64,000 nt of DNA from Acidobacteriota bacterium (GTDB taxonomy: Bacteria > Actinomycetota > Acidimicrobiia > Acidimicrobiales > RAAP-2): positions 1-64,000 of the forward strand of contig JAGXBH010000007.1 in the NCBI GenBank assembly GCA_018971185.1, read 5' to 3'. Below are positions 1-64,000 of the stretch, one piece after another (position 1 is the stretch's first letter; each line of letters opens with the position of its first letter). The notes under the pieces are model-generated. The model was given only the letters and a program-made list of their open reading frames with translations. It was not told where the DNA came from and searched no databases. The translations under genes were made by a program, and so were the position numbers.

Positions 1-262
1 GCCACACGGCGTACTGCATCGTGAACGACGACGCCACGAGCAGGATCGTGAAGATGCCCGACTGCAGCACGTCGAGGTGGGTCCCCTTGGGGGGCCACGC
101 CGCGAGGTGCGCTCGGATGGTAAACAGCGCGGCGAAGAGTCCCGAGAAGAACATCAGCTCGCTGCCGAGCCAGATCATCACGCCGATGGCCAACATCGGA
201 GGACGATCGTGGACGATCTTCTCTTGCTCCGCCAGGCTACTGAGGGGAATCGCCTGACTCAC
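1..262 (-). CDS. ctaE: Cytochrome c oxidase subunit III, N-terminal part (runs off window)
   Basis: About 87 codons of the N-terminus of a heme-copper oxidase subunit III, a membrane subunit of the aa3-type terminal oxidase. The start is GTG at 262 (MSQAIPLSSLAEQEK...). The segment IGVMIWLGSELMFFSGLFAA is the family's first conserved helix, with the typical WLGSELMFF motif, and a second helix follows (IFTILLVASSFTMQYAVW). There is no Shine-Dalgarno sequence. A TAGAAC element 7 nt before the GTG suggests a leaderless transcript. The remaining subunits would lie to the left of the window. Confidence 0.9.
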   Translation of the reverse strand, partial: MSQAIPLSSLAEQEKIVHDRPPMLAIGVMIWLGSELMFFSGLFAALFTIRAHLAAWPPKGTHLDVLQSGIFTILLVASSFTMQYAVW

Positions 263-269
263 GCCTTAA

Positions 270-275
270 GTTCTA
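270..275 (-). promoter_or_regulatory. Putative leaderless -10 element of ctaE
   Basis: TAGAAC on the minus strand, 7 nt before the GTG start of the oxidase subunit III gene. The same TAGAACT string precedes nuoA with the same spacing. Confidence 0.4.
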
Positions 276-318
276 CCAAAAATCGCGGGGGGCTCGTGAC
301 GTTCCGCACGAATAGGCG

Positions 319-2625
319 CTATCGGATGGTCTCGGGCAGCTCGCCGCAGGAGAGTATCGCCAGGCGTCGTGTCGGACGCGTCATGGCGACGTAGAGGGTG
401 CGCAGTCCCCGCGGCGTGAACTTCTCGTCGGTGCCGGCCCCGCGTCGGGCGATCTGCGCGGGCTCGACGACGATCGTCGCGTCGAACTCCAGACCGTTCG
501 CGGCGTCGGCCCCCAGCACCACCAGGTCCGCCCCCAAGCCCCGCGATTCCTGATCGCGCGGGTCCACCGCGGCGATGCCCCCCGCGTCGAGAATTTCTAT
601 GACTTCCTCGACGCGCGAAGAGGCGACGATGACCGCGACCCGTCCGGGCGCCACCGCTTCGGTCTCGCGGCGCACCGCGTCGACCAGGGCCGAGGCGAAG
701 TCGTGCTCGTCCACCACCTCCACGATCGGCGTGGAGCCGGCGCGGCGCACCGGCCGGGGCGCCTCCACCTCCGCCGCCGCCGCGCGTAGGGTGGGCGCGG
801 CGAAGTCGAGGACCTCCTCGGGGGTGCGATAGCTGACCGTGAGGTCCACGCGAGTGGGTGCGCGGCGTGGCTCGAGCACCTCGAGCACCGCGTCCCACGA
901 GGCTGAGGACGACGCCGTGGTGGCCTGGCCCATGTCGCCGACGATCGTCATCGAACCGGTGAGGTCGCGCCGCTTGAGCACGCGCAACTCCATGGGCGAG
1001 AGGTCCTGGGCCTCGTCCACCACGATATGGCCGTAGGTGACGAACTCGGCCTCGTCGAGCTCGGCGCTCACGTTCGAGGCGAGGCCCTGAGCCTCACGCA
1101 GGGCCGCCGCGCGCACGTCGGCCGAGAAGGCGTCCAGGTCCACCCCGTCGAGGAGGGCACTCTCGAGGGGCTTGACGAGCGATCGCGGCCTCTTGCGCGG
1201 ACCGAGCAGGACGCGGGCCTCGTCGATGAGCGCCGCGTCGGCCTTGGTCCACCGGATCTCCTCGAGCGTGGCGCTCCGCGGGCGCTCGAGCAGGGCGAGT
1301 TCCTCGTCGCTGAAGAGGTCGCGTCCGGCCGCCTTCAGTAGCGCCGGAGCGCCGAACAGGTCGTGCAGGAGGTCCTGACCCGAGAGGCGCGGCCAGATCC
1401 GCTGCAGCATCTGCTTGAACTCGTGGGTCGCACGGATCTGGTCGGCCAGCTCGTTGAGCGCTCCCGTCTCGTCGTCGAAGTCGCGTGCGAAGCGACGGTG
1501 ATAACGCGACGCCAGGTGCGCGGCGAGCTCACGCCCGACGGCCGAGCGTCGTTGGTTGTGGTTACCAGGTCGTCGACGAGCGCGTTCCACGAGGTCGACG
1601 GTATCCTCGGGCCGCACGACGACGATGGCGCGACCCACGGGGATCGACACCTCGCGGCGCAGGGGTCGCTGGCGAGTGCGCAACGCCCGCGCCAACAACG
1701 TCGCCATGCGCGCGTCGCCCTTCAAGCGGTCGACCTCCTCGTCGTCGCGACCGCGGACCTCCACGTTGGTCACCAGTCCCGAGATCGTCGAGAGGGTGAC
1801 CCCCGACTCGCCCAACGAGGGCAACACGTTCTCGATGTAGTTGAGGAACAAGGGATTGGGTCCCACGACCAGCACGCCCTGGCGTTCCAGGGTCGCGCGA
1901 TGGGTGAAGAGCAGATACGCCGCTCGGTGCAGGGCGACGGCGGTCTTTCCCGTGCCGGGCCCGCCCTGGACCAGGAGCACCCCCGCCAGGGGGTGTCTGA
2001 TGATCTGGTCCTGCTCGCCCTGGATCGTGGCGACGATGTCACCCATGCGTCCCGTGCGCGCGCGGCCCAGCGCCGCCAGCAGCGCACCGGGGCCACCCAG
2101 GGCCAGTCCCCCGTCGAGGAGCCCCTCGTCGGTCGCCTCACGCTGGTCGGCGTCGGGCAACTGGAGTTCGCCCCACTCGTTGGCGAAGTACTCGTCCTCG
2201 ACGCTCAGCACCTCGCGGGCGCGAATCGCCACGTGGCGCCGTCGCGCCAAGCCCAGGGACTCGACCCCGGTCGCCCGATAGAAGGCCTCCGCCACGGGCG
2301 CACGCCAATCGACCACCAGCGGATTGAGTTCGCCGTCGGAGACCGCGAGGCGTCCGACGTGGTACGTGTCGCCGGGCCCATCGTGCTTGTCCAGGTAGTC
2401 GATGCGTCCAAAGAAGAGGGCCTGGTCGCCAATCGCCAGCTGGTCGAGTCGATTGAGCGCGGTGCCCATCACGACGTCGCGTTCGACGAGGTCGCCCGCG
2501 CCGCGCATCGTGGCCACCGCGGCGGAGTCACGCAGCGAACGCGCTTCGTCGCGCATGTGGTCCAGGGCGTCCAAGGCTCGGTCGAGGAACGCCTGCTCCT
2601 CTGAAATCTCGCGCTCGTGTGCCAA
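319..2625 (-). CDS. helD: HelD-like RNA polymerase-associated superfamily 1 helicase
   Basis: 768-residue UvrD/Rep-like ATPase of the actinobacterial HelD type, which binds RNA polymerase and clears stalled or inactive complexes. Seen: a charged helical N-terminus (1-60), the HelD signature around 70-135 (FGRID, GRLAVSDG, VVDWRAPVAEAFYRAT), Walker A GGPGTGKT at about 221-228, Walker B/motif II VVDEAQDLSP near 537, SYRTPEEV near 600, and the SF1 motif VI-like LYVAMTRPTRR near 746. Length fits the family. The start is TTG at 2625, chosen because AGGAGAGG lies just upstream. HelR-type rifamycin resistance is possible, but nothing here decides it. Confidence 0.9.
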   Translation of the reverse strand: MAHEREISEEQAFLDRALDALDHMRDEARSLRDSAAVATMRGAGDLVERDVVMGTALNRLDQLAIGDQALFFGRIDYLDKHDGPGDTYHVGRLAVSDGELNPLVVDWRAPVAEAFYRATGVESLGLARRRHVAIRAREVLSVEDEYFANEWGELQLPDADQREATDEGLLDGGLALGGPGALLAALGRARTGRMGDIVATIQGEQDQIIRHPLAGVLLVQGGPGTGKTAVALHRAAYLLFTHRATLERQGVLVVGPNPLFLNYIENVLPSLGESGVTLSTISGLVTNVEVRGRDDEEVDRLKGDARMATLLARALRTRQRPLRREVSIPVGRAIVVVRPEDTVDLVERARRRPGNHNQRRSAVGRELAAHLASRYHRRFARDFDDETGALNELADQIRATHEFKQMLQRIWPRLSGQDLLHDLFGAPALLKAAGRDLFSDEELALLERPRSATLEEIRWTKADAALIDEARVLLGPRKRPRSLVKPLESALLDGVDLDAFSADVRAAALREAQGLASNVSAELDEAEFVTYGHIVVDEAQDLSPMELRVLKRRDLTGSMTIVGDMGQATTASSSASWDAVLEVLEPRRAPTRVDLTVSYRTPEEVLDFAAPTLRAAAAEVEAPRPVRRAGSTPIVEVVDEHDFASALVDAVRRETEAVAPGRVAVIVASSRVEEVIEILDAGGIAAVDPRDQESRGLGADLVVLGADAANGLEFDATIVVEPAQIARRGAGTDEKFTPRGLRTLYVAMTRPTRRLAILSCGELPETIR

Positions 2626-2743
2626 CGGACCTCTCCTGGTGCTCGCAAATAGCGTTTGACGAGTCTAGGGGACTTCCCCGCCGCGGTGCCCTCGGGTCGA
2701 ACGCAGCCGCGCGACATAGGCTGTGGGCCGTCAAAGGAGCCCC

Positions 2744-3778
2744 GTGAACGACCCTGTATTCCTCCGAGCCTGCCGCGGCGAGAGCGTCGATCGCGTCCCG
2801 GTCTGGTTCATGCGCCAGGCCGGACGTTCCCTGCCCGAGTACCGGGCACTACGCGGCACGGGATCGATCCTCGACGCCATCGCCGACCCCGCTCTCGCCT
2901 GCGAGGTCACGCTGCAGCCCGTGCGGCGTTACGGGGTGGACGCCGCCGTCCTGTTCTCCGACATCGTGGTGCCCTATCACGCGATCGACTTCGGCGTCGA
3001 CGTCGTCCCGGGACGCGGACCGGTCATCGCCCAGCCCTTTCGCGACGCCAGCGACCTGGCGCGTCTGCGCGACCTCACCGACGCCGACGTCGCCCACGTG
3101 ACCCAGACGGTGGACCTGGTGGTGGAGAGTCTCGCCGCCAACGACACGCCCCTCATCGGCTTCGCCGGCGCGCCCTTCACGGTGGCGAGCTACCTCGTGG
3201 AGGGGGCGCCCACGCGCGACTTCGCCGTCATCAAGACGCTCATGCACGCCGACCCCGCGCTGTTCGACCGGTTGCTCGACCGACTCGTCGCCATCACCGT
3301 CGCCTTCCTGCGCGCCCAGGTCGCCCACGGCGCACGAGCCTTGCAACTCTTCGACTCGTGGGCGGGCTCGCTGACGCGTGACGAGTACGCTCGTTTCGCC
3401 CTGCCGGCGACCCAGCGGGTCGTCGAGGCCGTCGCCGACCTGGACGTGCCCACCATCTTGTTCGGCGTGGGCACCGGCGAACTCCTGACGTTGATGTCGA
3501 GTGCGGGCACCTCGGTGATGGGGATCGACTGGCGTGTCGACCTCGACGAGGGGCGTCGCCGCTGCGCCAAGCCGGTCCAGGGGAACCTGGACCCGGCGCG
3601 CTGCCTGGGCGGCGTCGAGTTGGGGGTCGCCGCGGCGCGCGAGGTGCTCAAGCGCGCGGGCACCGAGAGCGGGTACATTTTCAATCTGGGGCATGGGGTC
3701 CTCCCCGCGACGGACCCGGAGGTGCTCGAGGCGGTGGTGCGGGTGGTCCACGACGAGGGAATGGCGGGCGTACGATGA
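2744..3778 (+). CDS. hemE: Uroporphyrinogen decarboxylase
   Basis: 344-residue cytosolic enzyme that decarboxylates uroporphyrinogen III to coproporphyrinogen III in heme synthesis. The signature WFMRQAGRSLPEYR (about residues 21-34) holds the substrate-binding Arg pair, and FSDIVVPYHA and GFAGAPFTVASYL are further family motifs. The GTG at 2744 is preferred over an in-frame GTG at 2723 because AAAGGAG precedes it. The stop overlaps the next start (ATGA), so it is coupled to the ferrochelatase gene. A TAGGCT about 20 nt upstream could be its -10 box. Confidence 0.96.
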   Translation: MNDPVFLRACRGESVDRVPVWFMRQAGRSLPEYRALRGTGSILDAIADPALACEVTLQPVRRYGVDAAVLFSDIVVPYHAIDFGVDVVPGRGPVIAQPFRDASDLARLRDLTDADVAHVTQTVDLVVESLAANDTPLIGFAGAPFTVASYLVEGAPTRDFAVIKTLMHADPALFDRLLDRLVAITVAFLRAQVAHGARALQLFDSWAGSLTRDEYARFALPATQRVVEAVADLDVPTILFGVGTGELLTLMSSAGTSVMGIDWRVDLDEGRRRCAKPVQGNLDPARCLGGVELGVAAAREVLKRAGTESGYIFNLGHGVLPATDPEVLEAVVRVVHDEGMAGVR

Positions 3779-4680
3779 CGATCGGCGTTCTGGTCATGGC
3801 CTACGGCACGCCCACGACGCCCGAGGACGTCGAGGCCTACTACACGCGGATCCGCCACGGCCGCCCGCCCACTCCCGAGTTGTTGGCGGAGCTCACGGGT
3901 CGCTACGCGCAGATCGGTGGCACGTCCCCCCTGGCCCAGCGCACGGCCGCTCAGGTTGCCGGACTCGCCGCGGCCCTGGACGCGCGCGCACCCGGTGCCT
4001 TCGACGTGCGCTTCGGCTCGAAGTACGAACCACCGATGATCGAGGACGTCGCGCCCAGTTTCGCGGCCGACGGCATCACCGAGGTCATCGGCCTCGTCCT
4101 CGCACCGCACTCATCGTCGATGTCGACTGACCAGTACATGGTGCGCGCGCGCGAAGCGCTCGGCCCGACGGTCACCTTCCACGAGATCGGCGCCTGGTGG
4201 GACGCCCCGGGGTTCTTGGATCTCATCGCGCGCCGGGTCATCGACGCCCTGGCGAGGATCCCCGAGGAGCGCCGCGGGACTAGCGAGGTCATCTTCTCGG
4301 CGCACTCGTTGCCCGAGAAGATCCTCGCCCAGGGTGACGACTACCCCGAGCAATTGCGCGCGAGTGCCGAAGGTGCCGCGCGACTCGCGGGGATCACCAA
4401 CTGGGACGTGGCCTGGCAATCCGCCGGACGCACGGCCGACCCCTGGATCGGCCCGGATATCTTGGAGGTCCTGCGCGCCAAGCGGGCGTCGGGCCTCACC
4501 GACGTCGTCTCGTGTCCCATCGGCTTCGTCTCGGACCACCTCGAGGTGCTCTTCGACATCGACATCCAGGCCCAAGAGGTCGCCGACGAGATTGGCCTTC
4601 ACCTGGTGCGCACCGCCTCACTCAATGACGACGCGGACTTCGTGGGGATCCTCTGCGACATCGTGATGGCCCGGGCGTGA
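3775..4680 (+). CDS. hemH: Ferrochelatase (coproporphyrin type likely)
   Basis: 301-residue ferrochelatase that inserts Fe2+ into a porphyrin. Seen: N-terminal VLVMAYGTP, the catalytic His in SAHSLPEK (about residue 177) and the acidic partner in SDHLEVLFDIDI (about 253-264). Because it overlaps hemE on one side and a HemY-type oxidase on the other, the substrate is probably coproporphyrin III, as in the coproporphyrin-dependent route of Gram-positive bacteria (CpfC). That is inference from context. Start ATG overlaps the hemE stop; the stop overlaps the next GTG. Confidence 0.95.
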   Translation: MTIGVLVMAYGTPTTPEDVEAYYTRIRHGRPPTPELLAELTGRYAQIGGTSPLAQRTAAQVAGLAAALDARAPGAFDVRFGSKYEPPMIEDVAPSFAADGITEVIGLVLAPHSSSMSTDQYMVRAREALGPTVTFHEIGAWWDAPGFLDLIARRVIDALARIPEERRGTSEVIFSAHSLPEKILAQGDDYPEQLRASAEGAARLAGITNWDVAWQSAGRTADPWIGPDILEVLRAKRASGLTDVVSCPIGFVSDHLEVLFDIDIQAQEVADEIGLHLVRTASLNDDADFVGILCDIVMARA

Positions 4681-6125
4681 CTCCTCGGACCTCGGTCGTC
4701 GTCGTGGGCGGGGGCATCGCGGGCCTCGCGGCCGCGTGGGAACTCTCGGGCGCGGCCCAGGGGCCCACGGCGTCGACGCCGCGCATCGAATTGATCGAAT
4801 CGTCGGGTCACTTCGGGGGGGCGCTGCGCCGAGCGGAGTTCGCCGGACGCACCATCGACCTCGGTCCCGACGGGTTCCTGGCCCGACGCCCCGAGGCGCT
4901 CACCCTCGCGCGCGAGCTCGGACTCGACGAGGAACTCGTGCCGATCTGCGCGTCGGGGGCGTCCATCTGGCTCAAGGGAGCGCTCCAGGAACTGCCCGGC
5001 GGCCTCGCCCTCGGCGTCCCCACCAGCGCGAAGTCCCTCAAGTCGTTGAAGGGTCTCACCTGGAGCTCGCGCTGGCCCGCGTGGCGCGACGAGCACGCGC
5101 CGCGCACGATGAAGGTCACCGAGGACGTGAGCATCGGCTCGATCCTGCGCCGCAAGCTCGGCAGCGAGCTGACCTACGAACTCATCGAACCCATGGTCGG
5201 CGGCATCCAGGCCGGTCGTGTCGACGAGCTCTCGGCCGAGGCGGTCTTCCCCGCCCTCTTCGCCGCCGCCCAACGCGGTGGCTCACTGATGAAGGCGCTG
5301 CGCGCCGACACCGGCGCGGGCGCCGGTGCGGCCGAGCGCGTCCTCGGTCCGCTGTTCATGACCCTGCGCGGTGGCGTCGCCTCACTGGTCGAGGAGCTGG
5401 TGCGCCAACTCCGCGAGCGCGGCGTCGTGCTGCGCCAGAACGCGTCGGTGAGCGCGATCCGTCCGACGCCGTCGAACCTCTATCCCTGGGAGGTCGACAC
5501 CGACGACACCGCGACCGGTGCCAGCGCGGTCATCCTGGCGACGCCCGCGCCGACCGCGGGACGGCTCACTAGCACCCTCGACGGCTCGCTCACCGACCTC
5601 ACCAGCGTGAACAGTGCCGGCGCGGCCATGGTGACCTTCGTCTTCGACGCGCGCGACACGACGCTGCCGCCCACGGGAACGGGGGTCCTCATCCCGTTGG
5701 CCACGGCGTGGAACGACGACGTCATGATGACGACCGCGGTGACCTTCCTCGACCGCAAGTGGGAACACCTGCGCCGTGAGGGCGAGGTGTTGGTGCGCGC
5801 GCACGTGGGTCGTATCGACGATCGACGTAGCGAGGCCCTGAGCGACGAGGCCCTCGTCGCGCGCGTGCGCGACGAGCTCGCGACCGTGCTCGCTCGAGTC
5901 GGCGCGCCCCTCGCCTCTCGCGTGCAGCGCTGGCCCGAGGGCCTACCCCAGTACTACGTCGGCCACGTGCAGTTGGTCGCGCGCGCGCGCCAGGCCCTGG
6001 CCCCCTACGCGATACGCCTGGCGGGCAGTGCGTACGACGGGGTCGGTATCCCCGCGAGCATCGGGTCGGGTCGACGCGCGGCGCGCGAGATCCTCACCCA
6101 GGTCGACGTCGCGACGCCGACCTGA
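4677..6125 (+). CDS. hemY: HemY-type porphyrinogen oxidase (coproporphyrinogen III oxidase CgoX)
   Basis: 482-residue FAD flavoprotein of the HemY/PPOX family, using oxygen to convert the porphyrinogen to the porphyrin. The dinucleotide-binding motif VVVVGGGIAGLAAAWELS is at the N-terminus, followed by GGALRR and IDLGPDGF typical of the family, and a C-terminal FAD-contact region near YDGVGIPASIGSGRRAA. GTG start in a GTGA overlap with hemH. With hemE and hemH this forms the late heme operon. No ChdC (HemQ) is in the window, so the last decarboxylation must be encoded elsewhere. Confidence 0.93.
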   Translation: MTPRTSVVVVGGGIAGLAAAWELSGAAQGPTASTPRIELIESSGHFGGALRRAEFAGRTIDLGPDGFLARRPEALTLARELGLDEELVPICASGASIWLKGALQELPGGLALGVPTSAKSLKSLKGLTWSSRWPAWRDEHAPRTMKVTEDVSIGSILRRKLGSELTYELIEPMVGGIQAGRVDELSAEAVFPALFAAAQRGGSLMKALRADTGAGAGAAERVLGPLFMTLRGGVASLVEELVRQLRERGVVLRQNASVSAIRPTPSNLYPWEVDTDDTATGASAVILATPAPTAGRLTSTLDGSLTDLTSVNSAGAAMVTFVFDARDTTLPPTGTGVLIPLATAWNDDVMMTTAVTFLDRKWEHLRREGEVLVRAHVGRIDDRRSEALSDEALVARVRDELATVLARVGAPLASRVQRWPEGLPQYYVGHVQLVARARQALAPYAIRLAGSAYDGVGIPASIGSGRRAAREILTQVDVATPT

Positions 6126-6140
6126 GCGACCCGCCCACCC

Positions 6141-6629
6141 TCAGAGGTAGTAACCCGAGTGGATGTAGAGACACGCGATCCCCTCGGCGACGTACATCGC
6201 GTGGTTGCCGGGGTCATCCTCAAGGGCCAGGCGCACGTCGAATCCCATCGACTGGATGTCGTGCAGTACGTCGCGCTTGAACTCCGAGACCCCGGAGTAG
6301 TCGCCGAAATCGCGGGTCACCAGCAGGTCCCAGCGCACCGCGAATCTCTCGAGCCACTCCACGGTCTTGGTCTGGACCCGCCGAGGTCGACCGGTCACCA
6401 GTAGCACCGCGATCGTCGGGTCGAGCAGGTCGAGGAGTCGCGACGTCTCGGCGATGAGGGGGTCCTGGTCGCAGGCGTCGAAGAAGGATCGCCAGTCCCC
6501 CCAGCCGCGCAGGTGCTGTCGACCGGCGGCGTCGGCCAGGACGCCGTCGATGTCCACGATGACGGCGGGCCCGGCGCCCAGAGGTCCGCGGCGCCAGTAC
6601 CAGTGCTCTTGGGGGTTCGTAGTCGTCAT
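6141..6629 (-). CDS. HAD-like phosphatase-domain protein
   Basis: 162 residues with a HAD-superfamily motif I (VIVDIDGVLAD, nucleophile Asp) near residues 24-34, motif II-like LLVTGRPRR near 77-85, and a late acidic motif LALEDDPGN. This resembles the C-terminal phosphatase domain of polynucleotide kinase and related small HAD proteins. The substrate is unknown. It is convergent with hemY (15 nt apart). Start ATG with a GAGAGAG purine stretch upstream. Confidence 0.8.
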   Translation of the reverse strand: MTTTNPQEHWYWRRGPLGAGPAVIVDIDGVLADAAGRQHLRGWGDWRSFFDACDQDPLIAETSRLLDLLDPTIAVLLVTGRPRRVQTKTVEWLERFAVRWDLLVTRDFGDYSGVSEFKRDVLHDIQSMGFDVRLALEDDPGNHAMYVAEGIACLYIHSGYYL

Positions 6630-6674
6630 ACTCTCTCGGCCAGATGAGAAGGATCAATCTCTGCGAGACTAGAC

Positions 6675-9659
6675 GTGATGGGAGCGATTGAACGACACAC
6701 GCTACCAATCCCCTATGGACACCACGTCTACGTCGTGAGTGACCTGAGCCTCTCGGCGAGCACCGAGACCCGCAGCCGTCCGGTGAAGGAGTTGACGACG
6801 CTCCTCGGCGACCTCGACGACCCGGCCGTCGTCGTGGTCGCGGGCAACCTCTTCTTCGTGCGACCCGACCAGGACCTGAGCGAGGTGATCAGCGCCACGT
6901 TCGAGCACCTCCCCGATTTCGTGGCCGCGGTGCGCTCCTTCGTGGCCCAGGAGAACCACCGGGTCTTCGTCCTGCCCGGCTCCGACGACGCCGCCCTGGC
7001 CACGGACGAGGCGGCTCGCGAGGAACTGGAGCGCCACGGTGTCCAGGTGGCGAGCGACCTCATCCTCCAGGTCGCCTCCGCCGACGGCGTGCGCGACCTC
7101 GCCATCGCCGCCGGGTCGCACCGCGTCGACGTCGAGAACGTGGACGCCGCCGACCGGGCCGACGCCGACCGCCTCGAGGACCCAGCGGCGCTGACGACGT
7201 TCGTGGCGTCGCGCGTGCTGTACCGCCGCCTGGCCCCGTGGGTCTGGTTGGTCCTGGTCGCCCTGGGCGTCGTCGACCTCTTCAATTCGGCGATTGAACT
7301 GATCGGTCACTTCACCCACCACGAGTACGCCGTCCACGCCCCCCACACCAACAGCTTCTGGGACAACCTGATCGTCAACCTCTTCATCCTGGTCCTCGCC
7401 GAGGCCCTCGTGGTGGCGGTCGCTGGCCTCCTGGTGCGCCGACGCTTCCGTCGATCGCTCCACGGTGACGCCGAGAGCGAACCGCTGGCCAACACGTTGA
7501 TCGACCAGGTCGACGCCCTCGACTACGCCCGACGGATCGTGGAGCGAGGCGGCCTGGGCGCGGTCGTCGGTGGCGCGCCCAGGCCGGCCCTCGCTTTCCT
7601 CGACCGTGGCGTCTGCGCCGTCCCGGGCCCCTCGCGCAAAGTACTGATCAAGCGCGAGGGCCGCTTCGGGCTCCCCCCGGTGTTCACCTCGGTGGCGCGC
7701 TTGGGCGTGGTCGAGATCGAGGCGGCGAGCAACGTCCAGGTCCGCCTCCTGGGCGGCCAGACGCCCGTGGCGCGCGCGCGCCTCCTCGAACGCCTGGTCG
7801 CCGGCCCCCCGACCCAGGTCGGCCCGCCCGAGGGGACGACCACCTTGGGCTCGTGGCCGCACGGCGCACCCTTTCCGGTCTCGCAGGACCGCCTCCTCGC
7901 CCAACGCCGCCAGCGTTCCGTTCGGCGTTGGGCCAGCGGGCTGATCGCCCTCGACGGTCTCATCAACGTGGCCGTCACCGCGTCGCCCCCACTGCGTTCG
8001 CGACTTCACCTGGTACGCAGCTTCCTCCCCCTGGGGGTGGCGCAATCGGCGGCGGTGGTCACCGCCATCGCCGGAATCTCGATGATCATGCTCGCGCGCG
8101 GCGTGCGGCGCGGCCAGCGCCGGGCCTGGTTCGTGGCGGTGGCGGCCCTGGCGCTGACGGTCGTCGCGCACCTGGCACGCGGCGGCTCGTTCGCCGCCTC
8201 GCTGGTGGCCGCGGCGCTCGTCACCTACCTCATCGTGGAGCGTCGACATTTCCTTGCGGCGTCGGATCGAACGACGGCGGCCGCGATTCTGCCGCGCCTG
8301 GTGATCATCGCGATCATCGCGGTGTTCGCGGGGGCCCTCGGCATCGAGGCGGCCACGCGGCGACACTACGTCCTGCCGAACTTCGGCGTCGTCCTCATCG
8401 CCTGCGCCGAGCGCCTCTTCGGCCAGTACAACATCGCGCTGCCCGACCCCTCGACCGACTTCGTCGATCCGGTCCTCGTCACGATCGGCGTCTCGCTCAT
8501 CGTGAGCGCCATCTACGTCATCACGCGTCCCGTGGTCGATCGACGTCTCTCCTCCACGGGAAGTGGCGCCGAGCGTCGCGTGGCGGAGCTGCGCGCGCGC
8601 GACATCGTGCGTCGCCACGGACGCGGCACCCTGGACTACTTCGCGCTACGCGACGACAAGCAGTTCTTCTTCTTCCGCGACTCCCTCGTCGCCTACGCCG
8701 TCTACGGCGGCGTGGCGCTGGTATCGCCCGACCCGATCGGACCCGACGCCGAGCGCACCGAGGTCTTCAACGCCTTTCGCGCCTTCTCCGAGGCCCGCGG
8801 ATGGACCATCGCCATCATGGGCGCGGGCGCGGAGTGGCTCGCCACCTACCACGCCGCGGGCATGCACTACCTCTACCTGGGCGACGAGGCCATCGTCGAC
8901 TGTCAGAACTTCACGCTCGAGGGCGGCAAGATGAAGGGGGTGCGCCAGGCCTGCACGCGCTTGAGGAAGCACGGCTATACCGTGGAGTTCCTGGACCCCG
9001 CCGACATCGACCCCGCGCAGGTCACTGGCGTTCTCGAACTCATCTCGATGTTGCGTCGCGGTGAGGGCGAGCGCGGGTTCTCAATGATGCTGGGTCGACT
9101 CTTCGACCCCAAGGACAAGGGCCTCCTCCTGACCCTCGTCTACGGACCCGACGGCCGACCCGCGGCCGCGTGCCAGTTCGTGCCGTCGCCGGCGATCAAG
9201 GGGTACTCCCTGGACTTGATGCGCCGCGACCCCGGCGAGCACCCCAACGGACTCATCGACTACGCCCTGTGCTCGACCATCGAACACCTGCGAGGCGAGG
9301 GGGCCCAGGGGCTCAGTCTCAACTTCGCCGCGTTCCGGTCGGTCCTCGACGGCGAACGCGGCGAGGGAACCTTCACCCGGGTCGAGCGCTGGACCTTGAA
9401 GCGACTCTCGGGGATCCTACCCATCGAATCGCTGTGGATGTTCAATGCGAAGTACCACCCCGTGTGGCTCCCGCGCTACATCGTCTACCCGGCCGCCGAG
9501 AACTTCGTCCCCGTGGTCGCGGCGATCCTCCGCGCGGAGTCCATCACCGAGATCCCCGTGCTCGGTCGCTTCCTCACGAACGACCCGCGCAATCGTCCGG
9601 GCACCGTCGTCCCCCCCGACGTCCTCGCCGCCGCGAAGGCCGTCGACGAGAGGAAGTAG
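6675..9659 (+). CDS. Membrane protein: inactive metallophosphoesterase-like N-terminus plus MprF/LysX-type aminoacyltransferase domain
   Basis: 994-residue fusion. Residues about 650-985 form a DUF2156 domain (GTLDYFALRDDKQFFFF, GGVALVSPDPIGP), the cytosolic catalytic domain of phosphatidylglycerol aminoacyltransferases such as MprF and LysX. Before it are about six membrane helices (roughly 422-620), the flippase-like part. The N-terminus (15-150 and 275-330) reads like a calcineurin-type phosphoesterase whose metal motifs are all altered: DLS for DLH, GNLFF for GDLFD, GSDD for GNHD, GGAP for GHTH. A two-helix hairpin (about 186-254) splits it. Likely role: lipid modification at the inner membrane. 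No lysyl-tRNA synthetase domain is fused, and the aminoacyl donor is unknown. GTG 6675 or ATG 6678 may be the start. Confidence 0.85.
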   Translation: MMGAIERHTLPIPYGHHVYVVSDLSLSASTETRSRPVKELTTLLGDLDDPAVVVVAGNLFFVRPDQDLSEVISATFEHLPDFVAAVRSFVAQENHRVFVLPGSDDAALATDEAAREELERHGVQVASDLILQVASADGVRDLAIAAGSHRVDVENVDAADRADADRLEDPAALTTFVASRVLYRRLAPWVWLVLVALGVVDLFNSAIELIGHFTHHEYAVHAPHTNSFWDNLIVNLFILVLAEALVVAVAGLLVRRRFRRSLHGDAESEPLANTLIDQVDALDYARRIVERGGLGAVVGGAPRPALAFLDRGVCAVPGPSRKVLIKREGRFGLPPVFTSVARLGVVEIEAASNVQVRLLGGQTPVARARLLERLVAGPPTQVGPPEGTTTLGSWPHGAPFPVSQDRLLAQRRQRSVRRWASGLIALDGLINVAVTASPPLRSRLHLVRSFLPLGVAQSAAVVTAIAGISMIMLARGVRRGQRRAWFVAVAALALTVVAHLARGGSFAASLVAAALVTYLIVERRHFLAASDRTTAAAILPRLVIIAIIAVFAGALGIEAATRRHYVLPNFGVVLIACAERLFGQYNIALPDPSTDFVDPVLVTIGVSLIVSAIYVITRPVVDRRLSSTGSGAERRVAELRARDIVRRHGRGTLDYFALRDDKQFFFFRDSLVAYAVYGGVALVSPDPIGPDAERTEVFNAFRAFSEARGWTIAIMGAGAEWLATYHAAGMHYLYLGDEAIVDCQNFTLEGGKMKGVRQACTRLRKHGYTVEFLDPADIDPAQVTGVLELISMLRRGEGERGFSMMLGRLFDPKDKGLLLTLVYGPDGRPAAACQFVPSPAIKGYSLDLMRRDPGEHPNGLIDYALCSTIEHLRGEGAQGLSLNFAAFRSVLDGERGEGTFTRVERWTLKRLSGILPIESLWMFNAKYHPVWLPRYIVYPAAENFVPVVAAILRAESITEIPVLGRFLTNDPRNRPGTVVPPDVLAAAKAVDERK

Positions 9660-9668
9660 CGACGCGAC

Positions 9669-10259
9669 CTAGATCCAGCCGCGCAGCGCCTGGTGCAGCA
9701 CGGCGTCGTATCCCTCGATGCCCTCACGGCTGAGTCGGGCCTCGGGTCCGGCGGCGATGGCGACGCGTTCGGGGATCACCCCCCACACGGGCACCCGCTG
9801 CTCCTTCCACCAGGCGATCGCGGCGTCCAGGTCGTTGGTGCCCAGGCGCGCGGCGACGATGACCACGCCGTACGGCACTCCCGTGGGGATCAGGTCGAGC
9901 GTCGCGAGGACCCGTGAGTACTCGACGCCCCCGGCGCGCGTGGGAATGACCACCGCGTCGGCCAGCGCCACGATTCCTTGGGTGATGCGCTCATTACCCG
10001 GCGGCGTGTCCACGACGACGAGGCCCTCGGTGCGGCCCATCGCCCGCGTCGCCGTTCGCTCCGAGGGTGCTTCGATCACGGTCACCCCCTCGCAGGGCCA
10101 GGTCTCGAGCCACTCCGCGGCGGACGCTTGGGGGTCGGCGTCGATCAGCGTGACCGGGTCGTAGCCGCGCTCCACCGCCGCCGCGCAGAGGTAGATCGAG
10201 GTGGTCGACTTGCCCACCCCACCCTTGAGTGAGGTCACGATGATGTTCATGACCTTCAT
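9669..10259 (-). CDS. Orphan ParA-family ATPase
   Basis: 196-residue P-loop ATPase of the ParA/MinD superfamily. Deviant Walker A SLKGGVGKSTTS begins near residue 11, with LIDADPQASAAEWLE (Walker A') and VVVDTPPG (Walker B) following. Short ParA proteins of this type position plasmids, protein clusters or other cargo on the nucleoid. No ParB, PpfA-like or other adaptor gene is adjacent, so the cargo is unknown. Start MKVMNIIV at 10259 is chosen; ATG at 10250 is equally possible, with AAGG before it. Two direct repeats lie 44-83 nt upstream. Confidence 0.88.
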   Translation of the reverse strand: MKVMNIIVTSLKGGVGKSTTSIYLCAAAVERGYDPVTLIDADPQASAAEWLETWPCEGVTVIEAPSERTATRAMGRTEGLVVVDTPPGNERITQGIVALADAVVIPTRAGGVEYSRVLATLDLIPTGVPYGVVIVAARLGTNDLDAAIAWWKEQRVPVWGVIPERVAIAAGPEARLSREGIEGYDAVLHQALRGWI

Positions 10260-10302
10260 GCTAAGGCACTGCCCCGCTGGTACTCGGCGCAAGTCACGAC
10301 AC

Positions 10303-10342
10303 GTCCACGAGAAGCGCCACTCACGCGTTATGTCCACGAGAA
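10303..10342. repeat. Two direct repeats upstream of parA
   Basis: GTCCACGAGAA at 10303-10313 and again at 10332-10342, start to start 29 nt. They lie 44-83 nt before the parA start and could be binding sites for the ATPase operon regulator or a partner protein. A third copy was not found. Confidence 0.4.
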
Positions 10343-10419
10343 CCCGACGCCATCGAAACGAACTCGCCTCCGACGCGAGCGTCATTGACGGCCGCCTACG
10401 ACGGCCCCGGCGGCGCCCC

Positions 10420-10435
10420 CGCGATTGCCATCGCG
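10420..10435 (-). terminator. Hairpin after the secreted-protein gene
   Basis: CGCGAT-TGCC-ATCGCG, a perfect 6-bp stem with a 4-nt loop, 8 nt beyond the stop of the gene ending at 10443. No T-run follows, so terminator function is only suggested. Confidence 0.3.
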
Positions 10436-10442
10436 ACGAGTC

Positions 10443-11036
10443 CTACTTGACCCTGGCCACCGCGGTCGAGACGAAGTTGCGGAACTGGGTCAGATTCACC
10501 GTGGGTACGTTCCCTTCGATGACCGTGACCACGACGTTGCCCTTGCGTGCGATCACATAATCCGCCTGGAAGCGAAGGTGCTGGCCCGCCATCGCGATCA
10601 GGTAGGCGACGCTCTCATTGCCCTGTCGCGCGAGGGCCAGTGTGCGTACCGTGCCGGTGACCGGATATCCCTTGAGGGTCCCGGACACCCTCTTGCAGCT
10701 CGCCGAAGCGGCCGCGATCTTGCGGTAGGCCAGCGGGGTGTTGTTATACGTCGTCAGGGTTTCGATCAACTGGGGTACGTCACCTTTCCCCTGGTAGTGG
10801 ACCTCGACGAGGTGCGTGCGCGTGACGCCCTTGGGCTCTAGGAGTTGCGACAAGCAACCCATTCGCAAGTTGTAGGTCGGCTGCTGGGCCGTCCAACCCT
10901 TGGGCATCTGAGCGATGCTCAAGGCTTCGGACTTCAACACCGCCGTCGCGCTGGTACTCGCCGAAGCCGCGCTCACGCACACTACCGAGAGCAGTACCGC
11001 CGTCGCCACCATCGAGATTCCGCGTCGCCTGATCAT
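10443..11036 (-). CDS. Secreted protein, PknH-sensor-like fold suspected
   Basis: 197 residues with a clear signal peptide (MIRRRGISMVATAVLLSVV...ASAS, cleavage near residue 27). The mature part has two Cys (in MGCLSQLL and ASASCKRVSG) and a repeating beta-strand pattern (HLVEVHYQ, YLIAMAG, VVVTVIEG) like the extracytoplasmic sensor domain of mycobacterial PknH and similar lipoproteins. That match is by pattern only. The membrane protein at 40617-41729 has a similar C-terminal layout. Start ATG follows GGGAAGGAAG. No enzymatic motif is visible. Confidence 0.75.
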   Translation of the reverse strand: MIRRRGISMVATAVLLSVVCVSAASASTSATAVLKSEALSIAQMPKGWTAQQPTYNLRMGCLSQLLEPKGVTRTHLVEVHYQGKGDVPQLIETLTTYNNTPLAYRKIAAASASCKRVSGTLKGYPVTGTVRTLALARQGNESVAYLIAMAGQHLRFQADYVIARKGNVVVTVIEGNVPTVNLTQFRNFVSTAVARVK

Positions 11037-11182
11037 GATCTTCCTTCCCTCATTCCCGCTCTACACGTCGCACGGGCGCCGCGGCGACGTCCATTGGTCA
11101 CTAATCCGGTGAGGTCACGGGGCGCGATTCGCCGCGAGAGGCGTGCGGTGGTTGCGGCGCCTGCAGACCTCGCGCGGGTGGG

Positions 11183-11665
11183 TCAGAGCTTGTAACCGAA
11201 GGTACGCAGCAATTCACGGCGATTGGCCTGGTCCGCAGGGGTCTCGATGCCCGCGGGCGGCATACCGTCCACGATGCCGATAATCCCACGTCCCAGATCG
11301 GTCTGAGCGACGAGCACCTCGAGGGGGTTAGCGGTGGCGCAGTAGATCGTGCAGACCTCGGGGACACTCTTCAGCGCATTGAGGACGTTGATCGGAAAGC
11401 CATTTCGCAGGTAGATGATGAAGCAATGTCCCGCGCCAATCGACTCCGCGTTGCGCGCGGCGAGTTCGACGAGGTCCTCGGCGTTGCCCGAGGTGCGGAT
11501 CAGACACAACCCTGACGCCTCGCAAAAGGCGAGGCCGAACTCCATGTTCGGGTTCGCCCCCACCATCACCTCGTGAATGTCCTCGACGGTCTTGATGAAG
11601 TGAGACTGGCCCACGATCACGTTGAGACCTTCGGTTACCTCGATGGGCACGGTGCTGAGCTCCAT
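11183..11665 (-). CDS. Adenosine-specific kinase family protein
   Basis: 160 residues matching the small family annotated as adenosine-specific kinase (PF04008, formerly DUF355), best known in archaea and scattered bacteria. Family-type segments: VEDIHEVMVGANPNMEFGLA, FCEASGLCLIRTSGN, and GRGIIGIVDGMPPAGIET near the C-terminus. Full length for the family. Start ATG follows the strong GAGGAGG. The physiological role in bacteria is not established. It stands alone, with long non-coding DNA upstream. Confidence 0.87.
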   Translation of the reverse strand: MELSTVPIEVTEGLNVIVGQSHFIKTVEDIHEVMVGANPNMEFGLAFCEASGLCLIRTSGNAEDLVELAARNAESIGAGHCFIIYLRNGFPINVLNALKSVPEVCTIYCATANPLEVLVAQTDLGRGIIGIVDGMPPAGIETPADQANRRELLRTFGYKL

Positions 11666-12364
11666 GGCTACCTCCTCTGGATGACGACGACCTCTCAGTC
11701 AGACCATATCCCCCACGTCGCCCGGACCCGCTGGTCAGTGCCGGGTACAAAGCCTCCTCTCGCCGCCGCGGACACGCTGACGGCGAGGCCTTCACCTTCG
11801 GGGGAACGAGACGTTCGGTGCGGTGCTCGACCGAAGGGACGTGCGACGGACCCGAGAGTGCGTCGCTCGCGCTGTCGACTACGGCTGGACCCGTCATAAT
11901 TGTCGGCCGATCGTCCCGCGATCAACCGAGCACCATCTCCGCGACGTGCAAAGGTCCTTCGACCCTAACGATCCAGCTGGTTCGACGCGATACTGGGAGT
12001 GAGGGTCTAGAAGGATCCTCAAGGAGGTTCCGAGCGAGTGAAACCTCAAGGCAGTGAGACCTGAGAGCAGAATGCGCGGGGTTGTACGGAAGTGATTCCG
12101 GGAGGCCCAGGAGTGTTCAAGGCAAGGCCGGTGTTTGGAGTTGTGACGGACGAGAAGCGCGTACGCTTCCCTGGTGGCCATTCTCCACGCGATTTGCTCC
12201 GGGCGCGCAATTCATGAAAAGGGCCCGATTCCCATGATTCCTTGGGACGGGCTCTTTCGCATGTGAAAGATCGAGGTCCACACTCGATTGCTCGAGGACC
12301 GTTGTCGCGGTCGAGGGATTCGCGAACACCCCTTCGATGAGAGATTACGACCCGTCGGTGACCG
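11666..12364. other. Non-coding stretch with hairpins, no supported gene
   Basis: About 700 bases without a convincing gene. Open frames on both strands lack family features and start signals. Composition is less GC-biased than in the surrounding genes. It holds the strong inverted repeat at 12218-12257, a small stem GAAGCG-CGTA-CGCTTC near 12152-12167, and imperfect 16-nt repeats near 12037-12070. It may be decayed DNA next to the broken gene at 12365-12536. Confidence 0.5.
12218..12257. terminator. Long inverted repeat, terminator-like or structured RNA
   Basis: Left arm 12218-12234 (AAAGGGCCCGATTCCCA) pairs with right arm 12243-12257 (TGGGACGGGCTCTTT), with one mismatch (G-T) and a 2-nt bulge, and an 8-nt loop. 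A-tract and T-tract flank the stem, so it could end transcription in either direction. Confidence 0.45.
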
Positions 12365-12536
12365 TCGAGCGGTGAACCACGGGAGCGACCGCCGCGCGGC
12401 GTCGCTCGCCTCACTCACGCTCGAATACTGCTGATCAAAGCAGTAATGAAGGGGGACAGACCCCCATGTCCTCGGGGTCACGACGGAATTCCTCGAAGCC
12501 GAAGGTCCCGTCGGGCCGCGAGAACGCGTCGGGCGC
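12365..12536 (-). pseudogene. 5'-truncated, frameshifted paralog of the small protein at 20028-20279
   Basis: Read leftward, RPDGTFGFEEFRRDPEDMG matches RPSGTFGYEEFRRDPEDLG of the intact 83-residue protein. After a frame change at about 12457-12461 the match resumes as VPLHYCFDQQYSSVSEAS then AARRSLPWFTAR. Inserting two bases (GTCTGGGTCCCC for GTCTGTCCCC) would restore GVWVPLHY. The break sits in a GGGGG-ACAGA-CCCCC palindrome. Upstream there is a TAG at 12561-12563 and no start codon, so the N-terminus is missing too. A sequencing error could explain the frameshift but not the lost start. Confidence 0.7.
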
Positions 12537-12583
12537 CGGAGCTCGTCCGGCGAGGGGCTGCTACAAAGCGGTGACCCGGTACC

Positions 12584-12589
12584 TACGAT
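12584..12589 (+). promoter_or_regulatory. Putative leaderless -10 element
   Basis: TACGAT with 6 nt to the GTG at 12596, the same layout as other leaderless starts in the window. Confidence 0.4.
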
Positions 12590-12595
12590 GGAGTG

Positions 12596-12808
12596 GTGAG
12601 ACCGAGCATCATCGCCACCATCGGCGCGCGAGTGCTCGGTTCGGCGTTGTTAGGTTTCGGCACGATCTTCCAGCCCAAGGCCAACGCGACGGACCACTGG
12701 TCGACCAGTCCCCGGACAGTCATCGTGACCGCCGTCCGCGACGACGTCGGCGAGCCCGACGTGGGCGGGGACGGGTTCGACCCTTCGGCTGCCCGCGTGG
12801 CGGCCTGA
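12596..12808 (+). CDS. Small hypothetical protein, possible signal or membrane segment
   Basis: 70 residues, not recognised. The N-terminus is hydrophobic (PSIIATIGARVLGSALLGFG), which may be a signal or anchor sequence ending near PKANA. The rest is polar with a Gly/Asp-rich tail. Third codon positions are strongly G/C, as in real genes here. A TACGAT box 6 nt before GTG 12596 suggests leaderless expression; GTG 12593 is the alternative start. Function unknown, and it may not be expressed. Confidence 0.45.
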   Translation: MRPSIIATIGARVLGSALLGFGTIFQPKANATDHWSTSPRTVIVTAVRDDVGEPDVGGDGFDPSAARVAA

Positions 12809-12944
12809 GGTAACCGCTCCCGGGGGCTCGTGCGCCGCGTCGACGGACGAGCCCGTTGCCGCCAGGTCGTGACCCCGTAGTGTGAAGGCACGGCCCGGGT
12901 TCGACCGCGCCTCCGTGGCGCGACGTCGGGTGAGGAGGTTCACG

Positions 12945-13430
12945 ATGAACGACCGCCACGGCACTGCGACGATCGAGCTGCGATCCGAGAGTGAGGTCGT
13001 CACGCGAAGATCCTTCGACGCACCTCGCGCACGCGTGTTCGACGCGATCAGCCAACCCGAGCAGGTTCGCCACTGGTTCAGCGCCGATCGAACGCCACTG
13101 CACATCTGTGAGATCGACCTGCGCGTCGGAGGTAACTACCATTTCGCCTGGTACGCCCCCAACGGCGTGGAGTGCACGTTCCGCGGCTACTTCTTGGAGA
13201 TCGAGCGACCGACGAGGATCGTGCAGACCTGGACCTACGAGGGGTGGCCCGACGATGGCGCGGTCGAGACGTTGACGTTGGCCGAGGACGACGGCGTCAC
13301 GACGATGACGTCGGTCCTGCGATTCGCCGACGCCGCCCGGCGCGGGGACCACTTCCAGGGCGACACCCAAGGTGTGCAGAATAGTTACGACCAACTGGAG
13401 GACCTGTTGGCGGGCCAACCCCCGCGTTAG
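12945..13430 (+). CDS. SRPBCC / AHSA1-family protein
   Basis: 161 residues of the activator-of-Hsp90-ATPase-like START-fold family. Typical segments: TRRSFDAPRARVFDAISQPE, VRHWFSADR, LRVGGNYHFAWYAPNG, GYFLEIERPTRIVQTWTYEG. Such proteins bind hydrophobic ligands in a deep pocket, usually without a known substrate. The ATG at 12945 follows GAGGAGG. The upstream in-frame GTG at 12882 was rejected because that segment is basic and low-complexity. A VOC-family gene follows, a pairing seen often for poorly understood stress or antibiotic-binding genes. Confidence 0.88.
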   Translation: MNDRHGTATIELRSESEVVTRRSFDAPRARVFDAISQPEQVRHWFSADRTPLHICEIDLRVGGNYHFAWYAPNGVECTFRGYFLEIERPTRIVQTWTYEGWPDDGAVETLTLAEDDGVTTMTSVLRFADAARRGDHFQGDTQGVQNSYDQLEDLLAGQPPR

Positions 13431-13582
13431 GCACCGGCGGCCTGCGTCGCCGCGTCTCGGAGTCACGTCGAGCGAAGAGCGACTCGGGTACGTGCAGCGC
13501 GCGCGGCGACGACCGCGAGTCCCGCCGTCCGTGCGCTCGAGAGGACCGCCAGCGACCAAGGACTGACTGGATATATTGGGGC

Positions 13583-14008
13583 ATGCTTCGCTGCACCCCG
13601 TTCTTGCTGTTCGACGGAGAGTGCGCCGCAGCGATGACGTTCTACCAGGAGTGCCTCGGTGGGGACCTCACGATCACGACCTTGCGTGATTCCCCGATGA
13701 GGGAGTTCCTCCCGCCCGACAAGCACGCGCGGACGATCAATGCCCACCTTCGCAGTGGGGACATCGAAATCTCGGCGGCCGACTGGATGGCCTCGCCCGT
13801 GAGGACACCGGTCCAGGGCAACACCACCGCGATCTTCGTGAACGGTGACGACATCGACGCGATGAGGTCGATTCATCGACGGCTCTCGGTCGGCGCTGAC
13901 ACCTCGAGCATCCAGGAGCTTCACGACATGCCCATCGGGACCTACGGACAGTTGTACGACCGCTACGGCGTCCAGTGGATATTCCTAGGCCGACCGCACG
14001 CCGAATGA
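13583..14008 (+). CDS. PhnB-like VOC-family protein
   Basis: 141 residues of the glyoxalase/bleomycin-resistance (VOC) fold in its PhnB-like form. Seen: TPFLLFDGECAAAMTFYQEC at the N-terminus, SGDIEISAADWM in the middle, and GTYGQLYDRYGVQWIF at the C-terminus. Related proteins are often called 3-demethylubiquinone methyltransferases by old annotation, but no methyltransferase motif is present. Expression may be leaderless: TATATT lies 5 nt before the ATG. Confidence 0.87.
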   Translation: MLRCTPFLLFDGECAAAMTFYQECLGGDLTITTLRDSPMREFLPPDKHARTINAHLRSGDIEISAADWMASPVRTPVQGNTTAIFVNGDDIDAMRSIHRRLSVGADTSSIQELHDMPIGTYGQLYDRYGVQWIFLGRPHAE

Positions 14009-14055
14009 CGGCCATGACAGTCGCAACAGTCGTGACACTCATGGCGATCGCGTGA
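14005..14055 (+). CDS. Possible 16-residue hydrophobic microprotein
   Basis: ATG overlaps the VOC stop (ATGA) and opens a frame MTAMTVATVVTLMAIA, then stops. Translation could be coupled. It may be chance; nothing else supports it. Confidence 0.15.
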   Translation: MTAMTVATVVTLMAIA

Positions 14056-14375
14056 CACCCAACGTACGGCCACCCCTCGCCTCTCCACTTGCTCTCCACC
14101 TGGTCGCCGCGCCAGGCTGCGCTCGCCCGAGGCGATGACGCGGTTTGGCCCACCGCGGGTGCGAGACGTACTCTGGTGACGAGACGAGGCGAGGAGCGAC
14201 GTGGAATGGCGACTGACCTGCGGGGACGTCCGCGAAGGGGGCGCCGCGCCAGTGCCGTGACCGATTCGCGATATGGACGCCGTGCACCCGGCGTGATCAC
14301 TGCGTTGCGCCCAACTGGTCACGAGGTGCGCCGCGATCAGCGCGACCACGGCCGCGTCGACCTGAGGGGACCACG
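14056..14375. other. Upstream region of the glucuronate operon
   Basis: About 320 bases with no supported gene. Open frames here are Arg-rich and lack starts. A GAGGGG ribosome-binding site lies just before uxaC. No clear regulator-binding palindrome was found by eye. Confidence 0.4.
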
Positions 14376-15785
14376 ATGAGGGTCACTCGTCCCGAGGCGC
14401 CACACCCGGACCGGCTGCTGGCGGCCGACCCCGCGACTCGCGAGATCGCGCGCGAACTGCTGGCCTGCGTGGAAGGGCTGCCCATCGTGTCCCCCCACGG
14501 TCACGTGAACGCCTCGATGATCTTCGACGACGAGCCCTTCACCTCAGCGACCGAGCTCCTGATCTCGCACGACCACTACGTGACGCGACTCCTGCACGCC
14601 AATGGAACGTCGCTCGAGAACCTGGGCGTGGGGGCGACCCCGTCCGATCCCCGTGAGGCGTGGCGGGAGTTCTGTGAATCGTGGCACGTCTTCGACGGCA
14701 CCGCCTCGGGCACGTGGTTGAGGCTCGAACTCCACCGACTCTTCGGGATCGACGAGGAACCCAGTGCCCACAACTCGACGCGTCTCTACGACCTCATCGC
14801 GGGGCGCCTCGCCCACGACGACTTTCGACCTCGTCGCCTCCTCGCCTCCTTCGACATCGAGGTCCTCGCGACCACCGACGACCCGCTCGACGACCTCCGA
14901 GCACATCGCGGACTACGCGACGCCGCCGACGTGAGCTGTCGCGTGATACCGACGTTTCGACCCGACGCCTACATCGACGCGCACGCCGAGGGCTTCGCGT
15001 CGCGGATCGAACGGCTGATCGACGAGGCGGGCGAGGGACGAGTGGGCTACGACGGCTACCTCGCGGCGATGCGAAATCGCCGTGACGCCTTCATCGCCGC
15101 GGGCGCCGTCTCCGCCGATCACGGGGTGCGCACTGCACGGAGCCTTCGCCTCGATGCACGCGACGGCGCCGCACTGTTCGAGAAGGTCCGGCGAGGCGGC
15201 GCGTCCACGCCGGACCGTGACGCCTTCGAGGCGCACATGCTCTACGAGATGGCGAGGATGAGCGTCGAGGACGGACTGGTGATGAGCGTGCACCCGGGGT
15301 CGTTGCGCAACCATCACCCCGGTACCTTCGCGCGCTTCGGTCCCGACACCGGGCACGACATTCCGTTCGCCGTGGATTTCACCACGGCCCTGCGACCGCT
15401 GCTCAGCGACTTCGGGACCGAGCCGGGCCTGCATCTCGTGCTCTTCACGCTCGACGAGAGCACCTTCTCGCGCGAACTCGCGCCCCTCGCCGGCTTCTAC
15501 CCGAGCGTCTACCTCGGCTCGCCGTGGTGGTTCCTCGACGCCCCCGACGCCCTGATGCGTTTTCGGAACTACGTCACCGAGACCACCGGCTTCTCGCGCT
15601 ACGGGGGTTTCGTGGATGACACGAGGGCCTTCTGCTCGATCCCCGCCCGCCACGACGTCGCGCGGCGTGTCGAGGCGTCCTACCTCGCGCGTCTGGTGGC
15701 CGAGCATCGGCTCTCCCTGGCGCGGGCGCGCGAGGTCATCGTCGACGTGATCGACCAGGCGCCGCGACGGGCCTTCAAACTATGA
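14376..15785 (+). CDS. uxaC: Glucuronate isomerase
   Basis: 469-residue uronate isomerase of the amidohydrolase fold, converting D-glucuronate to D-fructuronate (and galacturonate to tagaturonate). Seen: LPIVSPHGHVNASMI near residue 35 (metal His pair HGH), VLATTDDPLDDL near 170, and the C-terminal segment GFVDDTRAFCSIPARHDVARR. Length fits the family. ATG start follows GAGGGG, and the stop overlaps the next gene (ATGA). First step of the hexuronate route encoded by these three genes. Confidence 0.95.
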   Translation: MRVTRPEAPHPDRLLAADPATREIARELLACVEGLPIVSPHGHVNASMIFDDEPFTSATELLISHDHYVTRLLHANGTSLENLGVGATPSDPREAWREFCESWHVFDGTASGTWLRLELHRLFGIDEEPSAHNSTRLYDLIAGRLAHDDFRPRRLLASFDIEVLATTDDPLDDLRAHRGLRDAADVSCRVIPTFRPDAYIDAHAEGFASRIERLIDEAGEGRVGYDGYLAAMRNRRDAFIAAGAVSADHGVRTARSLRLDARDGAALFEKVRRGGASTPDRDAFEAHMLYEMARMSVEDGLVMSVHPGSLRNHHPGTFARFGPDTGHDIPFAVDFTTALRPLLSDFGTEPGLHLVLFTLDESTFSRELAPLAGFYPSVYLGSPWWFLDAPDALMRFRNYVTETTGFSRYGGFVDDTRAFCSIPARHDVARRVEASYLARLVAEHRLSLARAREVIVDVIDQAPRRAFKL

Positions 15786-17215
15786 GCGCCTCGCGGCCGT
15801 TGACCCGCGACGCGTGGGATCCCCGGGGCACGCGCGCGCCGACGAGAATCGCGCACTTCGGCGTCGGGGCCTTCCACCGCGCCCATCAGGCGTGGTTCAC
15901 CGCCCGGTCGAACGACGCCGCCCACTGGGGGATCAGTGCGTTCACGGGTCGTCGCGCCGGAAGCGCCGCAGCGCTGATGCGTCAGGGCGGGCTCTACACC
16001 CTCATCGAGCGCTCCGCCCACGACGACCACTTCTCCATCATTGGGTCGCTGGTCGAGGTCCACGAGGGCGCCGACGCCACCGCGGTGATGGACGTCCTCG
16101 CACGAAGCGACACGGCGGTACTCACCACCACCATCACCGAGGCCGGATATCGCATCGCCCTGGACGGCACCGCGCGCCTCGATGACGCGCAACTGCGCGG
16201 CGACGTGGTGACGTTGCACGAGGCGCTACGCGCACCACGGATCGACCCACCGACACTCGCCACCGTTCCGGGCCGGATCCTGCTGGGCCTCGAGGCGAGA
16301 CGCCGGGCGAACGCGGGTCCGATGACGATACTGCCCTGCGACAATCTGCCCCGCAACGGCTGGGTTCTCGAGCACGGCCTCATCGAGGTCGCCCAGATGG
16401 TGGCCCCCTCGCTCGCCGACTGGATCGCCGAGAACGTCCACTTCGCCTCGTCGTGCGTCGATCGCATCACGCCACGTACGACCGTGGCCGACGTCGCCAC
16501 CGTGGCCCGCGAGACGCCGTGGCGCGACGAGGTGCCGGTGGTGACCGAGCCCTACGCCAGTTGGGTCATCGCGGGCGCCTTCGCGGCGGGCCGACCGCAG
16601 TGGGAGAGTGCGGGAGCGCAGTTCGTGCGCGACGTCGCCCCCTACGAGAGGAGGAAGTTGTGGCTCCTCAACGGCGCGCACAGCCTGCTCGCGGAACTCG
16701 GCCTGGCGGCGGGTCGGCGCACGGTGAGAGACGCCGTCGACGACCCTCGATGTCGTGAGTGGCTGGCGCGATTCTGGCGCAGCGCTCGACGCCACCTACC
16801 GACGTCGCTCGAGACCGACGGCTACTGCGCGCAGCTCCTCGAGCGCTTCGACAACACGCGCATCGGCTACGAGTTGTCCCAGATCGCGACCGACAGCGTC
16901 GTGAAGCTGCGCACCCGCTTCGTCCCCGTCGTCCTGAGTGAGCTACGCGCCGGGGACGACTGCGAGGTCGGCGTCGAGGTCCTGGCCTCCTGGGTGCGCC
17001 GGATGCGCGACACCGGCCCCTACCCCGACACCGAGGGGGACGCGGTGGCCGCGATCCTGACGGCGTCGGGTCGGCCCGTGGCCGACCTCCTCGCGTACGT
17101 CGAACCGGAACTGTCGGATTTCTCGCCCTTCGTCGCCCGGGTGTCGCGTCGCGTCGACGAGCGACGAGACCCCTCCGCGCACCGCACCACCACCTCGACA
17201 CCACCAGGAGCCTGA
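15782..17215 (+). CDS. uxuB: Fructuronate reductase (mannitol dehydrogenase family)
   Basis: 477-residue polyol dehydrogenase that reduces D-fructuronate to D-mannonate with NADH. The N-terminal nucleotide-binding motif is [15 protein letters not shown], followed by [11 protein letters not shown], the DNLPRNG motif, and the catalytic region [16 protein letters not shown] containing the family Lys and His. Placed between uxaC and mannonate dehydratase with a 4-nt overlap and a 1-nt gap, so fructuronate rather than mannitol or tagaturonate is the likely substrate. Confidence 0.92.
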
Positions 17216-17216
17216 T

Positions 17217-18455
17217 ATGAGCATCATCGCCGCCGACGTCATCGTCACGAGTCCGGACCGCAATTTCGTCACCCTCAAGTTGACGACCAGTGAGGGGGTG
17301 ACCGGACTCGGCGACGCGACCCTGAACGGTCGCGAGCTGGCCGTGGTGAGCTACTTGCGCGACCACGTCGTGCAGTTGCTGATCGGCCGCGACGAGCACC
17401 GGATCGAGGACACCTGGCAGTTCCTCTACCGCAGCGCGTACTGGCGTCGGGGCCCGGTGACGATGGCCGCCATCGCCGCGGTGGACGTGGCGCTGTGGGA
17501 CATCAAGGCGAAGTACGCCCGGATGCCCCTCTACCAGCTCCTTGGCGGCGCGTCACGCGATGGTCTGCTCGCCTATGGTCACGCGTCGGGGCGTGACAAC
17601 GCCGAGCTGTTCGACAGCATCCGCGCGCACCAGGCGCAGGGCTTCCGCGCGATTCGCGTGCAGAGCGGCGTCCCGGGACTCCACGCCATCTACGGCATCG
17701 CCTCGAACGCGACCTCGGCGCGCAACGCCGGCGTGCGCTACGACCACGAGCCCGCCCAGCGCGGAGCGCAGCCGGCCCTCGAGGACTGGGACACCCGCCG
17801 CTATCTTCGACACCTGCCGGGCGTGTTCGAGGCGGTGCGTCACGAGTTCGGTCCCGACGTACCGCTCCTGCACGACGGCCACCACCGCATGACCCCGATC
17901 CAGGCCGCGGCGCTGGGCCGGTCACTCGAGCCCTACGACCTCTTCTGGCTCGAGGACTGCACCCCCGCGGAGAATCAGGAGGCGCTGCGCCTCGTGCGCC
18001 ACCACACCACGACCCCACTGGCCATCGGGGAGATCTTCAACTCGATCTGGGACTATCAGGTCCTGGTGCGTGAGCAACTCATCGACTACGTGCGCAGCTC
18101 GGTCACCCACGCCGGAGGGATCACCCACCTGAGAAGGATCCTCGACGTCGCCGCGCAGTACCAGATCAAGTCCGGCATGCACGGTCCGACCGACGTGTCG
18201 CCCGTGGGGATGGCGGCGGCGATGCACCTGGGTCTGGCGATCCACAACTTCGGCATCCAGGAGTACATGGTGCACGGGGCTCGGACCGACGAGGTGTTCG
18301 AGCAATCCTTCACCTGGCGCGACGGCTACCTGCACCCCGGCGAGACGCCGGGGATCGGGGTCGAACTCAACGTCGACGCGGCGGGCAAGTACCCCTACGA
18401 GCAGGCCTACCTCCCCTACAATCGCCTGGTCGACGGCACGGTGCACGACTGGTGA
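17217..18455 (+). CDS. manD: D-mannonate dehydratase (enolase superfamily, ManD type)
   Basis: 412 residues of the ManD/RspA group of the enolase superfamily, dehydrating D-mannonate to 2-keto-3-deoxy-D-gluconate. Seen: [20 protein letters not shown], metal ligands in [11 protein letters not shown] and [15 protein letters not shown], and the signature [18 protein letters not shown]. It is non-homologous to the E. coli-type UxuA, which this operon lacks. ManD proteins range from efficient to promiscuous; the operon with uxaC and uxuB argues for the efficient mannonate enzyme. KDG kinase and aldolase are not in the window. Confidence 0.93.
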
Positions 18456-18473
18456 CCTCGACGCTCGAGCTCC

Positions 18474-18529
18474 GAGTGCCTTCAGTCGAGTGACTTCAGC
18501 CGAGTGACCTTAGCCGGGTGCCCTCGACC
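18474..18529. repeat. Four tandem 14-bp repeats
   Basis: Units GAGTGCCTTCAGTC, GAGTGACTTCAGCC, GAGTGACCTTAGCC and GGGTGCCCTCGACC run head to tail just after manD. The unit is not a multiple of three and no ORF covers it. Confidence 0.7.
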
Positions 18530-18583
18530 GAGATGCCCATCTCGCGCCCGCTTCGGCCCGCCCTCACCCGGTGAGAGGGACTT

Positions 18584-18817
18584 CTAGCTCGCTCGTCGCG
18601 ACCGTCGTCGCCCACCCCGGTCCCTCACCCTCGTGGACCCAGAGAGGGTACTCAACGCGAACACCACGCCCACCGCGATCACGACGAGCCCGGTCCAATT
18701 GCCCAAGATGAGCAGCACGACGCCACCTGCGACGACGAGGGCGCTGATCATGGCGCGCTGCCAGGGCTTCGCGTGGAACATCATCTGACGTAGAGCAATC
18801 TCCGCACCGGTGTGCAT
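18584..18817 (-). CDS. Small membrane protein
   Basis: 77 residues with two adjacent hydrophobic segments (AMISALVVAGGVVLLILG and TGLVVIAVGVVFALS) and a strongly basic C-terminal tail (RVRDRGGRRRSRRAS). Resembles small predicted membrane proteins of actinobacteria with an N-terminal acidic/aromatic stretch; no function can be assigned. Start ATG 18817 follows GGGAGG. It is convergent with the glucuronate operon. Confidence 0.65.
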   Translation of the reverse strand: MHTGAEIALRQMMFHAKPWQRAMISALVVAGGVVLLILGNWTGLVVIAVGVVFALSTLSGSTRVRDRGGRRRSRRAS

Positions 18818-18966
18818 CCGCTCGACCTCCCGACGTCGGCTCGTGCCTCCGACAGACTACCGAGACCACGCGTCGCGCCGGCGGGGACGTCGACCTACCG
18901 GGCCGCACCTACGGCCTCGGGTCGCCCGCCGACCAACGTCACGGTCCCTCCGCCAGGTTCGCTCGC

Positions 18967-19302
18967 CTACCCCAGGGAGTCGTCGGGCTCGCGTCTGACC
19001 TGGAGGGCCCAACGCACCGGCTCGGTATGGTTCAGCTCACTCATGGCCGCCTCGATGGCTCCTTTAAGGATCTCCATCCCCCTTCGATCAGCGCTCGGCC
19101 CGTCGGGTGCCCGCACGACCAGGACCGCCGACACGTCGCAGTCCGAGGGACGAACCCCGGCCTCGACACCCCGCACGACGAGGTCTCTCTCGAGGGCCGC
19201 TTCGAACAAGGGGGCGAATCGCGGGTCGTCACTGACGCCTTCGATCGTCGCACCTATTGTCACGCGCCATGTTGTCACGCTCCGTGGCTGGTCGGTCGAC
19301 AC
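18967..19302 (-). CDS. Hypothetical protein
   Basis: 111 residues, not recognised. Mixed alpha/beta pattern (TTWRVTIGATIEG, CDVSAVLVVRAPDG, ILKGAIEAAMSELN) without catalytic motifs. I place the start at GTG 19302 because a TAGGGT box lies 7 nt before it, as at other leaderless genes here; GTG 19311 is the alternative. Codon use fits its neighbours. Confidence 0.6.
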   Translation of the reverse strand: MSTDQPRSVTTWRVTIGATIEGVSDDPRFAPLFEAALERDLVVRGVEAGVRPSDCDVSAVLVVRAPDGPSADRRGMEILKGAIEAAMSELNHTEPVRWALQVRREPDDSLG

Positions 19303-19309
19303 GATCCTC

Positions 19310-19315
19310 ACCCTA
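19310..19315 (-). promoter_or_regulatory. Putative leaderless -10 element
   Basis: TAGGGT on the minus strand, 7 nt before the GTG at 19302. Confidence 0.35.
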
Positions 19316-19424
19316 GGCCCGCGAGAGTGTCACGAGGGTCGTCGCCGCGCGTCGGCCGACGTTCACCGCCAAGTACCTGATGACACCGAGGGCGCGCGGC
19401 GCTCGTGGCACCGCTGGGCGGACC

Positions 19425-19925
19425 TCACGCCCCTCGGGTGAGATCCGCGAGGTCCCTGCGATACCGAATGCCCGGCCGGCCGCTCAGGGTGACCTCGCCG
19501 ACCGGGACGAAGCCCGTGCGCTCCAGGACGATCCGAGATCCCACGTTCTCGGTCCGCGCCGAGGCGTGCAGGGTGACCAACCCGTAATCGTTGGCCGCCA
19601 ACGAGCAGACCTGCCCGACGAACTCGGTCGCCACGCCGGCCCCACTGGCGCGTTCGGCGATACGGTACCCGAGGTCCGCCGTTCCCTCACCCACCTCGAA
19701 GAGGTTCACCCGGCCCAGAATCGAACCGTCCTCGTCGAGCACCACGTGCAGGACCACCGACCCTTCGGCCTGGCGCTCGAGCAACTCACCGTGATGCGAC
19801 ATGAACCCGGCGAAGAAGGCGTCGCCCCGGTCCGGCACCGACGCGGCGAAATACTCGCGGTTCTCCAATTCGAATACCAAGAGGGCGGGCAGGTGATCCG
19901 CACGCAAGCGCTCAAGCTCAGCCAT
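19425..19925 (-). CDS. GNAT-family N-acetyltransferase (RimJ/RimL-like)
   Basis: 166 residues of the GNAT fold. Seen: LERLRADHLPALLVFELENR at the start, GRVNLFEVGEGTADLGYRIA (strands 2-4), the acetyl-CoA loop AERASGAGVATEFVG, and LHASARTENVGSRIVLERTG, where N and S/R positions match the RimJ/RimL subgroup that acetylates protein N-termini or small amines. The actual acceptor is unknown. Single gene, ATG start. Confidence 0.88.
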   Translation of the reverse strand: MAELERLRADHLPALLVFELENREYFAASVPDRGDAFFAGFMSHHGELLERQAEGSVVLHVVLDEDGSILGRVNLFEVGEGTADLGYRIAERASGAGVATEFVGQVCSLAANDYGLVTLHASARTENVGSRIVLERTGFVPVGEVTLSGRPGIRYRRDLADLTRGA

Positions 19926-20027
19926 CGTCTCGAGGCTCCCCTTCGACGGGCGAACCGGCTCCAGAGTCAGTCGTCGGATTCCGTCGGACTCGGCGGTGAA
20001 TCCGCCTCGCGCTGAAGCGTCCCGCGA

Positions 20028-20279
20028 TCACGCGTCACCACGAAGTGCCAACCACGGCACCGTTCGCCTCGCGGCGCACAACGCCGACTCCAGATCCGTG
20101 AACACCGTGTCGCAGTAGTAGTGCAGGGGCGTCCACGCCCCCAGGTCCTCCGGGTCCCTACGGAACTCCTCGTAGCCGAAGGTCCCGCTCGGTCGGAGGA
20201 AGACGTCCACGCACCGGTCCCCTCCCGGAGTCTGGACACTGGTCAGCACCGTCCACGATGGATCGAGCCGCGACGACAT
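20028..20279 (-). CDS. Conserved small protein, intact member of a two-copy family
   Basis: 83 residues: MSSRLDPSWTVLTSVQTP, then FLRPSGTFGYEEFRRDPED, then TPLHYYCDTVFTDLESALCA and a PWLALRG end. The core is repeated in the broken copy at 12365-12536. The pattern of Tyr/Trp/Phe and alternating polar residues suggests a compact alpha/beta protein; function unknown. TAGCAT sits 6 nt before the ATG, so it is probably leaderless. Confidence 0.75.
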   Translation of the reverse strand: MSSRLDPSWTVLTSVQTPGGDRCVDVFLRPSGTFGYEEFRRDPEDLGAWTPLHYYCDTVFTDLESALCAARRTVPWLALRGDA

Positions 20280-20285
20280 CCCACG

Positions 20286-20291
20286 ATGCTA
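20286..20291 (-). promoter_or_regulatory. Putative leaderless -10 element
   Basis: TAGCAT on the minus strand with 6 nt to the ATG at 20279. Confidence 0.45.
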
Positions 20292-20771
20292 CCGAGCGAC
20301 ATCACCGCAGGATGAAGCCCGCGTCGCGTGGCGAGGCGGGAGGGCTCGTTGACGGCGCCAGCGTCGAGTGGTCCCTTCGCGCCACCCGCGAGGGGTGCAC
20401 GGTGTGATGCCCAGAGAGTGGCGCCCACGTGGTGCACCACGAACGCCGTCCGTCGACGTCGCCTCGACGGGTCCTCGCGAGGATCGACCTCATCTCCTCG
20501 ACCCGAGAGTGAGACGTGGTACCTCAGGGCCGGGCGAGTTCGTCACGCGAGGTCGATTCGTCACCCGCGCGTGACGTCGACGATCCACGTGGTCTACGCC
20601 TCGGTCCCACCAGGACCTTCGCTACGTCAGCGGGCCAGCGAGGAGGGACCCGTCCCCGGTACCATGAGGTCGAGGACGCGGTGGACGCTGTCGACCGCGC
20701 TATCGGACGGGCGCGGGCGTCATGGGGGTCCGGACCCGTCGATGGTGAGTGAGGCGTGGGGAGGAATCAGG
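20292..20771. other. Non-coding region with an inverted repeat
   Basis: About 480 bases without a supported gene. CGTCACGCG (20541-20549) is inverted as CGCGTGACG (20568-20576), and TTCGTCAC occurs at 20539-20546 and again at 20557-20564. These could be half-sites for a regulator of the gene at 20772. Confidence 0.4.
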
Positions 20772-21146
20772 ATGAACCCGGACGAGGAGGAACTCGAACT
20801 CGAAGACGCGTTGTTCCAGGAGATCAGCGCGGAGGAGGAGGACGCGGCCCTCGCAGAGGCCGCCTTACTCGATGAGGATGAGGATGAGGATGAGTTCGTC
20901 CAGTCCTCGATCGACGCCGACGACCTCTCGACCGGCTACAGCGCGTCGATCCCTGGTGAGGAGGTCGACGTGGATGAAGACACCCAGGGTGACGAGGAGG
21001 AACCCGACGTGGCCGACGCCCCGATGACGGAATTCGAGGGTCCTAACCGCCCTGTACGGACCGTGCACGGTGACGAGGTGCAACTCGATCTCGACGAAGC
21101 GCTGAGCACGGGCGAGACGGTCACACGCGCACCCGAGGGCGACTAG
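20772..21146 (+). CDS. Highly acidic hypothetical protein
   Basis: 124 residues, extremely rich in Asp and Glu (MNPDEEELELEDALFQEIS, DEDEDEDEF), with no hydrophobic core and probably disordered. The DEDEDEDE tract is encoded by an almost pure GATGAG repeat near 20874-20900. The C-terminal third (TEFEGPNRPVRTVHGDEVQL) is less biased and may be the conserved part. Start ATG 20772 is preceded by GGGAGGAA; earlier in-frame starts run through non-coding-like sequence. Function unknown. Confidence 0.65.
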   Translation: MNPDEEELELEDALFQEISAEEEDAALAEAALLDEDEDEDEFVQSSIDADDLSTGYSASIPGEEVDVDEDTQGDEEEPDVADAPMTEFEGPNRPVRTVHGDEVQLDLDEALSTGETVTRAPEGD

Positions 21147-21249
21147 GCGTCCACGATCGCCGCAACGACGCCGGAGAACTCTCGGCCCTGATGGCGACGT
21201 CGTACGCGGGTGAGTTCTCGCCCGGGTCCACTTCTGCGACAATGAGTGG

Positions 21250-22026
21250 ATGAATGGCCTCCATGGGTTTCACGACCTCATTCGTGAGGGCGCCTCCGCG
21301 ATGACGGAAGGTTGGGACTTCTCGTGGCTCGACGGCCGTGCCACCGAGGCTCGGCCGTCCTGGGGTTATCTCTCCAGTCTGACCCGACGCATCGACGCCG
21401 CGACCTCCGTCGTGGACGTCCAGACCGGCGGCGGAGAGTGTTTCGCCCAAGCCCTCTCGACGTGTGAGAGACGACCGGCGACCCTCGCCGCCACCGAGTC
21501 GTGGCCACCCCACGTGGTTCTCGCGCGCCGGTCGCTCACCCCCCTCGGCGTCGTCGTGGCCGAGGTGCCCGAGGGTGATCGACTCCCCTTCGACGACGAG
21601 TCCTTCGACCTCGTCTGCAGCCGTCACCCCACGGTGAACGACTGGGACGAGATCCATCGAGTCCTGCGAGAAGGTGGCACCTTCTTCTCCCAGCAGATCG
21701 GCGCGGGCACGAACCGTGAACTCAGTGCCTTCCTCATGGGTCCCCGTACGGTCTCGCACGACCAGCGAATGGACGTGGCGGTGTCGCGGGCGAGGGCCGC
21801 CGGATTGGTGGTGATCGACGCGCGCGAGGAATCCCTCCCGGTGGTCTTCTTCGACATCGGCGCCGTGGTCTACTTCCTGCGCAAGGTGATCTGGACGGTG
21901 CCGGATTTCTCTGTTGAGAGGTATCGCGAGCGACTCGAACGACTGCACGAGCGCATCACCCGCGACGGCCACTTCACCTCTCACGCCCGGCGCTTCTTGA
22001 TCGAGGCGACCAGGCCGGTCGGGTAG
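21250..22026 (+). CDS. Class I SAM-dependent methyltransferase
   Basis: 258 residues. Motif I is ATSVVDVQTGGGECF near residue 54 (the usual DxGxGxG reads DVQTGGG), then GDRLPFDDESFDLVCSRH (motif post-II) and VLREGGTFFSQQIGAG (motif III), as in the UbiE/Methyltransf_11 group. The substrate is unknown. C-terminal residues FTSHARRFLIEATRP match methyltransferases of this type. ATG start with a GACAAT box 6 nt upstream, which could be a leaderless promoter. Confidence 0.85.
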   Translation: MNGLHGFHDLIREGASAMTEGWDFSWLDGRATEARPSWGYLSSLTRRIDAATSVVDVQTGGGECFAQALSTCERRPATLAATESWPPHVVLARRSLTPLGVVVAEVPEGDRLPFDDESFDLVCSRHPTVNDWDEIHRVLREGGTFFSQQIGAGTNRELSAFLMGPRTVSHDQRMDVAVSRARAAGLVVIDAREESLPVVFFDIGAVVYFLRKVIWTVPDFSVERYRERLERLHERITRDGHFTSHARRFLIEATRPVG

Positions 22027-22056
22027 GCGGACGCGGGTGCCGTCTGGGTCCTAGAA

Positions 22057-22076
22057 CGACTCGCGTGCGCGAGTCG
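22057..22076. terminator. Hairpin between convergent genes
   Basis: CGACTCGCG-TG-CGCGAGTCG, a perfect 9-bp palindrome (the innermost pairs must open) between the methyltransferase and the ATP-grasp gene. Confidence 0.5.
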
Positions 22077-22094
22077 CGACGAGAGGTCCCGCGT

Positions 22095-22116
22095 GCGCCA
22101 CCAATGGTCGTGGCGC
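22095..22116. terminator. Second hairpin between convergent genes
   Basis: GCGCCAC-CAATGGTC-GTGGCGC, a 7-bp stem with an 8-nt loop. With the preceding hairpin it could form a bidirectional terminator. Confidence 0.45.
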
Positions 22117-22148
22117 GACGTCCGCACGCCATCGTCCGAGCCGGCCGC

Positions 22149-23021
22149 TCAGTCGGGGATCCGGCGCGCGATGGCGCGCGCCGCGCGCGCCGGAGACGAT
22201 TCCTCGTAGCCGAGGAAGAGCGCCGGCTCCACGAGTTCGAGTTCCATCAGCTTCCAGCCCTCGGGCGTGCGCACCAGATCGACCCGCCCGTAGGCCAGGT
22301 CGGCGAAGCGTCCCGACAACAGACTCGCCGCGAGATCGATGGCGTCGGGCTCGCCGGCGGCCCGCGACATCTGCCGCGTGCGGAACGTGCCGTCGCGGTG
22401 CTCGGGGGCCACGTTGAGATGCGCGCGCTTGGTCATCGCGTGGGAGAACTCGCCGTCGAGGAACACCAGTGCGCGCTCGCCGAGGGCGTCGATGGTGGTG
22501 ACGTAGGGCTGGATGAGCGCGCAGCGGCCCGTCGCGTGCAGTCGCGCCACGTGCTCGGTTGCCGCGAGGGTGTCGGTCGCCTCGAATCGGGCCGCGTCGA
22601 TCGAACCGGCCCCCACCGTCGGCTTGACCACGAAGGTCGCCTCGGGGAAGCTCGGCACCTCACCGACCTCGCAGTAGGTGGTGTCGACGACCGGGAACCC
22701 CTGACGGGCCAGGTCCCCGAGGTAGTGCTTGTCCGACGAGTACTCAAGGACCTCGTAGGGATTGACGAGTCGCTCTCTCGCGCGCGCCCACGCGAGGAAA
22801 TCCGGGTACGAATCCGCGTACCCCCAGGTGGAGCGCACCACCACCAGGTCGTAGGCCTCCCAGTCCACGGACTCGTCGTCCCACACCCTCGGCGTCGCCG
22901 CGACGCCGAGGCGCGCCAGCGCGGCCACCAGGAGCGGCATGTCGACGTCCTCGTGAGCCACCAGTGACGCCGGCGCCCCCGGCAGCGCCACGCGCGACGT
23001 GGCGAGAGCGACCCGACTCAC
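22149..23021 (-). CDS. RimK-like ATP-grasp protein
   Basis: 290 residues of an ATP-grasp ligase-like protein. Seen: a preATP-grasp N-terminus (LVVVRSTWGYADSYPDFLAW), ATFVVKPTVGAGSIDAARF as the glycine-rich ATP loop, and the metal-binding end VRTPEGWKLMELELVEPALF, where E-L-E chelates Mg2+. Similar actinobacterial proteins are annotated as RimK-like or glutathione synthetase-like with unknown substrates. Start GTG 23021 overlaps the nuoN stop (GTGA), so it may be translated with the complex I operon. Confidence 0.83.
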   Translation of the reverse strand: MSRVALATSRVALPGAPASLVAHEDVDMPLLVAALARLGVAATPRVWDDESVDWEAYDLVVVRSTWGYADSYPDFLAWARARERLVNPYEVLEYSSDKHYLGDLARQGFPVVDTTYCEVGEVPSFPEATFVVKPTVGAGSIDAARFEATDTLAATEHVARLHATGRCALIQPYVTTIDALGERALVFLDGEFSHAMTKRAHLNVAPEHRDGTFRTRQMSRAAGEPDAIDLAASLLSGRFADLAYGRVDLVRTPEGWKLMELELVEPALFLGYEESSPARAARAIARRIPD

Positions 23022-24502
23022 GGGATGAAGTACAAGGTGGCGTGCTGGGCCAAGGTCGCCAGGGGACCGGGCCACACACCGAAGAGCAGCGTCAACACCA
23101 CGCCCACGCCGATGACCACGGCGCTCGCGCGCGGCACCACCACGCGCGTCGCCTCGAACTCATCATCGGATTCGGCGTAGAGGACGACGGTCCATCGCAG
23201 GTAGAACGACGCGGCGATCGCGGCACTCAACAGGGCGATCAGGGCCAACGCCACGCCGTTGGCGTCGATCGCGGCGGCCAGCACCGCGTACTTGGCGTAG
23301 AAGCCGGTGGTGAGGGGCGCCCCCAGTTGTGAGAGCAGTAGCACCGCCAGCGAGGCGCCCAGCCAGGGTTGGCGACGAGCCAGTCCGCGGTAGGACTCGA
23401 GGGAGTGGCGCTCGTCCCCGAGCCCGCCCATCACGGTGAGGATCGCGAAGGTCGCCACCACCGTGGGCGCGTACGTCGCCAGGTAGAACAGGGTCGCCGC
23501 CGCGCCGCGCGCCGTGCCCGCCCAGACGCCGATCAGGATGAAACCGGCGTGGTTGATCGAGGAGTACGCCAGCAGGCGCTTGGCGTTGCGCTGGGGGACG
23601 GCCAGGGTCGCGCCCACCACCGTCGTCAGCACCACCAGTCCCCACAGGATCGGACGCCAGGTGGCCAGTTGCGTGCCCAGGCCCGAGATCACGACGCGCA
23701 TCAACGCGGCGAAGGCCCCGACCTTGACGATGGAGGCCATGAAGCCGGTGACCGGGGTCGGCGCGCCCTCGTAGACGTCGGGCGACCACATATGAAAGGG
23801 CACCGCGGCGATCTTGAAGGCGAAGCCCACCAACACCAAGGCCCCGCCGGCGACGAGCAATCCGGGGCGCAGGAGCACGTTGGAACCGAGGAAGTACGAG
23901 ATGGTGGAGATATTGGTGGACCCCGTCGCCCCGTAGAGCAGCGCGGCGCCGTAGATGAAGATCGCTGAGGCGAAGCCCCCGAGGATGAAGTACTTGAGCG
24001 ACGCCTCGGCCGACTCGACCTTGCGCCGGTCGATGGCGACCAGCACGTAGAGCCCGAGCGAGAGGATCTCCAGGCCGAGGAAGATCACGATGAGGTCGTT
24101 GGCCTGGGTCATCAAGATGGCCCCCGCGGTCGAGGCCAGCGCCAGGATCTGATACTCCGGCCCCCGCACCCCCTCACGCCGGGCCCAGTCGTGGGCCACC
24201 AGCGCCGCCAGCGCGACGGCCACGGCGATGATCGCCGTGGCCACCACCGAGAACCCGTCGAGCACGACGGCGTGCGCCACCGTGGTCGTGACCCCGTGGT
24301 GGTCCAGGTCGCGCCACTGGAAGTACGTCACCACCAGGGTGGCGGCGGCGGCGAGCACGGTGACCACGGTGGTGAACGACGTCGGCACCGCCCGGCGCCA
24401 CATCGCCGAGGCGATGAGCAGGAACAAGGACGCACCGAAGAAGATGAGGACCGGGACGATGACCAGGTAGTGGATCGAGGGCATGGCGAGGGTGGCGATC
24501 AT
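23018..24502 (-). CDS. nuoN: NADH-quinone oxidoreductase subunit N
   Basis: 494-residue Mrp-antiporter-like membrane subunit of complex I, one of three proton-pumping modules. Multiple helices are visible; family marks include LGLEILSLGLYVLVAI (Glu in a conserved helix), KYFILGGFASAIFIYGAAL and FKIAAVPFHMWSPDVYEGAP (key Lys and HMW/DVYEGAP motif). Start ATG 24502 overlaps the nuoM stop. Last nuo gene of the operon. Confidence 0.96.
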   Translation of the reverse strand: MIATLAMPSIHYLVIVPVLIFFGASLFLLIASAMWRRAVPTSFTTVVTVLAAAATLVVTYFQWRDLDHHGVTTTVAHAVVLDGFSVVATAIIAVAVALAALVAHDWARREGVRGPEYQILALASTAGAILMTQANDLIVIFLGLEILSLGLYVLVAIDRRKVESAEASLKYFILGGFASAIFIYGAALLYGATGSTNISTISYFLGSNVLLRPGLLVAGGALVLVGFAFKIAAVPFHMWSPDVYEGAPTPVTGFMASIVKVGAFAALMRVVISGLGTQLATWRPILWGLVVLTTVVGATLAVPQRNAKRLLAYSSINHAGFILIGVWAGTARGAAATLFYLATYAPTVVATFAILTVMGGLGDERHSLESYRGLARRQPWLGASLAVLLLSQLGAPLTTGFYAKYAVLAAAIDANGVALALIALLSAAIAASFYLRWTVVLYAESDDEFEATRVVVPRASAVVIGVGVVLTLLFGVWPGPLATLAQHATLYFIP

Positions 24503-26001
24503 TTGAACGCCCCCGCCGTCGCCACCTGGGTGACGAAGTTATGCACCGACGGCGTGATGCGGTCCAGCACGGGCTTGGGGAACACCCCGAGCACGACGAT
24601 CAGCACCACGACGGGGACCAGGACCCAGCGCTCGCCGCCGGAGGCGTCGGCGACCTGCGCGTTGGCCCCCTCGGCGCGACCGTGGAAGACCCGCTGATAG
24701 GCCCAGAGGAGATAGACCGCCGAGGCGAGCACCCCCAGGGCCGCGACCGCGCTCCACCACGCGTGGGTGGTGAAGGTGCCGATCAGGATCAGGTACTCCG
24801 AGACGAATCCCGAGAGGCCGGGCAGTCCGATGGAGGCGAGCATCGCGATCGTGAAGAGGGCCGACATGACCGGGGCGGGGCCCTGGAGGCCGGTGAAGTC
24901 GGCGATCTGGATGCTCGAGCGGCGCCGTTCGAGGAAGCCGATGATGAGGAAGAAGCCGATGGTGATGATGCCGTGGTTGAACATCAGCAGCACCGCGCCG
25001 GTGACGCCGATGGTCGAGCCCGACATGATGCCCAGGGTGATGAAGCTCATCTGGGCCAGGGAGGAGTAGGCGACGAAGCGCTTGAGGTCCTTGGCCACGC
25101 ACGCGAGGATCGATCCGTACAGGATGCCGATCACCGCCAGGGTCAAGACGTAGGGTCGCACGCTCACTTGCGCGGCGGGCAGCAGCCCCACCGCGAAGCG
25201 CAGCAATCCGTAGCTGCCGAGCTTGGCCAGCAGCGCGGAGAGCTCGATGGACCCGGCGGTGGGCGCCTCGGCGTAGGTCAGCGGCGACCAGGTGTGCAGC
25301 GGCCAGATCGGCGCCTTGGCGCCGAAGGCCAGGGCGAAGCCCACGAAGAGCCAGACGGCCACCGGGTGCGACATCGCGGTACTCGACAGGGCTCCGTAGG
25401 CGAAGGTCAGCCCCGAGGTCGGGTGCTGGTGCTGGTAGGCGAAACCCATGTACAAGATGCCAATGAGCAGGAACGCCGAGGCGCTGAAGGTGTAGAGGAA
25501 GAACTTGAGCGCCGCGCGCGAGCGCTCGCGTCCACCCCACCCCGAGATGATGAAGTAGCACGGCACCAGCGTGAGTTCGAAGAAGACGAAGAACTCGAGC
25601 ACGTCGTGCGACACGAAGGCCCCCATGGTGAGCCCGGTGAGGATCAGCAGCCAGGACACGAAGGCCGGCTCGCGGCGTCGATCACGCCCGCCGAGCAGTG
25701 ACAGCCACAGCACCAGCGCGGTCAGCACCACCATGAGCAGGCTGACCCCGTCGAGCGCCACGTCGTAGGCGAGGCCGAGGGGCGCCGAGACCACGCGGCG
25801 ACTCACGAAGTCAAAGGTCCCGGCGTTGGTCACGTGGCTCGAGTACAACAGGGCGACCACCAGGGACACGACCACCTCGAGAGTGGCGAAGCCGACGGCG
25901 ACGACGTAGGAGGCGCCGGGACGACGCCGGACGATCATCGCGACCATCGCTCCCACCAACGGCAGCACGATGAGCGCGCCCAACCACAATGATGAGTGCA
26001 T
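24499..26001 (-). CDS. nuoM: NADH-quinone oxidoreductase subunit M
   Basis: 500-residue antiporter-like membrane subunit of complex I. Seen: FFVFFELTLVPCYFII (conserved Glu in TM5), FALAFGAKAPIWPLHTWSPL (lysine and HTW motif), YAEAPTAGSIELSALLAKLG and AYSSLAQMSFITLGI. Starts with ATG 26001, two nt after nuoL ends. Confidence 0.96.
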   Translation of the reverse strand: MHSSLWLGALIVLPLVGAMVAMIVRRRPGASYVVAVGFATLEVVVSLVVALLYSSHVTNAGTFDFVSRRVVSAPLGLAYDVALDGVSLLMVVLTALVLWLSLLGGRDRRREPAFVSWLLILTGLTMGAFVSHDVLEFFVFFELTLVPCYFIISGWGGRERSRAALKFFLYTFSASAFLLIGILYMGFAYQHQHPTSGLTFAYGALSSTAMSHPVAVWLFVGFALAFGAKAPIWPLHTWSPLTYAEAPTAGSIELSALLAKLGSYGLLRFAVGLLPAAQVSVRPYVLTLAVIGILYGSILACVAKDLKRFVAYSSLAQMSFITLGIMSGSTIGVTGAVLLMFNHGIITIGFFLIIGFLERRRSSIQIADFTGLQGPAPVMSALFTIAMLASIGLPGLSGFVSEYLILIGTFTTHAWWSAVAALGVLASAVYLLWAYQRVFHGRAEGANAQVADASGGERWVLVPVVVLIVVLGVFPKPVLDRITPSVHNFVTQVATAGAFK

Positions 26002-26003
26002 CG

Positions 26004-27875
26004 TTACCTCACCCGTCCGACGAGGTAGACCACGATCACGGTCACGCCCAGCACCATGGCCAGGGCGTACTGGCGCACCAGGCCCGCCTGGAGCTTGCGG
26101 ATCCCCTCACCACTGCGTTGCACGGAGCCCCCCAGGCCTTCGACCGCGCCATCGATGATGCGGTTCTCCACGACGTCGTTGGACACCTGGGCGAGGTGTT
26201 CGAGCGGCCGCGCGAGCACCGCGTCGTAGGCGTCGTCCCAACGCCACACGTGCTCGAAGAAGGGCCGTTCGAACGTGCTCGACTCCACGTTGGTGCGCCA
26301 GATGGTGAACGCGGCGAACAGGCCGATCAGGGCGGCGACCACGTCGACGAGGGCCAGGCCGGTCTGGAGCGTGGTGCTCTGGGCGGCGGAGGGCGCCACG
26401 AACCCGAAGGTCGGCGACAGGAAGCGGGTGAGCGAGAAGCCGTGGGCCCAGGGCAGGTCGAGCAGACCGCCGAGCAGGCTGAGCGTGGCCAGGATCACCA
26501 GCGGGGCGGTCATGGCGAGAGGGGATTCGTGGGGGTCGTGCTGGTGGGTCACCTCGCGGAAGCGCTCGCTGCCGCGGAAGGTGAGCATGAAGAGTCGGCT
26601 CATGTAGTACGCGGTGAGGATCGCGGTGACCACGCCCAACGCCCACAGGGGCTTGTTGTGGGCGAAGACGTTGCTCAGGACGTCGCCCTTGGCCCAGAAG
26701 CCCGAGAACGGGGGCACCCCCGAGATCGAGAGCCAGCCGACCAGGAACGTGGGGAAGGTGAGGGGCAGCCACCGGGCGAGACCGCCCATCTTGCGCATGT
26801 CCTGCTCGCCACCCAGGGAGTGGATGACCGAGCCCGATCCGAGGAAGAGCAGCGCCTTGAAGAACGCGTGGCTCACCATCAAGAAGATGGCCGCGCCGTA
26901 GGCGCCGACGCCCACCGCCAGGACCATGTACCCGATCTGGGACACGGTGGAGAAGGCGAGGACCTTCTTGATGTCCTTCTGCGCCGTGGCGATGGTCGCG
27001 GCCACGAAGGCGGTGACGCCACCGATGACCGCGATGGTCATGCGACCCGACGACGAGAGCGCGAGCACCGGGGACATGCGCACCAGGAGGTAGACGCCCG
27101 CAGTGACCATGGTGGCCGCGTGGATCAGGGCCGACACCGGCGTCGGGCCCTCCATGGCGTCGGGCAACCAGTTGAAGAGGGGAATCTGGGCGCTCTTGCC
27201 GGTCGCGGCGAGCAGTAGCGCGAGCACCACCAGCGTCGCGATGGCCGGCGAGAGCAGGGACGTGGACGAGAAGATCCCCAGGTACGTCAGCGTGTGGGTG
27301 TGCACGAAGAGCAGGAACATCGCCAGCAGCAACCCGATATCGCCGACGCGGTTGTAGACGAAGGCCTTCTTGCCCGCCGAGGCCGCCGACTCGCGGTCGA
27401 AGTAGAAGCTCACCAACCAGTAGGAGCAGACCCCGACGCCCTCCCACCCGACGAAGGTGAGCACCAGGTTGTTGGCCAGTACCAGGGTGAGCATCGAGAA
27501 CACGAAGAGGTTGAGGTAGAGGAAGAACTTTCGGAAGTCCTTCTCCCCCTCCATGTAGGCGGTGGAGTAGAGGTGGATGAGCGCCGAGATCCCGGTGACG
27601 AAGAGACTCATGGTGATCGAGAGCGGGTCCACCAAGATGGCGGCGGGCACGTGCAGCGTATCGACCGAGATCCACGTGAACAGGTTGATCGTGACCTCGC
27701 GCGTACGGTCGTGCAGCAGGAGCACGAAGGTGATCACCGTCACCACGAAGCTCAGGGCGACCACACCGGTCGCGATGAGACCGACGCCCCGATCGCTCAG
27801 GGACTTGCCGTTCAGCACCACGAGGAGGAAGCCCAGCAGTGGCAGGACCAGGATGAGGGGGGCGAGGTGCGACAT
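26004..27875 (-). CDS. nuoL: NADH-quinone oxidoreductase subunit L
   Basis: 623-residue antiporter-like subunit at the distal end of complex I, with a long C-terminal lateral helix. Family motifs: TFVGWEGVGVCSYWLVSFYF, KAFVYNRVGDIGLL, SAQIPLFNWLPDAMEGPTPV (with key Lys) and FSTVSQIGYMVLAVG. ATG start shares its A with the nuoK stop region. The C-terminus (RPLEHLAQVSNDVVENRIID) fits NuoL. Confidence 0.96.
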   Translation of the reverse strand: MSHLAPLILVLPLLGFLLVVLNGKSLSDRGVGLIATGVVALSFVVTVITFVLLLHDRTREVTINLFTWISVDTLHVPAAILVDPLSITMSLFVTGISALIHLYSTAYMEGEKDFRKFFLYLNLFVFSMLTLVLANNLVLTFVGWEGVGVCSYWLVSFYFDRESAASAGKKAFVYNRVGDIGLLLAMFLLFVHTHTLTYLGIFSSTSLLSPAIATLVVLALLLAATGKSAQIPLFNWLPDAMEGPTPVSALIHAATMVTAGVYLLVRMSPVLALSSSGRMTIAVIGGVTAFVAATIATAQKDIKKVLAFSTVSQIGYMVLAVGVGAYGAAIFLMVSHAFFKALLFLGSGSVIHSLGGEQDMRKMGGLARWLPLTFPTFLVGWLSISGVPPFSGFWAKGDVLSNVFAHNKPLWALGVVTAILTAYYMSRLFMLTFRGSERFREVTHQHDPHESPLAMTAPLVILATLSLLGGLLDLPWAHGFSLTRFLSPTFGFVAPSAAQSTTLQTGLALVDVVAALIGLFAAFTIWRTNVESSTFERPFFEHVWRWDDAYDAVLARPLEHLAQVSNDVVENRIIDGAVEGLGGSVQRSGEGIRKLQAGLVRQYALAMVLGVTVIVVYLVGRVR

Positions 27876-28180
27876 CAGCCCTGCAACTCCGAGAGCTCGT
27901 CGACCGAGGTCGACGCTCGACGACGGAACACCGCGACGACGATGCCCAGGCCGACGGTGACCTCGGCCGCGGCCACCACCATGATGAAGAACACGGTCGT
28001 CTGACCACCGATGTCACTCATGGTGCGCGCGAAGGTGACGAAGGTGAGGTTGACCGCGTTGAGCATCAGCTCGATGCACATGAACATGATGAGCGCGCTG
28101 CGCCTGGTGAGGACGCCGAACGCGCCGATACCGAAGAGGACCGCCGCCAGGACGAGGTACCACGACGCGGGCACGCTCAT
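27875..28180 (-). CDS. nuoK: NADH-quinone oxidoreductase subunit K
   Basis: 101 residues, three membrane helices. [20 protein letters not shown] contains the essential helix-2 Glu (CIEL), followed by MLNAVNLTF, and the second Glu-bearing helix reads [18 protein letters not shown]. Start ATG 28180 overlaps the nuoJ stop and gives the standard length; a longer frame to 28222 adds unrelated residues. Confidence 0.95.
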
Positions 28181-28875
28181 GACTCCACCTCCTCGGTGGC
28201 TGGCGCCTTCACGTTCCACCACTCCCCCTCGGAACCCTCATCGCCCTCGCGGCCTTCGCCGTCGATGTGGTCGTCGGCGTCGAAGTGGTCGCCATCGATG
28301 AGGTCGTCGTCGCGGTCGGCGTCGGCCGGGCGCTCGCGGCGCGCCAGCAGTACCGCTCCCACCACGGCGATGATGAGCAGACCCGCCGTCGCCTCGAAGG
28401 ACAGTAGGTAGGTGGTGAAGACCGAGTCGCCGAGTTGGGTCACGTTGCCCGCACCCGGCGACAGGGCGACGCCACCGGTGGAACTCGACATCACGCCGCT
28501 CACCCAGTGCGAGTTGGCCATCAGCGCCACGACGCCCGCCACGGTGACCAGGACGCCCAGCGCCGCCAGCCAGCGCTGTCCCACCAGCGGTTCGACGTGG
28601 GGGTGCTGGGACTTGTCCACGCCCAGGAACATGATGACGAATAGAAAGAGGACCACGATGGCCCCGGCGTAGACGATGATCTCGACGGCGGCCAGGAAGT
28701 CCGCGTTCTGCGCGAGGAAGGCGACCGCCACCCCGAGCAGGGCCAGGATCAGGCTGAGCGCGGAGTGCACCGGGTTCTTCATGACGATCACGCCCAGCGC
28801 GCCGGTGATGATGAGCAAGGTGGCGCCGGCGAAGACGAGCACGTCGGTGACGGCGTAGGTGGTCGCGAACATCAC
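28177..28875 (-). CDS. nuoJ: NADH-quinone oxidoreductase subunit J with acidic tail
   Basis: 232-residue membrane subunit. The first 170 residues are typical ([40 protein letters not shown] with the pi-bulge region). After the last helix ([17 protein letters not shown]) comes about 55 residues of Asp/Glu/His-rich tail ([20 protein letters not shown]), longer than in most NuoJ. Start GTG 28875 or ATG 28872, after GAGGGGAGG. Confidence 0.94.
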
Positions 28876-29627
28876 GCCTCCCCTCGATTGCGTCGCCGCG
28901 GCCGCTTCTGCTCGATCATCGTGAGCAATCCTTGCAGACCCCGTTGGTCCAACGGGACGTCGTCGGGCTGCAGGTGGCGCGAGAACACCTCACGGATCTG
29001 CTTGGACCCCGTCGCCGCGTCATCGCGCACGCCGCTCTGACCGGCTTCGGCCGCCCGCACGCCCGCGCCGAGGTCCCCGCTCCACTGGGCGACGCCTTCG
29101 AAGGCGGCGTCGCCGGCCGGCGAGGTCGCCCGCATCCACCCACCGGTCATCTGCGCCTCACCCGGTCGCCAATCCTCCCACGGCAGTCGCTGGGGGAAGC
29201 CCTCGTCGTCGACGAGCAACTGGCGCTTGGTGTAGATCGCGTCCGCCCGGTTGGTGAAGGAGAACTCGAACATCTTGGATTCGGTGATGGCCTGGGTGGG
29301 ACACGCCTCCACGCACAGGTCGCAGTGGATGCAGCGCAGGTAGTTGATCTCGTAGACGTAGCCGTATCGCTCACCCGGTGACACGGGGTGGTCGGGGGGA
29401 TTGTCCAGACCGCGCACGTAGATGCAGTTCACCGGACACACGCCCGCGCACAACTCACAGCCGATGCACTTCTCCAGGCCGTCCTCGTAACGGTTGAGGA
29501 CGTGTCGCCCGTGCTGACGGGGCTGCTTGGGCCGCTTCACCTTGGGGTAGGAGTTGGTCACCCGTGGCTTGCCCAGGTGCGCGAGGGTGAGTTTGAAGCC
29601 ACCGAAGAAGTCAGTCCAGTTGGCCAT
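28872..29627 (-). CDS. nuoI: NADH-quinone oxidoreductase subunit I (8Fe ferredoxin) with C-terminal extension
   Basis: 251 residues. Two 4Fe-4S motifs (CIGCELCAGVCPVNC near residue 53 and CIHCDLCVEACPTQ near 98) bind clusters N6a and N6b, passing electrons from NuoG to NuoB. Beyond about residue 145 lies an extra stretch of roughly 100 residues ending in [14 protein letters not shown], not part of the usual core. Start ATG overlaps the nuoH stop (TAATG). Confidence 0.95.
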   Translation of the reverse strand: MANWTDFFGGFKLTLAHLGKPRVTNSYPKVKRPKQPRQHGRHVLNRYEDGLEKCIGCELCAGVCPVNCIYVRGLDNPPDHPVSPGERYGYVYEINYLRCIHCDLCVEACPTQAITESKMFEFSFTNRADAIYTKRQLLVDDEGFPQRLPWEDWRPGEAQMTGGWMRATSPAGDAAFEGVAQWSGDLGAGVRAAEAGQSGVRDDAATGSKQIREVFSRHLQPDDVPLDQRGLQGLLTMIEQKRPRRRNRGEA

Positions 29628-30886
29628 TACTCCCCCTCGTCCTCGGCGTCATCGCCCTCGGGACCGTCGCTGATCGCGCGGATCACCTCGCCGGGCACGG
29701 GACGCTGGCCCACGGTGGGGATCAGCGCGCCCGGGCCGCTCCCGCGGTCCTCACCGAGTTCGAACGCCCGACTCAGCAACACCCACGCCATGATCACCAA
29801 GGCCGCCATGGCGAAACCGTCCGCCGCCTTCACGAGGAAGCCCGCCACGATCAACATCCAGCCCAGCGAGAGGGGGATGAGTCGTTTCCAGCCGAGTTCC
29901 ATGACCTGGTCGTAGCGAAAGCGCGGCAGGGCGGCGCGGAACCAGATGTAGGAGAAGGCGAAGGCGGTGGTCTTCGCGAGGAACCAGAGTATGGGGAACA
30001 CCCAACGCAGGTGCGCGATATTGGGTACGTAGCCCGCGGGCCCGCCGAGGAAGAGGGTGACGATCAACGCCGACATCGTCAGCGTGTTCATGAACTCGGC
30101 CATGAAGAACAGCGCGAACCGGATCGAGGAGTACTCGGTGTGGAAGCCGCCGACCAGTTCGCTCTCGGCCTCGACGACGTCGAAGGGTGGGCGGTTCAAC
30201 TCGGCGGTGATGGCGATGACGAAGACGACGAAGGGCACGACGCCCAGTCGGATCAGGTTCCAGTGCCAGATCCCGTCGGCCTGACTGGTCACGATGTCAT
30301 GGGTGGACAGCGAACCGGTCATCAACGCCACCGTCACGATGGTCATGCCCAGGGCCGCCTCGTACGAGATCATCTGCGCGCTGGCGCGCACCGAGGACAG
30401 CAGCGGATACTTCGAACCCGAGCTCCAGCCCGCCAACATGACCCCGTACACCGAGATGCCCGACATCGCGAGCATGACCAGGATGCCCATCGGCGGATCG
30501 GCGATCTGCAGCTCGATGACGTGACCCGCCACCGTGACCGTGCCGCCCACCGGGATGATCGAGAACGTGATCAGCGCGGGCACCAGCACCAGATACGGCG
30601 CCAGCTTGAAGACGAAACGGTCCGCCTCGGCCGGGAGGAGGTCCTCCTTGGCGAAGAGCTTGATGCCGTCGGCGAGGGTCTGCAGCAATCCGAAGGGTCC
30701 CCAACGCTGGGGTCCGATGCGGCTCTGCATGTCCGAGATGGCCTTGCGCTCGAACCAGATCATGAGCGTCACCGCGCCCATGATGACCGCGAAGCCGACG
30801 AGTACCTTCACCAGCACGATGATCAGGATCGCCAGGGTGACGTGCAGGCCGTCGTTGAAGAGCGGATCGCCCGCGGCGAGGATCAC
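29627..30886 (-). CDS. nuoH: NADH-quinone oxidoreductase subunit H
   Basis: 419-residue membrane subunit at the quinone-binding junction. Seen: WFERKAISDMQSRIGPQRWG, LLQTLADGIKLFAKED, and AITAELNRPPFDVVEAESEL, the acidic loop facing the quinone site. Starts at GTG 30886 in a GTGA overlap with nuoG; the frame upstream of it is a shadow of nuoG. The C-terminus has an acidic tail (SDGPEGDDAEDEGE). Confidence 0.95.
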   Translation of the reverse strand: MILAAGDPLFNDGLHVTLAILIIVLVKVLVGFAVIMGAVTLMIWFERKAISDMQSRIGPQRWGPFGLLQTLADGIKLFAKEDLLPAEADRFVFKLAPYLVLVPALITFSIIPVGGTVTVAGHVIELQIADPPMGILVMLAMSGISVYGVMLAGWSSGSKYPLLSSVRASAQMISYEAALGMTIVTVALMTGSLSTHDIVTSQADGIWHWNLIRLGVVPFVVFVIAITAELNRPPFDVVEAESELVGGFHTEYSSIRFALFFMAEFMNTLTMSALIVTLFLGGPAGYVPNIAHLRWVFPILWFLAKTTAFAFSYIWFRAALPRFRYDQVMELGWKRLIPLSLGWMLIVAGFLVKAADGFAMAALVIMAWVLLSRAFELGEDRGSGPGALIPTVGQRPVPGEVIRAISDGPEGDDAEDEGE

Positions 30887-33483
30887 GGCGTCTCCAGTCG
30901 CAGTTGGGTGACCGCGCTCGCGGGGTCGATCATGCGCGACACGACGTTGACGCCCTCGTCGTCGAGGGTGCCCAGCGCGGCCACGCACGTGCCGCGCAGT
31001 ACGGTTTCGTCGGTGACGACGCCGATCTCGAAGTCCCCGCCGGGTGCTCGCACCTTGACCCGCGCGCCGCTCGACAGGCCCAGGTGGTCGAGGTCGCGCG
31101 GGTGCACGAGCAGCGTCGTGACCCCGATGAGGGGAGCGAGCGCCGGCGACCCCTGCATCGCGATGCCGCGGTCGTAGAGACGGCGCGCGAGCACCAAGCG
31201 CAGCGCGTAGGCGTCGGCCAGGGGCACGTCCACCTTCTCGACGCGCACGTCGCTTCGCGTCGCCCCTGACGTGGTCGCCGTGGACGCCACGGTCGCGGCG
31301 TCGAGCAACACCGTCACACCCGTGGACTCGCCGAGTCCCACGGTCTTGGTCGAACGGATACCGGGGAAGGCCATCGGGTCCATGGCGCGTCGCGCGACGG
31401 GCGTCACCTCGCGACCCATCACCACCCCGTCGAAGGACTGGTCCTGGAGGACCGAGAGGGCCGCGTAGCCGGTGGTCTCCTCGATGACCTGGGCGCACTG
31501 CTCGACCGACGTCAGACCAAGGTCCTCACCCCAGGCGAGCGCCAGTTCGGCCGCGATGGCCACGTCGGGCCACGCCGATCCCGGCGCGCTGATCTTGGGT
31601 GCGACGGCGGTGACGCGGCCCTCGAGATTGGTGACCGTGCCGGCGCGCTCGTGTTGGACGCTCGCGGGAAGGACGACGTCAGCGTGAGCGAGGGTGGCCC
31701 CTCCGTGCCCGGTGACGGCGATCACCCGCGAGGCCGTCAGCGCCGCCGTAGCGAGATCCTGCTCCGCCAGGTTGCCCAGCAGACACCCGCCCAGGATCAC
31801 GGTGGCCCGTTGGGCGCCGCTCGCCATCGCCTCGAGCTGGGCGAACGTGTCGCGGCCGTGCGCCGCAGCGTCGAATCCCCGGCCCGGACGAAGACGCGGG
31901 CTCAGACCCATGTCGAGCGCTCCGCGCACGTTCGAGCGACGCAGGGCCACGAGGAACCTCGCTGCGGGCAGGCCCTCAGCGAGGAGGGAGATCGCCTCAT
32001 CGACGATGCGCTGGTCCTCGGCGAGGTTGGCGCGCCCGACCACGACCACCACGCCGGTGCCGTCACCGATCAACGCGCGTGCGTCCGCCAGGTCGCTCTC
32101 GTTGACCAGGGTGCCCACGGGCAGGAGGCCTGAGACGAGGGCCCGCGCGATGGTGGGCGACTCCCCGGGACGCGCGCTCAGCACGTGGCGCGCGAGGGGG
32201 CGCATCGCACTCGGGCCACTCGCGATCTCGATCAGCGCGTGATGACGATGCGCGATCGCCTCTCGCAGGCGCAAGAAGAGAACGGGCAGCTCCTCGCGCA
32301 GGTCGCCGCTCAACGTGAGCACCACGGGCGCGGCCACGGCCTCGTCGATCGTGGCCAGGGGCAGCGTCTGCAGCAGGACCGGGTCCAGCCCGTCACCGAA
32401 CTGCGCGTCGATGTTCTGCGTCCCGACCACCCCGCGCAGGAACCTCTCCCACGCGAAGGCGCCCTCATTGGTCAAACTCGCGCCGCCGATCGCCCCGACG
32501 GCGTGGGCGTCGCCCGCTTCGCGCAGGAGGCGGGCGGCCTCATCGAGCGCCTCGCCCCACGACACGGGCGTCAACACGCCACCGCGACGCACCAGAGGTT
32601 GGGTGATACGCGTCCGCGCCGACTGGAAGTCGTCGGCCCCGTCGTGGCCGTCGACGGCGTCCAGGGTGAAACGGCCCTTGTCGCAGAGCCAACCGTGGTT
32701 CACCGGTTCGCTGTCGACGCCGAGGACCCGCGTCAGGCGGTTGCCCGAGGACTGCACGGCGACGCGGCACCCGACGGCACAGGTCGTGCAGGTGCTCTCG
32801 ACCTGCTCGAGGTCCCAGGGGCGCGCGCTGAAGCGATAGGGCTTGGCGGTGAGTGCGCCCACCGGGCAGATCTGCACCGTGTTGCCCGAGAAGAATGAGT
32901 CGAAGGGCTGGGTCGGCGAAGGTGCGACCTCGATGAGGTCCCCGCGTCCCGCGAAGGCGATCTGGGCCTCGCCCGCCACCTCGCTCGCGAATCGGGTGCA
33001 GCGCGAGCACTGGATGCAACGTTCGCGGTCGAGCAGGACCAGCTCCCCGATCTCCACGGGCTTGACGAAGTGGCGCTTCTCCTCGATGAAACGGGTCTCC
33101 CCCGAACCGTGCGCCAGGGTCTGATCCTGTAGGGGGCACTCGCCACCCTTGTCACAGACCGGGCAGTCGAGGGGGTGGTTGGCGAGCAGGAACTCCAACA
33201 CGCCGTCCTGGGCCTTCTTCACCTTGTCCGAGTCGGTCGTCACGTTCATTCCGTCGGCGACCTTGAGGTAACAAGCGGGCTGCAGCGTCGCGCCGCGTGG
33301 CCCGTCGACCTCGACCAGGCACATCCGACAGACCCCGACCGGCTCCATGCGCGGGTGGTAGCAGAAGCGTGGGATGTAGGTCCCCGCGCGCTCCGCCGCC
33401 GTGATGAGCATCTCCCCCGGCGACGCCTCGACTGATCGACCGTCGACCGTGATGGTGACGTTGGTGCGCGTCGCGTCAGTCAT
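30883..33483 (-). CDS. nuoG: NADH-quinone oxidoreductase subunit G
   Basis: 866-residue peripheral-arm subunit. N-terminal 2Fe-2S ferredoxin (YHPRMEPVGVCRMCLVEV), the His-Cys 4Fe-4S site (HPLDCPVCDKGGECPLQDQ), RCIQCSRCTRF plus NTVQICPVGAL, then CTTCAVGC with a later Cys in GWLCDKGRF, matching the N7-type ligand set retained in some bacteria. The rest is a molybdopterin-oxidoreductase-like domain without evident cofactor function. ATG 33483 overlaps nuoF by 8 nt. Confidence 0.95.
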   Translation of the reverse strand: MTDATRTNVTITVDGRSVEASPGEMLITAAERAGTYIPRFCYHPRMEPVGVCRMCLVEVDGPRGATLQPACYLKVADGMNVTTDSDKVKKAQDGVLEFLLANHPLDCPVCDKGGECPLQDQTLAHGSGETRFIEEKRHFVKPVEIGELVLLDRERCIQCSRCTRFASEVAGEAQIAFAGRGDLIEVAPSPTQPFDSFFSGNTVQICPVGALTAKPYRFSARPWDLEQVESTCTTCAVGCRVAVQSSGNRLTRVLGVDSEPVNHGWLCDKGRFTLDAVDGHDGADDFQSARTRITQPLVRRGGVLTPVSWGEALDEAARLLREAGDAHAVGAIGGASLTNEGAFAWERFLRGVVGTQNIDAQFGDGLDPVLLQTLPLATIDEAVAAPVVLTLSGDLREELPVLFLRLREAIAHRHHALIEIASGPSAMRPLARHVLSARPGESPTIARALVSGLLPVGTLVNESDLADARALIGDGTGVVVVVGRANLAEDQRIVDEAISLLAEGLPAARFLVALRRSNVRGALDMGLSPRLRPGRGFDAAAHGRDTFAQLEAMASGAQRATVILGGCLLGNLAEQDLATAALTASRVIAVTGHGGATLAHADVVLPASVQHERAGTVTNLEGRVTAVAPKISAPGSAWPDVAIAAELALAWGEDLGLTSVEQCAQVIEETTGYAALSVLQDQSFDGVVMGREVTPVARRAMDPMAFPGIRSTKTVGLGESTGVTVLLDAATVASTATTSGATRSDVRVEKVDVPLADAYALRLVLARRLYDRGIAMQGSPALAPLIGVTTLLVHPRDLDHLGLSSGARVKVRAPGGDFEIGVVTDETVLRGTCVAALGTLDDEGVNVVSRMIDPASAVTQLRLETP

Positions 33484-34780
33484 GGGGGCAACCTCCGTGG
33501 TTCACGTGGGCCACGAAGTCGTCGCGGAACATGCTCAGCGCGGAGTGGACCGATGAGGGGATGGACGGGCCCAGCACGCAGATCGTCGTCTGCTGGGGCG
33601 GCCAACTCAGCCCCGGGGCGATATTGTCGCACAGGTCGAGCAAGAGGTCGAGGTCCTCCATCCGGCCGCCCCCGTGCTCGAGACGGTACATGACGCGCTC
33701 GATCCAGCCCGAACCCTCGCGACACGGCGTGCACTGCCCGCAGGATTCGCGCGAGAAGAACTTGGTAATGCGCCACGTCGCGCGTACGACGCAGCTCGCG
33801 TCGTCCATGACCACGATCGATCCCGACCCGAGCATCGAGCCCAGGCCCCCGACCTCGTCCTGACCGAGAGGGGTGTCGAGGAGGTCGGGGCCGAACCACG
33901 GCGCCGACACCCCTCCAGGGATGAAGGCCTTGAGAGTGCGCCCCTCGGCGAGCCCCCCGCCGAGGGCGGGGTCGAAGATGATGTCACGGAAGGTGTTCTT
34001 GACCATCTCGAGCTCGTAGACGCCGGGGTTCCTCACGTTGCCCGCGAGCGCGAAGAGTCGCGTGCCGGTGGAACGGCCCGCCCCCAGGGCCGCGAACGCC
34101 TCGCCACCGTTGTTGATGATCCACGGGAGGTTCGACATCGTCTCGACGTTGTTCACCACCGTCGGCTCGCCGTAGAGGCCCGTGACCGCCGGGAAGAAGG
34201 GCGGCTTGATGCGCGGGAATCCCCGCTTGCCCTCGAGCGCCTCGAGGAGCGAGGTCTCCTCACCGCAGATGTACGCGCCCGCTCCGGGGTGCACCACGAC
34301 GTCGAGGGAGAAGTCCGAGCCGAAGATCTTGTTTCCCAGCGCGCCGTGGGAGTAGGCGTCGTTGAGCGCCTGCTGCACGCGTTCGAGCCCGAGGGCGAAC
34401 TCACCGCGCAGATAGATGAACGCCTGGGTGACCTGCAGCGCGTAGGCGGCGATGATCACGCCCTCCACCAGTTGGTGCGGGTCGCGTTCGACCAGGTAGT
34501 GGTCCTTGAACGTCGCGGGCTCGGACTCGTCGCCGTTGACCACCAGGTACGAGATCGGCGAACGTCGCAACATCGACCACTTGCGCCCGGCCGGGAATCC
34601 CGCGCCGCCGCGACCCAGGAGCGACGCCTTGTCCACCTGGGCGGCCACGTCCTCGGGGAACATCGAGAGTGCCTTGCGCAGCGCACTGTAGCCGCCCGTC
34701 TCGAGGTAGCGCGCCAGCGTGTAGGAGTCCGCGAGGTCGCGACGTGACGAGACGATGCGCGGGGCGTCGAGGCTCGCCAT
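33476..34780 (-). CDS. nuoF: NADH-quinone oxidoreductase subunit F (NADH/FMN site)
   Basis: 434 residues, the NADH- and FMN-binding subunit. Glycine-rich NADH site GRGGAGFPAGRKW near residue 55, FMN region VVNGDESEPATFKDHYL, AYICGEETSLLEALEGKRG, and the 4Fe-4S N3 motif SCGQCTPCREG. Start ATG 34780 directly abuts nuoE (TAATG). A longer upstream frame is a shadow of nuoE. Confidence 0.96.
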   Translation of the reverse strand: MASLDAPRIVSSRRDLADSYTLARYLETGGYSALRKALSMFPEDVAAQVDKASLLGRGGAGFPAGRKWSMLRRSPISYLVVNGDESEPATFKDHYLVERDPHQLVEGVIIAAYALQVTQAFIYLRGEFALGLERVQQALNDAYSHGALGNKIFGSDFSLDVVVHPGAGAYICGEETSLLEALEGKRGFPRIKPPFFPAVTGLYGEPTVVNNVETMSNLPWIINNGGEAFAALGAGRSTGTRLFALAGNVRNPGVYELEMVKNTFRDIIFDPALGGGLAEGRTLKAFIPGGVSAPWFGPDLLDTPLGQDEVGGLGSMLGSGSIVVMDDASCVVRATWRITKFFSRESCGQCTPCREGSGWIERVMYRLEHGGGRMEDLDLLLDLCDNIAPGLSWPPQQTTICVLGPSIPSSVHSALSMFRDDFVAHVNHGGCPHD

Positions 34781-35427
34781 TACTTGGCCTCCTGCGCGGC
34801 GCGGGCGGCGGCCTCGGCGGCCTCGGCGCGCTCGGTGCGGGCGGCGAGGGCGGCCGCGCGTTCGGCCGCGAGGTCGTCCTTGGCCACGCGCAGTCCACCC
34901 TGGCGCTTGACGCGGATCAGTGTGCCGTGGGTGGGTACGTCGTGGTCGAGTCGACCTTCGCGCAGGTCGGTGACCATCGCGTCGAAGGCCGCGGGGGTCG
35001 TGGTGCGCACGTAACGATGGTTCACCTGCACGCAGGGCGCCTGGTTGCAGTCCGCGAGGCACTCGGTCTCCTCGAGCGTGAACATCCCGTCCGAGGACGT
35101 CGCGCCCACGGCGCAGCCCAGGGTCGTCGTGGCGTGCTCGAGCAACTCCTCGCCGCCCGCGAGGAGACAGGCGATGTTGGTGCACACGCCCACCACGTAC
35201 TTGCCCACCGGCTCGAGATGGAACATGTCGTAGAACGACGCGGTACCGCGCACGTCCGCCGGCGTCGTGTCCGTGAGGGCGGCCACCTCGGCGATCCCCT
35301 CGTCGCTCAAGTAGCCGTCCTGCTCCTGGGCGAGGTGCAACAGCGGCAACATGGCCGAGCGCTTGCGCGGGTACAGGGCCACCAACTCCTCGGCCCGTTG
35401 ACGGATGTCCGCTCGGAAATGGCTCAT
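34780..35427 (-). CDS. nuoE: NADH-quinone oxidoreductase subunit E with Ala-rich tail
   Basis: 215 residues, a thioredoxin-like 2Fe-2S subunit (cluster N1a) with ligands in GVCTNIACLLAGG and ETECLADCNQAP. From about residue 180 an Ala/Glu/Arg tail (AALAARTERAEAAEAAARAA) looks like a charged helix, not needed for the fold. Start ATG 35427 overlaps the nuoD stop. Confidence 0.95.
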   Translation of the reverse strand: MSHFRADIRQRAEELVALYPRKRSAMLPLLHLAQEQDGYLSDEGIAEVAALTDTTPADVRGTASFYDMFHLEPVGKYVVGVCTNIACLLAGGEELLEHATTTLGCAVGATSSDGMFTLEETECLADCNQAPCVQVNHRYVRTTTPAAFDAMVTDLREGRLDHDVPTHGTLIRVKRQGGLRVAKDDLAAERAAALAARTERAEAAEAAARAAQEAK

Positions 35428-36773
35428 CGGTCGACCTCTCCCAGGACGGGGTCGACCGTCGAGATCATGGTGATGGCGTCGGACACCGACGCCCCCCGCA
35501 TCAACAGGGGCATGGCCTGGAGATTGGTGAAACTCGGCGCGCGCACGTGGATGCGGTAGGGCTTGGGTCCGCCGTCGGAGACCATGTAGCAGCCGATCTC
35601 GCCGCGCGGCGATTCGACGGCCGAGTACACCTCGCCGGCCGGGACGTGGAAGCCCTCGGTGAAGAGCTTGAAGTGGTGGATCAGCGCCTCCATCGACTCG
35701 CCGATGCGCGCACGCGGGGGCGGCGTGACCTTGGGGTCTTGACTGCGGTAGTCGCCCGACGGCATCTTCTCCACGCACTGGCGGATGATGCGGATGGACT
35801 CGCGGATCTCGTTGAGGCGGATCGCGTAACGGTCGAAGTTGTCCCCGTAGGTGCCCACGATGACGTCGAAGTCGACCTGGTCGTAGGCCAGGTACGGCAT
35901 CGACCGACGTAGGTCCCACGGCACCCCCGTCGAGCGCAGTAGTGGTCCGGTCAGACAGAGCGCCAGGGCCTCCTCGGCGGTGATCGCCCCCACGCCGATC
36001 AGCCGGTTACGGAAGATCGGCTGGCCCGTGAGGAGCTGGTCGTACTCGTAGGTGCGCTCCTCGATGGTGTTGCAGATGACCTCGATGTCGTCCTCCCACC
36101 CGTCGGGCAGGTCGGCCGCCACGCCGCCGGGGCGCACGTAGTTGAGGTTGAGGCGCAATCCCGCGGTCTTCTCGAAGAACGCCAGGATCAACTCGCGCTC
36201 GCGAAGTCCGTAGATCATCATCGACGTCGAGCCGAGGTCCATGCCGTTGGTGGCCATCCAGACCAAGTGCGACGAGACACGGTTGAGCTCGCTCATGAGC
36301 ATGCGGATCCACGTGGCGCGCGCCGGCACCTCGACACCGAGCAGCTTCTCGACAGTGAGTGAGTACGACAACTCGTTGATCACCGGCGAGAGGTAGTCCA
36401 TGCGCGTGACGTTGGTCGCGCCCTGCACGTAGCTGAGCGTCTCGCCGGTCTTCTCCATGCCCGTGTGCAGGTAGCCGATCACGACCTTCGTACGCAACAC
36501 GAACTCCCCGTCGAGCTCGAGCATGAGTCGCAACACGCCGTGCGTGGACGGGTGCGCCGGACCCATGTTGATGATCATGGTCTCGTCGTCGTGGCGTTCG
36601 TAGTCGATCTCGCGCGGATCGAGCGTCACGCCGTCGAGTCGCAGGACCGCCCCGACCTCGCGACCGAGCTCGTCGGTCGACGTCGCGACGCGCTCGACGA
36701 GCTCCTGAGCCCCCTCCGACGTCTCGCCGGTCAGGCGGTCGGGGCGCTCGGCCACGCGATTGGTGTCACTCAT
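35424..36773 (-). CDS. nuoD: NADH-quinone oxidoreductase subunit D
   Basis: 449-residue 49-kDa subunit lining the quinone pocket. Seen: NMGPAHPSTHGVLRLMLELD (quinone-head His), GYLHTGMEKTGE, and C-terminal PPRARIGESMEALIHHFKLF and DPVLGEVDR. The first 40 residues ([17 protein letters not shown]...) are extra and polar. Start ATG 36773 overlaps the nuoC stop. Confidence 0.96.
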   Translation of the reverse strand: MSDTNRVAERPDRLTGETSEGAQELVERVATSTDELGREVGAVLRLDGVTLDPREIDYERHDDETMIINMGPAHPSTHGVLRLMLELDGEFVLRTKVVIGYLHTGMEKTGETLSYVQGATNVTRMDYLSPVINELSYSLTVEKLLGVEVPARATWIRMLMSELNRVSSHLVWMATNGMDLGSTSMMIYGLRERELILAFFEKTAGLRLNLNYVRPGGVAADLPDGWEDDIEVICNTIEERTYEYDQLLTGQPIFRNRLIGVGAITAEEALALCLTGPLLRSTGVPWDLRRSMPYLAYDQVDFDVIVGTYGDNFDRYAIRLNEIRESIRIIRQCVEKMPSGDYRSQDPKVTPPPRARIGESMEALIHHFKLFTEGFHVPAGEVYSAVESPRGEIGCYMVSDGGPKPYRIHVRAPSFTNLQAMPLLMRGASVSDAITMISTVDPVLGEVDR

Positions 36774-37264
36774 CGCGGACCCGGTGCTTCCTTGAACTGG
36801 ATGGGGATGTGTCCGACGCTGTAGTCCTTGCGCAGCGGGTGGCCCTCCCAATCCTCGGGCATCAAGATACGCGTGAGGTCCGGGTGCCCGTCGAAGAGGA
36901 TGCCGAACAGGTCGAAGGTCTCGCGCTCGGGCGCCTCGGTGCCCGGGTAGAGAGAGAAGAGGCTCGGCACGCGCGGCGAGTCGCTACCCGCCTGCACGCG
37001 AATGCGCACCCGCTGCTTCTTCGAGAGCGAGAGCAGGTTGGCCACCACCTCGAAGCGCGTCGGGGTCACGCCCGCCGGCAGCGCGCGCTCGAAGTGCTCG
37101 AGGTAGTCCACTCCGCACACGTCCACGCACATCTCGAAGCCGTCCGCCTTGAAGGCGGCGACCAACTCGAGGTACTGCTCGGGCGTGGGGAAGCAGGCGA
37201 GATCGCACGCGAGGGCCTCATCGGTGAGGACGCCGGGGGGGGCCAAGGGGGGAAGGGGGATCAC
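36770..37264 (-). CDS. nuoC: NADH-quinone oxidoreductase subunit C
   Basis: 164-residue 30-kDa subunit of the quinone-module. The signature is [20 protein letters not shown] then [19 protein letters not shown] 37264 start in a GTGA overlap with nuoB. A separate gene here, not fused to nuoD as in enterobacteria. Confidence 0.95.
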
Positions 37265-37824
37265 TTCGGCGTGCCCATCCTTACGGTCACCGGCACCTCG
37301 GGCGTCCACACCCCCGCGTCGACGTCGAGGTGGGTGGGGTTCGCGTCGGCGCGACGCTTCAAGATCTCGCCCGTGCGGATCTGCTCGTGCAACGTGAGGA
37401 TGGCGTGCATCAAGGTCTCCGGGCTCGGGGGGCAACCCGGGGCGTAGACGTCGACCGGCACGATCTGATCGACGCCCTGGACGATGGCGTAGTTGTTGAA
37501 GAGACCACCCGTGGAGGCGCACACCCCCATCGAGATGACCCACTTGGGCTCCATCATCTGGTCGTAGACCTGGCGCAGCACCGGCGCCATCTTCTGGCTG
37601 ACCCGACCCGCCACGATCATCAAGTCGGCCTGGCGCGGCGAGTTGCGAAAGACCTCCATACCGAAGCGCGCGAGGTCGAAGTCGGCGGCGCCCGCCGCCA
37701 TCATCTCGATCGCGCAGCAGGCCAGGCCGAAGGAAGCCGGCCACACCGACGCGCGACGCGCCCAACGAACCAAGTCCTCCAGGGGCGCGGTCAAGAAGTT
37801 GTGCTGCAGGTCCTCGAGTGCCAC
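37261..37824 (-). CDS. nuoB: NADH-quinone oxidoreductase subunit B
   Basis: 187 residues carrying cluster N2, the last iron-sulfur centre before quinone. Ligands in [11 protein letters not shown] (tandem Cys), GVCASTGG and [10 protein letters not shown]. Start GTG 37824 overlaps the nuoA stop (TAGTG). Confidence 0.97.
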
Positions 37825-38267
37825 TACGCCGCCTGCTCCGGTTCGGCGCTGATGCGCGCGATGGTCGAGGAACTGGTGCGCTGGGGCACGCCCACGGTGA
37901 GGTGCTGGCGCGGTCCCCAGGACAGTGCACCCTCGCGCACCAGGAACAACAGTGCGCCGAAGACGGTCAGCGAGAACACCAGGACCTCGATGAGCCCGAA
38001 CCCGCCCAACTGGCGAAAGACCACCGCGAAGGGGTACATGAAGACGACCTCGATGTCGAAGATGACGAAGATCATGGCCACCAGGTAGAAGCGAACCGGG
38101 AAACGCTGCGGCGGCTCCACTTCAGGGACGATCCCGCATTCGTAGGGAGCGACCTTGGCGTCGGTGGGTCGCTTACGCGGCGCCAGCAGGGCCGACGCGA
38201 CGAACGATCCCGACGCGAACACCGCTCCGAGAATCAGGAGTCCCAGTATCGGTAAATACTGGTTCAC
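37824..38267 (-). CDS. nuoA: NADH-quinone oxidoreductase subunit A
   Basis: 147 residues with three membrane helices. Family marks: [20 protein letters not shown] (the Cys loop that changes exposure between enzyme states) and [16 protein letters not shown]. First gene of the 14-gene operon. GTG 38267 has no Shine-Dalgarno close by; TAGAAC 7 nt upstream suggests a leaderless transcript. Confidence 0.96.
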
Positions 38268-38274
38268 GAATTCA

Positions 38275-38280
38275 GTTCTA
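38275..38280 (-). promoter_or_regulatory. Putative leaderless -10 element of the nuo operon
   Basis: TAGAAC on the minus strand, 7 nt before the nuoA GTG; identical TAGAACT occurs before ctaE. Confidence 0.45.
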
Positions 38281-38326
38281 TCACTCCTGGCACGACCTCA
38301 CGAGTCGACGAGGTTTCACCACGGCC

Positions 38327-38332
38327 TAATCT
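38327..38332 (+). promoter_or_regulatory. Putative leaderless -10 element of the reductase gene
   Basis: TAATCT with 6 nt to the GTG at 38339, and no ribosome-binding site between. Confidence 0.5.
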
Positions 38333-38338
38333 GTCTGC

Positions 38339-39676
38339 GTGCCAACTCTCCACGACGTCGCCGCCCGCTCCGAGCAATTCGACGTGGTGATCGTCGGCGC
38401 GGGGCCTAGCGGATCGGCCTGCGCCTACTGGCTGGCCCGGGCGGGTTGGTCCGTCTGCCTGATCGAGAAGAAGACCTTCCCGCGCGAGAAGACCTGCGGC
38501 GACGGGCTCACGCCACGCTCGGTGCACCAGCTCGCCGCGATGGGGCTCGAAGACGTGGTCGCGCGCCACGGTCACCGCTACCAGGGGCTGCGCGCCTTCG
38601 GCTTCGGTGCCTCGCTGGAGATGAAGTGGCCCGAGCATCCCCTCTTCCCCAACTACGGCTACACGATCACTCGCTTCAACCTCGACGGCCTGGTCGCCGA
38701 GCACGCCCAGAGCCACGGAGCGACCCTGCTGACCGGCGTGGAGGCGCTGGACCTGGTCGAGCCGACCCCCGCGCAGGCGGGCTCCCTCGGGAGCGCCTCG
38801 GGCGTGGTCGTCAAGGACAAGGCCAGTGGCGCGACCGCCGAGATCCGTGGCCGCTTCCTGGTGGTGGGCGACGGCCAGAACTCTCGCATCGGGCGCGCGC
38901 TCGGGACGACGCGCCGACGCGAGTGGCCGATGGGAATGGCTCTGCGCGGCTACTACACGAGCGAGCGCCACGACGAACCCTGGATCGACTCGCACCTCGA
39001 CATCCGCGACCCGCGCGGTGAGGCGGTCCCGGGCTACGGATGGATCTTCCCGCTGGGCGACGGGCGCGTCAACGTCGGCGTGGGGTTGCTCTCCACGGGC
39101 GGTGCGTGGAAGGGCGTCAACACGACCAAGCTCCAGGAGTACTTCGTCACCCAGACCGCGCAGGACTGGGGTCTCAACGAGCAGACCTGCTTGGGTCCGG
39201 CGACCGGCGGTCGACTACCCATGGGACTGGCGGTGGGACCCCGGGTCGGACCGCGGACCCTGACCATCGGTGATGCGGCGGGGACCGTCAATCCGTTCAA
39301 CGGCGAGGGCATCGCCTACGGCTACGAGTCGGGCCGGCTGGCCGCGGGTGCCCTCGGCGAGGCGCTCGCCAGCGACGACGCGGCGGCCCTCTCGCTCTAC
39401 GACGAGCGGATGGACGCCGCCTACGGCGACTACTACAAGGTGGCGCGCGCGTTCGTGCGGCTCATCTCCGAGCCCAAGATCCTCTCGGTGTGCGTAGGTG
39501 CCGGACTACGCATCAAGCCGCTGATGAACGAGTTGCTCGCCATCATGGCCAACCTGATGAGCAACGACCACCGCGGACCGGCGGAAGTGGGCTATCGCGC
39601 GATGGTGCGACTCGCCAACGCCGTGCCCGAGCAGGCGTTTCGCGTGCTGTTGGGCGACTCCTCGTCGAGCGACTGA
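38339..39676 (+). CDS. Geranylgeranyl-reductase-family flavoprotein, probable menaquinone tail reductase
   Basis: 445 residues. FAD motif VVIVGAGPSGSACAYWLARA near residue 17, EKKTFPREKTCGDGLTPRSV, VVGDGQNSRIGRALG and the C-terminal FAD motif IGDAAGTVNPFNGEGIAYG. This family reduces isoprenoid double bonds; mycobacterial MenJ saturates a menaquinone isoprene unit. The divergent placement against nuoA supports a respiratory quinone substrate, but archaeal-lipid-like or other prenyl substrates cannot be excluded. GTG start, leaderless. Confidence 0.85.
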   Translation: MPTLHDVAARSEQFDVVIVGAGPSGSACAYWLARAGWSVCLIEKKTFPREKTCGDGLTPRSVHQLAAMGLEDVVARHGHRYQGLRAFGFGASLEMKWPEHPLFPNYGYTITRFNLDGLVAEHAQSHGATLLTGVEALDLVEPTPAQAGSLGSASGVVVKDKASGATAEIRGRFLVVGDGQNSRIGRALGTTRRREWPMGMALRGYYTSERHDEPWIDSHLDIRDPRGEAVPGYGWIFPLGDGRVNVGVGLLSTGGAWKGVNTTKLQEYFVTQTAQDWGLNEQTCLGPATGGRLPMGLAVGPRVGPRTLTIGDAAGTVNPFNGEGIAYGYESGRLAAGALGEALASDDAAALSLYDERMDAAYGDYYKVARAFVRLISEPKILSVCVGAGLRIKPLMNELLAIMANLMSNDHRGPAEVGYRAMVRLANAVPEQAFRVLLGDSSSSD

Positions 39677-39712
39677 CTCCGACCCGCGCGACCTCCTTCG
39701 CGGGACCACCCG

Positions 39713-39718
39713 TAGGAT
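39713..39718 (+). promoter_or_regulatory. Putative -10 element before the leader ORF of ftr1
   Basis: TAGGAT followed by 6 nt (GGGGTC) and the GTG at 39725, so transcription would begin at or near that codon. Confidence 0.5.
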
Positions 39719-39724
39719 GGGGTC

Positions 39725-39772
39725 GTGACAGCACTACTGGCGGGTGAACCCCGTGACGGGGACGTGACGTGA
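39725..39772 (+). CDS. Leaderless 15-residue upstream ORF coupled to ftr1
   Basis: GTG at 39725 opens MTALLAGEPRDGDVT and stops at TGA 39770-39772, which overlaps the ftr1 GTG at 39769 (GTGA). The position of the -10 box fits leaderless translation of this frame, with reinitiation or coupling at ftr1, which itself has no clear Shine-Dalgarno sequence. It may be a regulatory leader rather than a functional peptide. Confidence 0.5.
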   Translation: MTALLAGEPRDGDVT

Positions 39773-40611
39773 TTCCCACGTTCGTGATCTTCCTGCGCGA
39801 GGGGATCGAGGCGTCGATGATCGTGGCCATCTTGCTCGCGTATCTCAAGCGACTGGGCCAGACGCGCCACTTCCGCGACGTGTTCCTCGGGGTGGCCGCT
39901 GCATTGGGACTCACCGTGATCGGGGGCGTCGGCGCCTACTTCGCCATCTCGCAGTATTCGGGGTCGCGGGTCCAGACCTACTTCGAGACGTCGACGTATC
40001 TGGTCGCGGCGGGTTTCCTGACCGCCATGACCTTCTGGATGCACAAGCACGCGCGGACCCTCGCCAAGGAGCTGCAGGCGCGCAGCGAACTCGCCCTCAC
40101 CACGGGCAACCGCTGGGGGCTCGGCCTCCTGGCGTTCCAAGCGGTGGGGCGCGAGGGCCTCGAGACCATGGTCTTCACGCTCGCGATCCTCTTCGCCAAC
40201 TCCCATCAGGCGGCCGCGCCGGTGCACGGCGGCCTCGTGCTCTGGGGCGGCGTGCTGGGCCTCGTGGTGGCCCTGGCGCTCGCGGCCGCCATGTACCGAC
40301 TCGGCACCAAGGTGAACCTCAAGGTCTTCTTCCGCACGCTCGGCATCGCGCTGATGTTCTTCGCGGCCGGCCTCTTGGCGGACGCCATCCAGAACCTCCA
40401 GCAACTGGGCTGGATCACCACGGGCTCGCACGTGCTGTGGAACACCAGCGGGTTCATGAGCGAGTCGTCCAACATCGGCGACATCTTCCACTCACTGCTG
40501 GGCTACGCCGACCAACCCACGGTCCTGCAGAGCCTGGTCTGGCTGACCTACGTCGTGATCAGCGTCGGCGCCTTCGTGATGCTCGGACGTCGGTCGGCCG
40601 CGACGCGCTGA
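39769..40611 (+). CDS. efeU: Ftr1-family iron permease
   Basis: 280-residue membrane permease with two REGxE motifs, REGIE at residues 10-14 and REGLE near 127-131, which carry iron across the membrane in Ftr1/EfeU proteins. About seven helices. EfeO- and EfeB-like partners are absent from the window, so it may work alone or with distant genes. GTG start, overlapping the tiny upstream ORF. Iron supply suits the adjacent heme and iron-sulfur genes. Confidence 0.9.
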   Translation: MIPTFVIFLREGIEASMIVAILLAYLKRLGQTRHFRDVFLGVAAALGLTVIGGVGAYFAISQYSGSRVQTYFETSTYLVAAGFLTAMTFWMHKHARTLAKELQARSELALTTGNRWGLGLLAFQAVGREGLETMVFTLAILFANSHQAAAPVHGGLVLWGGVLGLVVALALAAAMYRLGTKVNLKVFFRTLGIALMFFAAGLLADAIQNLQQLGWITTGSHVLWNTSGFMSESSNIGDIFHSLLGYADQPTVLQSLVWLTYVVISVGAFVMLGRRSAATR

Positions 40612-40616
40612 CGTCG

Positions 40617-41729
40617 CTAGGCCGACACCGTGGTGTCGGAGGTGACGCGCGCGAGCACGGCGTTCGCCAGGGCGTCGATGGTGGGGCGCGCGCTCCTCAG
40701 GTTCACCACCAGGGCCGCCAGGGTCACCTCGTAGTGACCCGCGGCCTCCACGATGACGACCAGGTTGGCGCGAGCCACCCCGATCACCGGCAGGGTCAAC
40801 GAGACCGCGCCGCCACTCGCCCACCCCTTGGCGAAGGTGCGCGCGTGGTAGTTGACGCCGTTGGTGAGGTCGGGCGTCACGGCCGAGCTGCGACCGACCA
40901 TCATGTCGGCGTTCGACTCGGCGAAGCACCGACCGAAGGACGGCCGCGACATCTCGGCCACGTCGCGCGCGACGTTGTCGAGGGAGTCGTAGTACTGCGC
41001 CGTCGACTCCACCTGGATGCCGCCGAAGCTCGACGAGGAGAACACCGGCGAGCTCACCTGCAATGACGGCTCGTGGCCGGCCAGGCCGTAGATGCGGTCG
41101 TTCACGCTCGCGACCCCGAGGCAGCGTTGGAAGTGATTGGCGGCGAGATTGAACGCGGTGTCCTGGGCGGGCAACGTCGTCGACGAGCCGAACGTGAGCA
41201 CTTGACCGGGAGCGGGCATGATCGTCCCGAGCTCCGACGTGGACGCCGATGACGACACGCTCCACGTGCCCGCCACGTCGCGCGCGCTCAGATTGACCCC
41301 GGTCAGGGCCGTGAGCGCCGACGACCGGGCGGACCTCACGAAGAGCCCCCCGAAGTTGCCAGCGAAGGACGCGAGGATCACCAGTGCCGCCACGGCGATG
41401 GCACCGTTTCGACGCGAACGCGGCACCTCGCGTCCTGCGTGGGCGGCCAGGACCGATCGCAACTCCTCGTAGTGCGGGCGCGACAAGGCCTCGTCGCTGC
41501 GCCACTGGTAGGCGACGCCCGCGATGACGGCGACGAGGACGGCGCCGCGGCGCCGACGCATGAGTCGAAGCTGCCTGACCTCGCTCCACGGGGTCTGCCA
41601 GGCCACCGCCGGGTCGCCGGCCAGCTGCGTGAGTCCGGCGTCGTCGAAGAGCAGGGTCACCGGCGACGTGGGCCCGTGCGGCGAGAAGCTCGGCCGCACC
41701 GACCAACCCGCGCTGCGCAGCACACTCAC
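40617..41729 (-). CDS. Membrane-anchored protein, PknH-sensor-like extracellular domain suspected
   Basis: 370 residues. N-terminal cytosolic part (about 1-105) has a beta-rich, possibly PH-like pattern (LLFDDAGLTQLAGDPAVAWQ, WSEVRQLRLMRRR). One helix near 110-130 (GAIAVAALVILASFAGNFGG), then an outer domain with Cys in FQRCLGV and FGRCFAE and long strands (ANLVVIVEAAGHYEVTLAAL). The layout recalls PknH-type sensors and the secreted protein at 10443-11036. Start GTG overlaps the hemL stop. Function unknown. Confidence 0.75.
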   Translation of the reverse strand: MSVLRSAGWSVRPSFSPHGPTSPVTLLFDDAGLTQLAGDPAVAWQTPWSEVRQLRLMRRRRGAVLVAVIAGVAYQWRSDEALSRPHYEELRSVLAAHAGREVPRSRRNGAIAVAALVILASFAGNFGGLFVRSARSSALTALTGVNLSARDVAGTWSVSSSASTSELGTIMPAPGQVLTFGSSTTLPAQDTAFNLAANHFQRCLGVASVNDRIYGLAGHEPSLQVSSPVFSSSSFGGIQVESTAQYYDSLDNVARDVAEMSRPSFGRCFAESNADMMVGRSSAVTPDLTNGVNYHARTFAKGWASGGAVSLTLPVIGVARANLVVIVEAAGHYEVTLAALVVNLRSARPTIDALANAVLARVTSDTTVSA

Positions 41730-43009
41730 GAGGTGGCGGTGCGCGCCACCCGACCCGCGGCGACGCCGGCGGCCTCGACCGTGCGCGACAGGTCCTCGTC
41801 GCTATGGGCGAATGAGACGAAGAGGATCTCGTAGGCGCCGGGTGCCAGCGCCACCCCCTGGTCGAGCATCGCGTGGAAGAACGCCCGGTAAAGCCCGTTG
41901 TCGCAGAGTCGGCGCGCCTCCTCGAAATCCCGGGGCTCCTCGAACCCCTCGCGCGAGAGGTAGAGGCCCATCAGCGGTCCCTCGACCGGGGTGCGCGCGA
42001 CCAGTCCCGCCGAACCCACGGCCTCGGCCATCGCCGCGGCGAACCGGCCCACGCGTTCACTGAGTTCGGCGTAGTCACGCTGCGTCACCCGACTCAGGAC
42101 CTCCGCGCCGGCCGCGGTGGCGAGGGGATTGCCCGAGAGCGTCCCCGCCTGGTAGACGGGCCCGGCCGGCGCCAGGGCGCTCAGGACGTCGCGCGAACCG
42201 CCGAAGGCGCCCACGGGGAGCCCTCCACCGATGACCTTACCGAAGCAGTAGAGGTCCGCTCGCACGCCGAAGTACGCCTCGGCCCCCGCGTAGTCGAGCC
42301 GGAATCCCGTGATCACCTCGTCGAAGATGAGTAGCGCTCCCACCCGGTCGCATTCCTCGCGCAGTCGCGCCAGGAATCCCTCGCGGGGCGCGACCAGGTT
42401 CATGTTGGCGGCCACCGGCTCGACGAGGACCGCGGCCACGCTCTCGTCGAGACGCGGCACGACGTTGTAGGGCGCGACCAGCGTGTCGGCCACGGCGCCC
42501 TCGGTCACGCCCGCCGAACCCGGTAGTCCCAACTGCGCCACCCCGCTGCCGCCCGCCACGAGTAACGCGTCGCTGTGGCCGTGGTAGCAGCCGTCGAACT
42601 TGAGCACCTTGTCGCGACCCGTGGCGCCGCGCGCCAGGCGCACCGCGCTCATCACCGCCTCGGTGCCCGACGACACCAGGCGCACCTGCTCGAGGCCCGC
42701 CACGCGATCGGTCATCATCTCGGCCAGGAGCACCTCGCCGGGCGTCGGAGCCCCGAAGGTGGTGCCCGACGCGGCCGCGTCACGCAGTCGCGCCACCACC
42801 GCCGGGTGGGCGTGGCCCAAGAGCGACGCGCCGTAGGACTGGACGTAGTCGATGTAGCGGCGACCCTCCACGTCGGTGACGTAGGCGCCCTCCCCGCTCA
42901 CCACCGTGTAGGGGGTCCCCCCCACGGAGCGAAAGGAACGCACCGGTGAGTCGACGCCACCGGGGATCACGCGCAAAGCGCGTTCGAACCACTCCTGGTT
43001 GGTGCTCAT
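41726..43009 (-). CDS. hemL: Glutamate-1-semialdehyde 2,1-aminomutase
   Basis: 427-residue PLP enzyme converting glutamate-1-semialdehyde to 5-aminolevulinate. Seen: VIPGGVDSPVRSFRSVGG, SSGTEAVMSAVRLARG, FDEVITGFR, and the PLP lysine in YCFGKVIGGGLPVGAFGG (about K258). Start ATG 43009 overlaps the hemB stop. It acts right after HemA, encoded 6 kb away. Confidence 0.96.
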   Translation of the reverse strand: MSTNQEWFERALRVIPGGVDSPVRSFRSVGGTPYTVVSGEGAYVTDVEGRRYIDYVQSYGASLLGHAHPAVVARLRDAAASGTTFGAPTPGEVLLAEMMTDRVAGLEQVRLVSSGTEAVMSAVRLARGATGRDKVLKFDGCYHGHSDALLVAGGSGVAQLGLPGSAGVTEGAVADTLVAPYNVVPRLDESVAAVLVEPVAANMNLVAPREGFLARLREECDRVGALLIFDEVITGFRLDYAGAEAYFGVRADLYCFGKVIGGGLPVGAFGGSRDVLSALAPAGPVYQAGTLSGNPLATAAGAEVLSRVTQRDYAELSERVGRFAAAMAEAVGSAGLVARTPVEGPLMGLYLSREGFEEPRDFEEARRLCDNGLYRAFFHAMLDQGVALAPGAYEILFVSFAHSDEDLSRTVEAAGVAAGRVARTATS

Positions 43010-43986
43010 GGATTCAGGGCCTCGGCGACCTCGCGAGCGAAGTAGGTGAGGATGAAGTCGGCGCCCGCGCGTCGGATGGCGGTGAGTTGCTCGACGGCGA
43101 CCGCATCGCCGTCGATCCAGCCGTTGGCCGCGGCGGCCTTGACCATCGAGTACTCGCCGCTGACGTGATACGCGCACAGGGGCACGTCGACCTCGCGGCG
43201 CAGGTCGCCCAGGATGTCGAGGTACGTCATCGCCGGCTTGACCATCACGATGTCCGCGCCCTCGTCGACGTCGAGTCGCGCCTCGCGCCACGCCTCCCGA
43301 CGATTTCGGAAGTCCTGCTGGTAGCTGCGTCGGTCACCGCCGTCGGCGATCTCCACCCCCACCGCCTCGCGGAAGGGACCATAGAGCGCCGAGGCGTACT
43401 TCACGGCGTAGGCCATGATCACGGTGTCGCTGTAGCCCTCGGCGTCGAGCGCCGTGCGGATCGCGCCCACCTGCCCGTCCATCATGCCCGACGGCGCGAC
43501 GACGGCCGCGCCGGCGCGGGCCTGGGCCAGGGCCGCGCGCGCGTACAGGTCCAGCGTCGCGTCGTTGTCGACCGCGCCATCGGCGCGCAGCACGCCGCAG
43601 TGCCCGTGACTGGTGTACTCGTCCAGACAGAGGTCGGCCATGACCACCAGCTCGTCGCCGAACTCGTCGCGCAAGCGCCGCAGGGCCACCTGGACGACGC
43701 CGTCGTCGTCGAAGGCACCCGATCCCAGGTCGTCCTTCGTCGCGGGCAGCCCGAAGAGGATCACCCCGCCCACGCCCGCCGCGTGCAGAGCGCGCACCTC
43801 GACCACCAGGCTCTCGAGCGTGTGCTGGTCGTGTCCCGGCAACGCGGCGATGGGGCGTGGCGCGTCGCGACCCTCGGCCACGAAGAGCGGCGCCACCAGA
43901 TCGGCGGGCGTCAGGCTGGTCTCGGCGACGAGGCGCCGTAGCGCACCGGTTCGACGGAGGCGGCGGGGACGTTCGATGGGGAACAC
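43006..43986 (-). CDS. hemB: Delta-aminolevulinic acid dehydratase (porphobilinogen synthase)
   Basis: 326 residues. Two Schiff-base lysines: MAYAVKYASALYGPF (about K196) and IVMVKPAMTYLD (about K250). The metal loop is DLCLDEYTSHGHCG, with Cys120, Asp122 and Cys130, the mixed ligand set usual in actinobacteria rather than the three-Cys zinc form. Condenses two 5-aminolevulinates. Overlaps hemL by 4 nt. Confidence 0.96.
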   Translation of the reverse strand: MFPIERPRRLRRTGALRRLVAETSLTPADLVAPLFVAEGRDAPRPIAALPGHDQHTLESLVVEVRALHAAGVGGVILFGLPATKDDLGSGAFDDDGVVQVALRRLRDEFGDELVVMADLCLDEYTSHGHCGVLRADGAVDNDATLDLYARAALAQARAGAAVVAPSGMMDGQVGAIRTALDAEGYSDTVIMAYAVKYASALYGPFREAVGVEIADGGDRRSYQQDFRNRREAWREARLDVDEGADIVMVKPAMTYLDILGDLRREVDVPLCAYHVSGEYSMVKAAAANGWIDGDAVAVEQLTAIRRAGADFILTYFAREVAEALNP

Positions 43987-44061
43987 GACCCCAGCCTACG
44001 ACGCGCCCGACGAGGCGCGACGCGCGGCCCCGGCACCGCCGCCGTGGCGGCGCGCCACGTC

Positions 44062-44967
44062 CTAGCCCACGAGGACCTCGGGGTCCACCAGTGACGTCCA
44101 CCCGTCGCCGACGGCGTCGAGCTGGTCGCTCGGGCGGTGTCGGCGTCTGAGCGCGACGATGGTCTCCATCGACGCCCGGTCGACCAGGGCCCCGGCCACG
44201 ATCCCGGTCGACGGATCGTGGATGCAGTCGAGGTGTCGGCGGGCGTCGGCGTCACTGAGATGCAGGAGGGGAGCCACGATCGACACCACCTCGTCGTCGC
44301 GTCGGCGGGTGCGCACCTCCTCGATGGTGTCGCGCAGGACGTCGCGCAGACGGTCCTGGGCCTCGAGCACCCGCGGTTGCGTCGTGTCCAGCGCCGCGAG
44401 GACGGTCCCGAGGTAGGGACCGACCTCGGTCACCGCGGCGACCGCGACACAGCCCTGGGCCACGGCGCGCAGGTCGTTACCGGCGTTCAAGATCGTGTAG
44501 TCGCACTCCCCGCGCACCAGGGCGTCGACCCGCTTGGGCGTCGCGCCCAGGGTCTCGATCGAGATGTCGCTGAGCGCCACACCGTGGCGCGCGAGGATCT
44601 CGTAGGCCACGAAGGCGAAACCCGAACCCGCGACGTCGACCCCGAGGCGACCGGCGTGCACTGGTTCTGCGACCTCGGGACCGCGAAAGAGGCCCAGCCC
44701 CAAACCACGGTCGATACCCGCCATCACCCGAAGGGGCATCGTCTGGCCCAGCGGGTTGTCACTCAGGAACTGGTAGGCGACGACGTTGTCGGGATTGGTG
44801 AAGATCACGTCGTACTCGCCCGCGGCCAGCGAGCGGAATTGCTGGGGCGAGGAGGACACCGCGGCCTCGGTGACGTCGAGCCCGGCCGCGGCGAAGCGGC
44901 CGTCACGACGGGCCAGCTCGATGAGGAACGACGGGGTGAAGGTGCCGACCGTCAGCGAGGTGGTCAC
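44062..44967 (-). CDS. Cytosolic solute-binding-protein-like protein (NMT1/THI5 fold)
   Basis: 301 residues with a type II periplasmic-binding fold: FTPSFLIELARRDGRFAAAG, LDVTEAAVSSSPQQFRSLAA, YDVIFTNPDNVVAYQFLS and GECDYTILNAGND resemble NMT1/THI5 and alkanesulfonate binding proteins. No signal peptide or lipobox is visible, and no ABC permease or ATPase is nearby. Start GTG 44967 overlaps the aldehyde dehydrogenase stop, so the two are probably co-translated. It may be an enzyme or sensor rather than a transport component. Confidence 0.72.
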   Translation of the reverse strand: MTTSLTVGTFTPSFLIELARRDGRFAAAGLDVTEAAVSSSPQQFRSLAAGEYDVIFTNPDNVVAYQFLSDNPLGQTMPLRVMAGIDRGLGLGLFRGPEVAEPVHAGRLGVDVAGSGFAFVAYEILARHGVALSDISIETLGATPKRVDALVRGECDYTILNAGNDLRAVAQGCVAVAAVTEVGPYLGTVLAALDTTQPRVLEAQDRLRDVLRDTIEEVRTRRRDDEVVSIVAPLLHLSDADARRHLDCIHDPSTGIVAGALVDRASMETIVALRRRHRPSDQLDAVGDGWTSLVDPEVLVG

Positions 44968-46496
44968 GACTGACTCCGCGGTGGCCACGTGGGCACCTCC
45001 CCGTGACCCGACACGAAGCGCACGTTCTTCGCTCGAACGAACTCGTGCATGGTCTCGGCGCAATACTCGCGACCGTAGCCCGAGCCCTTGACCCCGCCGA
45101 AGGGCGAGCCGATGAAGGTGCGGCGTGTGTACTGGTTGACGAACACCATCCCGACCTCCAGTCGCGCCGCCAGGCGCGCGGCGCGCGTCTCGTCGGCGGT
45201 GCAGATCGCCGCGGTCAACCCGTAGTCCGTGTCGTTGGCGATGGCCACCGCCTCGTCGTCGTCGCCGAAGCGCATCAGGGCGGCGACCGGACCGAAGACC
45301 TCCTCGCGGGCGATGGTGTGGGCCGGGGTGATGTCGCCGAAGATCCTCGGACGCACCCAGTAGCCGTCGCGCCACCGCGGGTCCTCGGGCACCGGACCCT
45401 CGTAGAGCAGGGGCGCGCCCTCCGCGAGGGTGGTGGCGACGTAGCCCTCGACGCGCTCCCGCTGGCGCTGGTCGACCATGGGGCCGATGTCGGTGAGGGG
45501 GTCCAGCGGTTCGCCGACGCGCAACTGCGACGCGGCGGCGACGAAGCGCCGCGCGAACTCGTCGTAGAGCGACTCGTGCACCAGGATCCGCGAGGTGGAG
45601 GTGCAGGCCATGCCGTTGTTGTAGAACATCCCCTCGATCGCGACGCGCACCGCGGCGTCGACGTCGGCGTCGTCGAGCACCATCAGCGCGTTCTTGCCCC
45701 CGAGTTCGAGCGTGACGTAGGTCAGGTGCTCGGCCGCGGCCACCATGACCCGCCGACCCGTCGCGGTCGATCCCGTGAAGGTCACGCGCTCGATGCGCGG
45801 ATTGGCGATCAACGCCGGTCCCGCGGCCATCCCGTTCACCGCGTTGAGGACACCCGGTGGCAGCACCTCGTTCGCCAGCTCGATGAGACGCAGGATCGCG
45901 AGCGGCGCCTGCTCACCGGGCTTGACCACCACGGTGTTGCCCACGGCCAGCGCCGGCGCGCACTTCTTGGCCAGGTGTTGCACCGGCCAGTTGAAGGGTA
46001 GGATCGCGGCCACCACTCCGTAGGGCTCGTAGGCCACGCGCGCCTCCACGGGTCCCTGGTGGATCAGTTCACCGTGGACGGTGTCGGCGATCCCCGCGTA
46101 GTAGTCGAAGTTCGTGTGACTCGAGACGACGTCGACGCGTAGCGCGTCGCGCTTGGGCTTACCGACCTCGCGCGCGCACAACTCGGCCAACTCCTCGGCG
46201 TGCGCCCGGATCGTGACGGCCACCTGACGCATCAGGGCCCCGCGCTCGCGCGGCGACATGTCGCGCCACACCTCCTCGTAGGCGCGACGCGCGTCGGCGA
46301 CCGCGAGGTCGACCGTCGCCACGCTCGCGTTGGCGACCCGGCCCAGCACCTGACCGGTGGCCGCCTCACGCACCTCGTAGGTGTCGGGTCCCTCGACGAC
46401 CACTCGACCGCCGATGACGGCGCCCCACACCTCACGCTCAGCGAGCAATCCATCGGTGACGTTCGACGCCCGTCGCGAAACCTCCAGAGCCGCCAT
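44964..46496 (-). CDS. NAD(P)-dependent aldehyde dehydrogenase
   Basis: 510 residues of the ALDH superfamily. FNWPVQHLAKKCAPALAVG (cofactor site), GNTVVVKPGEQAP, VTFTGSTATGRRV, LELGGKNALMVLDDADVD (general base Glu) and the catalytic Cys in NGMACTSTSRI (about residue 298). Start ATG 46496 chosen for GGGAGGGCGAG before it; an ATG five codons earlier is possible. The substrate is unknown. Followed by an overlapping solute-binding-like gene. Confidence 0.9.
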   Translation of the reverse strand: MAALEVSRRASNVTDGLLAEREVWGAVIGGRVVVEGPDTYEVREAATGQVLGRVANASVATVDLAVADARRAYEEVWRDMSPRERGALMRQVAVTIRAHAEELAELCAREVGKPKRDALRVDVVSSHTNFDYYAGIADTVHGELIHQGPVEARVAYEPYGVVAAILPFNWPVQHLAKKCAPALAVGNTVVVKPGEQAPLAILRLIELANEVLPPGVLNAVNGMAAGPALIANPRIERVTFTGSTATGRRVMVAAAEHLTYVTLELGGKNALMVLDDADVDAAVRVAIEGMFYNNGMACTSTSRILVHESLYDEFARRFVAAASQLRVGEPLDPLTDIGPMVDQRQRERVEGYVATTLAEGAPLLYEGPVPEDPRWRDGYWVRPRIFGDITPAHTIAREEVFGPVAALMRFGDDDEAVAIANDTDYGLTAAICTADETRAARLAARLEVGMVFVNQYTRRTFIGSPFGGVKGSGYGREYCAETMHEFVRAKNVRFVSGHGEVPTWPPRSQS

Positions 46497-46566
46497 CTCG
46501 CCCTCCCCCATCGTCGGCCAGAACCTTGAAGTTAGTCACGAAACCCACGCGACACGACCCCTCAAG

Positions 46567-46583
46567 GGTGAGAAGATTTCACC
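46567..46583. promoter_or_regulatory. Imperfect 17-bp palindrome upstream of the aldehyde dehydrogenase
   Basis: GGTGAGAAGATTTCACC: outer 5 bp (GGTGA/TCACC) pair perfectly. It lies 71 nt before the dehydrogenase start, where an operator would be expected. The regulator is unknown; the core is one base wider than a Rex site. Confidence 0.4.
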
Positions 46584-46594
46584 ACGCGCGGCCG

Positions 46595-47023
46595 CTACGC
46601 GGTGGCGCGCGTCGGTTCGTCGGCGTAGCGGGCGACCGTGAAGGCGATGGTGGTGGGCACGCTCACCGCGAACACCACGAGCATCCCGGTCACGATCGCG
46701 AGGGCCGTTCCGCTGGTGTGGTCGCGGACGAAGGCGAACTCGATCACGCCGGCCTCGATCACGTACGCCAGCAGGGCCCACTTGAACACCTTGGCGAAGG
46801 TCACCCACGAGAAGCGCTCCAGGCGCGCCAGGACCACCCCGACCACACCCAGAAGGATCAGCGCCAGCGCCAGCAGCGCCGCGGCGAGGCCGAGCGGCGG
46901 TCGCCGCGGTGCGTAGGACGCCATCACGATCCCGCCGACGATCACCGTGACGAGGGCCCCGGTCGAGAGCCAGGCGACGGGCGGCCAGTGGCGCTCCTGC
47001 GTCGCGGGGGAGGTCGCACTCAC
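46595..47023 (-). CDS. Four-helix membrane protein
   Basis: 142 residues with four hydrophobic segments (VAWLSTGALVTVIVGGIVM, LGLAAALLALALILLGVVG, FKWALLAYVIEAGVIEFAFV, ALAIVTGMLVVFAVSVPTTI). Not assigned to a known family. Start GTG or ATG near 47023 overlaps the stop of the preceding membrane-protein gene, so the two are likely one operon and may form a complex. Confidence 0.7.
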   Translation of the reverse strand: MSATSPATQERHWPPVAWLSTGALVTVIVGGIVMASYAPRRPPLGLAAALLALALILLGVVGVVLARLERFSWVTFAKVFKWALLAYVIEAGVIEFAFVRDHTSGTALAIVTGMLVVFAVSVPTTIAFTVARYADEPTRATA

Positions 47024-47628
47024 TGCGTCGCCACCCGCGTCATGATCACCAGCGTCGCGACCTGCATGACGCCCGTGACCCCGGCGGTGTAGATGAACCG
47101 CTTCATCAGCCGCCCGATCCGCTCACCGTTGGGCACCGGCTTGTTCATCTCGAAGAGCACCGCGACGTTGGCCGGCTCGAGGACCCCGAGGGCGATCGCG
47201 GCCATGACCCCCACCACGCACATCGACACGATCAGCCACGCGTGATTGGGACTCGACGTGCTCAGGTTGCCCAACTGACGCGCCAACTGGAATCCCGAAC
47301 CGAGGTTCATCGTGACGATGGTCGGCATGATGATGACCATGGCCGGCATGAACTTCGAGGCGAACTCCGCGCGCGCGGGGATCGAGAGTCGTCCGATGAT
47401 CGGGCCCAACACCAGCCCGACGAAGAGGTCGATGGCGGTCCACAACGCCCCGCCCGCCACGTGGGCGAACATGAGCATCCATTCCCAGTTCGTCGCGATG
47501 GCCACCACCACGAACGCCAGCGCGAGCGCGGCGAAGGGCAGGCCCTTGAGCGGGACGATCTGGATCGGCGCTCGCGCGCTCGCGCCGGGCGGTCCCTCGT
47601 CACGCGTGGTGTCGAGCACCTCAGCCAT
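47020..47628 (-). CDS. Membrane protein, DUF2269-like
   Basis: 202 residues with about five helices. FAHVAGGALWTAIDLFVGLV near residue 50 and GERIGRLMKRFIYTAGVTG near the end recall small predicted membrane proteins in the DUF2269/CopD-like group; I hold this loosely. Start ATG 47628 follows GAGGGGG. A promoter lies 40-70 nt upstream. Overlaps the following small membrane-protein gene. Confidence 0.72.
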   Translation of the reverse strand: MAEVLDTTRDEGPPGASARAPIQIVPLKGLPFAALALAFVVVAIATNWEWMLMFAHVAGGALWTAIDLFVGLVLGPIIGRLSIPARAEFASKFMPAMVIIMPTIVTMNLGSGFQLARQLGNLSTSSPNHAWLIVSMCVVGVMAAIALGVLEPANVAVLFEMNKPVPNGERIGRLMKRFIYTAGVTGVMQVATLVIMTRVATQ

Positions 47629-47666
47629 CAGCACCCCCTCGTCCGCGATGACCAGCGATAGTGGGA

Positions 47667-47695
47667 ATGGTAAGCCTCGCGAGAGGCGAATGCAA
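47667..47695 (-). promoter_or_regulatory. Sigma-70-like promoter for the membrane-protein pair
   Basis: On the minus strand TTGCAT (47690-47695), 17-bp spacer, TACCAT (47667-47672), then a leader of about 30 nt to the ATG at 47628. Confidence 0.55.
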
Positions 47696-47720
47696 CCACT
47701 CCGCCGCGGTGATGCGGGCC

Positions 47721-48410
47721 TCAGTCCTCGGGCGCGGCGGTGATGCGCTCCCACGCCCCGGCGAACGCCGGGCCCCATCCCACCACGCAGCGCTCGTGCC
47801 CGGCGCGCACGGCCGCGAGCGTGGTCGCCCCGGGCACGAGGACCCACGCGTCGGAGCGAACGGCCTCACGCGCCACCCGCCAGGCCGAGGGCGCGCCGAT
47901 GAACACGACGTCGGCGCGGCCGAGGGCCGCGCGCTCCGCCTCACCGAGCGCCACGCCCCGGGTCGCGTAGCACTCGACCACCGCGCATGCGACGCCGCGC
48001 GCGCGCAACGCGGCCGTCAGTTCCTCACGCCCCCCGGTGGCGGCCAGGATCAGCACGGGCCCCTCGTTCACCGACGCGATGAGGTCGAGCGCCCCGCCTA
48101 AGGACTCGTGGGTCACGCGAAGTCCCGCGCGTTCGAGGACCCGCGTGGTCGCGGGACCCACGCTCGCGACCACGGGGTCCGGGCCGAGGGCCCGCGCCGC
48201 CAGAGGAAGATACCTCTCGACGCGCGCACTGGTCGCGACCAAGGTGCGAAACGCGCCGACGTCGCGCGACGCGCGGATCTCGGCCTCGACCTCACCCGCG
48301 TCCCGGAACGCCGTCGAGGTGAGCGGAATCTCCACGACCTCCGCGCGCGCGCCCACCCAGTCGCGCAGCTCCTCGTTCTGACCCCTCTCGCGGGTGAGGG
48401 CCACGAGCAC
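47721..48410 (-). CDS. hemD: Uroporphyrinogen-III synthase
   Basis: 229 residues. Sequence is weakly conserved in this family, but the two-lobed pattern is visible: LVATSARVERYLPLAARALG, VASVGPATTRVLERAGLRVT, VLILAATGGREELTAALRAR and VVECYATRGVALGEAE, plus VVFIGAPSAWRVAREAV. Closes and inverts ring D of hydroxymethylbilane. GTG 48410 lies one nt from the hemC stop. End of the rex-hemA-hemC-hemD cluster. Confidence 0.9.
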   Translation of the reverse strand: MLVALTRERGQNEELRDWVGARAEVVEIPLTSTAFRDAGEVEAEIRASRDVGAFRTLVATSARVERYLPLAARALGPDPVVASVGPATTRVLERAGLRVTHESLGGALDLIASVNEGPVLILAATGGREELTAALRARGVACAVVECYATRGVALGEAERAALGRADVVFIGAPSAWRVAREAVRSDAWVLVPGATTLAAVRAGHERCVVGWGPAFAGAWERITAAPED

Positions 48411-48411
48411 G

Positions 48412-49308
48412 TCAGGGTCGCCAGCCGGGCAAGGAGGCGCCGTCGAGGTCGTCACGCAGGTAGCGCGCGAGGTCACGGCCGAGCGAGCGGGGGTCACGGC
48501 CGGAGACGCGGTGACGGACGCTGCGGCTGCCGTCGTAGGCGATCATCAGCCCCGAGAGGTTCAAGTGGCCCGATTCCCACGTGGCGTAGGCGCCGGCGGG
48601 CACCGCGCATCCGGCTCCGAGTTCGGCGAGGAACGCGCGCTCGCCGGCCAGTGCCTCGTAATCGTCGAGGCTGTTGAGGGGCGCCAGCGCGCGCATGGTC
48701 TCTTCGTCGTCGTCGCGGGTCTCGAGGGCGAGCGAACCCTGGCCGACCTGGGGTACGAACCACGCCGGATCGAGGCGCTGCGCCACGCGCGCGCCCTCCC
48801 CCAGTCGTTCGAGCGCCGCCGCGGCGGCCACCACGGCGTCCACGCCCCCACGGCCGGCCGTGGCCAGTCGCGTCGCCATGTTGCCGCGCAACTCGACGAC
48901 GTGCAGGTCCGGTCGCCGCTCGAGCAGGAGGGCCCGTCGGCGCGGTGAGCCCGTCGCCACCGTGGCTCCCGGGCCCAGGCCGTCGAGTGAACGCCCGACG
49001 AGGACGTCAACGGGATCGCGACGCTCGGGAACGCACGACAGGCGAAGTCCCGGGGGGGTCGTGCTGGGCAGGTCCTTGGCCGAGTGCACGGCCACGTCGG
49101 CCTCGCCGTGCAGCACCGCGCGCTGCACCTCCACCGCGAACACCCCCTGGCCGCCAAGGCGCGACAGGGGCACCTCGCTCGTCACGTCACCGGTGGTCTG
49201 CAGCGCCACGAGTTCCGAGGCGACGTCGAGACGCAGTAGTCGTTCCTGCACGTAGCGTGCCTGGAGCATCGCCAGTGGGGAACGCCGCGTGGCCAGGCGC
49301 AACGTCAT
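48412..49308 (-). CDS. hemC: Hydroxymethylbilane synthase (porphobilinogen deaminase)
   Basis: 298 residues. Seen: LRLATRRSPLAMLQARYV, ADVAVHSAKDLPSTTPPGL, GSPRRRALLLERRPDL (Arg cluster for substrate carboxylates), and the dipyrromethane cofactor Cys in LGAGCAVPAGA (Cys234). Polymerises four porphobilinogens. ATG 49308 overlaps the hemA stop. Confidence 0.96.
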   Translation of the reverse strand: MTLRLATRRSPLAMLQARYVQERLLRLDVASELVALQTTGDVTSEVPLSRLGGQGVFAVEVQRAVLHGEADVAVHSAKDLPSTTPPGLRLSCVPERRDPVDVLVGRSLDGLGPGATVATGSPRRRALLLERRPDLHVVELRGNMATRLATAGRGGVDAVVAAAAALERLGEGARVAQRLDPAWFVPQVGQGSLALETRDDDEETMRALAPLNSLDDYEALAGERAFLAELGAGCAVPAGAYATWESGHLNLSGLMIAYDGSRSVRHRVSGRDPRSLGRDLARYLRDDLDGASLPGWRP

Positions 49309-50570
49309 CAGAGGTCGAAGAGGGTGCGCACGGCCTCACTGAGGCGCGCGCCCTGATCGGTGCCCGCCGATTCCTTCAGCGCGGCCGTCGGGCGGTGCGC
49401 GATCTTGGCGACCACCGAGCGCACCACCGAGCGCAGGAGTTCCGCCTCGGATTCACTCAGCGCCTCGATGTCGGAGGAGCGTCGCTGCAGCTCGCTCGCC
49501 ACCACCGCGTCGAAGTGCGCGCGCAGGTCCGAGACGATGCCGGCGGCGCCCCGCGCCCGCTGGTCCTCCACGTAGCGCTCGACGTCCTCAGCGACGAGGA
49601 GCTGCGCCGCGGCCACCGCGTCGCGACGATCGTCGAGGGCCTGATTGACGCGATCGTGCAGGGCGCCGATGTCGAAGCGTTGCACGCCGGGCATCGCGTC
49701 GACCTCACGAGCCACGCCGCGCGGCACCGCCAGGTCCATCGCCAACAAGGGCCGCGTACGCCCCGCCAGCGTCGCCGTGGTGATGAGGGGTTCGGGTACC
49801 TCCGCCGCCACCACCACCGCGCGTGACACGGCGAGCTCCTCGCCCAGGCGATCGAGCGGCGCCACGACGACGCGCTCGTCGTCGAGGACGCGCGCGAGCT
49901 CCTCGGCGCGAGAGGTCGTGCGGTTGCAGACCACCACGCGTTCGACCGGTGGCGACGACGACAGGAGACTGCGCACCACCCCGCTCGCCAGCTGACCCGC
50001 CCCCACGACGAGGACGGTGGCGCCGGCGGCGTCGCCTCGCAACGATTCGAGGGTCGCCTCCACGGCGGCGTGGGCGAAGCTGGTCGTGCCGCGCGCGATC
50101 GACGTCTCGTTGCGCACCCGGCGCCCGGACGCCAGCGCCCTCTGGAACAGTTCGCTGAGCGTGGGACCGGCGACGTGCTCGTCGCTCGCCAGTTCCACGG
50201 CGCGACGCAACTGGCCCAGCACCTCGAACTCGCCGGGCACCACGGAACGCAGCCCCGCCGACACCGAGAAGAGATGGTTCGCCACGCCCCGGTCGAAGTG
50301 CACGCTCAGGTGCTCTTGGAACTCGTCGGGCGCCAGACCGGTGAATTCGGCGAGGGTCGTGGTGATCTCCTCGATCGCCCCGTGGAAACGGTCGATGACC
50401 GCCACCACCTCGGTGCGAAGACACGTCGACACGAAGACCGCCTCGTGGATGTTGCGGTGACTCACCAGGGTGCGCAGGACCTTCACCCATTCGTGTTCGA
50501 GCACCGTGGCTCGCTCGAGCAGCTCGAGGCTGGCGTGCTCGTGGTCGAGCCCGACCGCGATCAATGCCAT
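49308..50570 (-). CDS. hemA: Glutamyl-tRNA reductase
   Basis: 420 residues, first committed step of C5-pathway heme synthesis. Catalytic Cys50 in VFVSTCLRTEVVAVID, GEFEVLGQLRRAVELA, NADPH site VLVVGAGQLASGVVRSL and VVCNRTTSRAEELA, C-terminal dimerisation helix. ATG 50570 follows GAGG; 24 nt after rex, so the two are probably cotranscribed. Confidence 0.96.
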   Translation of the reverse strand: MALIAVGLDHEHASLELLERATVLEHEWVKVLRTLVSHRNIHEAVFVSTCLRTEVVAVIDRFHGAIEEITTTLAEFTGLAPDEFQEHLSVHFDRGVANHLFSVSAGLRSVVPGEFEVLGQLRRAVELASDEHVAGPTLSELFQRALASGRRVRNETSIARGTTSFAHAAVEATLESLRGDAAGATVLVVGAGQLASGVVRSLLSSSPPVERVVVCNRTTSRAEELARVLDDERVVVAPLDRLGEELAVSRAVVVAAEVPEPLITTATLAGRTRPLLAMDLAVPRGVAREVDAMPGVQRFDIGALHDRVNQALDDRRDAVAAAQLLVAEDVERYVEDQRARGAAGIVSDLRAHFDAVVASELQRRSSDIEALSESEAELLRSVVRSVVAKIAHRPTAALKESAGTDQGARLSEAVRTLFDL

Positions 50571-50594
50571 GGCGCGCGCCTCATCTAGGTGATT

Positions 50595-51290
50595 CTACGT
50601 CGTGCGCAGTTGATGGCTGGCGGCGATCCCCAGGGAGTGCAGGAGGCCGCCACCGAGGGGGCCCGTCCCGTTGTTGAGGTGATACATCAGGATCTGCAGC
50701 TCGATCGAGAAGTCCACGTAGTGCACGGCCGTCCCCAGGGGGACGTTCAACACCTGGGGCGCGAAGTTGAGGAGCGCGTGCACGTCGGCGGCGACGAGTT
50801 TGTCGGCGACGGCCTGCGCGGCGTCGGGGGGCACGCAGATCACGCCCACGGTCGCCTTGACCATCTCCTCGTCGATCGAACGCACGACGTGTCCCGCGAT
50901 CTCGGTTCCGATGAGGGCGGGGTCATCGTCGTAGAGGGCGGCGAGGTTGGCGCCGCGAATCAGGAAGTTCGAGGAGTTGACCAGGGCCCGGCCCAGATTG
51001 CCCAGCCCCACGACCACCACCTGGTAGGAGCGGTTATGTCCCAGGGTCTCACCGATGCGCTCGACCAGGAGCTTCACCTCGTACCCCGATCCCCGAGTGC
51101 CCAGGGAGCCCAGACCGGCCAGGTCCCGACGAACCGTCGTCGCGGTCACCCCGGCGAGTTCGCTGATCTGTCGTGAGTCGATGCTCGTCTCGCCGCGCGC
51201 CTGCCAACCCTCGACGATGCGTTGGTACACCGGGAGCCGAGAGATCGTGGGCTCGGAGAGTCTTCGGTTGCGCAGACGGGGGGACGCCAT
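50595..51290 (-). CDS. rex: Redox-sensing transcriptional repressor Rex
   Basis: 231 residues. N-terminal winged helix (LPVYQRIVEGWQARGETSID, TATTVRRDLAGLGSLGTRG) and a Rossmann domain with VVVVGLGNLGRALVNSS near residue 91, plus the C-terminal swap helix (VDFSIELQILMYHLNNG). Rex senses NADH/NAD and controls respiration; in Streptomyces it precedes hemACD, as here. I found no consensus Rex site near it. TAGCGT 6 nt before the ATG suggests a leaderless start. Confidence 0.95.
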   Translation of the reverse strand: MASPRLRNRRLSEPTISRLPVYQRIVEGWQARGETSIDSRQISELAGVTATTVRRDLAGLGSLGTRGSGYEVKLLVERIGETLGHNRSYQVVVVGLGNLGRALVNSSNFLIRGANLAALYDDDPALIGTEIAGHVVRSIDEEMVKATVGVICVPPDAAQAVADKLVAADVHALLNFAPQVLNVPLGTAVHYVDFSIELQILMYHLNNGTGPLGGGLLHSLGIAASHQLRTT

Positions 51291-51296
51291 CGCCCA

Positions 51297-51302
51297 ACGC
51301 TA
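51297..51302 (-). promoter_or_regulatory. Putative leaderless -10 element of rex
   Basis: TAGCGT on the minus strand, 6 nt before the rex ATG at 51290. Confidence 0.45.
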
Positions 51303-51330
51303 GCCACTGCCACGACCGGTTGGTAGCGGA

Positions 51331-52137
51331 CTAACGTCCTAGCTGGCGCGATCGTTCCGTCGCGCCGGCCACCGCCTCCAAGAAGGCCGCCCGCACGGCG
51401 CGGCCTTCGAGCATGCGCAGGCCCGCCGCAGTGGTCCCGCCCGGACTCGTGACCTGGGCGCGAAGTTCTTCGGGCGACTCGCCCGACAGGGCCAACAGCG
51501 CCGCCGAGCCCTCGAAGGTCGCCACGACCAACTGGCGCGAGACTTCGCGCGACAACCCCTGGTGCACGCCCGCCTCGATCATGGCCTCGACCACCAGGTA
51601 GAGGTACGCCGGACCCGAGCCCGAGAGCCCGGTCACCGCGTCGAGGTGGCGCTCACTCACGCGCACCACGGTGCCGACCGCGGACAGGATCGACTCGGCC
51701 CAGTCCAGATCGGCCGCGGTCACCTGGGAGCCGCCCGCGATGGCGCTCGCGCCCTTGCCGACGAGCACCGGCGTATTGGGCATCGCGCGTACGACCGCCA
51801 CGGGCGCACTGAACACCGCCTCGATCCGGGCGCTCGAGAGTCCCGCCACCACCGACAAGAGCCGCGTGGCCCCGCAGGCCGCGGCCACGCGGGCGACGCC
51901 CTCGGCGTAGTCGGGCTTGACACACAGCACGACGCCCGTCGAGGGCGTCAGGTGCTCGAGCTCCAAGGACGCGACCACGGTGACGCCAGCGAAGCGTTCC
52001 TGCAGGAGTTCGCGCTGACGCACCGCGCTCTCGACGATGGCGACGCGCTCGGGTTCACACCAGCGCGCGTCGAGCAACCCCGTCACGAGGGCGCTGCCCA
52101 TCCGGCCACCGCCGATGATCACAAGTTCGAACGACAT
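51331..52137 (-). CDS. proC: Pyrroline-5-carboxylate reductase
   Basis: 268-residue enzyme making L-proline from pyrroline-5-carboxylate with NAD(P)H. FELVIIGGGRMGSALVTGLL at the start is the dinucleotide site, RAMPNTPVLVGKGASAIAGG follows, and the C-terminal signature reads VTGLSGSGPAYLYLVVEAM plus SPGGTTAAGLRMLE. Standard length. Leaderless promoter TAGCCT 6 nt upstream. Confidence 0.96.
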   Translation of the reverse strand: MSFELVIIGGGRMGSALVTGLLDARWCEPERVAIVESAVRQRELLQERFAGVTVVASLELEHLTPSTGVVLCVKPDYAEGVARVAAACGATRLLSVVAGLSSARIEAVFSAPVAVVRAMPNTPVLVGKGASAIAGGSQVTAADLDWAESILSAVGTVVRVSERHLDAVTGLSGSGPAYLYLVVEAMIEAGVHQGLSREVSRQLVVATFEGSAALLALSGESPEELRAQVTSPGGTTAAGLRMLEGRAVRAAFLEAVAGATERSRQLGR

Positions 52138-52143
52138 AGACGC

Positions 52144-52149
52144 AGGCTA
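52144..52149 (-). promoter_or_regulatory. Putative leaderless -10 element of proC
   Basis: TAGCCT on the minus strand, 6 nt before the proC ATG at 52137. Confidence 0.5.
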
Positions 52150-52194
52150 CAAGACGTCAACCGACCAGTCCCCAAAGACGCCGTCGTCGAGACG

Positions 52195-55100
52195 TCACAC
52201 CTTCACGTCGATGACGACGATATTGGGCGCCGACGTCGTCACGATCGCGAGGGAGACGTGCGCCACGTGCGCACGCGAGAGCACGACCGCGACCGACCTC
52301 GCCCGCGACGTCGCCCGCGCCCGGTCGTGGGCGGCGTAGCCGACGACCCTCACCGAAGCCCCCTTCGGCAGCAGTCGGGCCCAGGCGCTCAGGAGCACCA
52401 CGTCGACCGAGGACGGCGTCGTGGCCTCGGGCGTGAAGACGACGCGTTGCGACCACGTGGTACCCGCGCGACGGCCACCCGTCATCACGATGACGCGCGC
52501 CGCGGACGTGACGGCACGGACGCCGTCGTGGGCGCTGCGGTAGGCCGCGACCACGCACGTGCCCGCGCTCCGCGAGGTCAGCGCGCTCCCCCTGACGCTG
52601 CACCCCGTCGCGGTCCCGTTGAGCGCGAAGAATCGCGTCGCCCCTCCCGAGGAGTCACCGACCGCGACGAGTGACAGTGGGGAGCCGACGTGACCGCGGC
52701 TGGTGACGATCCGCAGCGTCGCTGCGGGTGGGGATCGTGGGGTCACGACGTTCGACGGCGCCGAGGGAGGACCGGAGCCCGCGGTGCCGATCGCCGCCAC
52801 CTCGAAGATGTAGCGGTCACCGTTGGTCAGGCCATGGAGCACGCACTGCGTCACCTTGGCGCTGGGCGTCTGACAGGTCTGGCCCCCGTGCGCCGCGTCA
52901 CTCACGTCGGTCGCCGTCACCTGGTATCCCACTACGGTCCCACCGGTCGCCGACGCCCACGTCACGGTGGCCTGGGCGTCGCCCGCGACGGTCGAGGTGA
53001 TGGTCGGCGCGCCCGCCTGGTCGACCACCCCCGTACCACTCAGTGTCACGGTGTGCGGCCCCTGTCCGTCATCGCCCACGATCACCCACGTGTCGCTCGC
53101 CCCTCCGGTGGTCGACGGCGAGAACCGGATCGATTCCTCAAGCGAGGCGTTCGCGGCGATCACGGTGCCGGCCAGCAGGCTCGTCGCCGCGGAGAAGGGA
53201 TTGCCCCTCGGAAGCGCCTGGGCGAGGATCTTGAGCGAGGACGTGCCGTTGTTCTCGATGCGGAAGCTGAGCGTGGCACTGTGACCGACCGCGACGTTAC
53301 CGAAGGCAAGGTTCGAGGGCGACACGACGAGGTCGCTCGGCGTCCCCGTCCCCGTCCCCGTCCCCGTCGCGGTCGGCGGTGACGGCGGCGGTGACGGCGG
53401 TGACGTGGGAGTGACGGCGTTCGAGGCGTTCGAGGCGGCGCCGACGCCGACGGCATTGGTCGCGGTGACCGTGAAGGTGTAGAGGTCGCCGTTGGTGAGA
53501 CCATTGATCGTGCAACGCGTGGCTCCGGCCCCGCCGGCGGTGCAGGTCTGCCCCCCCTGGGCGGCGTTCGTCGAGTCCGCCGCCGTCGCGGTGAAGCCGG
53601 TGATCGTGGCGCCCCCATCGTCTAAGGGAGGGCTCCACGTCACCGTGGCCGTCGCGTCAGCGCCGCTCGCCGACCCGATCACCGGCGCGCCGGGCGTGTT
53701 TGCCCCCGTGCCGCTCAGGGTGACGGTGGTGGCGGGATTGCCGTCGTTACCGCCGATGACCCAACTGCTGCTGGAGGCGCCGCGCGCACCCGGCGAGAAC
53801 TGCACCGTCTCGTGGACGGACGAATACGCGGGTATCACCGTAGTGACCGGGAGACTCGAGGTGGCGGCGAAGTCGTTGCCCGGCGGCGTCGACGACGTGA
53901 TCGTCAGGGGCAACCCTCCGATGTTCTGCACGTCGAATCCCTGACTGGCGCTGTGGCCGACTTCGACGTCATTGAAATTGAGGCTCGTCGGACTGACCGC
54001 CAACAACTGCGGGGGTGCCGCCCCTCCGGAGAGGGGCACTCCGAAATCGCCGATACTCGTCTGGAGCGTGGCGACCGCGCCGAAGACGTGGGTGAAGTTG
54101 CCCGACGAACCCGGCGGCGTGAAGGTGGCGGTGAAGGTGAGTGTCCCGCCACTGTTCAGCGTGGAATTGGTGGCGGGAGCACCCGTGATACTGAAGGGCG
54201 ACGCGCCCAGGGGCGGCGTGAATCCGGTAATGGTGATCGCCCCGCCCGAGTCGTTGGTCATGGCGACCGTCTGCGTCACCGCGCCGGAGTCGATGGCCAC
54301 GTCGCCGAAGTTGACCGACGAGGGCGACGCGACGACGTCCGAGGTAGCGGTCACGCCCGTGCCGCTCAGGGTCAGCGTCGTCACGACAGGTGACCCGTTG
54401 GTCATCGTATTGGCCGCCAGAGTCCCCTCGTTGGCCCCCGTGTGGTCCGGCGTGAAGGTGACGGGCACGCTGAGAGACTGACCCGCCTGCAGGGTCACGG
54501 GCAGGGTGACGCTGGGAGTGCCCAGCGAGAACTGCGTGCCGGAGGACGAGAGGGACTCCACGGTGGTCGTCGCGCTCGCGCTGAACGTCGCGGTGGCCGT
54601 CGACGACTGAGAGATGACCTGGGGCGTGAAGTCGACGTTGGCAGCGCTGAGCGGCGGCGTCGGGGGGATGAAGCCGAACCCGAGCAGGTGGCCGTCCTGG
54701 GTGCCGACGTAGATCGCGCCGTTGCCGACCGCGGGCGAGGTGTACTTCTCCGCGAGGAAGGGGGTGGCGGAGTGCCAGACCTCGTTGAGTGTCCCGGGCA
54801 CGCCCGGCGTCGTCGATGCTTGGGGGATAGGGTCGAAAGCGTCGAGTTCTCCTCCCGCTCCACTCTCACCGCTGGAACGAATCGTCCACACCAACGAGGA
54901 ACCTGACGCCGACCCGTCGGACGTGACCACGGGCGACCCCGAGGAGAACCCGAAGTTTGCGGCGCTGCCCGCAAACTGAAAGCCCACCGCGCCCGAGGCG
55001 CTCACCACTCGTTGGTAGGCGTTGAACGTCCCCGAAGTCTGTTGATTGGCGCCCCCGGAGGTGGGTAGGTAGATATAGCCACCGTCGCCGGGCCACACGG

Positions 55101-56430
55101 CCGGACGACCCCACACCCCGCCGGTGAGTGCCGTCTCGTAGGGGACCGCGTCGCCGTTAAGTGCACCGTGTTGGTACCCACCGAGGTTGGACATGTCGAG
55201 CGAATAGAGTATGGCGTTCTTACCGACGGCGAGCAGGACGTTGGGCTGTTGGGGCGTCGTCATACTCGCGGGCAACTGCACTGGGCCACCAGAGCTGAAG
55301 TCAAGGTCGTACTGGTCGAGGGAAGCGGCGTCGGCGGGCACGAACCAGTCGACCGGCGACACCGTGCCCGAGGTAGTGCTCAACTTGATGACCGCCTCGC
55401 TGTGGTTGGCGACGCTGTTGAATCCATTACTCCCCACCGGCGGCAGCAAGCCCGACGACAGACTATTGCCGGTGATCACGTAGAGATCTCCCTGCGCGTC
55501 GACCACCGGAGCACCGCCGGACTGCCAGATCCCGGCGCCATCGTTACCACTGGTCTGCGAGGCCCACAGCGTCGTCACCGCGTGGATCGCGGGGGAGATG
55601 CCGATCACCCACCCGGTGTAGGTGCCGTTCGGGGGGATGTAGTCGCACTGGGAACTGAAGAGCGCGTAAACGACGCCATTGACGAGGACCAACCCCGGGC
55701 GCTGGGTCTGGTAGTCACCGTTGAAGGCCAACTTCGGATCGTTACTGGCGTTACCCGAGATGAGTACGCCCCCCGAGGGCCATCCCGCGGGTGCCACACC
55801 TGTCGTCACGTCGGCCGCCTCGAGGTAATACTGCGTCGATGGCCCGTAGTTGTTCGTAGTGTTCGTGGCGCTGTCGAAGAACAACCGGTCAGGCCCCGTG
55901 GCGCGCGCGGCCACGAAGTACGCGGTGTCCGTCGCGGGATCAATGACCGGTGTGCTGGTGATTCCGAGGCTTGTGCCGATATCGCCACATACATTGGCGA
56001 AGTTCGAGTAGGGGTCCTCGGCGGGGGTCGCGGCGGGTCCGTAGTTGTCGGCCCACGTGATCTGACCCGTTGACGCACTCACGCCGTAGGCGCAGTCGTT
56101 CTCCGTGGCGACGATCACCTGGCCCTGGTCCACCAGGGGCTGCGCGTAGACCTTGCCCGCCTGGCAGTTCGAGGGTGCACCCGTGGTCAGCGTGGTGTCG
56201 AAGGTGCTTCCGAATCCACTCTGCACCGCCGACGGGGTCAACAAGGGCTGGTCGGGGTACCACCCGGTGTTCGCGTTGTCCGCCGCGACCTTGGTGGAAT
56301 CGGCCCGGGCCCCGATCGTCGGGATGACCACGAGACCGGTGAGGACGGTTGCCACCAGCGCCGCGCGCGCCGAGGCGACCCCGAGATGAATCGCCTTGGA
56401 CCTACGGCGCCACGGGCGAATCGACCTCAT
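52195..56430 (-). CDS. Giant secreted protein: beta-propeller, ASH and FN3 repeats, OmpA-like tail
   Basis: 1411 residues. Signal peptide about 1-43 (VATVLTGLVVIPTIGARA). Residues about 45-580 look like a PQQ-type beta-propeller (VYAQPLVDQGQVIVATENDC, ALFSSQC, NGAIYVGTQDGHLLGFG). Then ASH/choice-of-anchor-D repeats near 600-690, 700-795, 810-905 and 1030-1130 (VSPTSLNFNDVEVGHSASQG, VSPSNLAFGNVAVGHSATLS), FN3 domains near 912-1005 and 1140-1235, a Pro/Gly-Thr linker at about 1008-1032, and an end resembling an OmpA-like domain (VRVVGYAAHDRARATSRARS). Surface or matrix role suspected, ligand unknown. Start ATG, weak SD. Confidence 0.85.
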   Translation of the reverse strand: MRSIRPWRRRSKAIHLGVASARAALVATVLTGLVVIPTIGARADSTKVAADNANTGWYPDQPLLTPSAVQSGFGSTFDTTLTTGAPSNCQAGKVYAQPLVDQGQVIVATENDCAYGVSASTGQITWADNYGPAATPAEDPYSNFANVCGDIGTSLGITSTPVIDPATDTAYFVAARATGPDRLFFDSATNTTNNYGPSTQYYLEAADVTTGVAPAGWPSGGVLISGNASNDPKLAFNGDYQTQRPGLVLVNGVVYALFSSQCDYIPPNGTYTGWVIGISPAIHAVTTLWASQTSGNDGAGIWQSGGAPVVDAQGDLYVITGNSLSSGLLPPVGSNGFNSVANHSEAVIKLSTTSGTVSPVDWFVPADAASLDQYDLDFSSGGPVQLPASMTTPQQPNVLLAVGKNAILYSLDMSNLGGYQHGALNGDAVPYETALTGGVWGRPAVWPGDGGYIYLPTSGGANQQTSGTFNAYQRVVSASGAVGFQFAGSAANFGFSSGSPVVTSDGSASGSSLVWTIRSSGESGAGGELDAFDPIPQASTTPGVPGTLNEVWHSATPFLAEKYTSPAVGNGAIYVGTQDGHLLGFGFIPPTPPLSAANVDFTPQVISQSSTATATFSASATTTVESLSSSGTQFSLGTPSVTLPVTLQAGQSLSVPVTFTPDHTGANEGTLAANTMTNGSPVVTTLTLSGTGVTATSDVVASPSSVNFGDVAIDSGAVTQTVAMTNDSGGAITITGFTPPLGASPFSITGAPATNSTLNSGGTLTFTATFTPPGSSGNFTHVFGAVATLQTSIGDFGVPLSGGAAPPQLLAVSPTSLNFNDVEVGHSASQGFDVQNIGGLPLTITSSTPPGNDFAATSSLPVTTVIPAYSSVHETVQFSPGARGASSSSWVIGGNDGNPATTVTLSGTGANTPGAPVIGSASGADATATVTWSPPLDDGGATITGFTATAADSTNAAQGGQTCTAGGAGATRCTINGLTNGDLYTFTVTATNAVGVGAASNASNAVTPTSPPSPPPSPPTATGTGTGTGTPSDLVVSPSNLAFGNVAVGHSATLSFRIENNGTSSLKILAQALPRGNPFSAATSLLAGTVIAANASLEESIRFSPSTTGGASDTWVIVGDDGQGPHTVTLSGTGVVDQAGAPTITSTVAGDAQATVTWASATGGTVVGYQVTATDVSDAAHGGQTCQTPSAKVTQCVLHGLTNGDRYIFEVAAIGTAGSGPPSAPSNVVTPRSPPAATLRIVTSRGHVGSPLSLVAVGDSSGGATRFFALNGTATGCSVRGSALTSRSAGTCVVAAYRSAHDGVRAVTSAARVIVMTGGRRAGTTWSQRVVFTPEATTPSSVDVVLLSAWARLLPKGASVRVVGYAAHDRARATSRARSVAVVLSRAHVAHVSLAIVTTSAPNIVVIDVKV
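53341..53367. repeat. Hexanucleotide repeat coding a Gly-Thr linker
   Basis: CCCCGT units in tandem inside the giant gene, encoding GTGTGTGT. Copy number could vary between strains without frameshift. Confidence 0.6.
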
Positions 56431-56516
56431 GACCTCGAATTCTTACACTCCTGCCCCGACGACGCTGAGGGAACCCACAGCGGGGTCGTTACCGACTCGC
56501 GCGGACCGAGCCCGAC

Positions 56517-57734
56517 TCAACAACGGACGAGACCGACGTCCATCATCCGATCGACCAGTGCGTCGAGGGACTGCGCCGCCGAGCGCCAGGTGTAGCGCTG
56601 GGCGAGCAAGACCGCCGAGTTCGACAGGGCGCTGTCGGCGTTGTCCGCCACGACCCGCGATACGGCGTCGGCCCAGTCGCTGGCGTCTCGCGACGCGAGC
56701 AACTCGCCGTTGACCCCGGGCTCGACCAGGGTCAGAAGGCCGCCCACCGCACTCGCCACCACGGGCGTGCCGCACGCCGAGGACTCGAGGGCCACCAGGC
56801 CGAAGCTCTCGGAACGCGAGGGCACGAGGGTGACGTCGGCGGCGCGCATCCACGTCGAGAGCAGCTGGTGGCTCTGGGGCGCCACGAAGCTGACGTGTTC
56901 AATGACACCCGCCTCGTCGACGCGCTGGTGCAGGGCGGCGAGCGTGGCGCCGCCGTCGGGCCCCGACGGACCACCGACGATCGCCAGGCTGGCGTCGCAC
57001 CCGCGGCGACGCAGCGTGATGAGAGTCTCGAGGGCCAACTCCACCCCCTTCAGGGCCTGCAGCCGCCCCACGAACAGCAGCATCACGTCGTCCTGGTCGC
57101 GTCCGAGGGCCTGACGCGCGGCCCGCCGGTCCCCGGGGGCGAAGAAGGAGTGTTGCACGCCCAGCGGCACCACGTGCACGCGGGCCGGATCGGCGTTGTA
57201 GTAGTCGACGAACTGCGCCGCCTCCACCTCACAACTGGCGAGGACCGCGTCCGCGCAGGCGAAGATAGCCGCCTCCTGGTGCGCACGGTCCGCGGACTCT
57301 CCCTCGAAGTGGTCCGCCTTGACGCGCTCGAGGGTGTGGAAGGTCATGATCAGCGGGAGGCCCAGCTCGTGCTTGAGGCGATGTCCGGCGAGTCCGCTCA
57401 GCCAGTAGTTGGCGTGCAGGGCGTCGGGCGTCCCGTGACGCAGGAAATGGGCCGCGACCACGTCGGTGAAGACCTTGACGTGGTCCTCTTGCTCGTGACG
57501 CTCGAGTGAGCGGGCCGGACCCGCGCTGACGTGGTGGACGCGAAAGCCGGGCTCGACCAACTGCGTGTCGGGAAGCAGCGGCGAGTCGCGCCGGGTGAAC
57601 ACGTCGACCTCGTTGCCTTGGCGCGCCACGGCGCTGGCCAACTCACGAACGTAGACGTTCATCCCGCCTCCGTCGCCGGTACCGGGCTGGGCCAAGGGCG
57701 ACGTGTGATACGAGAGTACGGCGAGACGAGCCAC
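56517..57734 (-). CDS. mshA: GT4 glycosyltransferase, probable mycothiol enzyme MshA
   Basis: 405 residues of the GT4 family. Seen: GTGDGGGMNVYVRELASAVA, LHANYWLSGLAGHRLKHELG, TFHTLERVKADHFEGE, LFVGRLQALKGVELALE and PSRSESFGLVALESSACGTP (donor-site E-x7-E). These match D-inositol-3-phosphate glycosyltransferase MshA, which joins UDP-GlcNAc to inositol phosphate at the start of mycothiol synthesis. Sucrose-phosphate synthase-like relatives share some motifs. GTG start with TAGGCT 6 nt upstream, so leaderless. Confidence 0.87.
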   Translation of the reverse strand: MARLAVLSYHTSPLAQPGTGDGGGMNVYVRELASAVARQGNEVDVFTRRDSPLLPDTQLVEPGFRVHHVSAGPARSLERHEQEDHVKVFTDVVAAHFLRHGTPDALHANYWLSGLAGHRLKHELGLPLIMTFHTLERVKADHFEGESADRAHQEAAIFACADAVLASCEVEAAQFVDYYNADPARVHVVPLGVQHSFFAPGDRRAARQALGRDQDDVMLLFVGRLQALKGVELALETLITLRRRGCDASLAIVGGPSGPDGGATLAALHQRVDEAGVIEHVSFVAPQSHQLLSTWMRAADVTLVPSRSESFGLVALESSACGTPVVASAVGGLLTLVEPGVNGELLASRDASDWADAVSRVVADNADSALSNSAVLLAQRYTWRSAAQSLDALVDRMMDVGLVRC

Positions 57735-57740
57735 GCGACG

Positions 57741-57746
57741 AGCCTA
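57741..57746 (-). promoter_or_regulatory. Putative leaderless -10 element of mshA
   Basis: TAGGCT on the minus strand, 6 nt before GTG 57734. Confidence 0.5.
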
Positions 57747-57766
57747 CCGGTCAATTCCCGATTCAA

Positions 57767-58114
57767 CTACTCAGGATTGTCCCCTTTCACGGGGGCGGCC
57801 CAGACCAGATACCTCACCCGAGAGCCGCGTACCAGCCCGAAATCGCGCGAATCGGTGCTCATCGACGCGTTGTCCCCACGCACGTCGATCATCGCGCCCT
57901 GGCGGGCGACGCAGCGCTTGAGCAGCCAGCGCGTCGGATCGCGCGGGTCACGCAACACCACCACGTCGCCGACGCGCACCGGCCGCCACCTCCTGATCAC
58001 CGTCACCAGCTCCCCCGGCAGGTAGGTCGGCACCATGGAGTTCCCCTCCACCTTGATTCGACGGATGAACAGCCGCAACAACCGAGCCACGACCGTGAAC
58101 GCTAGACGACGCAT
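57767..58114 (-). CDS. sodX: Nickel-SOD maturation protease (S26 family)
   Basis: 115-residue signal peptidase I-like protease. Catalytic Ser26 in KVEGNSMVPTYLPGE, Lys66 in RWLLKRCVA, and the box E pattern RGDNASMSTDSRDFG. The N-terminal helix is short. Divergent from sodN; in actinobacteria SodX removes the SodN propeptide to expose the nickel-binding His. Small size and location separate it from general leader peptidase. Confidence 0.92.
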   Translation of the reverse strand: MRRLAFTVVARLLRLFIRRIKVEGNSMVPTYLPGELVTVIRRWRPVRVGDVVVLRDPRDPTRWLLKRCVARQGAMIDVRGDNASMSTDSRDFGLVRGSRVRYLVWAAPVKGDNPE

Positions 58115-58119
58115 CTGGC

Positions 58120-58125
58120 TAACCT
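58120..58125 (+). promoter_or_regulatory. Putative sodN -10 element
   Basis: TAACCT about 50 nt before sodN, leaving a leader of roughly 40 nt with AAAGGTGGAG before the ATG. No clear Nur box was identified by eye. Confidence 0.35.
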
Positions 58126-58174
58126 GACGACAAGAAAATCGGTCGCAACGACCCCGTCATCGAAAGGTGGAGCC

Positions 58175-58591
58175 ATGACGCTTCGTACCCGTATCAATCA
58201 AATGTTGGATTCCGCGGGTCCCGCGCTCGTCGTGTCGGCGCACTGCGACCTGCCCTGCGGGGTCTACGACCCCGCGCAGGCGCGCATCGAGGCGCAATCG
58301 GTCAAGGCGTGCATGGAGAAGTACAACGCCTCCGACGACGCCGACTTCAAGGTCCGCGCCACCATGATCAAGGAGGAGCGCAGCGAGCTGGTGAAGCACC
58401 ACCTGTGGGTGCTCTGGACGGACTACTTCAAGCCCGCGCACCTCGAGGCGCACCCCCAGCTCCACGACTTGTTCTGGTCCGCCACCAAGACCGCCGGCGA
58501 GGCCAAGAAGACCAACGATGTCGCGGTCGGCGACAAGTTGCTCAGCGAGATCGACGCCATCGCGGAGATCTTCTGGGCCACCAAGAAATAA
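58175..58591 (+). CDS. sodN: Nickel superoxide dismutase
   Basis: 138 residues. The nickel hook HCDLPCGVYDP begins at residue 23, after a 22-residue propeptide ending in VVSA; cleavage there would make His1 and Cys2/Cys6 ligands. The rest is the four-helix bundle of Ni-SOD (HHLWVLWTDYFKPAHLEAH). Converts superoxide to oxygen and peroxide in the cytosol. Divergent sodX encodes the processing protease. Confidence 0.97.
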   Translation: MTLRTRINQMLDSAGPALVVSAHCDLPCGVYDPAQARIEAQSVKACMEKYNASDDADFKVRATMIKEERSELVKHHLWVLWTDYFKPAHLEAHPQLHDLFWSATKTAGEAKKTNDVAVGDKLLSEIDAIAEIFWATKK

Positions 58592-58609
58592 CGTCGACCC
58601 CTCACCTCT

Positions 58610-58645
58610 CACTACCCCCGGCGGCCCTGGTCGCCGGGGGTAGTG
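58610..58645 (+). terminator. Strong hairpin after sodN
   Basis: CACTACCCCCGGC and GCCGGGGGTAGTG pair perfectly over 13 bp around a 10-nt loop, 18 nt past the sodN stop. No T-run follows, which is common in high-GC actinobacteria. Confidence 0.7.
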
Positions 58646-58756
58646 GCGTCAGCGCGGGTTTCTCACGACGTGCCGGTCACTTCCTCAATGACACGTGAGC
58701 GGATTTGTCGCTTTCTTGAGGCCGCCCACACGAAGTCTTAAGGTACGGCGACTTAG

Positions 58757-58990
58757 ATGGCATCAGGAGGAAAGGAGGAGGACCGGCGCGAGGCTCGCGC
58801 CGAGCGAATGGCCATGAACGTCTACCTACTGAACATCCCCATCGACATCGTCGCGCTGTGCATCGTGGCCCTGCCGCTGGCTCATAAGTTGAAGCGTCGT
58901 GAGGGATTCGCCCACGGTGCAACCGGTCACGCGCTGATGCGAGACTCCCGCGACGACGTCGATTCCAACCAGTACGATCTCGTCGGCTAG
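58757..58990 (+). CDS. Small hypothetical protein with one hydrophobic segment
   Basis: 77 residues: a charged N-terminus (GGKEEDRREARAERMAM), a hydrophobic stretch VYLLNIPIDIVALCIVALPL, then a polar tail. Not recognised. The ATG at 58757 has TACGGC 7 nt upstream but no ribosome-binding site; the purine run after it (AGGAGGAAAGGAGGAGG) could instead serve an internal start at 58808. Function unknown. Confidence 0.45.
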   Translation: MASGGKEEDRREARAERMAMNVYLLNIPIDIVALCIVALPLAHKLKRREGFAHGATGHALMRDSRDDVDSNQYDLVG

Positions 58991-59020
58991 ATGCTGACCC
59001 ACTAGGACGGGGTTGGGCGA

Positions 59021-59227
59021 CTACGACAGTTCGGGGTGCGCCCCGCAGTTGGCGAGCAACGGCGCGGCCACCAAGTCGTGCGTCGCGATGGGCGACTGAC
59101 AGACCTGGCACTGACGGTAGGACCCGACTCGCAGTCGCTCCAAGGCGCGGTCGACGTCATTGAGAGTGCCCTCGATAACGCTCACCGATTCGTTGTCGAA
59201 CTCTGCATCGTGCTCGGCGTCTGACAT
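59021..59227 (-). CDS. Small DksA/TraR-like zinc-finger protein
   Basis: 68 residues. Helical part ESVSVIEGTLNDVDRALERL then RQCQVCQSPIATHDLVAAPL and a final NCGAH, giving the CxxC...C..H pattern of the DksA/TraR zinc finger. Much shorter than full DksA, lacking the long coiled coil, as in many actinobacterial copies. The start at 59227 is supported by TAGAGT 7 nt upstream. May bind RNA polymerase; unproven. Confidence 0.75.
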   Translation of the reverse strand: MSDAEHDAEFDNESVSVIEGTLNDVDRALERLRVGSYRQCQVCQSPIATHDLVAAPLLANCGAHPELS

Positions 59228-59234
59228 GGCGACG

Positions 59235-59240
59235 ACTCTA
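59235..59240 (-). promoter_or_regulatory. Putative leaderless -10 element
   Basis: TAGAGT on the minus strand, 7 nt before the ATG at 59227. Confidence 0.4.
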
Positions 59241-59497
59241 CACGCCCGACGGCGTCTGCCTCGCACGAGGGACAGAGTCTCCGTGGCGTGACGGTCGGGA
59301 CCCGCGTTCGACGGAGCGCCGAGGCAAGCGGACACCCGGGCACCCGTCAGCACCGCTCAAGAAATGCCACCGCGTCGCGCATCCCTGGGAATAATGTGGA
59401 GTCGGTGGCGACGTCGGACGCCACGAACGGCGTTGCGCGGCACACGAGACATCGAGCGAATCTCACACGAGCGAATCTCACGCGAAGGGAGTTGGTG

Positions 59498-59749
59498 ATG
59501 TTGATCAACAAGTTTGGGGTGGAGACCGAGGATGAGGTCGTCGAACTCAGCAGCCGACGCGAGGTGAAGGACCCCCGAAACCGAGTGACCACGACGATGC
59601 TCCTCCAGGCCGCCCTGAGCGCGGTGAAGCGGAGCGAGTACGATTCGCGACCGGTGGCCAGCGAACCGGCGACCACCACGCCGCTGCCGTCGCCGAGTCC
59701 GTCGCCGAGCGACGTCGACGACGCGAACTCGCACACCGACGCGGCCTGA
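59498..59749 (+). CDS. Hypothetical small protein with Pro/Ser-rich tail
   Basis: 83 residues, not recognised. N-terminus MLINKFGVETEDEVVELSSR is well-structured-looking; the second half is low complexity (ATTTPLPSPSPSPSDVDDAN). ATG 59498 follows CGAAGGGAG. Codon use is normal. No domain can be named. Confidence 0.5.
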   Translation: MLINKFGVETEDEVVELSSRREVKDPRNRVTTTMLLQAALSAVKRSEYDSRPVASEPATTTPLPSPSPSPSDVDDANSHTDAA

Positions 59750-59887
59750 GGAGAGTCCGCCGACGGACGTCCCCGCGGCCGCTCGCGGCGCGTTCGTCAC
59801 GCGACACGCCGACACTTCGAGTTCGACGTATGTCCCTCAGCCTTCGAGATCGTCACAGGAAGGCGGACGCAAAGGCTGGGCCGCGAC

Positions 59888-61528
59888 TCAGCCGACCAGT
59901 TGCGGGGCTGCGGCGGGCGAGCAATGCCACGTCCGGTAGCCACCGTCGAGATTGACGGCGCGATACCCCAACTCGGTGAGCATGCGCGTGGCGACGTGGC
60001 CGCGCTGACCGACTTGGCAGTTGACGACGATTTCCCCGCCGTCGAGTTCGCCGAGCCGGTCGCGGAGCTCGTCCACCGGGATATTGATCGCACCAGGGAG
60101 AGTGCCGCGGGCGAACTCCTCGCGAGTACGCACGTCGACGAACTGAGCGCCACGCGCGCGGTACTCGTCGACCTCACTCCACTGCAGCGTCGTCACCAGT
60201 CCCGAGAGGACGTTCTCGGCGACGTAGCCCAACATGTTCACGGGGTCCTTGGCCGAGCCGAAGGGTGGCGCGTAGGCCAACTCGAGGTCGGCGAGCTCGG
60301 GTGCCGTGAGACCCGCGCGCATGGCGGTCGCGAGCACGTCGATTCGCTTGTCGACGCCCTCACTGCCCAGGCCCTGGGCGCCCAGGATCTCGCCCGACGA
60401 CGGATCGACGAGCAACTTGAGGCACATCGCCTTCGCCCCGGGGTAGTAGCCCGCGTGGGAAGTGGGGTGGGTGTGGATGGCCACGAACGGGCGCCCGTGG
60501 GAGCGCAGGCGCTTCTCGTTCCAGCCGGTGGTGGCGATGGTGAGGTCGAAGACCTTGACGATGGCCGTGCCGATGGCGGGTCGTGGTCGCACGGCGCGAC
60601 CCGCGATGTGATCGGCGACCACGCGCCCGTGTCGATTGGCCAGATTAGCGAGGGGCACGAGCGTCGCCGAGCCGTCGAGCGCGTCGGTCTTCTCCGCGGC
60701 GTCACCGATCGCGTAGACGTTCGACACGCTGGTGCGATGGAACTCGTCGACGGCTATCCCGCCGCGCTCACCGATCTCGAGCCCGGCGGCGCGCGCGATG
60801 CCGATCTCGGGGCGCACGCCGATGGCCAGGATCACCAGGTCCGCGGGAGTGAATTCGCCCGACGAGAGGTGCACGCCGTGACGGGTGACCTCCTCGACCG
60901 CGTCGCCCAGGCGGACGTCGACCCCGTGGCGACGTAGTTCGTCCGCCACCGAGGTGGCCATCTCGGGGTCGAGGGGCGCCAGCACCTGAGCGGTGGCCTC
61001 GACGAGGGTCGTCACCACCCCCCGATGGGTGAGGTTCTCGGCGATCTCGAGTCCGATGAAGCCTCCTCCGATCACCACGGCGTGGCGCGGGGCCTCTTCG
61101 ACGGCGTCGACGAGGCGCTCGACGTCTTCGACGGTGCGCAGCGGCATCGCCCGCTCGATGCCGGGGATCGGGGGGATGATCGGGGACGCGCCGGGGCTCA
61201 GGACGAGGTAGTCGTAGTCGATCTCATAGTCCTCACCCTTCACCAGATTGCGCGCCCGCACGATGCGCGCCGCGGTGTCGATCGACAGCGCTTCGGTGTC
61301 CACGCGCACGTCCAGACGGAATCTGTTGTGCAGCGACGCGGGCGTCTGCAGCAGCAGCGACTCCTCGTCCCCGATCACGCCGCCCACGAAGTAGGGCAGA
61401 CCGCAATTGGCGTACGACACGAATCCGCTGCGCTCGAGGACGATGATCTGCGCGTCGTTGTCGAGTCGACGCATGCGCGTCGCCGCCGACATTCCTCCGG
61501 CCACGCCACCGATGATGACAATCTTCAC
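59888..61528 (-). CDS. CoA-disulfide/persulfide reductase with C-terminal rhodanese domain
   Basis: 546 residues. FAD/NAD(P)H oxidoreductase (KIVIIGGVAGGMSAATRMRR) with the CoA-disulfide reductase Cys42 in SYANCGLPYFVGG, a second nucleotide site HAVVIGGGFIGLEIAENL, VYAIGDAAE, and from about residue 450 a rhodanese domain with active loop CQVGQR (Cys504). This architecture matches CoA persulfide reductases that clear reactive sulfur. GTG start after AAAGGAGG; 9 nt behind the CstR-like gene, so one operon. Confidence 0.92.
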   Translation of the reverse strand: MKIVIIGGVAGGMSAATRMRRLDNDAQIIVLERSGFVSYANCGLPYFVGGVIGDEESLLLQTPASLHNRFRLDVRVDTEALSIDTAARIVRARNLVKGEDYEIDYDYLVLSPGASPIIPPIPGIERAMPLRTVEDVERLVDAVEEAPRHAVVIGGGFIGLEIAENLTHRGVVTTLVEATAQVLAPLDPEMATSVADELRRHGVDVRLGDAVEEVTRHGVHLSSGEFTPADLVILAIGVRPEIGIARAAGLEIGERGGIAVDEFHRTSVSNVYAIGDAAEKTDALDGSATLVPLANLANRHGRVVADHIAGRAVRPRPAIGTAIVKVFDLTIATTGWNEKRLRSHGRPFVAIHTHPTSHAGYYPGAKAMCLKLLVDPSSGEILGAQGLGSEGVDKRIDVLATAMRAGLTAPELADLELAYAPPFGSAKDPVNMLGYVAENVLSGLVTTLQWSEVDEYRARGAQFVDVRTREEFARGTLPGAINIPVDELRDRLGELDGGEIVVNCQVGQRGHVATRMLTELGYRAVNLDGGYRTWHCSPAAAPQLVG

Positions 61529-61537
61529 GTTCCTCCT

Positions 61538-61825
61538 TTAAGCCAGGCTCAAGAAGAGCTTCTGGAACTTCTGCGATGCGGGACCGCTGTCGACCGCGGT
61601 GTCGACGAGGCACTCCTTGAGGCTCGTCGAGATCAGCGTGAACGCCGCGGCGTTGACCGCCTTGGACACCGCCGCGATCTGCGTGACGATGTCCTCGCAC
61701 GAACACCCCTCGTCGAGCATCCGCACCACGGCGCCGAGCTGACCGTGCGCACGGCTCAATCGCCGCCGGATCTCCAACGACTGCTTCTCGTCGTTCAAGG
61801 TGTGCGGTGCGCTCTCATCGGTCAT
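61538..61825 (-). CDS. CstR-like persulfide-sensing repressor (CsoR family)
   Basis: 95 residues of the all-helical DUF156/CsoR family (RRRLSRAHGQLGAVVRMLDE). Cys43 and Cys72 are 29 apart, as in CsoR and CstR, but the copper ligand His four residues before the second Cys is Ser68. Loss of that His is typical of the persulfide sensor CstR. Cys41 is extra. Start ATG 61825 follows GGGAGG. A matching operator sits upstream, and the downstream target is a sulfur-handling enzyme. Confidence 0.9.
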   Translation of the reverse strand: MTDESAPHTLNDEKQSLEIRRRLSRAHGQLGAVVRMLDEGCSCEDIVTQIAAVSKAVNAAAFTLISTSLKECLVDTAVDSGPASQKFQKLFLSLA

Positions 61826-61904
61826 GATCCCTCCCTGTCCCGCGCGCGCAGGACGGCCGCCGCGTTGGTCAACATCATTCGGGTCGCCACTCGTCATCAA
61901 GGAG

Positions 61905-61933
61905 AGTTTATACCCTGGGGGGTATCTACGCAA
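61905..61933 (-). promoter_or_regulatory. Promoter with CstR/CsoR-type operator in the spacer
   Basis: Minus strand: -35 TTGCGT (61928-61933), 17-bp spacer, -10 TAAACT (61905-61910). The inverted repeat ATACCC-N4-GGGTAT at 61910-61925 fills the spacer, the CsoR-family G-tract operator layout. Bound repressor would block RNA polymerase. Confidence 0.7.
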
Positions 61934-61985
61934 TTCTCCTCGAATGCGATCCGATCACATGGCGAATCGGCCCGCCCGTCTCGGA

Positions 61986-63380
61986 TCAGCCCGGTGAGCA
62001 GGATCCCCCGACGCCGCGCGAGTGGGCCTCCCACGCCCGCGCGAGGGGCGAGTCGGGGCTGGCGGAGAGATCCGGGAAGAAGTCGCCCGTCGCGTCCCGC
62101 AGGTAGGCCACGGGTGGCGCCAGCCCTCGGGCGAGGCGGGCCACCGCGTCGAGCAGCGCATCCACGTCCTCGCCGCGAGTGTTGAGTCCGCCGCTCGCTC
62201 GAATCGCGCCGGGCATCGAACTCCGGTCCCCGTGTCGGATGTGCTCTCGAGAGCGCGCCACCTCCTCGTCGCCGAGGGCCAGGAGCCGGGTCAGGTAGGG
62301 GTGCGCGCAGAAACAGCCGTGTCGCACGCCGATGGCGAACTCGGCCGACAGTCGTGCCGCGACGAGGGCGAAGGGCATTTCGTCGAGGACGAACGTCGCC
62401 ACGGGCAAGGTCTCCACGTCCCGTCCGGGACCGAGCACGCGAACGCCGGGGATCGCGGCCAGGCCCTCGCGGAGTCGACGAGCGATTCGTCGATCATGCT
62501 CGATGATCCCGGTCCAGCCGATCGAGGACATCGCGTCGATGGCCGCGTGTAGCGCCACCGCTCCCACGACGTTGGGGGAGCCCGCCTCCTCGCGCTCGGG
62601 CGGGGCCGTCCAGAGGACCTCGTCCAGGGCGACGAAGTCCACGGCTCCCCCGCCCGCGAGGAAGGGCTCCCCTCGGGCGAACACGCTCCGCGGTCCGATG
62701 AGCACGCCCGCGCCGAAGGGCGCGTACATCTTGTGGGCGCTCCAGACCACGAAGTCGGCGTCGGGGGGAAGTGGACGGTGCGGCGCCAACTGCGCGGCGT
62801 CGACCACCACGCGAATGCCCCGCGCGTGGGCCTCCTCAATGATCCGCGACACCGGCGGCATCCACCCGGTGATATTGGAGGCGCCGCTCACCGTGAGCAG
62901 CCGTGGCGCGGGCTCGGCGTCGAGTGCGGCGACGACGTCGTCCAGCGTGAACGTCCCCTCAGCCCCGCACTCGACGTAGCGGCACGTCGCCACGCGTGAC
63001 CACGGCAAGAGATTCGCGTGGTGTTCGATGACGGTGGTGACGACGACGTCGTCCGCACGCAGTTCCAGACGGTAGGCCAGGTGATTGATCGCCTCGGTGG
63101 TGTTGCGACAGATGATGGCGACGTCGTCGCGGTCACGACGACCCGCGAAGTCGAGCGCGGCGGCACGCGCCGCCTCGTACTGCGCAGTGGCCACGTGGGA
63201 CTTGTATCCCGCACCCCGGTGCACGCTGGAATACGACGGCACGAAGTCCGCGACCTTCTGCATCACACTCGCGAGGGCGCCCGTTGACGCCGCGGAGTCG
63301 AGAGCCACGTAACGTCGCCATTCGCCGTCGACGCACGGGACGAGATCACCGTCGCCGACCAGCGACACCGGAAGTTCCAT
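61986..63380 (-). CDS. Class V aminotransferase, cysteine-desulfurase-like
   Basis: 464-residue PLP enzyme of the SufS/CsdA fold. Seen: VALDSAASTGALASVMQKV, IICRNTTEAINHLAYRL, VVDAAQLAPHRPLP, PLP lysine in VVWSAHKMYAPFGAGVL, and a late Cys segment RHGCFCAHPYLTRLL in place of the SufS active-site loop. Actinobacterial homologs often lack a proven substrate. The C-terminal tail (GVGGSCSPG) has another Cys. ATG start after GGAGGCG; 35 nt behind the PIG-L gene, so probably one operon. Confidence 0.83.
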   Translation of the reverse strand: MELPVSLVGDGDLVPCVDGEWRRYVALDSAASTGALASVMQKVADFVPSYSSVHRGAGYKSHVATAQYEAARAAALDFAGRRDRDDVAIICRNTTEAINHLAYRLELRADDVVVTTVIEHHANLLPWSRVATCRYVECGAEGTFTLDDVVAALDAEPAPRLLTVSGASNITGWMPPVSRIIEEAHARGIRVVVDAAQLAPHRPLPPDADFVVWSAHKMYAPFGAGVLIGPRSVFARGEPFLAGGGAVDFVALDEVLWTAPPEREEAGSPNVVGAVALHAAIDAMSSIGWTGIIEHDRRIARRLREGLAAIPGVRVLGPGRDVETLPVATFVLDEMPFALVAARLSAEFAIGVRHGCFCAHPYLTRLLALGDEEVARSREHIRHGDRSSMPGAIRASGGLNTRGEDVDALLDAVARLARGLAPPVAYLRDATGDFFPDLSASPDSPLARAWEAHSRGVGGSCSPG

Positions 63381-63415
63381 GACCCGCCTCCTTCTCCCCG
63401 GACTGGCTCACCCCA

Positions 63416-64000
63416 TCATGCCCGCTGGACCGACTCGGGGGTCAACCAGCGGAACACCTCCCATTCGCCCTGCAGCGCCAAACGTCGCCGCAGGACGGGG
63501 TTGTCGTGGGACTGACTGACGTGACACGCGATCGCGCGCTCTTGGCGTTCGCGATTGACTCGGGTGCGCAGGTCGATCTGCGTGGCGTCGCGCCCGACGA
63601 ACCCCGCCGAGAACTCTCGATTGAGCGCATCAGCGACCTCGTCGCTCATGGCCCACGCGAGGACCTTCAGTCGGCGATCGCTGGCCGCAGCGAGCGCGGC
63701 CTCGGTGGCGCGGCAGTGATCCGCGTGTCCGGTGATCCCTCCCTCGTCGAAGACGAGGAGGAGGTCGGCGTCGGATCGATCGATCATCTCGAGGACGGCG
63801 TCGCTCAATTCGTCGAGGCGCTCGTCGGCCAAGCGACCATCACCGTAGTGCAGGAGCCGAACATCCCCCACGCCGAGTTCCGCCGCGGCCGCGGTCAACT
63901 CCTGGGACCGCACGTGGCCAAGATCGGCCGCGTCGGCGCCGAGCGTGGATGCCTCGCCGTGGGTGAAGCACAGCACGCTCGTCGGGGTGCCCGCGGCAGC
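63416..64000 (-). CDS. PIG-L deacetylase family protein (5' end outside window)
   Basis: About 195 C-terminal codons of a LmbE/PIG-L zinc deacetylase. VLCFTHGEASTLG, LLHYGDGRLADERLDELSD, then VFDEGGITGHADHCRATEAA, holding the family HxDH metal/catalytic motif. MshB and Mca of the mycothiol pathway belong here, and mshA lies 6 kb away, but other N-acetyl sugars are equally possible. The N-terminal HPDDE-type motif lies outside the window. Confidence 0.83.
   Translation of the reverse strand, partial: AAAGTPTSVLCFTHGEASTLGADAADLGHVRSQELTAAAAELGVGDVRLLHYGDGRLADERLDELSDAVLEMIDRSDADLLLVFDEGGITGHADHCRATEAALAAASDRRLKVLAWAMSDEVADALNREFSAGFVGRDATQIDLRTRVNRERQERAIACHVSQSHDNPVLRRRLALQGEWEVFRWLTPESVQRA

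Follow-up and report, generated by a model that had tools for sequence, protein, structure and literature searches.

The systems closest to the locus described here are the aminoacyl-lipid synthases of the MprF/LysX kind and, for a second part of the protein, the phosphoesterase LpxH. In R. tropici MprF, passages of the published description assign residues Leu24-Arg325 to Subdomain 1 and Ser334-Arg530 to Subdomain 2, and the two together are termed the flippase domain (PMC8131360). The same passages report that S. aureus MprF, once most of Subdomain 1 is removed, still makes the lipid and hardly translocates it (PMC8131360), and an excerpt of another report states that synthesis needs only six of the fourteen helices together with the catalytic domain (PMC8974105). 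LysX of C. pseudotuberculosis and its paralog are presented, in part of a further study, as six predicted helices followed by a GNAT domain (PMC10580965). For P. aeruginosa LpxH, excerpts of the structural work describe a helical insertion (residues 118-174) that holds the lipid and lies between the ligands His114 and His195 (PMC5016852).

In the window, i.e. the whole stretch of 64,000 nucleotides that was analysed, the open reading frame at 6675-9659 of the + strand encodes a protein of 994 amino acids. Its first codon is a GTG at 6675 and the next one is an ATG (6678), so the true start may lie one codon later. The predicted order of the protein is a phosphoesterase fold (residues ~8-396) split by a two-helix membrane hairpin, a counterpart of MprF Subdomain 2, and a lipid aminoacyltransferase; these features are located as follows.

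6675..7181, + strand: first half of the predicted phosphoesterase fold, residues 1-169, with changed SDLS, AGN and PGSDD motifs and no His at the fourth ligand position (model, fold search, ligand columns)
7182..7460, + strand: predicted membrane hairpin, helices 170-217 and 226-262, at the position of the LpxH helical insertion (model; sequence; excerpts of PMC5016852)
7200..7226, + strand: FVASRVLYR, residues 176-184, opening the hairpin (conservation in 83 representatives)
7461..7862, + strand: second half of the predicted phosphoesterase fold, residues 263-396, with GHTH changed to GGAP at 299-302 (model, fold search, ligand columns)
7890..8522, + strand: predicted membrane block, residues 406-616, counterpart of MprF Subdomain 2 (structural alignment to 7duw; passages of PMC8131360)
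8604..9488, + strand: predicted LPG_synthase_C (DUF2156, twin GNAT) aminoacyltransferase (PF09924, E 3.2e-66; solved relatives 6lv0, 4v34, 4v36)

The genes upstream encode a uroporphyrinogen decarboxylase, a ferrochelatase, an amine oxidase and a HAD protein, and a ParA-type ATPase is encoded downstream; no clear partner was found among the neighbours examined.

A Pfam scan of the 994 residues gave a sole match, to LPG_synthase_C (PF09924; residues 644-938, E 3.2e-66, 223.8 bits against a cut-off of 27.5), which bears out the C-terminal DUF2156 aminoacyltransferase proposed in an earlier sequence-only reading of this DNA; it is also the one match to this model in the window's genome, which is 89% complete. 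Since the domain is close to the solved synthases 6lv0, 4v34 and 4v36, the predicted lipid aminoacyltransferase activity is likely, with phosphatidylglycerol or diacylglycerol as a possible acceptor. In the NCBIfam scan, the LysX model PRK02983 (residues 409-965, model positions 11-576 of 1102, 278.6 bits against a cut-off of 742) and the MprF model (residues 406-953, profile positions 312-837 of 841, 222.5 bits against a cut-off of 600) gave sub-threshold matches, both starting past residue 400, and a third match was marginal. Membership of the LysX family was ruled out, given that PRK02983 stays below its cut-off and that no lysyl-tRNA synthetase domain is present.

The model of the whole protein (pLDDT 78.9, pTM 0.74) aligned over residues 408-956 to residues 336-860 of R. 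tropici MprF (7duw; Z 29.4, rmsd 8.3, 433 residues), and the C-terminal half aligned to 4v36 with Z 29.5. Subdomain 2 (TM9-14) thus has its counterpart in the alignment of 408-956 to 7duw, and Subdomain 1 is absent: the MprF profile match begins at position 312 of 841 and residues 1-405 are predicted to form a phosphoesterase fold. That the later helices represent the flippase core was ruled out, because they match MprF from its residue 336 on, which corresponds to Subdomain 2. These helices had been called flippase-like, a description that holds loosely, in the sense that both subdomains are counted as flippase domain in the cited passages of PMC8131360, but that fails for the part needed for flipping, which is missing. 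As modelled, the window protein is a synthase module without a flippase core, in which a phosphoesterase stands where Subdomain 1 sits. Its position in the sequence and its junction with Subdomain 2 could suggest that the N-terminal domain and its hairpin replace Subdomain 1 in lipid translocation and help to expose or flip the product; however, two helices seem too few to form the cavities of Subdomain 1, PMC10580965 gives LysX of C. pseudotuberculosis and its paralog six predicted helices and a GNAT domain, and two separate PF03706 proteins encoded elsewhere in the window's genome might act in trans, so that we regard this possibility as highly improbable.

The first 400 residues had no family match in the Pfam and NCBIfam scans, and the phosphoesterase profile did not match the window protein in the Pfam scan. 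Residues 1-342 matched nothing among the PDB sequences, and a relative with an intact metal site gave only PDB matches with E > 0.6; given these empty or weak results, the phosphoesterase identity needed a fold search. The AlphaFold2 model of residues 1-405, obtained from an alignment of the window protein and 66 relatives, reached a pLDDT of 89.5 and a pTM of 0.86. With this model the top solved structure in Foldseek was LpxH (E 1.3e-6), and in a second structural aligner LpxH filled ranks 1-23 (Z 14.3-16.2). The hits after rank 23 were B subunits, first that of DNA polymerase epsilon (Z 14.2), as well as a phosphodiesterase from an archaeon and VPS29 (Z 12.9). The polymerase B subunits and VPS29 are phosphoesterase folds that have lost the metal site and are used as protein scaffolds; these hits, together with LpxH, place the N-terminal domain among the live and dead calcineurin-like members. 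A profile of the window's relatives aligned with an intact relative over 425 columns, i.e. the whole domain (hhalign E 4.5e-68), and in a Pfam scan of 12 N-terminal domains one touched PF00149 (E 0.094) and two touched the model of polymerase-type B subunits (best E 2.9e-4). The phosphoesterase pattern noticed earlier in the N-terminus is confirmed by the predicted fold, by LpxH as the top hit and by the alignment to an intact relative, even though Pfam is silent; the structure prediction and fold search that had been proposed, run on residues 1-405, found the fold present. A chance resemblance was ruled out by the fold search, the intact relatives and the conservation of the protein across genomes.

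Two hydrophobic stretches (~192-210 and 236-254) lie within the predicted helices 170-217 and 226-262. The hairpin, residues 170-262, falls between positions 146 and 300, the equivalents of His114 and His195 of LpxH, and on account of this shared placement it can be taken as the positional counterpart of the LpxH lid, here as a predicted membrane anchor. Two hydrophobic helices were found in 6 of 6 intact fused domains, in 15 of 15 intact unfused ones, and in 131 of the 135 domains that keep 0-3 of the metal positions. The two membrane helices that had been proposed to interrupt the domain are present, but not as a disruption: because all 21 intact relatives examined have the two-helix hairpin, it is, on sequence grounds, a normal part of this phosphoesterase family and not damage.

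Eight metal or catalytic positions were scored, one of which, the His of GNHD, we take to be catalytic. The other seven columns are the metal ligands given for P. aeruginosa LpxH in the excerpts of PMC5016852. In the window protein seven of the eight positions are altered (H25>S, D58>N, N103>S, H104>D, H146>A, H300>G and H302>P) and D23 alone is kept, in agreement with the earlier remark that the visible metal motifs are changed (DLS, GNLFF, GSDD, GGAP); the protein lacks the calcineurin-like dinuclear metal site (D,H / D / N / H / H,H). No PF00149 match was found in the window's genome, and one was present in 14 of 14 control genomes. Among 83 representatives that keep 0-3 of the eight positions and share less than 70% mutual identity, position 23 is D in 56 and position 105 is D in 65. 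This frequent retention of D23 and D105, together with the partial sites of some lineages, would fit an N-terminal domain that is still catalytic, with another chemistry or a single metal, but the replacements are varied at the other positions and, in the window's clade, hardly any His ligand remains, and we consider residual catalysis very unlikely.

Of 61 genomes searched with the whole protein, 44 gave a match, and these take in every one of the 37 genomes of the genus (the window's own genome is counted, and some matches are contig fragments); in G354, a further genome of the genus, no match to the N-terminal domain was obtained. The search with the N-terminal domain was run on two overlapping samples, 395 genomes of the class and 396 of the phylum, and gave matches in 54 and 45 of them, respectively. 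A scan of named genomes, with patterns drawn mainly from dead copies, matched 177 stretches, of which 123 were confirmed and the best 80 of 123 were kept. The titles of these best 80 loci are actinobacterial in 75 cases, Acidobacteria or Acidobacteriota in four and bacterium only in one, and in 79 of them a single frame codes for the N-terminal domain and for all or part of the synthase domain. The hosts of the fusion are a group of environmental actinobacteria, and isolate names (palsa, bog) among the best 80 of 123 loci point to peat.

For the count of metal sites, overlapping or refetched places (L001, L039, L044, L052, L058, L061-L084) were skipped and L040, L043 and L095 (truncated) were also omitted, which left 183 N-terminal domains, or 158 without contained copies, 142 of them fused and 16 unfused or split. 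In this first set, all eight positions are kept in six fused domains (L103, L114, L124, L125, L135, L136), three to five in five, and none to two in 131; the unfused or split domains keep all eight in 15 cases, of which a single family of the phylum supplies 13, and none in one case, which is the split frame of a dead copy. After 23 loci of the order were added (L162 and L221 are the same split gene), 163 fused domains, less four near-copies (98% identity) and seven with gaps (L036, L106, L109, L130, L177, L182, L239), gave 152 in which all eight positions could be read: 8/8 in seven (L247 is new), 7/8 in two (L249, L253), 3-5 in 12 and 0-2 in 131, fractions that, as in the first set, are not prevalences since the sample is skewed to the window's genus and by the scan patterns, which came mainly from dead copies. 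When seven proteins were scanned with PF00149, five scored above the cut-off (fused L114, L103 and, barely, L125; unfused L085 and L138), L137 scored below it and L120 had no match. One metagenome-assembled genome, G422, carries one dead and one intact fused copy; the intact copy, whose branch is long, may come from a stray contig. Next to the unfused intact L096 a glycosyltransferase of the MGDG-synthase type is encoded, and no hint of this type was found among the scanned neighbours of L085, L088, L091, L129 and L138.

Only the C-terminal part was used for the trees, which come from a quick search without bootstrap and have roots of our choice. One tree was rooted on L041, which is without the N-terminal domain and whose branch is very long (6.07); here intact copies branch off close to the base, and a clade of 53 rows (98) consists of dead or partial ones. 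In a larger tree of 81 rows, a clade of 64 rows (SH-aLRT 99) comprises 47 dead, 10 lost and 7 partial copies and no intact one; outside this clade intact, partial, dead and lost copies are intermixed. The 81-row tree omits L041, L130, L016, L055, L053, L201, L214, L193 and L184 and, among the new loci, L221, L222, L225, L227, L229, L230, L239, L240, L241, L245, L250 and L255; copies with 7/8 positions were scored as intact, as was L238 (7/8) despite having its two parts in separate frames. On this tree the label intact changes five times, at least three of them forced by well supported branches, and the label deleted six times, at least four of them so forced, counts that carry no direction of change. 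The changes are read as losses because the unfused relatives are intact and a regain of seven to eight exact residues is implausible; the ancestral fusion would then have had a complete metal site, and this site would have been lost several times. As to whether the ligands are consistently lost in homologs or this copy is merely mutated, the loss extends across the genus and the 64-row clade, without an intact row, and is not private to the window, but intact fused homologs do exist. The low dN/dS and the spread of the loss through the genus and into a larger clade ruled out a mutated single copy or a pseudogene.

In other lineages the domain has been deleted. A search with the C-terminal part matched 140 of 397 genomes of the order, and 20 loci with short frames were chosen from the matches listed: 15 lack the N-terminal domain both in the frame and in the upstream sequence that was fetched, which for some is short (230 bases in L233, 790 in L037); two have it in a neighbouring separate frame (L221, L238); and three are truncated at contig ends, two of which retain part of it. 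In L036 the N-terminal domain is shortened.

In the 83 representatives, S179, R180, Y183, G57, A315 and L358 are conserved at 98%, R184 at 96%, P334 and P395 at 99%, and G295 and G318 at 100%; residues S179-R184 open the first hairpin helix (FVASRVLYRR). In the six intact fused domains S179, R180 and R184 are invariant and Y183 reaches 83%, and in the 15 intact unfused ones Y183 is invariant, R180 reaches 93%, S179 reaches 73% and R184 is not kept. In 12 pairs from the genus, dN/dS was 0.16-0.42 for residues 1-185 and 0.05-0.22 for residues 261-405; the hairpin gave 0.07-0.47, with saturation in one pair, and the synthase domain 0.04-0.20. Within the genus, purifying selection acts on the N-terminal domain. 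Where the C-terminal parts are 45-50% identical, the median identity of the N-terminal domain is 0.28 in dead copies (1579 pairs) versus 0.46 in intact ones (6 pairs), which indicates that dead domains change faster; selection on the N-terminal domain is relaxed yet continuing. The main rival to a scaffold role is that the domain is an evolutionary relic, a useless phosphoesterase that is wearing away and whose remainder is kept for folding or membrane insertion, or since deletion is hard. The faster change of the dead domains, the shortening in L036 and the absence from 15 of the 20 short-frame loci chosen from the matches listed agree with decay, but dN/dS is under 0.5 in both halves in 12 of 12 genus pairs, a nearly invariant patch lies away from the metal positions, and the domain persists through a clade of many families, for which reasons we judge a relic fairly unlikely.

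We favour, at slightly better than even confidence, the reading that the protein is an aminoacyl-lipid synthase of the MprF/LysX kind without Subdomain 1, in which an LpxH-like pseudo-phosphoesterase serves as a lipid-docking or regulatory scaffold; it draws on the LpxH-like fold, the intact fused relatives, the kept patch, the dN/dS values of the genus and the scaffold folds among the hits. Counted against it were the faster change of the dead domain, its dispensability as seen in the deletions, and the weaker patch of the unfused intact relatives. The C-terminal part (406-956) would transfer the amino acid of an aminoacyl-tRNA to a membrane lipid at the cytosolic face. The ancestor would have had the complete metal site within the same chain, and in the window's lineage the site would have been lost while the fold, the hairpin and the Ser-Arg-x-x-Tyr-Arg patch at the hairpin start were retained. 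For the mechanism, we infer from what the N-terminal domain keeps and what it has lost that the dead domain, probably cytosolic because both hairpin ends are rich in Arg, would hold the synthase at the membrane and may bind an anionic lipid or head group at the base of the hairpin without cleaving it, as a scaffold or regulator in the place of Subdomain 1. A more elaborate history, which we hold to be unlikely, is a two-enzyme ancestor whose phosphoesterase cleaved a membrane phospholipid or nucleotide-lipid and whose synthase attached an amino acid to a lipid drawn from the same pool, the dead domain later keeping the lipid pocket and becoming a sensor that reads that lipid and sets the rate of aminoacylation; if true, an enzyme would have turned into a receptor inside a single chain, and one bacterial order would still contain the domain intact, half-dead, dead and deleted.

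No description of this domain order was found in our literature searches of openly licensed papers, nor did the Pfam and NCBIfam scans show it as a single family, in line with the initial impression that the architecture is not a described family. The single parts are known already; the combination and its graded death appear to be new. An aminoacyl-lipid synthase with the flippase core replaced by the fold of a lipid enzyme bears on how aminoacylation is controlled without the MprF flippase core, and the graded series of one domain in one fused protein (intact, partial, dead, deleted) makes pseudoenzyme retention testable with natural variants.

With MprF (7duw) the window protein shares the Subdomain 2 block and the twin-GNAT synthase domain; in contrast, MprF has the flippase Subdomain 1 where the window protein has a predicted phosphoesterase fold. 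The polymerase B subunits and VPS29 resemble it in the computed phosphoesterase fold (Z 14.2 for the epsilon B subunit, 12.9 for VPS29), but they are soluble partners in other processes, without a membrane hairpin or an aminoacyltransferase. LpxH, the UDP-diacylglucosamine pyrophosphohydrolase, is the nearest solved fold and has its insertion between the fourth ligand and GHxH, as in the window protein; this insertion is a four-helix lid in LpxH, whereas in the window protein it is a predicted membrane hairpin and the site is lost. The LpxH family model did not match the window protein at E up to 1, and among six intact relatives it missed three and gave the other three no more than 20 bits, where the cut-off is 134; membership of LpxH was ruled out because its sequence model is not matched. 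LysX and the aminoacyl-diacylglycerol synthases of Corynebacterium and Mycobacterium share the six-helix block and the GNAT domain, as given in part of PMC10580965, but LysX has a C-terminal lysyl-tRNA synthetase, while the window protein ends at residue 994 without one and has an extra N-terminal phosphoesterase domain. Finally, the pair LpiA and AcvB, in the portion of PMC13197417 that describes it, likewise couples a lysyl-lipid synthase with an enzyme acting on lipid; AcvB is a separate periplasmic hydrolase in the same operon as LpiA, whereas the phosphoesterase of the window is fused to the synthase within one chain.

The hairpin inserted in the phosphoesterase domain of the window protein carries a loop rich in histidines, as seen in the sequence of the window and of other genus members:

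7308-7349 (residues 212-225), His-rich hairpin loop, HFTHHEYAVHAPHT

Among ten members of the genus, H212 is invariant and H215 and H224 are each conserved in at least 90%; the histidine content of the loop is lower in distant relatives. Judging from these residues, the loop could bind a metal or sense pH.

In the whole genome from which the window comes (89% complete), no match to the calcineurin-like phosphoesterases (PF00149) was found, whereas such a match is present in 14 of 14 control genomes. This genome also encodes two separate LPG_synthase_TM (PF03706) proteins (L219 and L220), which could supply a flippase part in trans. Upstream of the ORF three genes lie in a row, and the amine oxidase is perhaps a protoporphyrinogen oxidase:

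2723-6122, uroporphyrinogen decarboxylase, ferrochelatase and amine oxidase

The fusion of phosphoesterase and aminoacyltransferase also occurs in MAG records labelled Acidobacteria or Acidobacteriota (loci L161, L174, L189 and L204), perhaps misnamed Acidimicrobiia. Another MAG, G422, includes two fused copies (L102 and L103), one that has lost the metal-catalytic positions and one intact; the latter forms a long branch in the tree, and perhaps belongs to a stray contig. At L096:2252-3529 an unfused intact phosphoesterase is divergent to an adjoining glycosyltransferase of the MGDG-synthase type, a neighbour that makes a link of this phosphoesterase to lipids possible.
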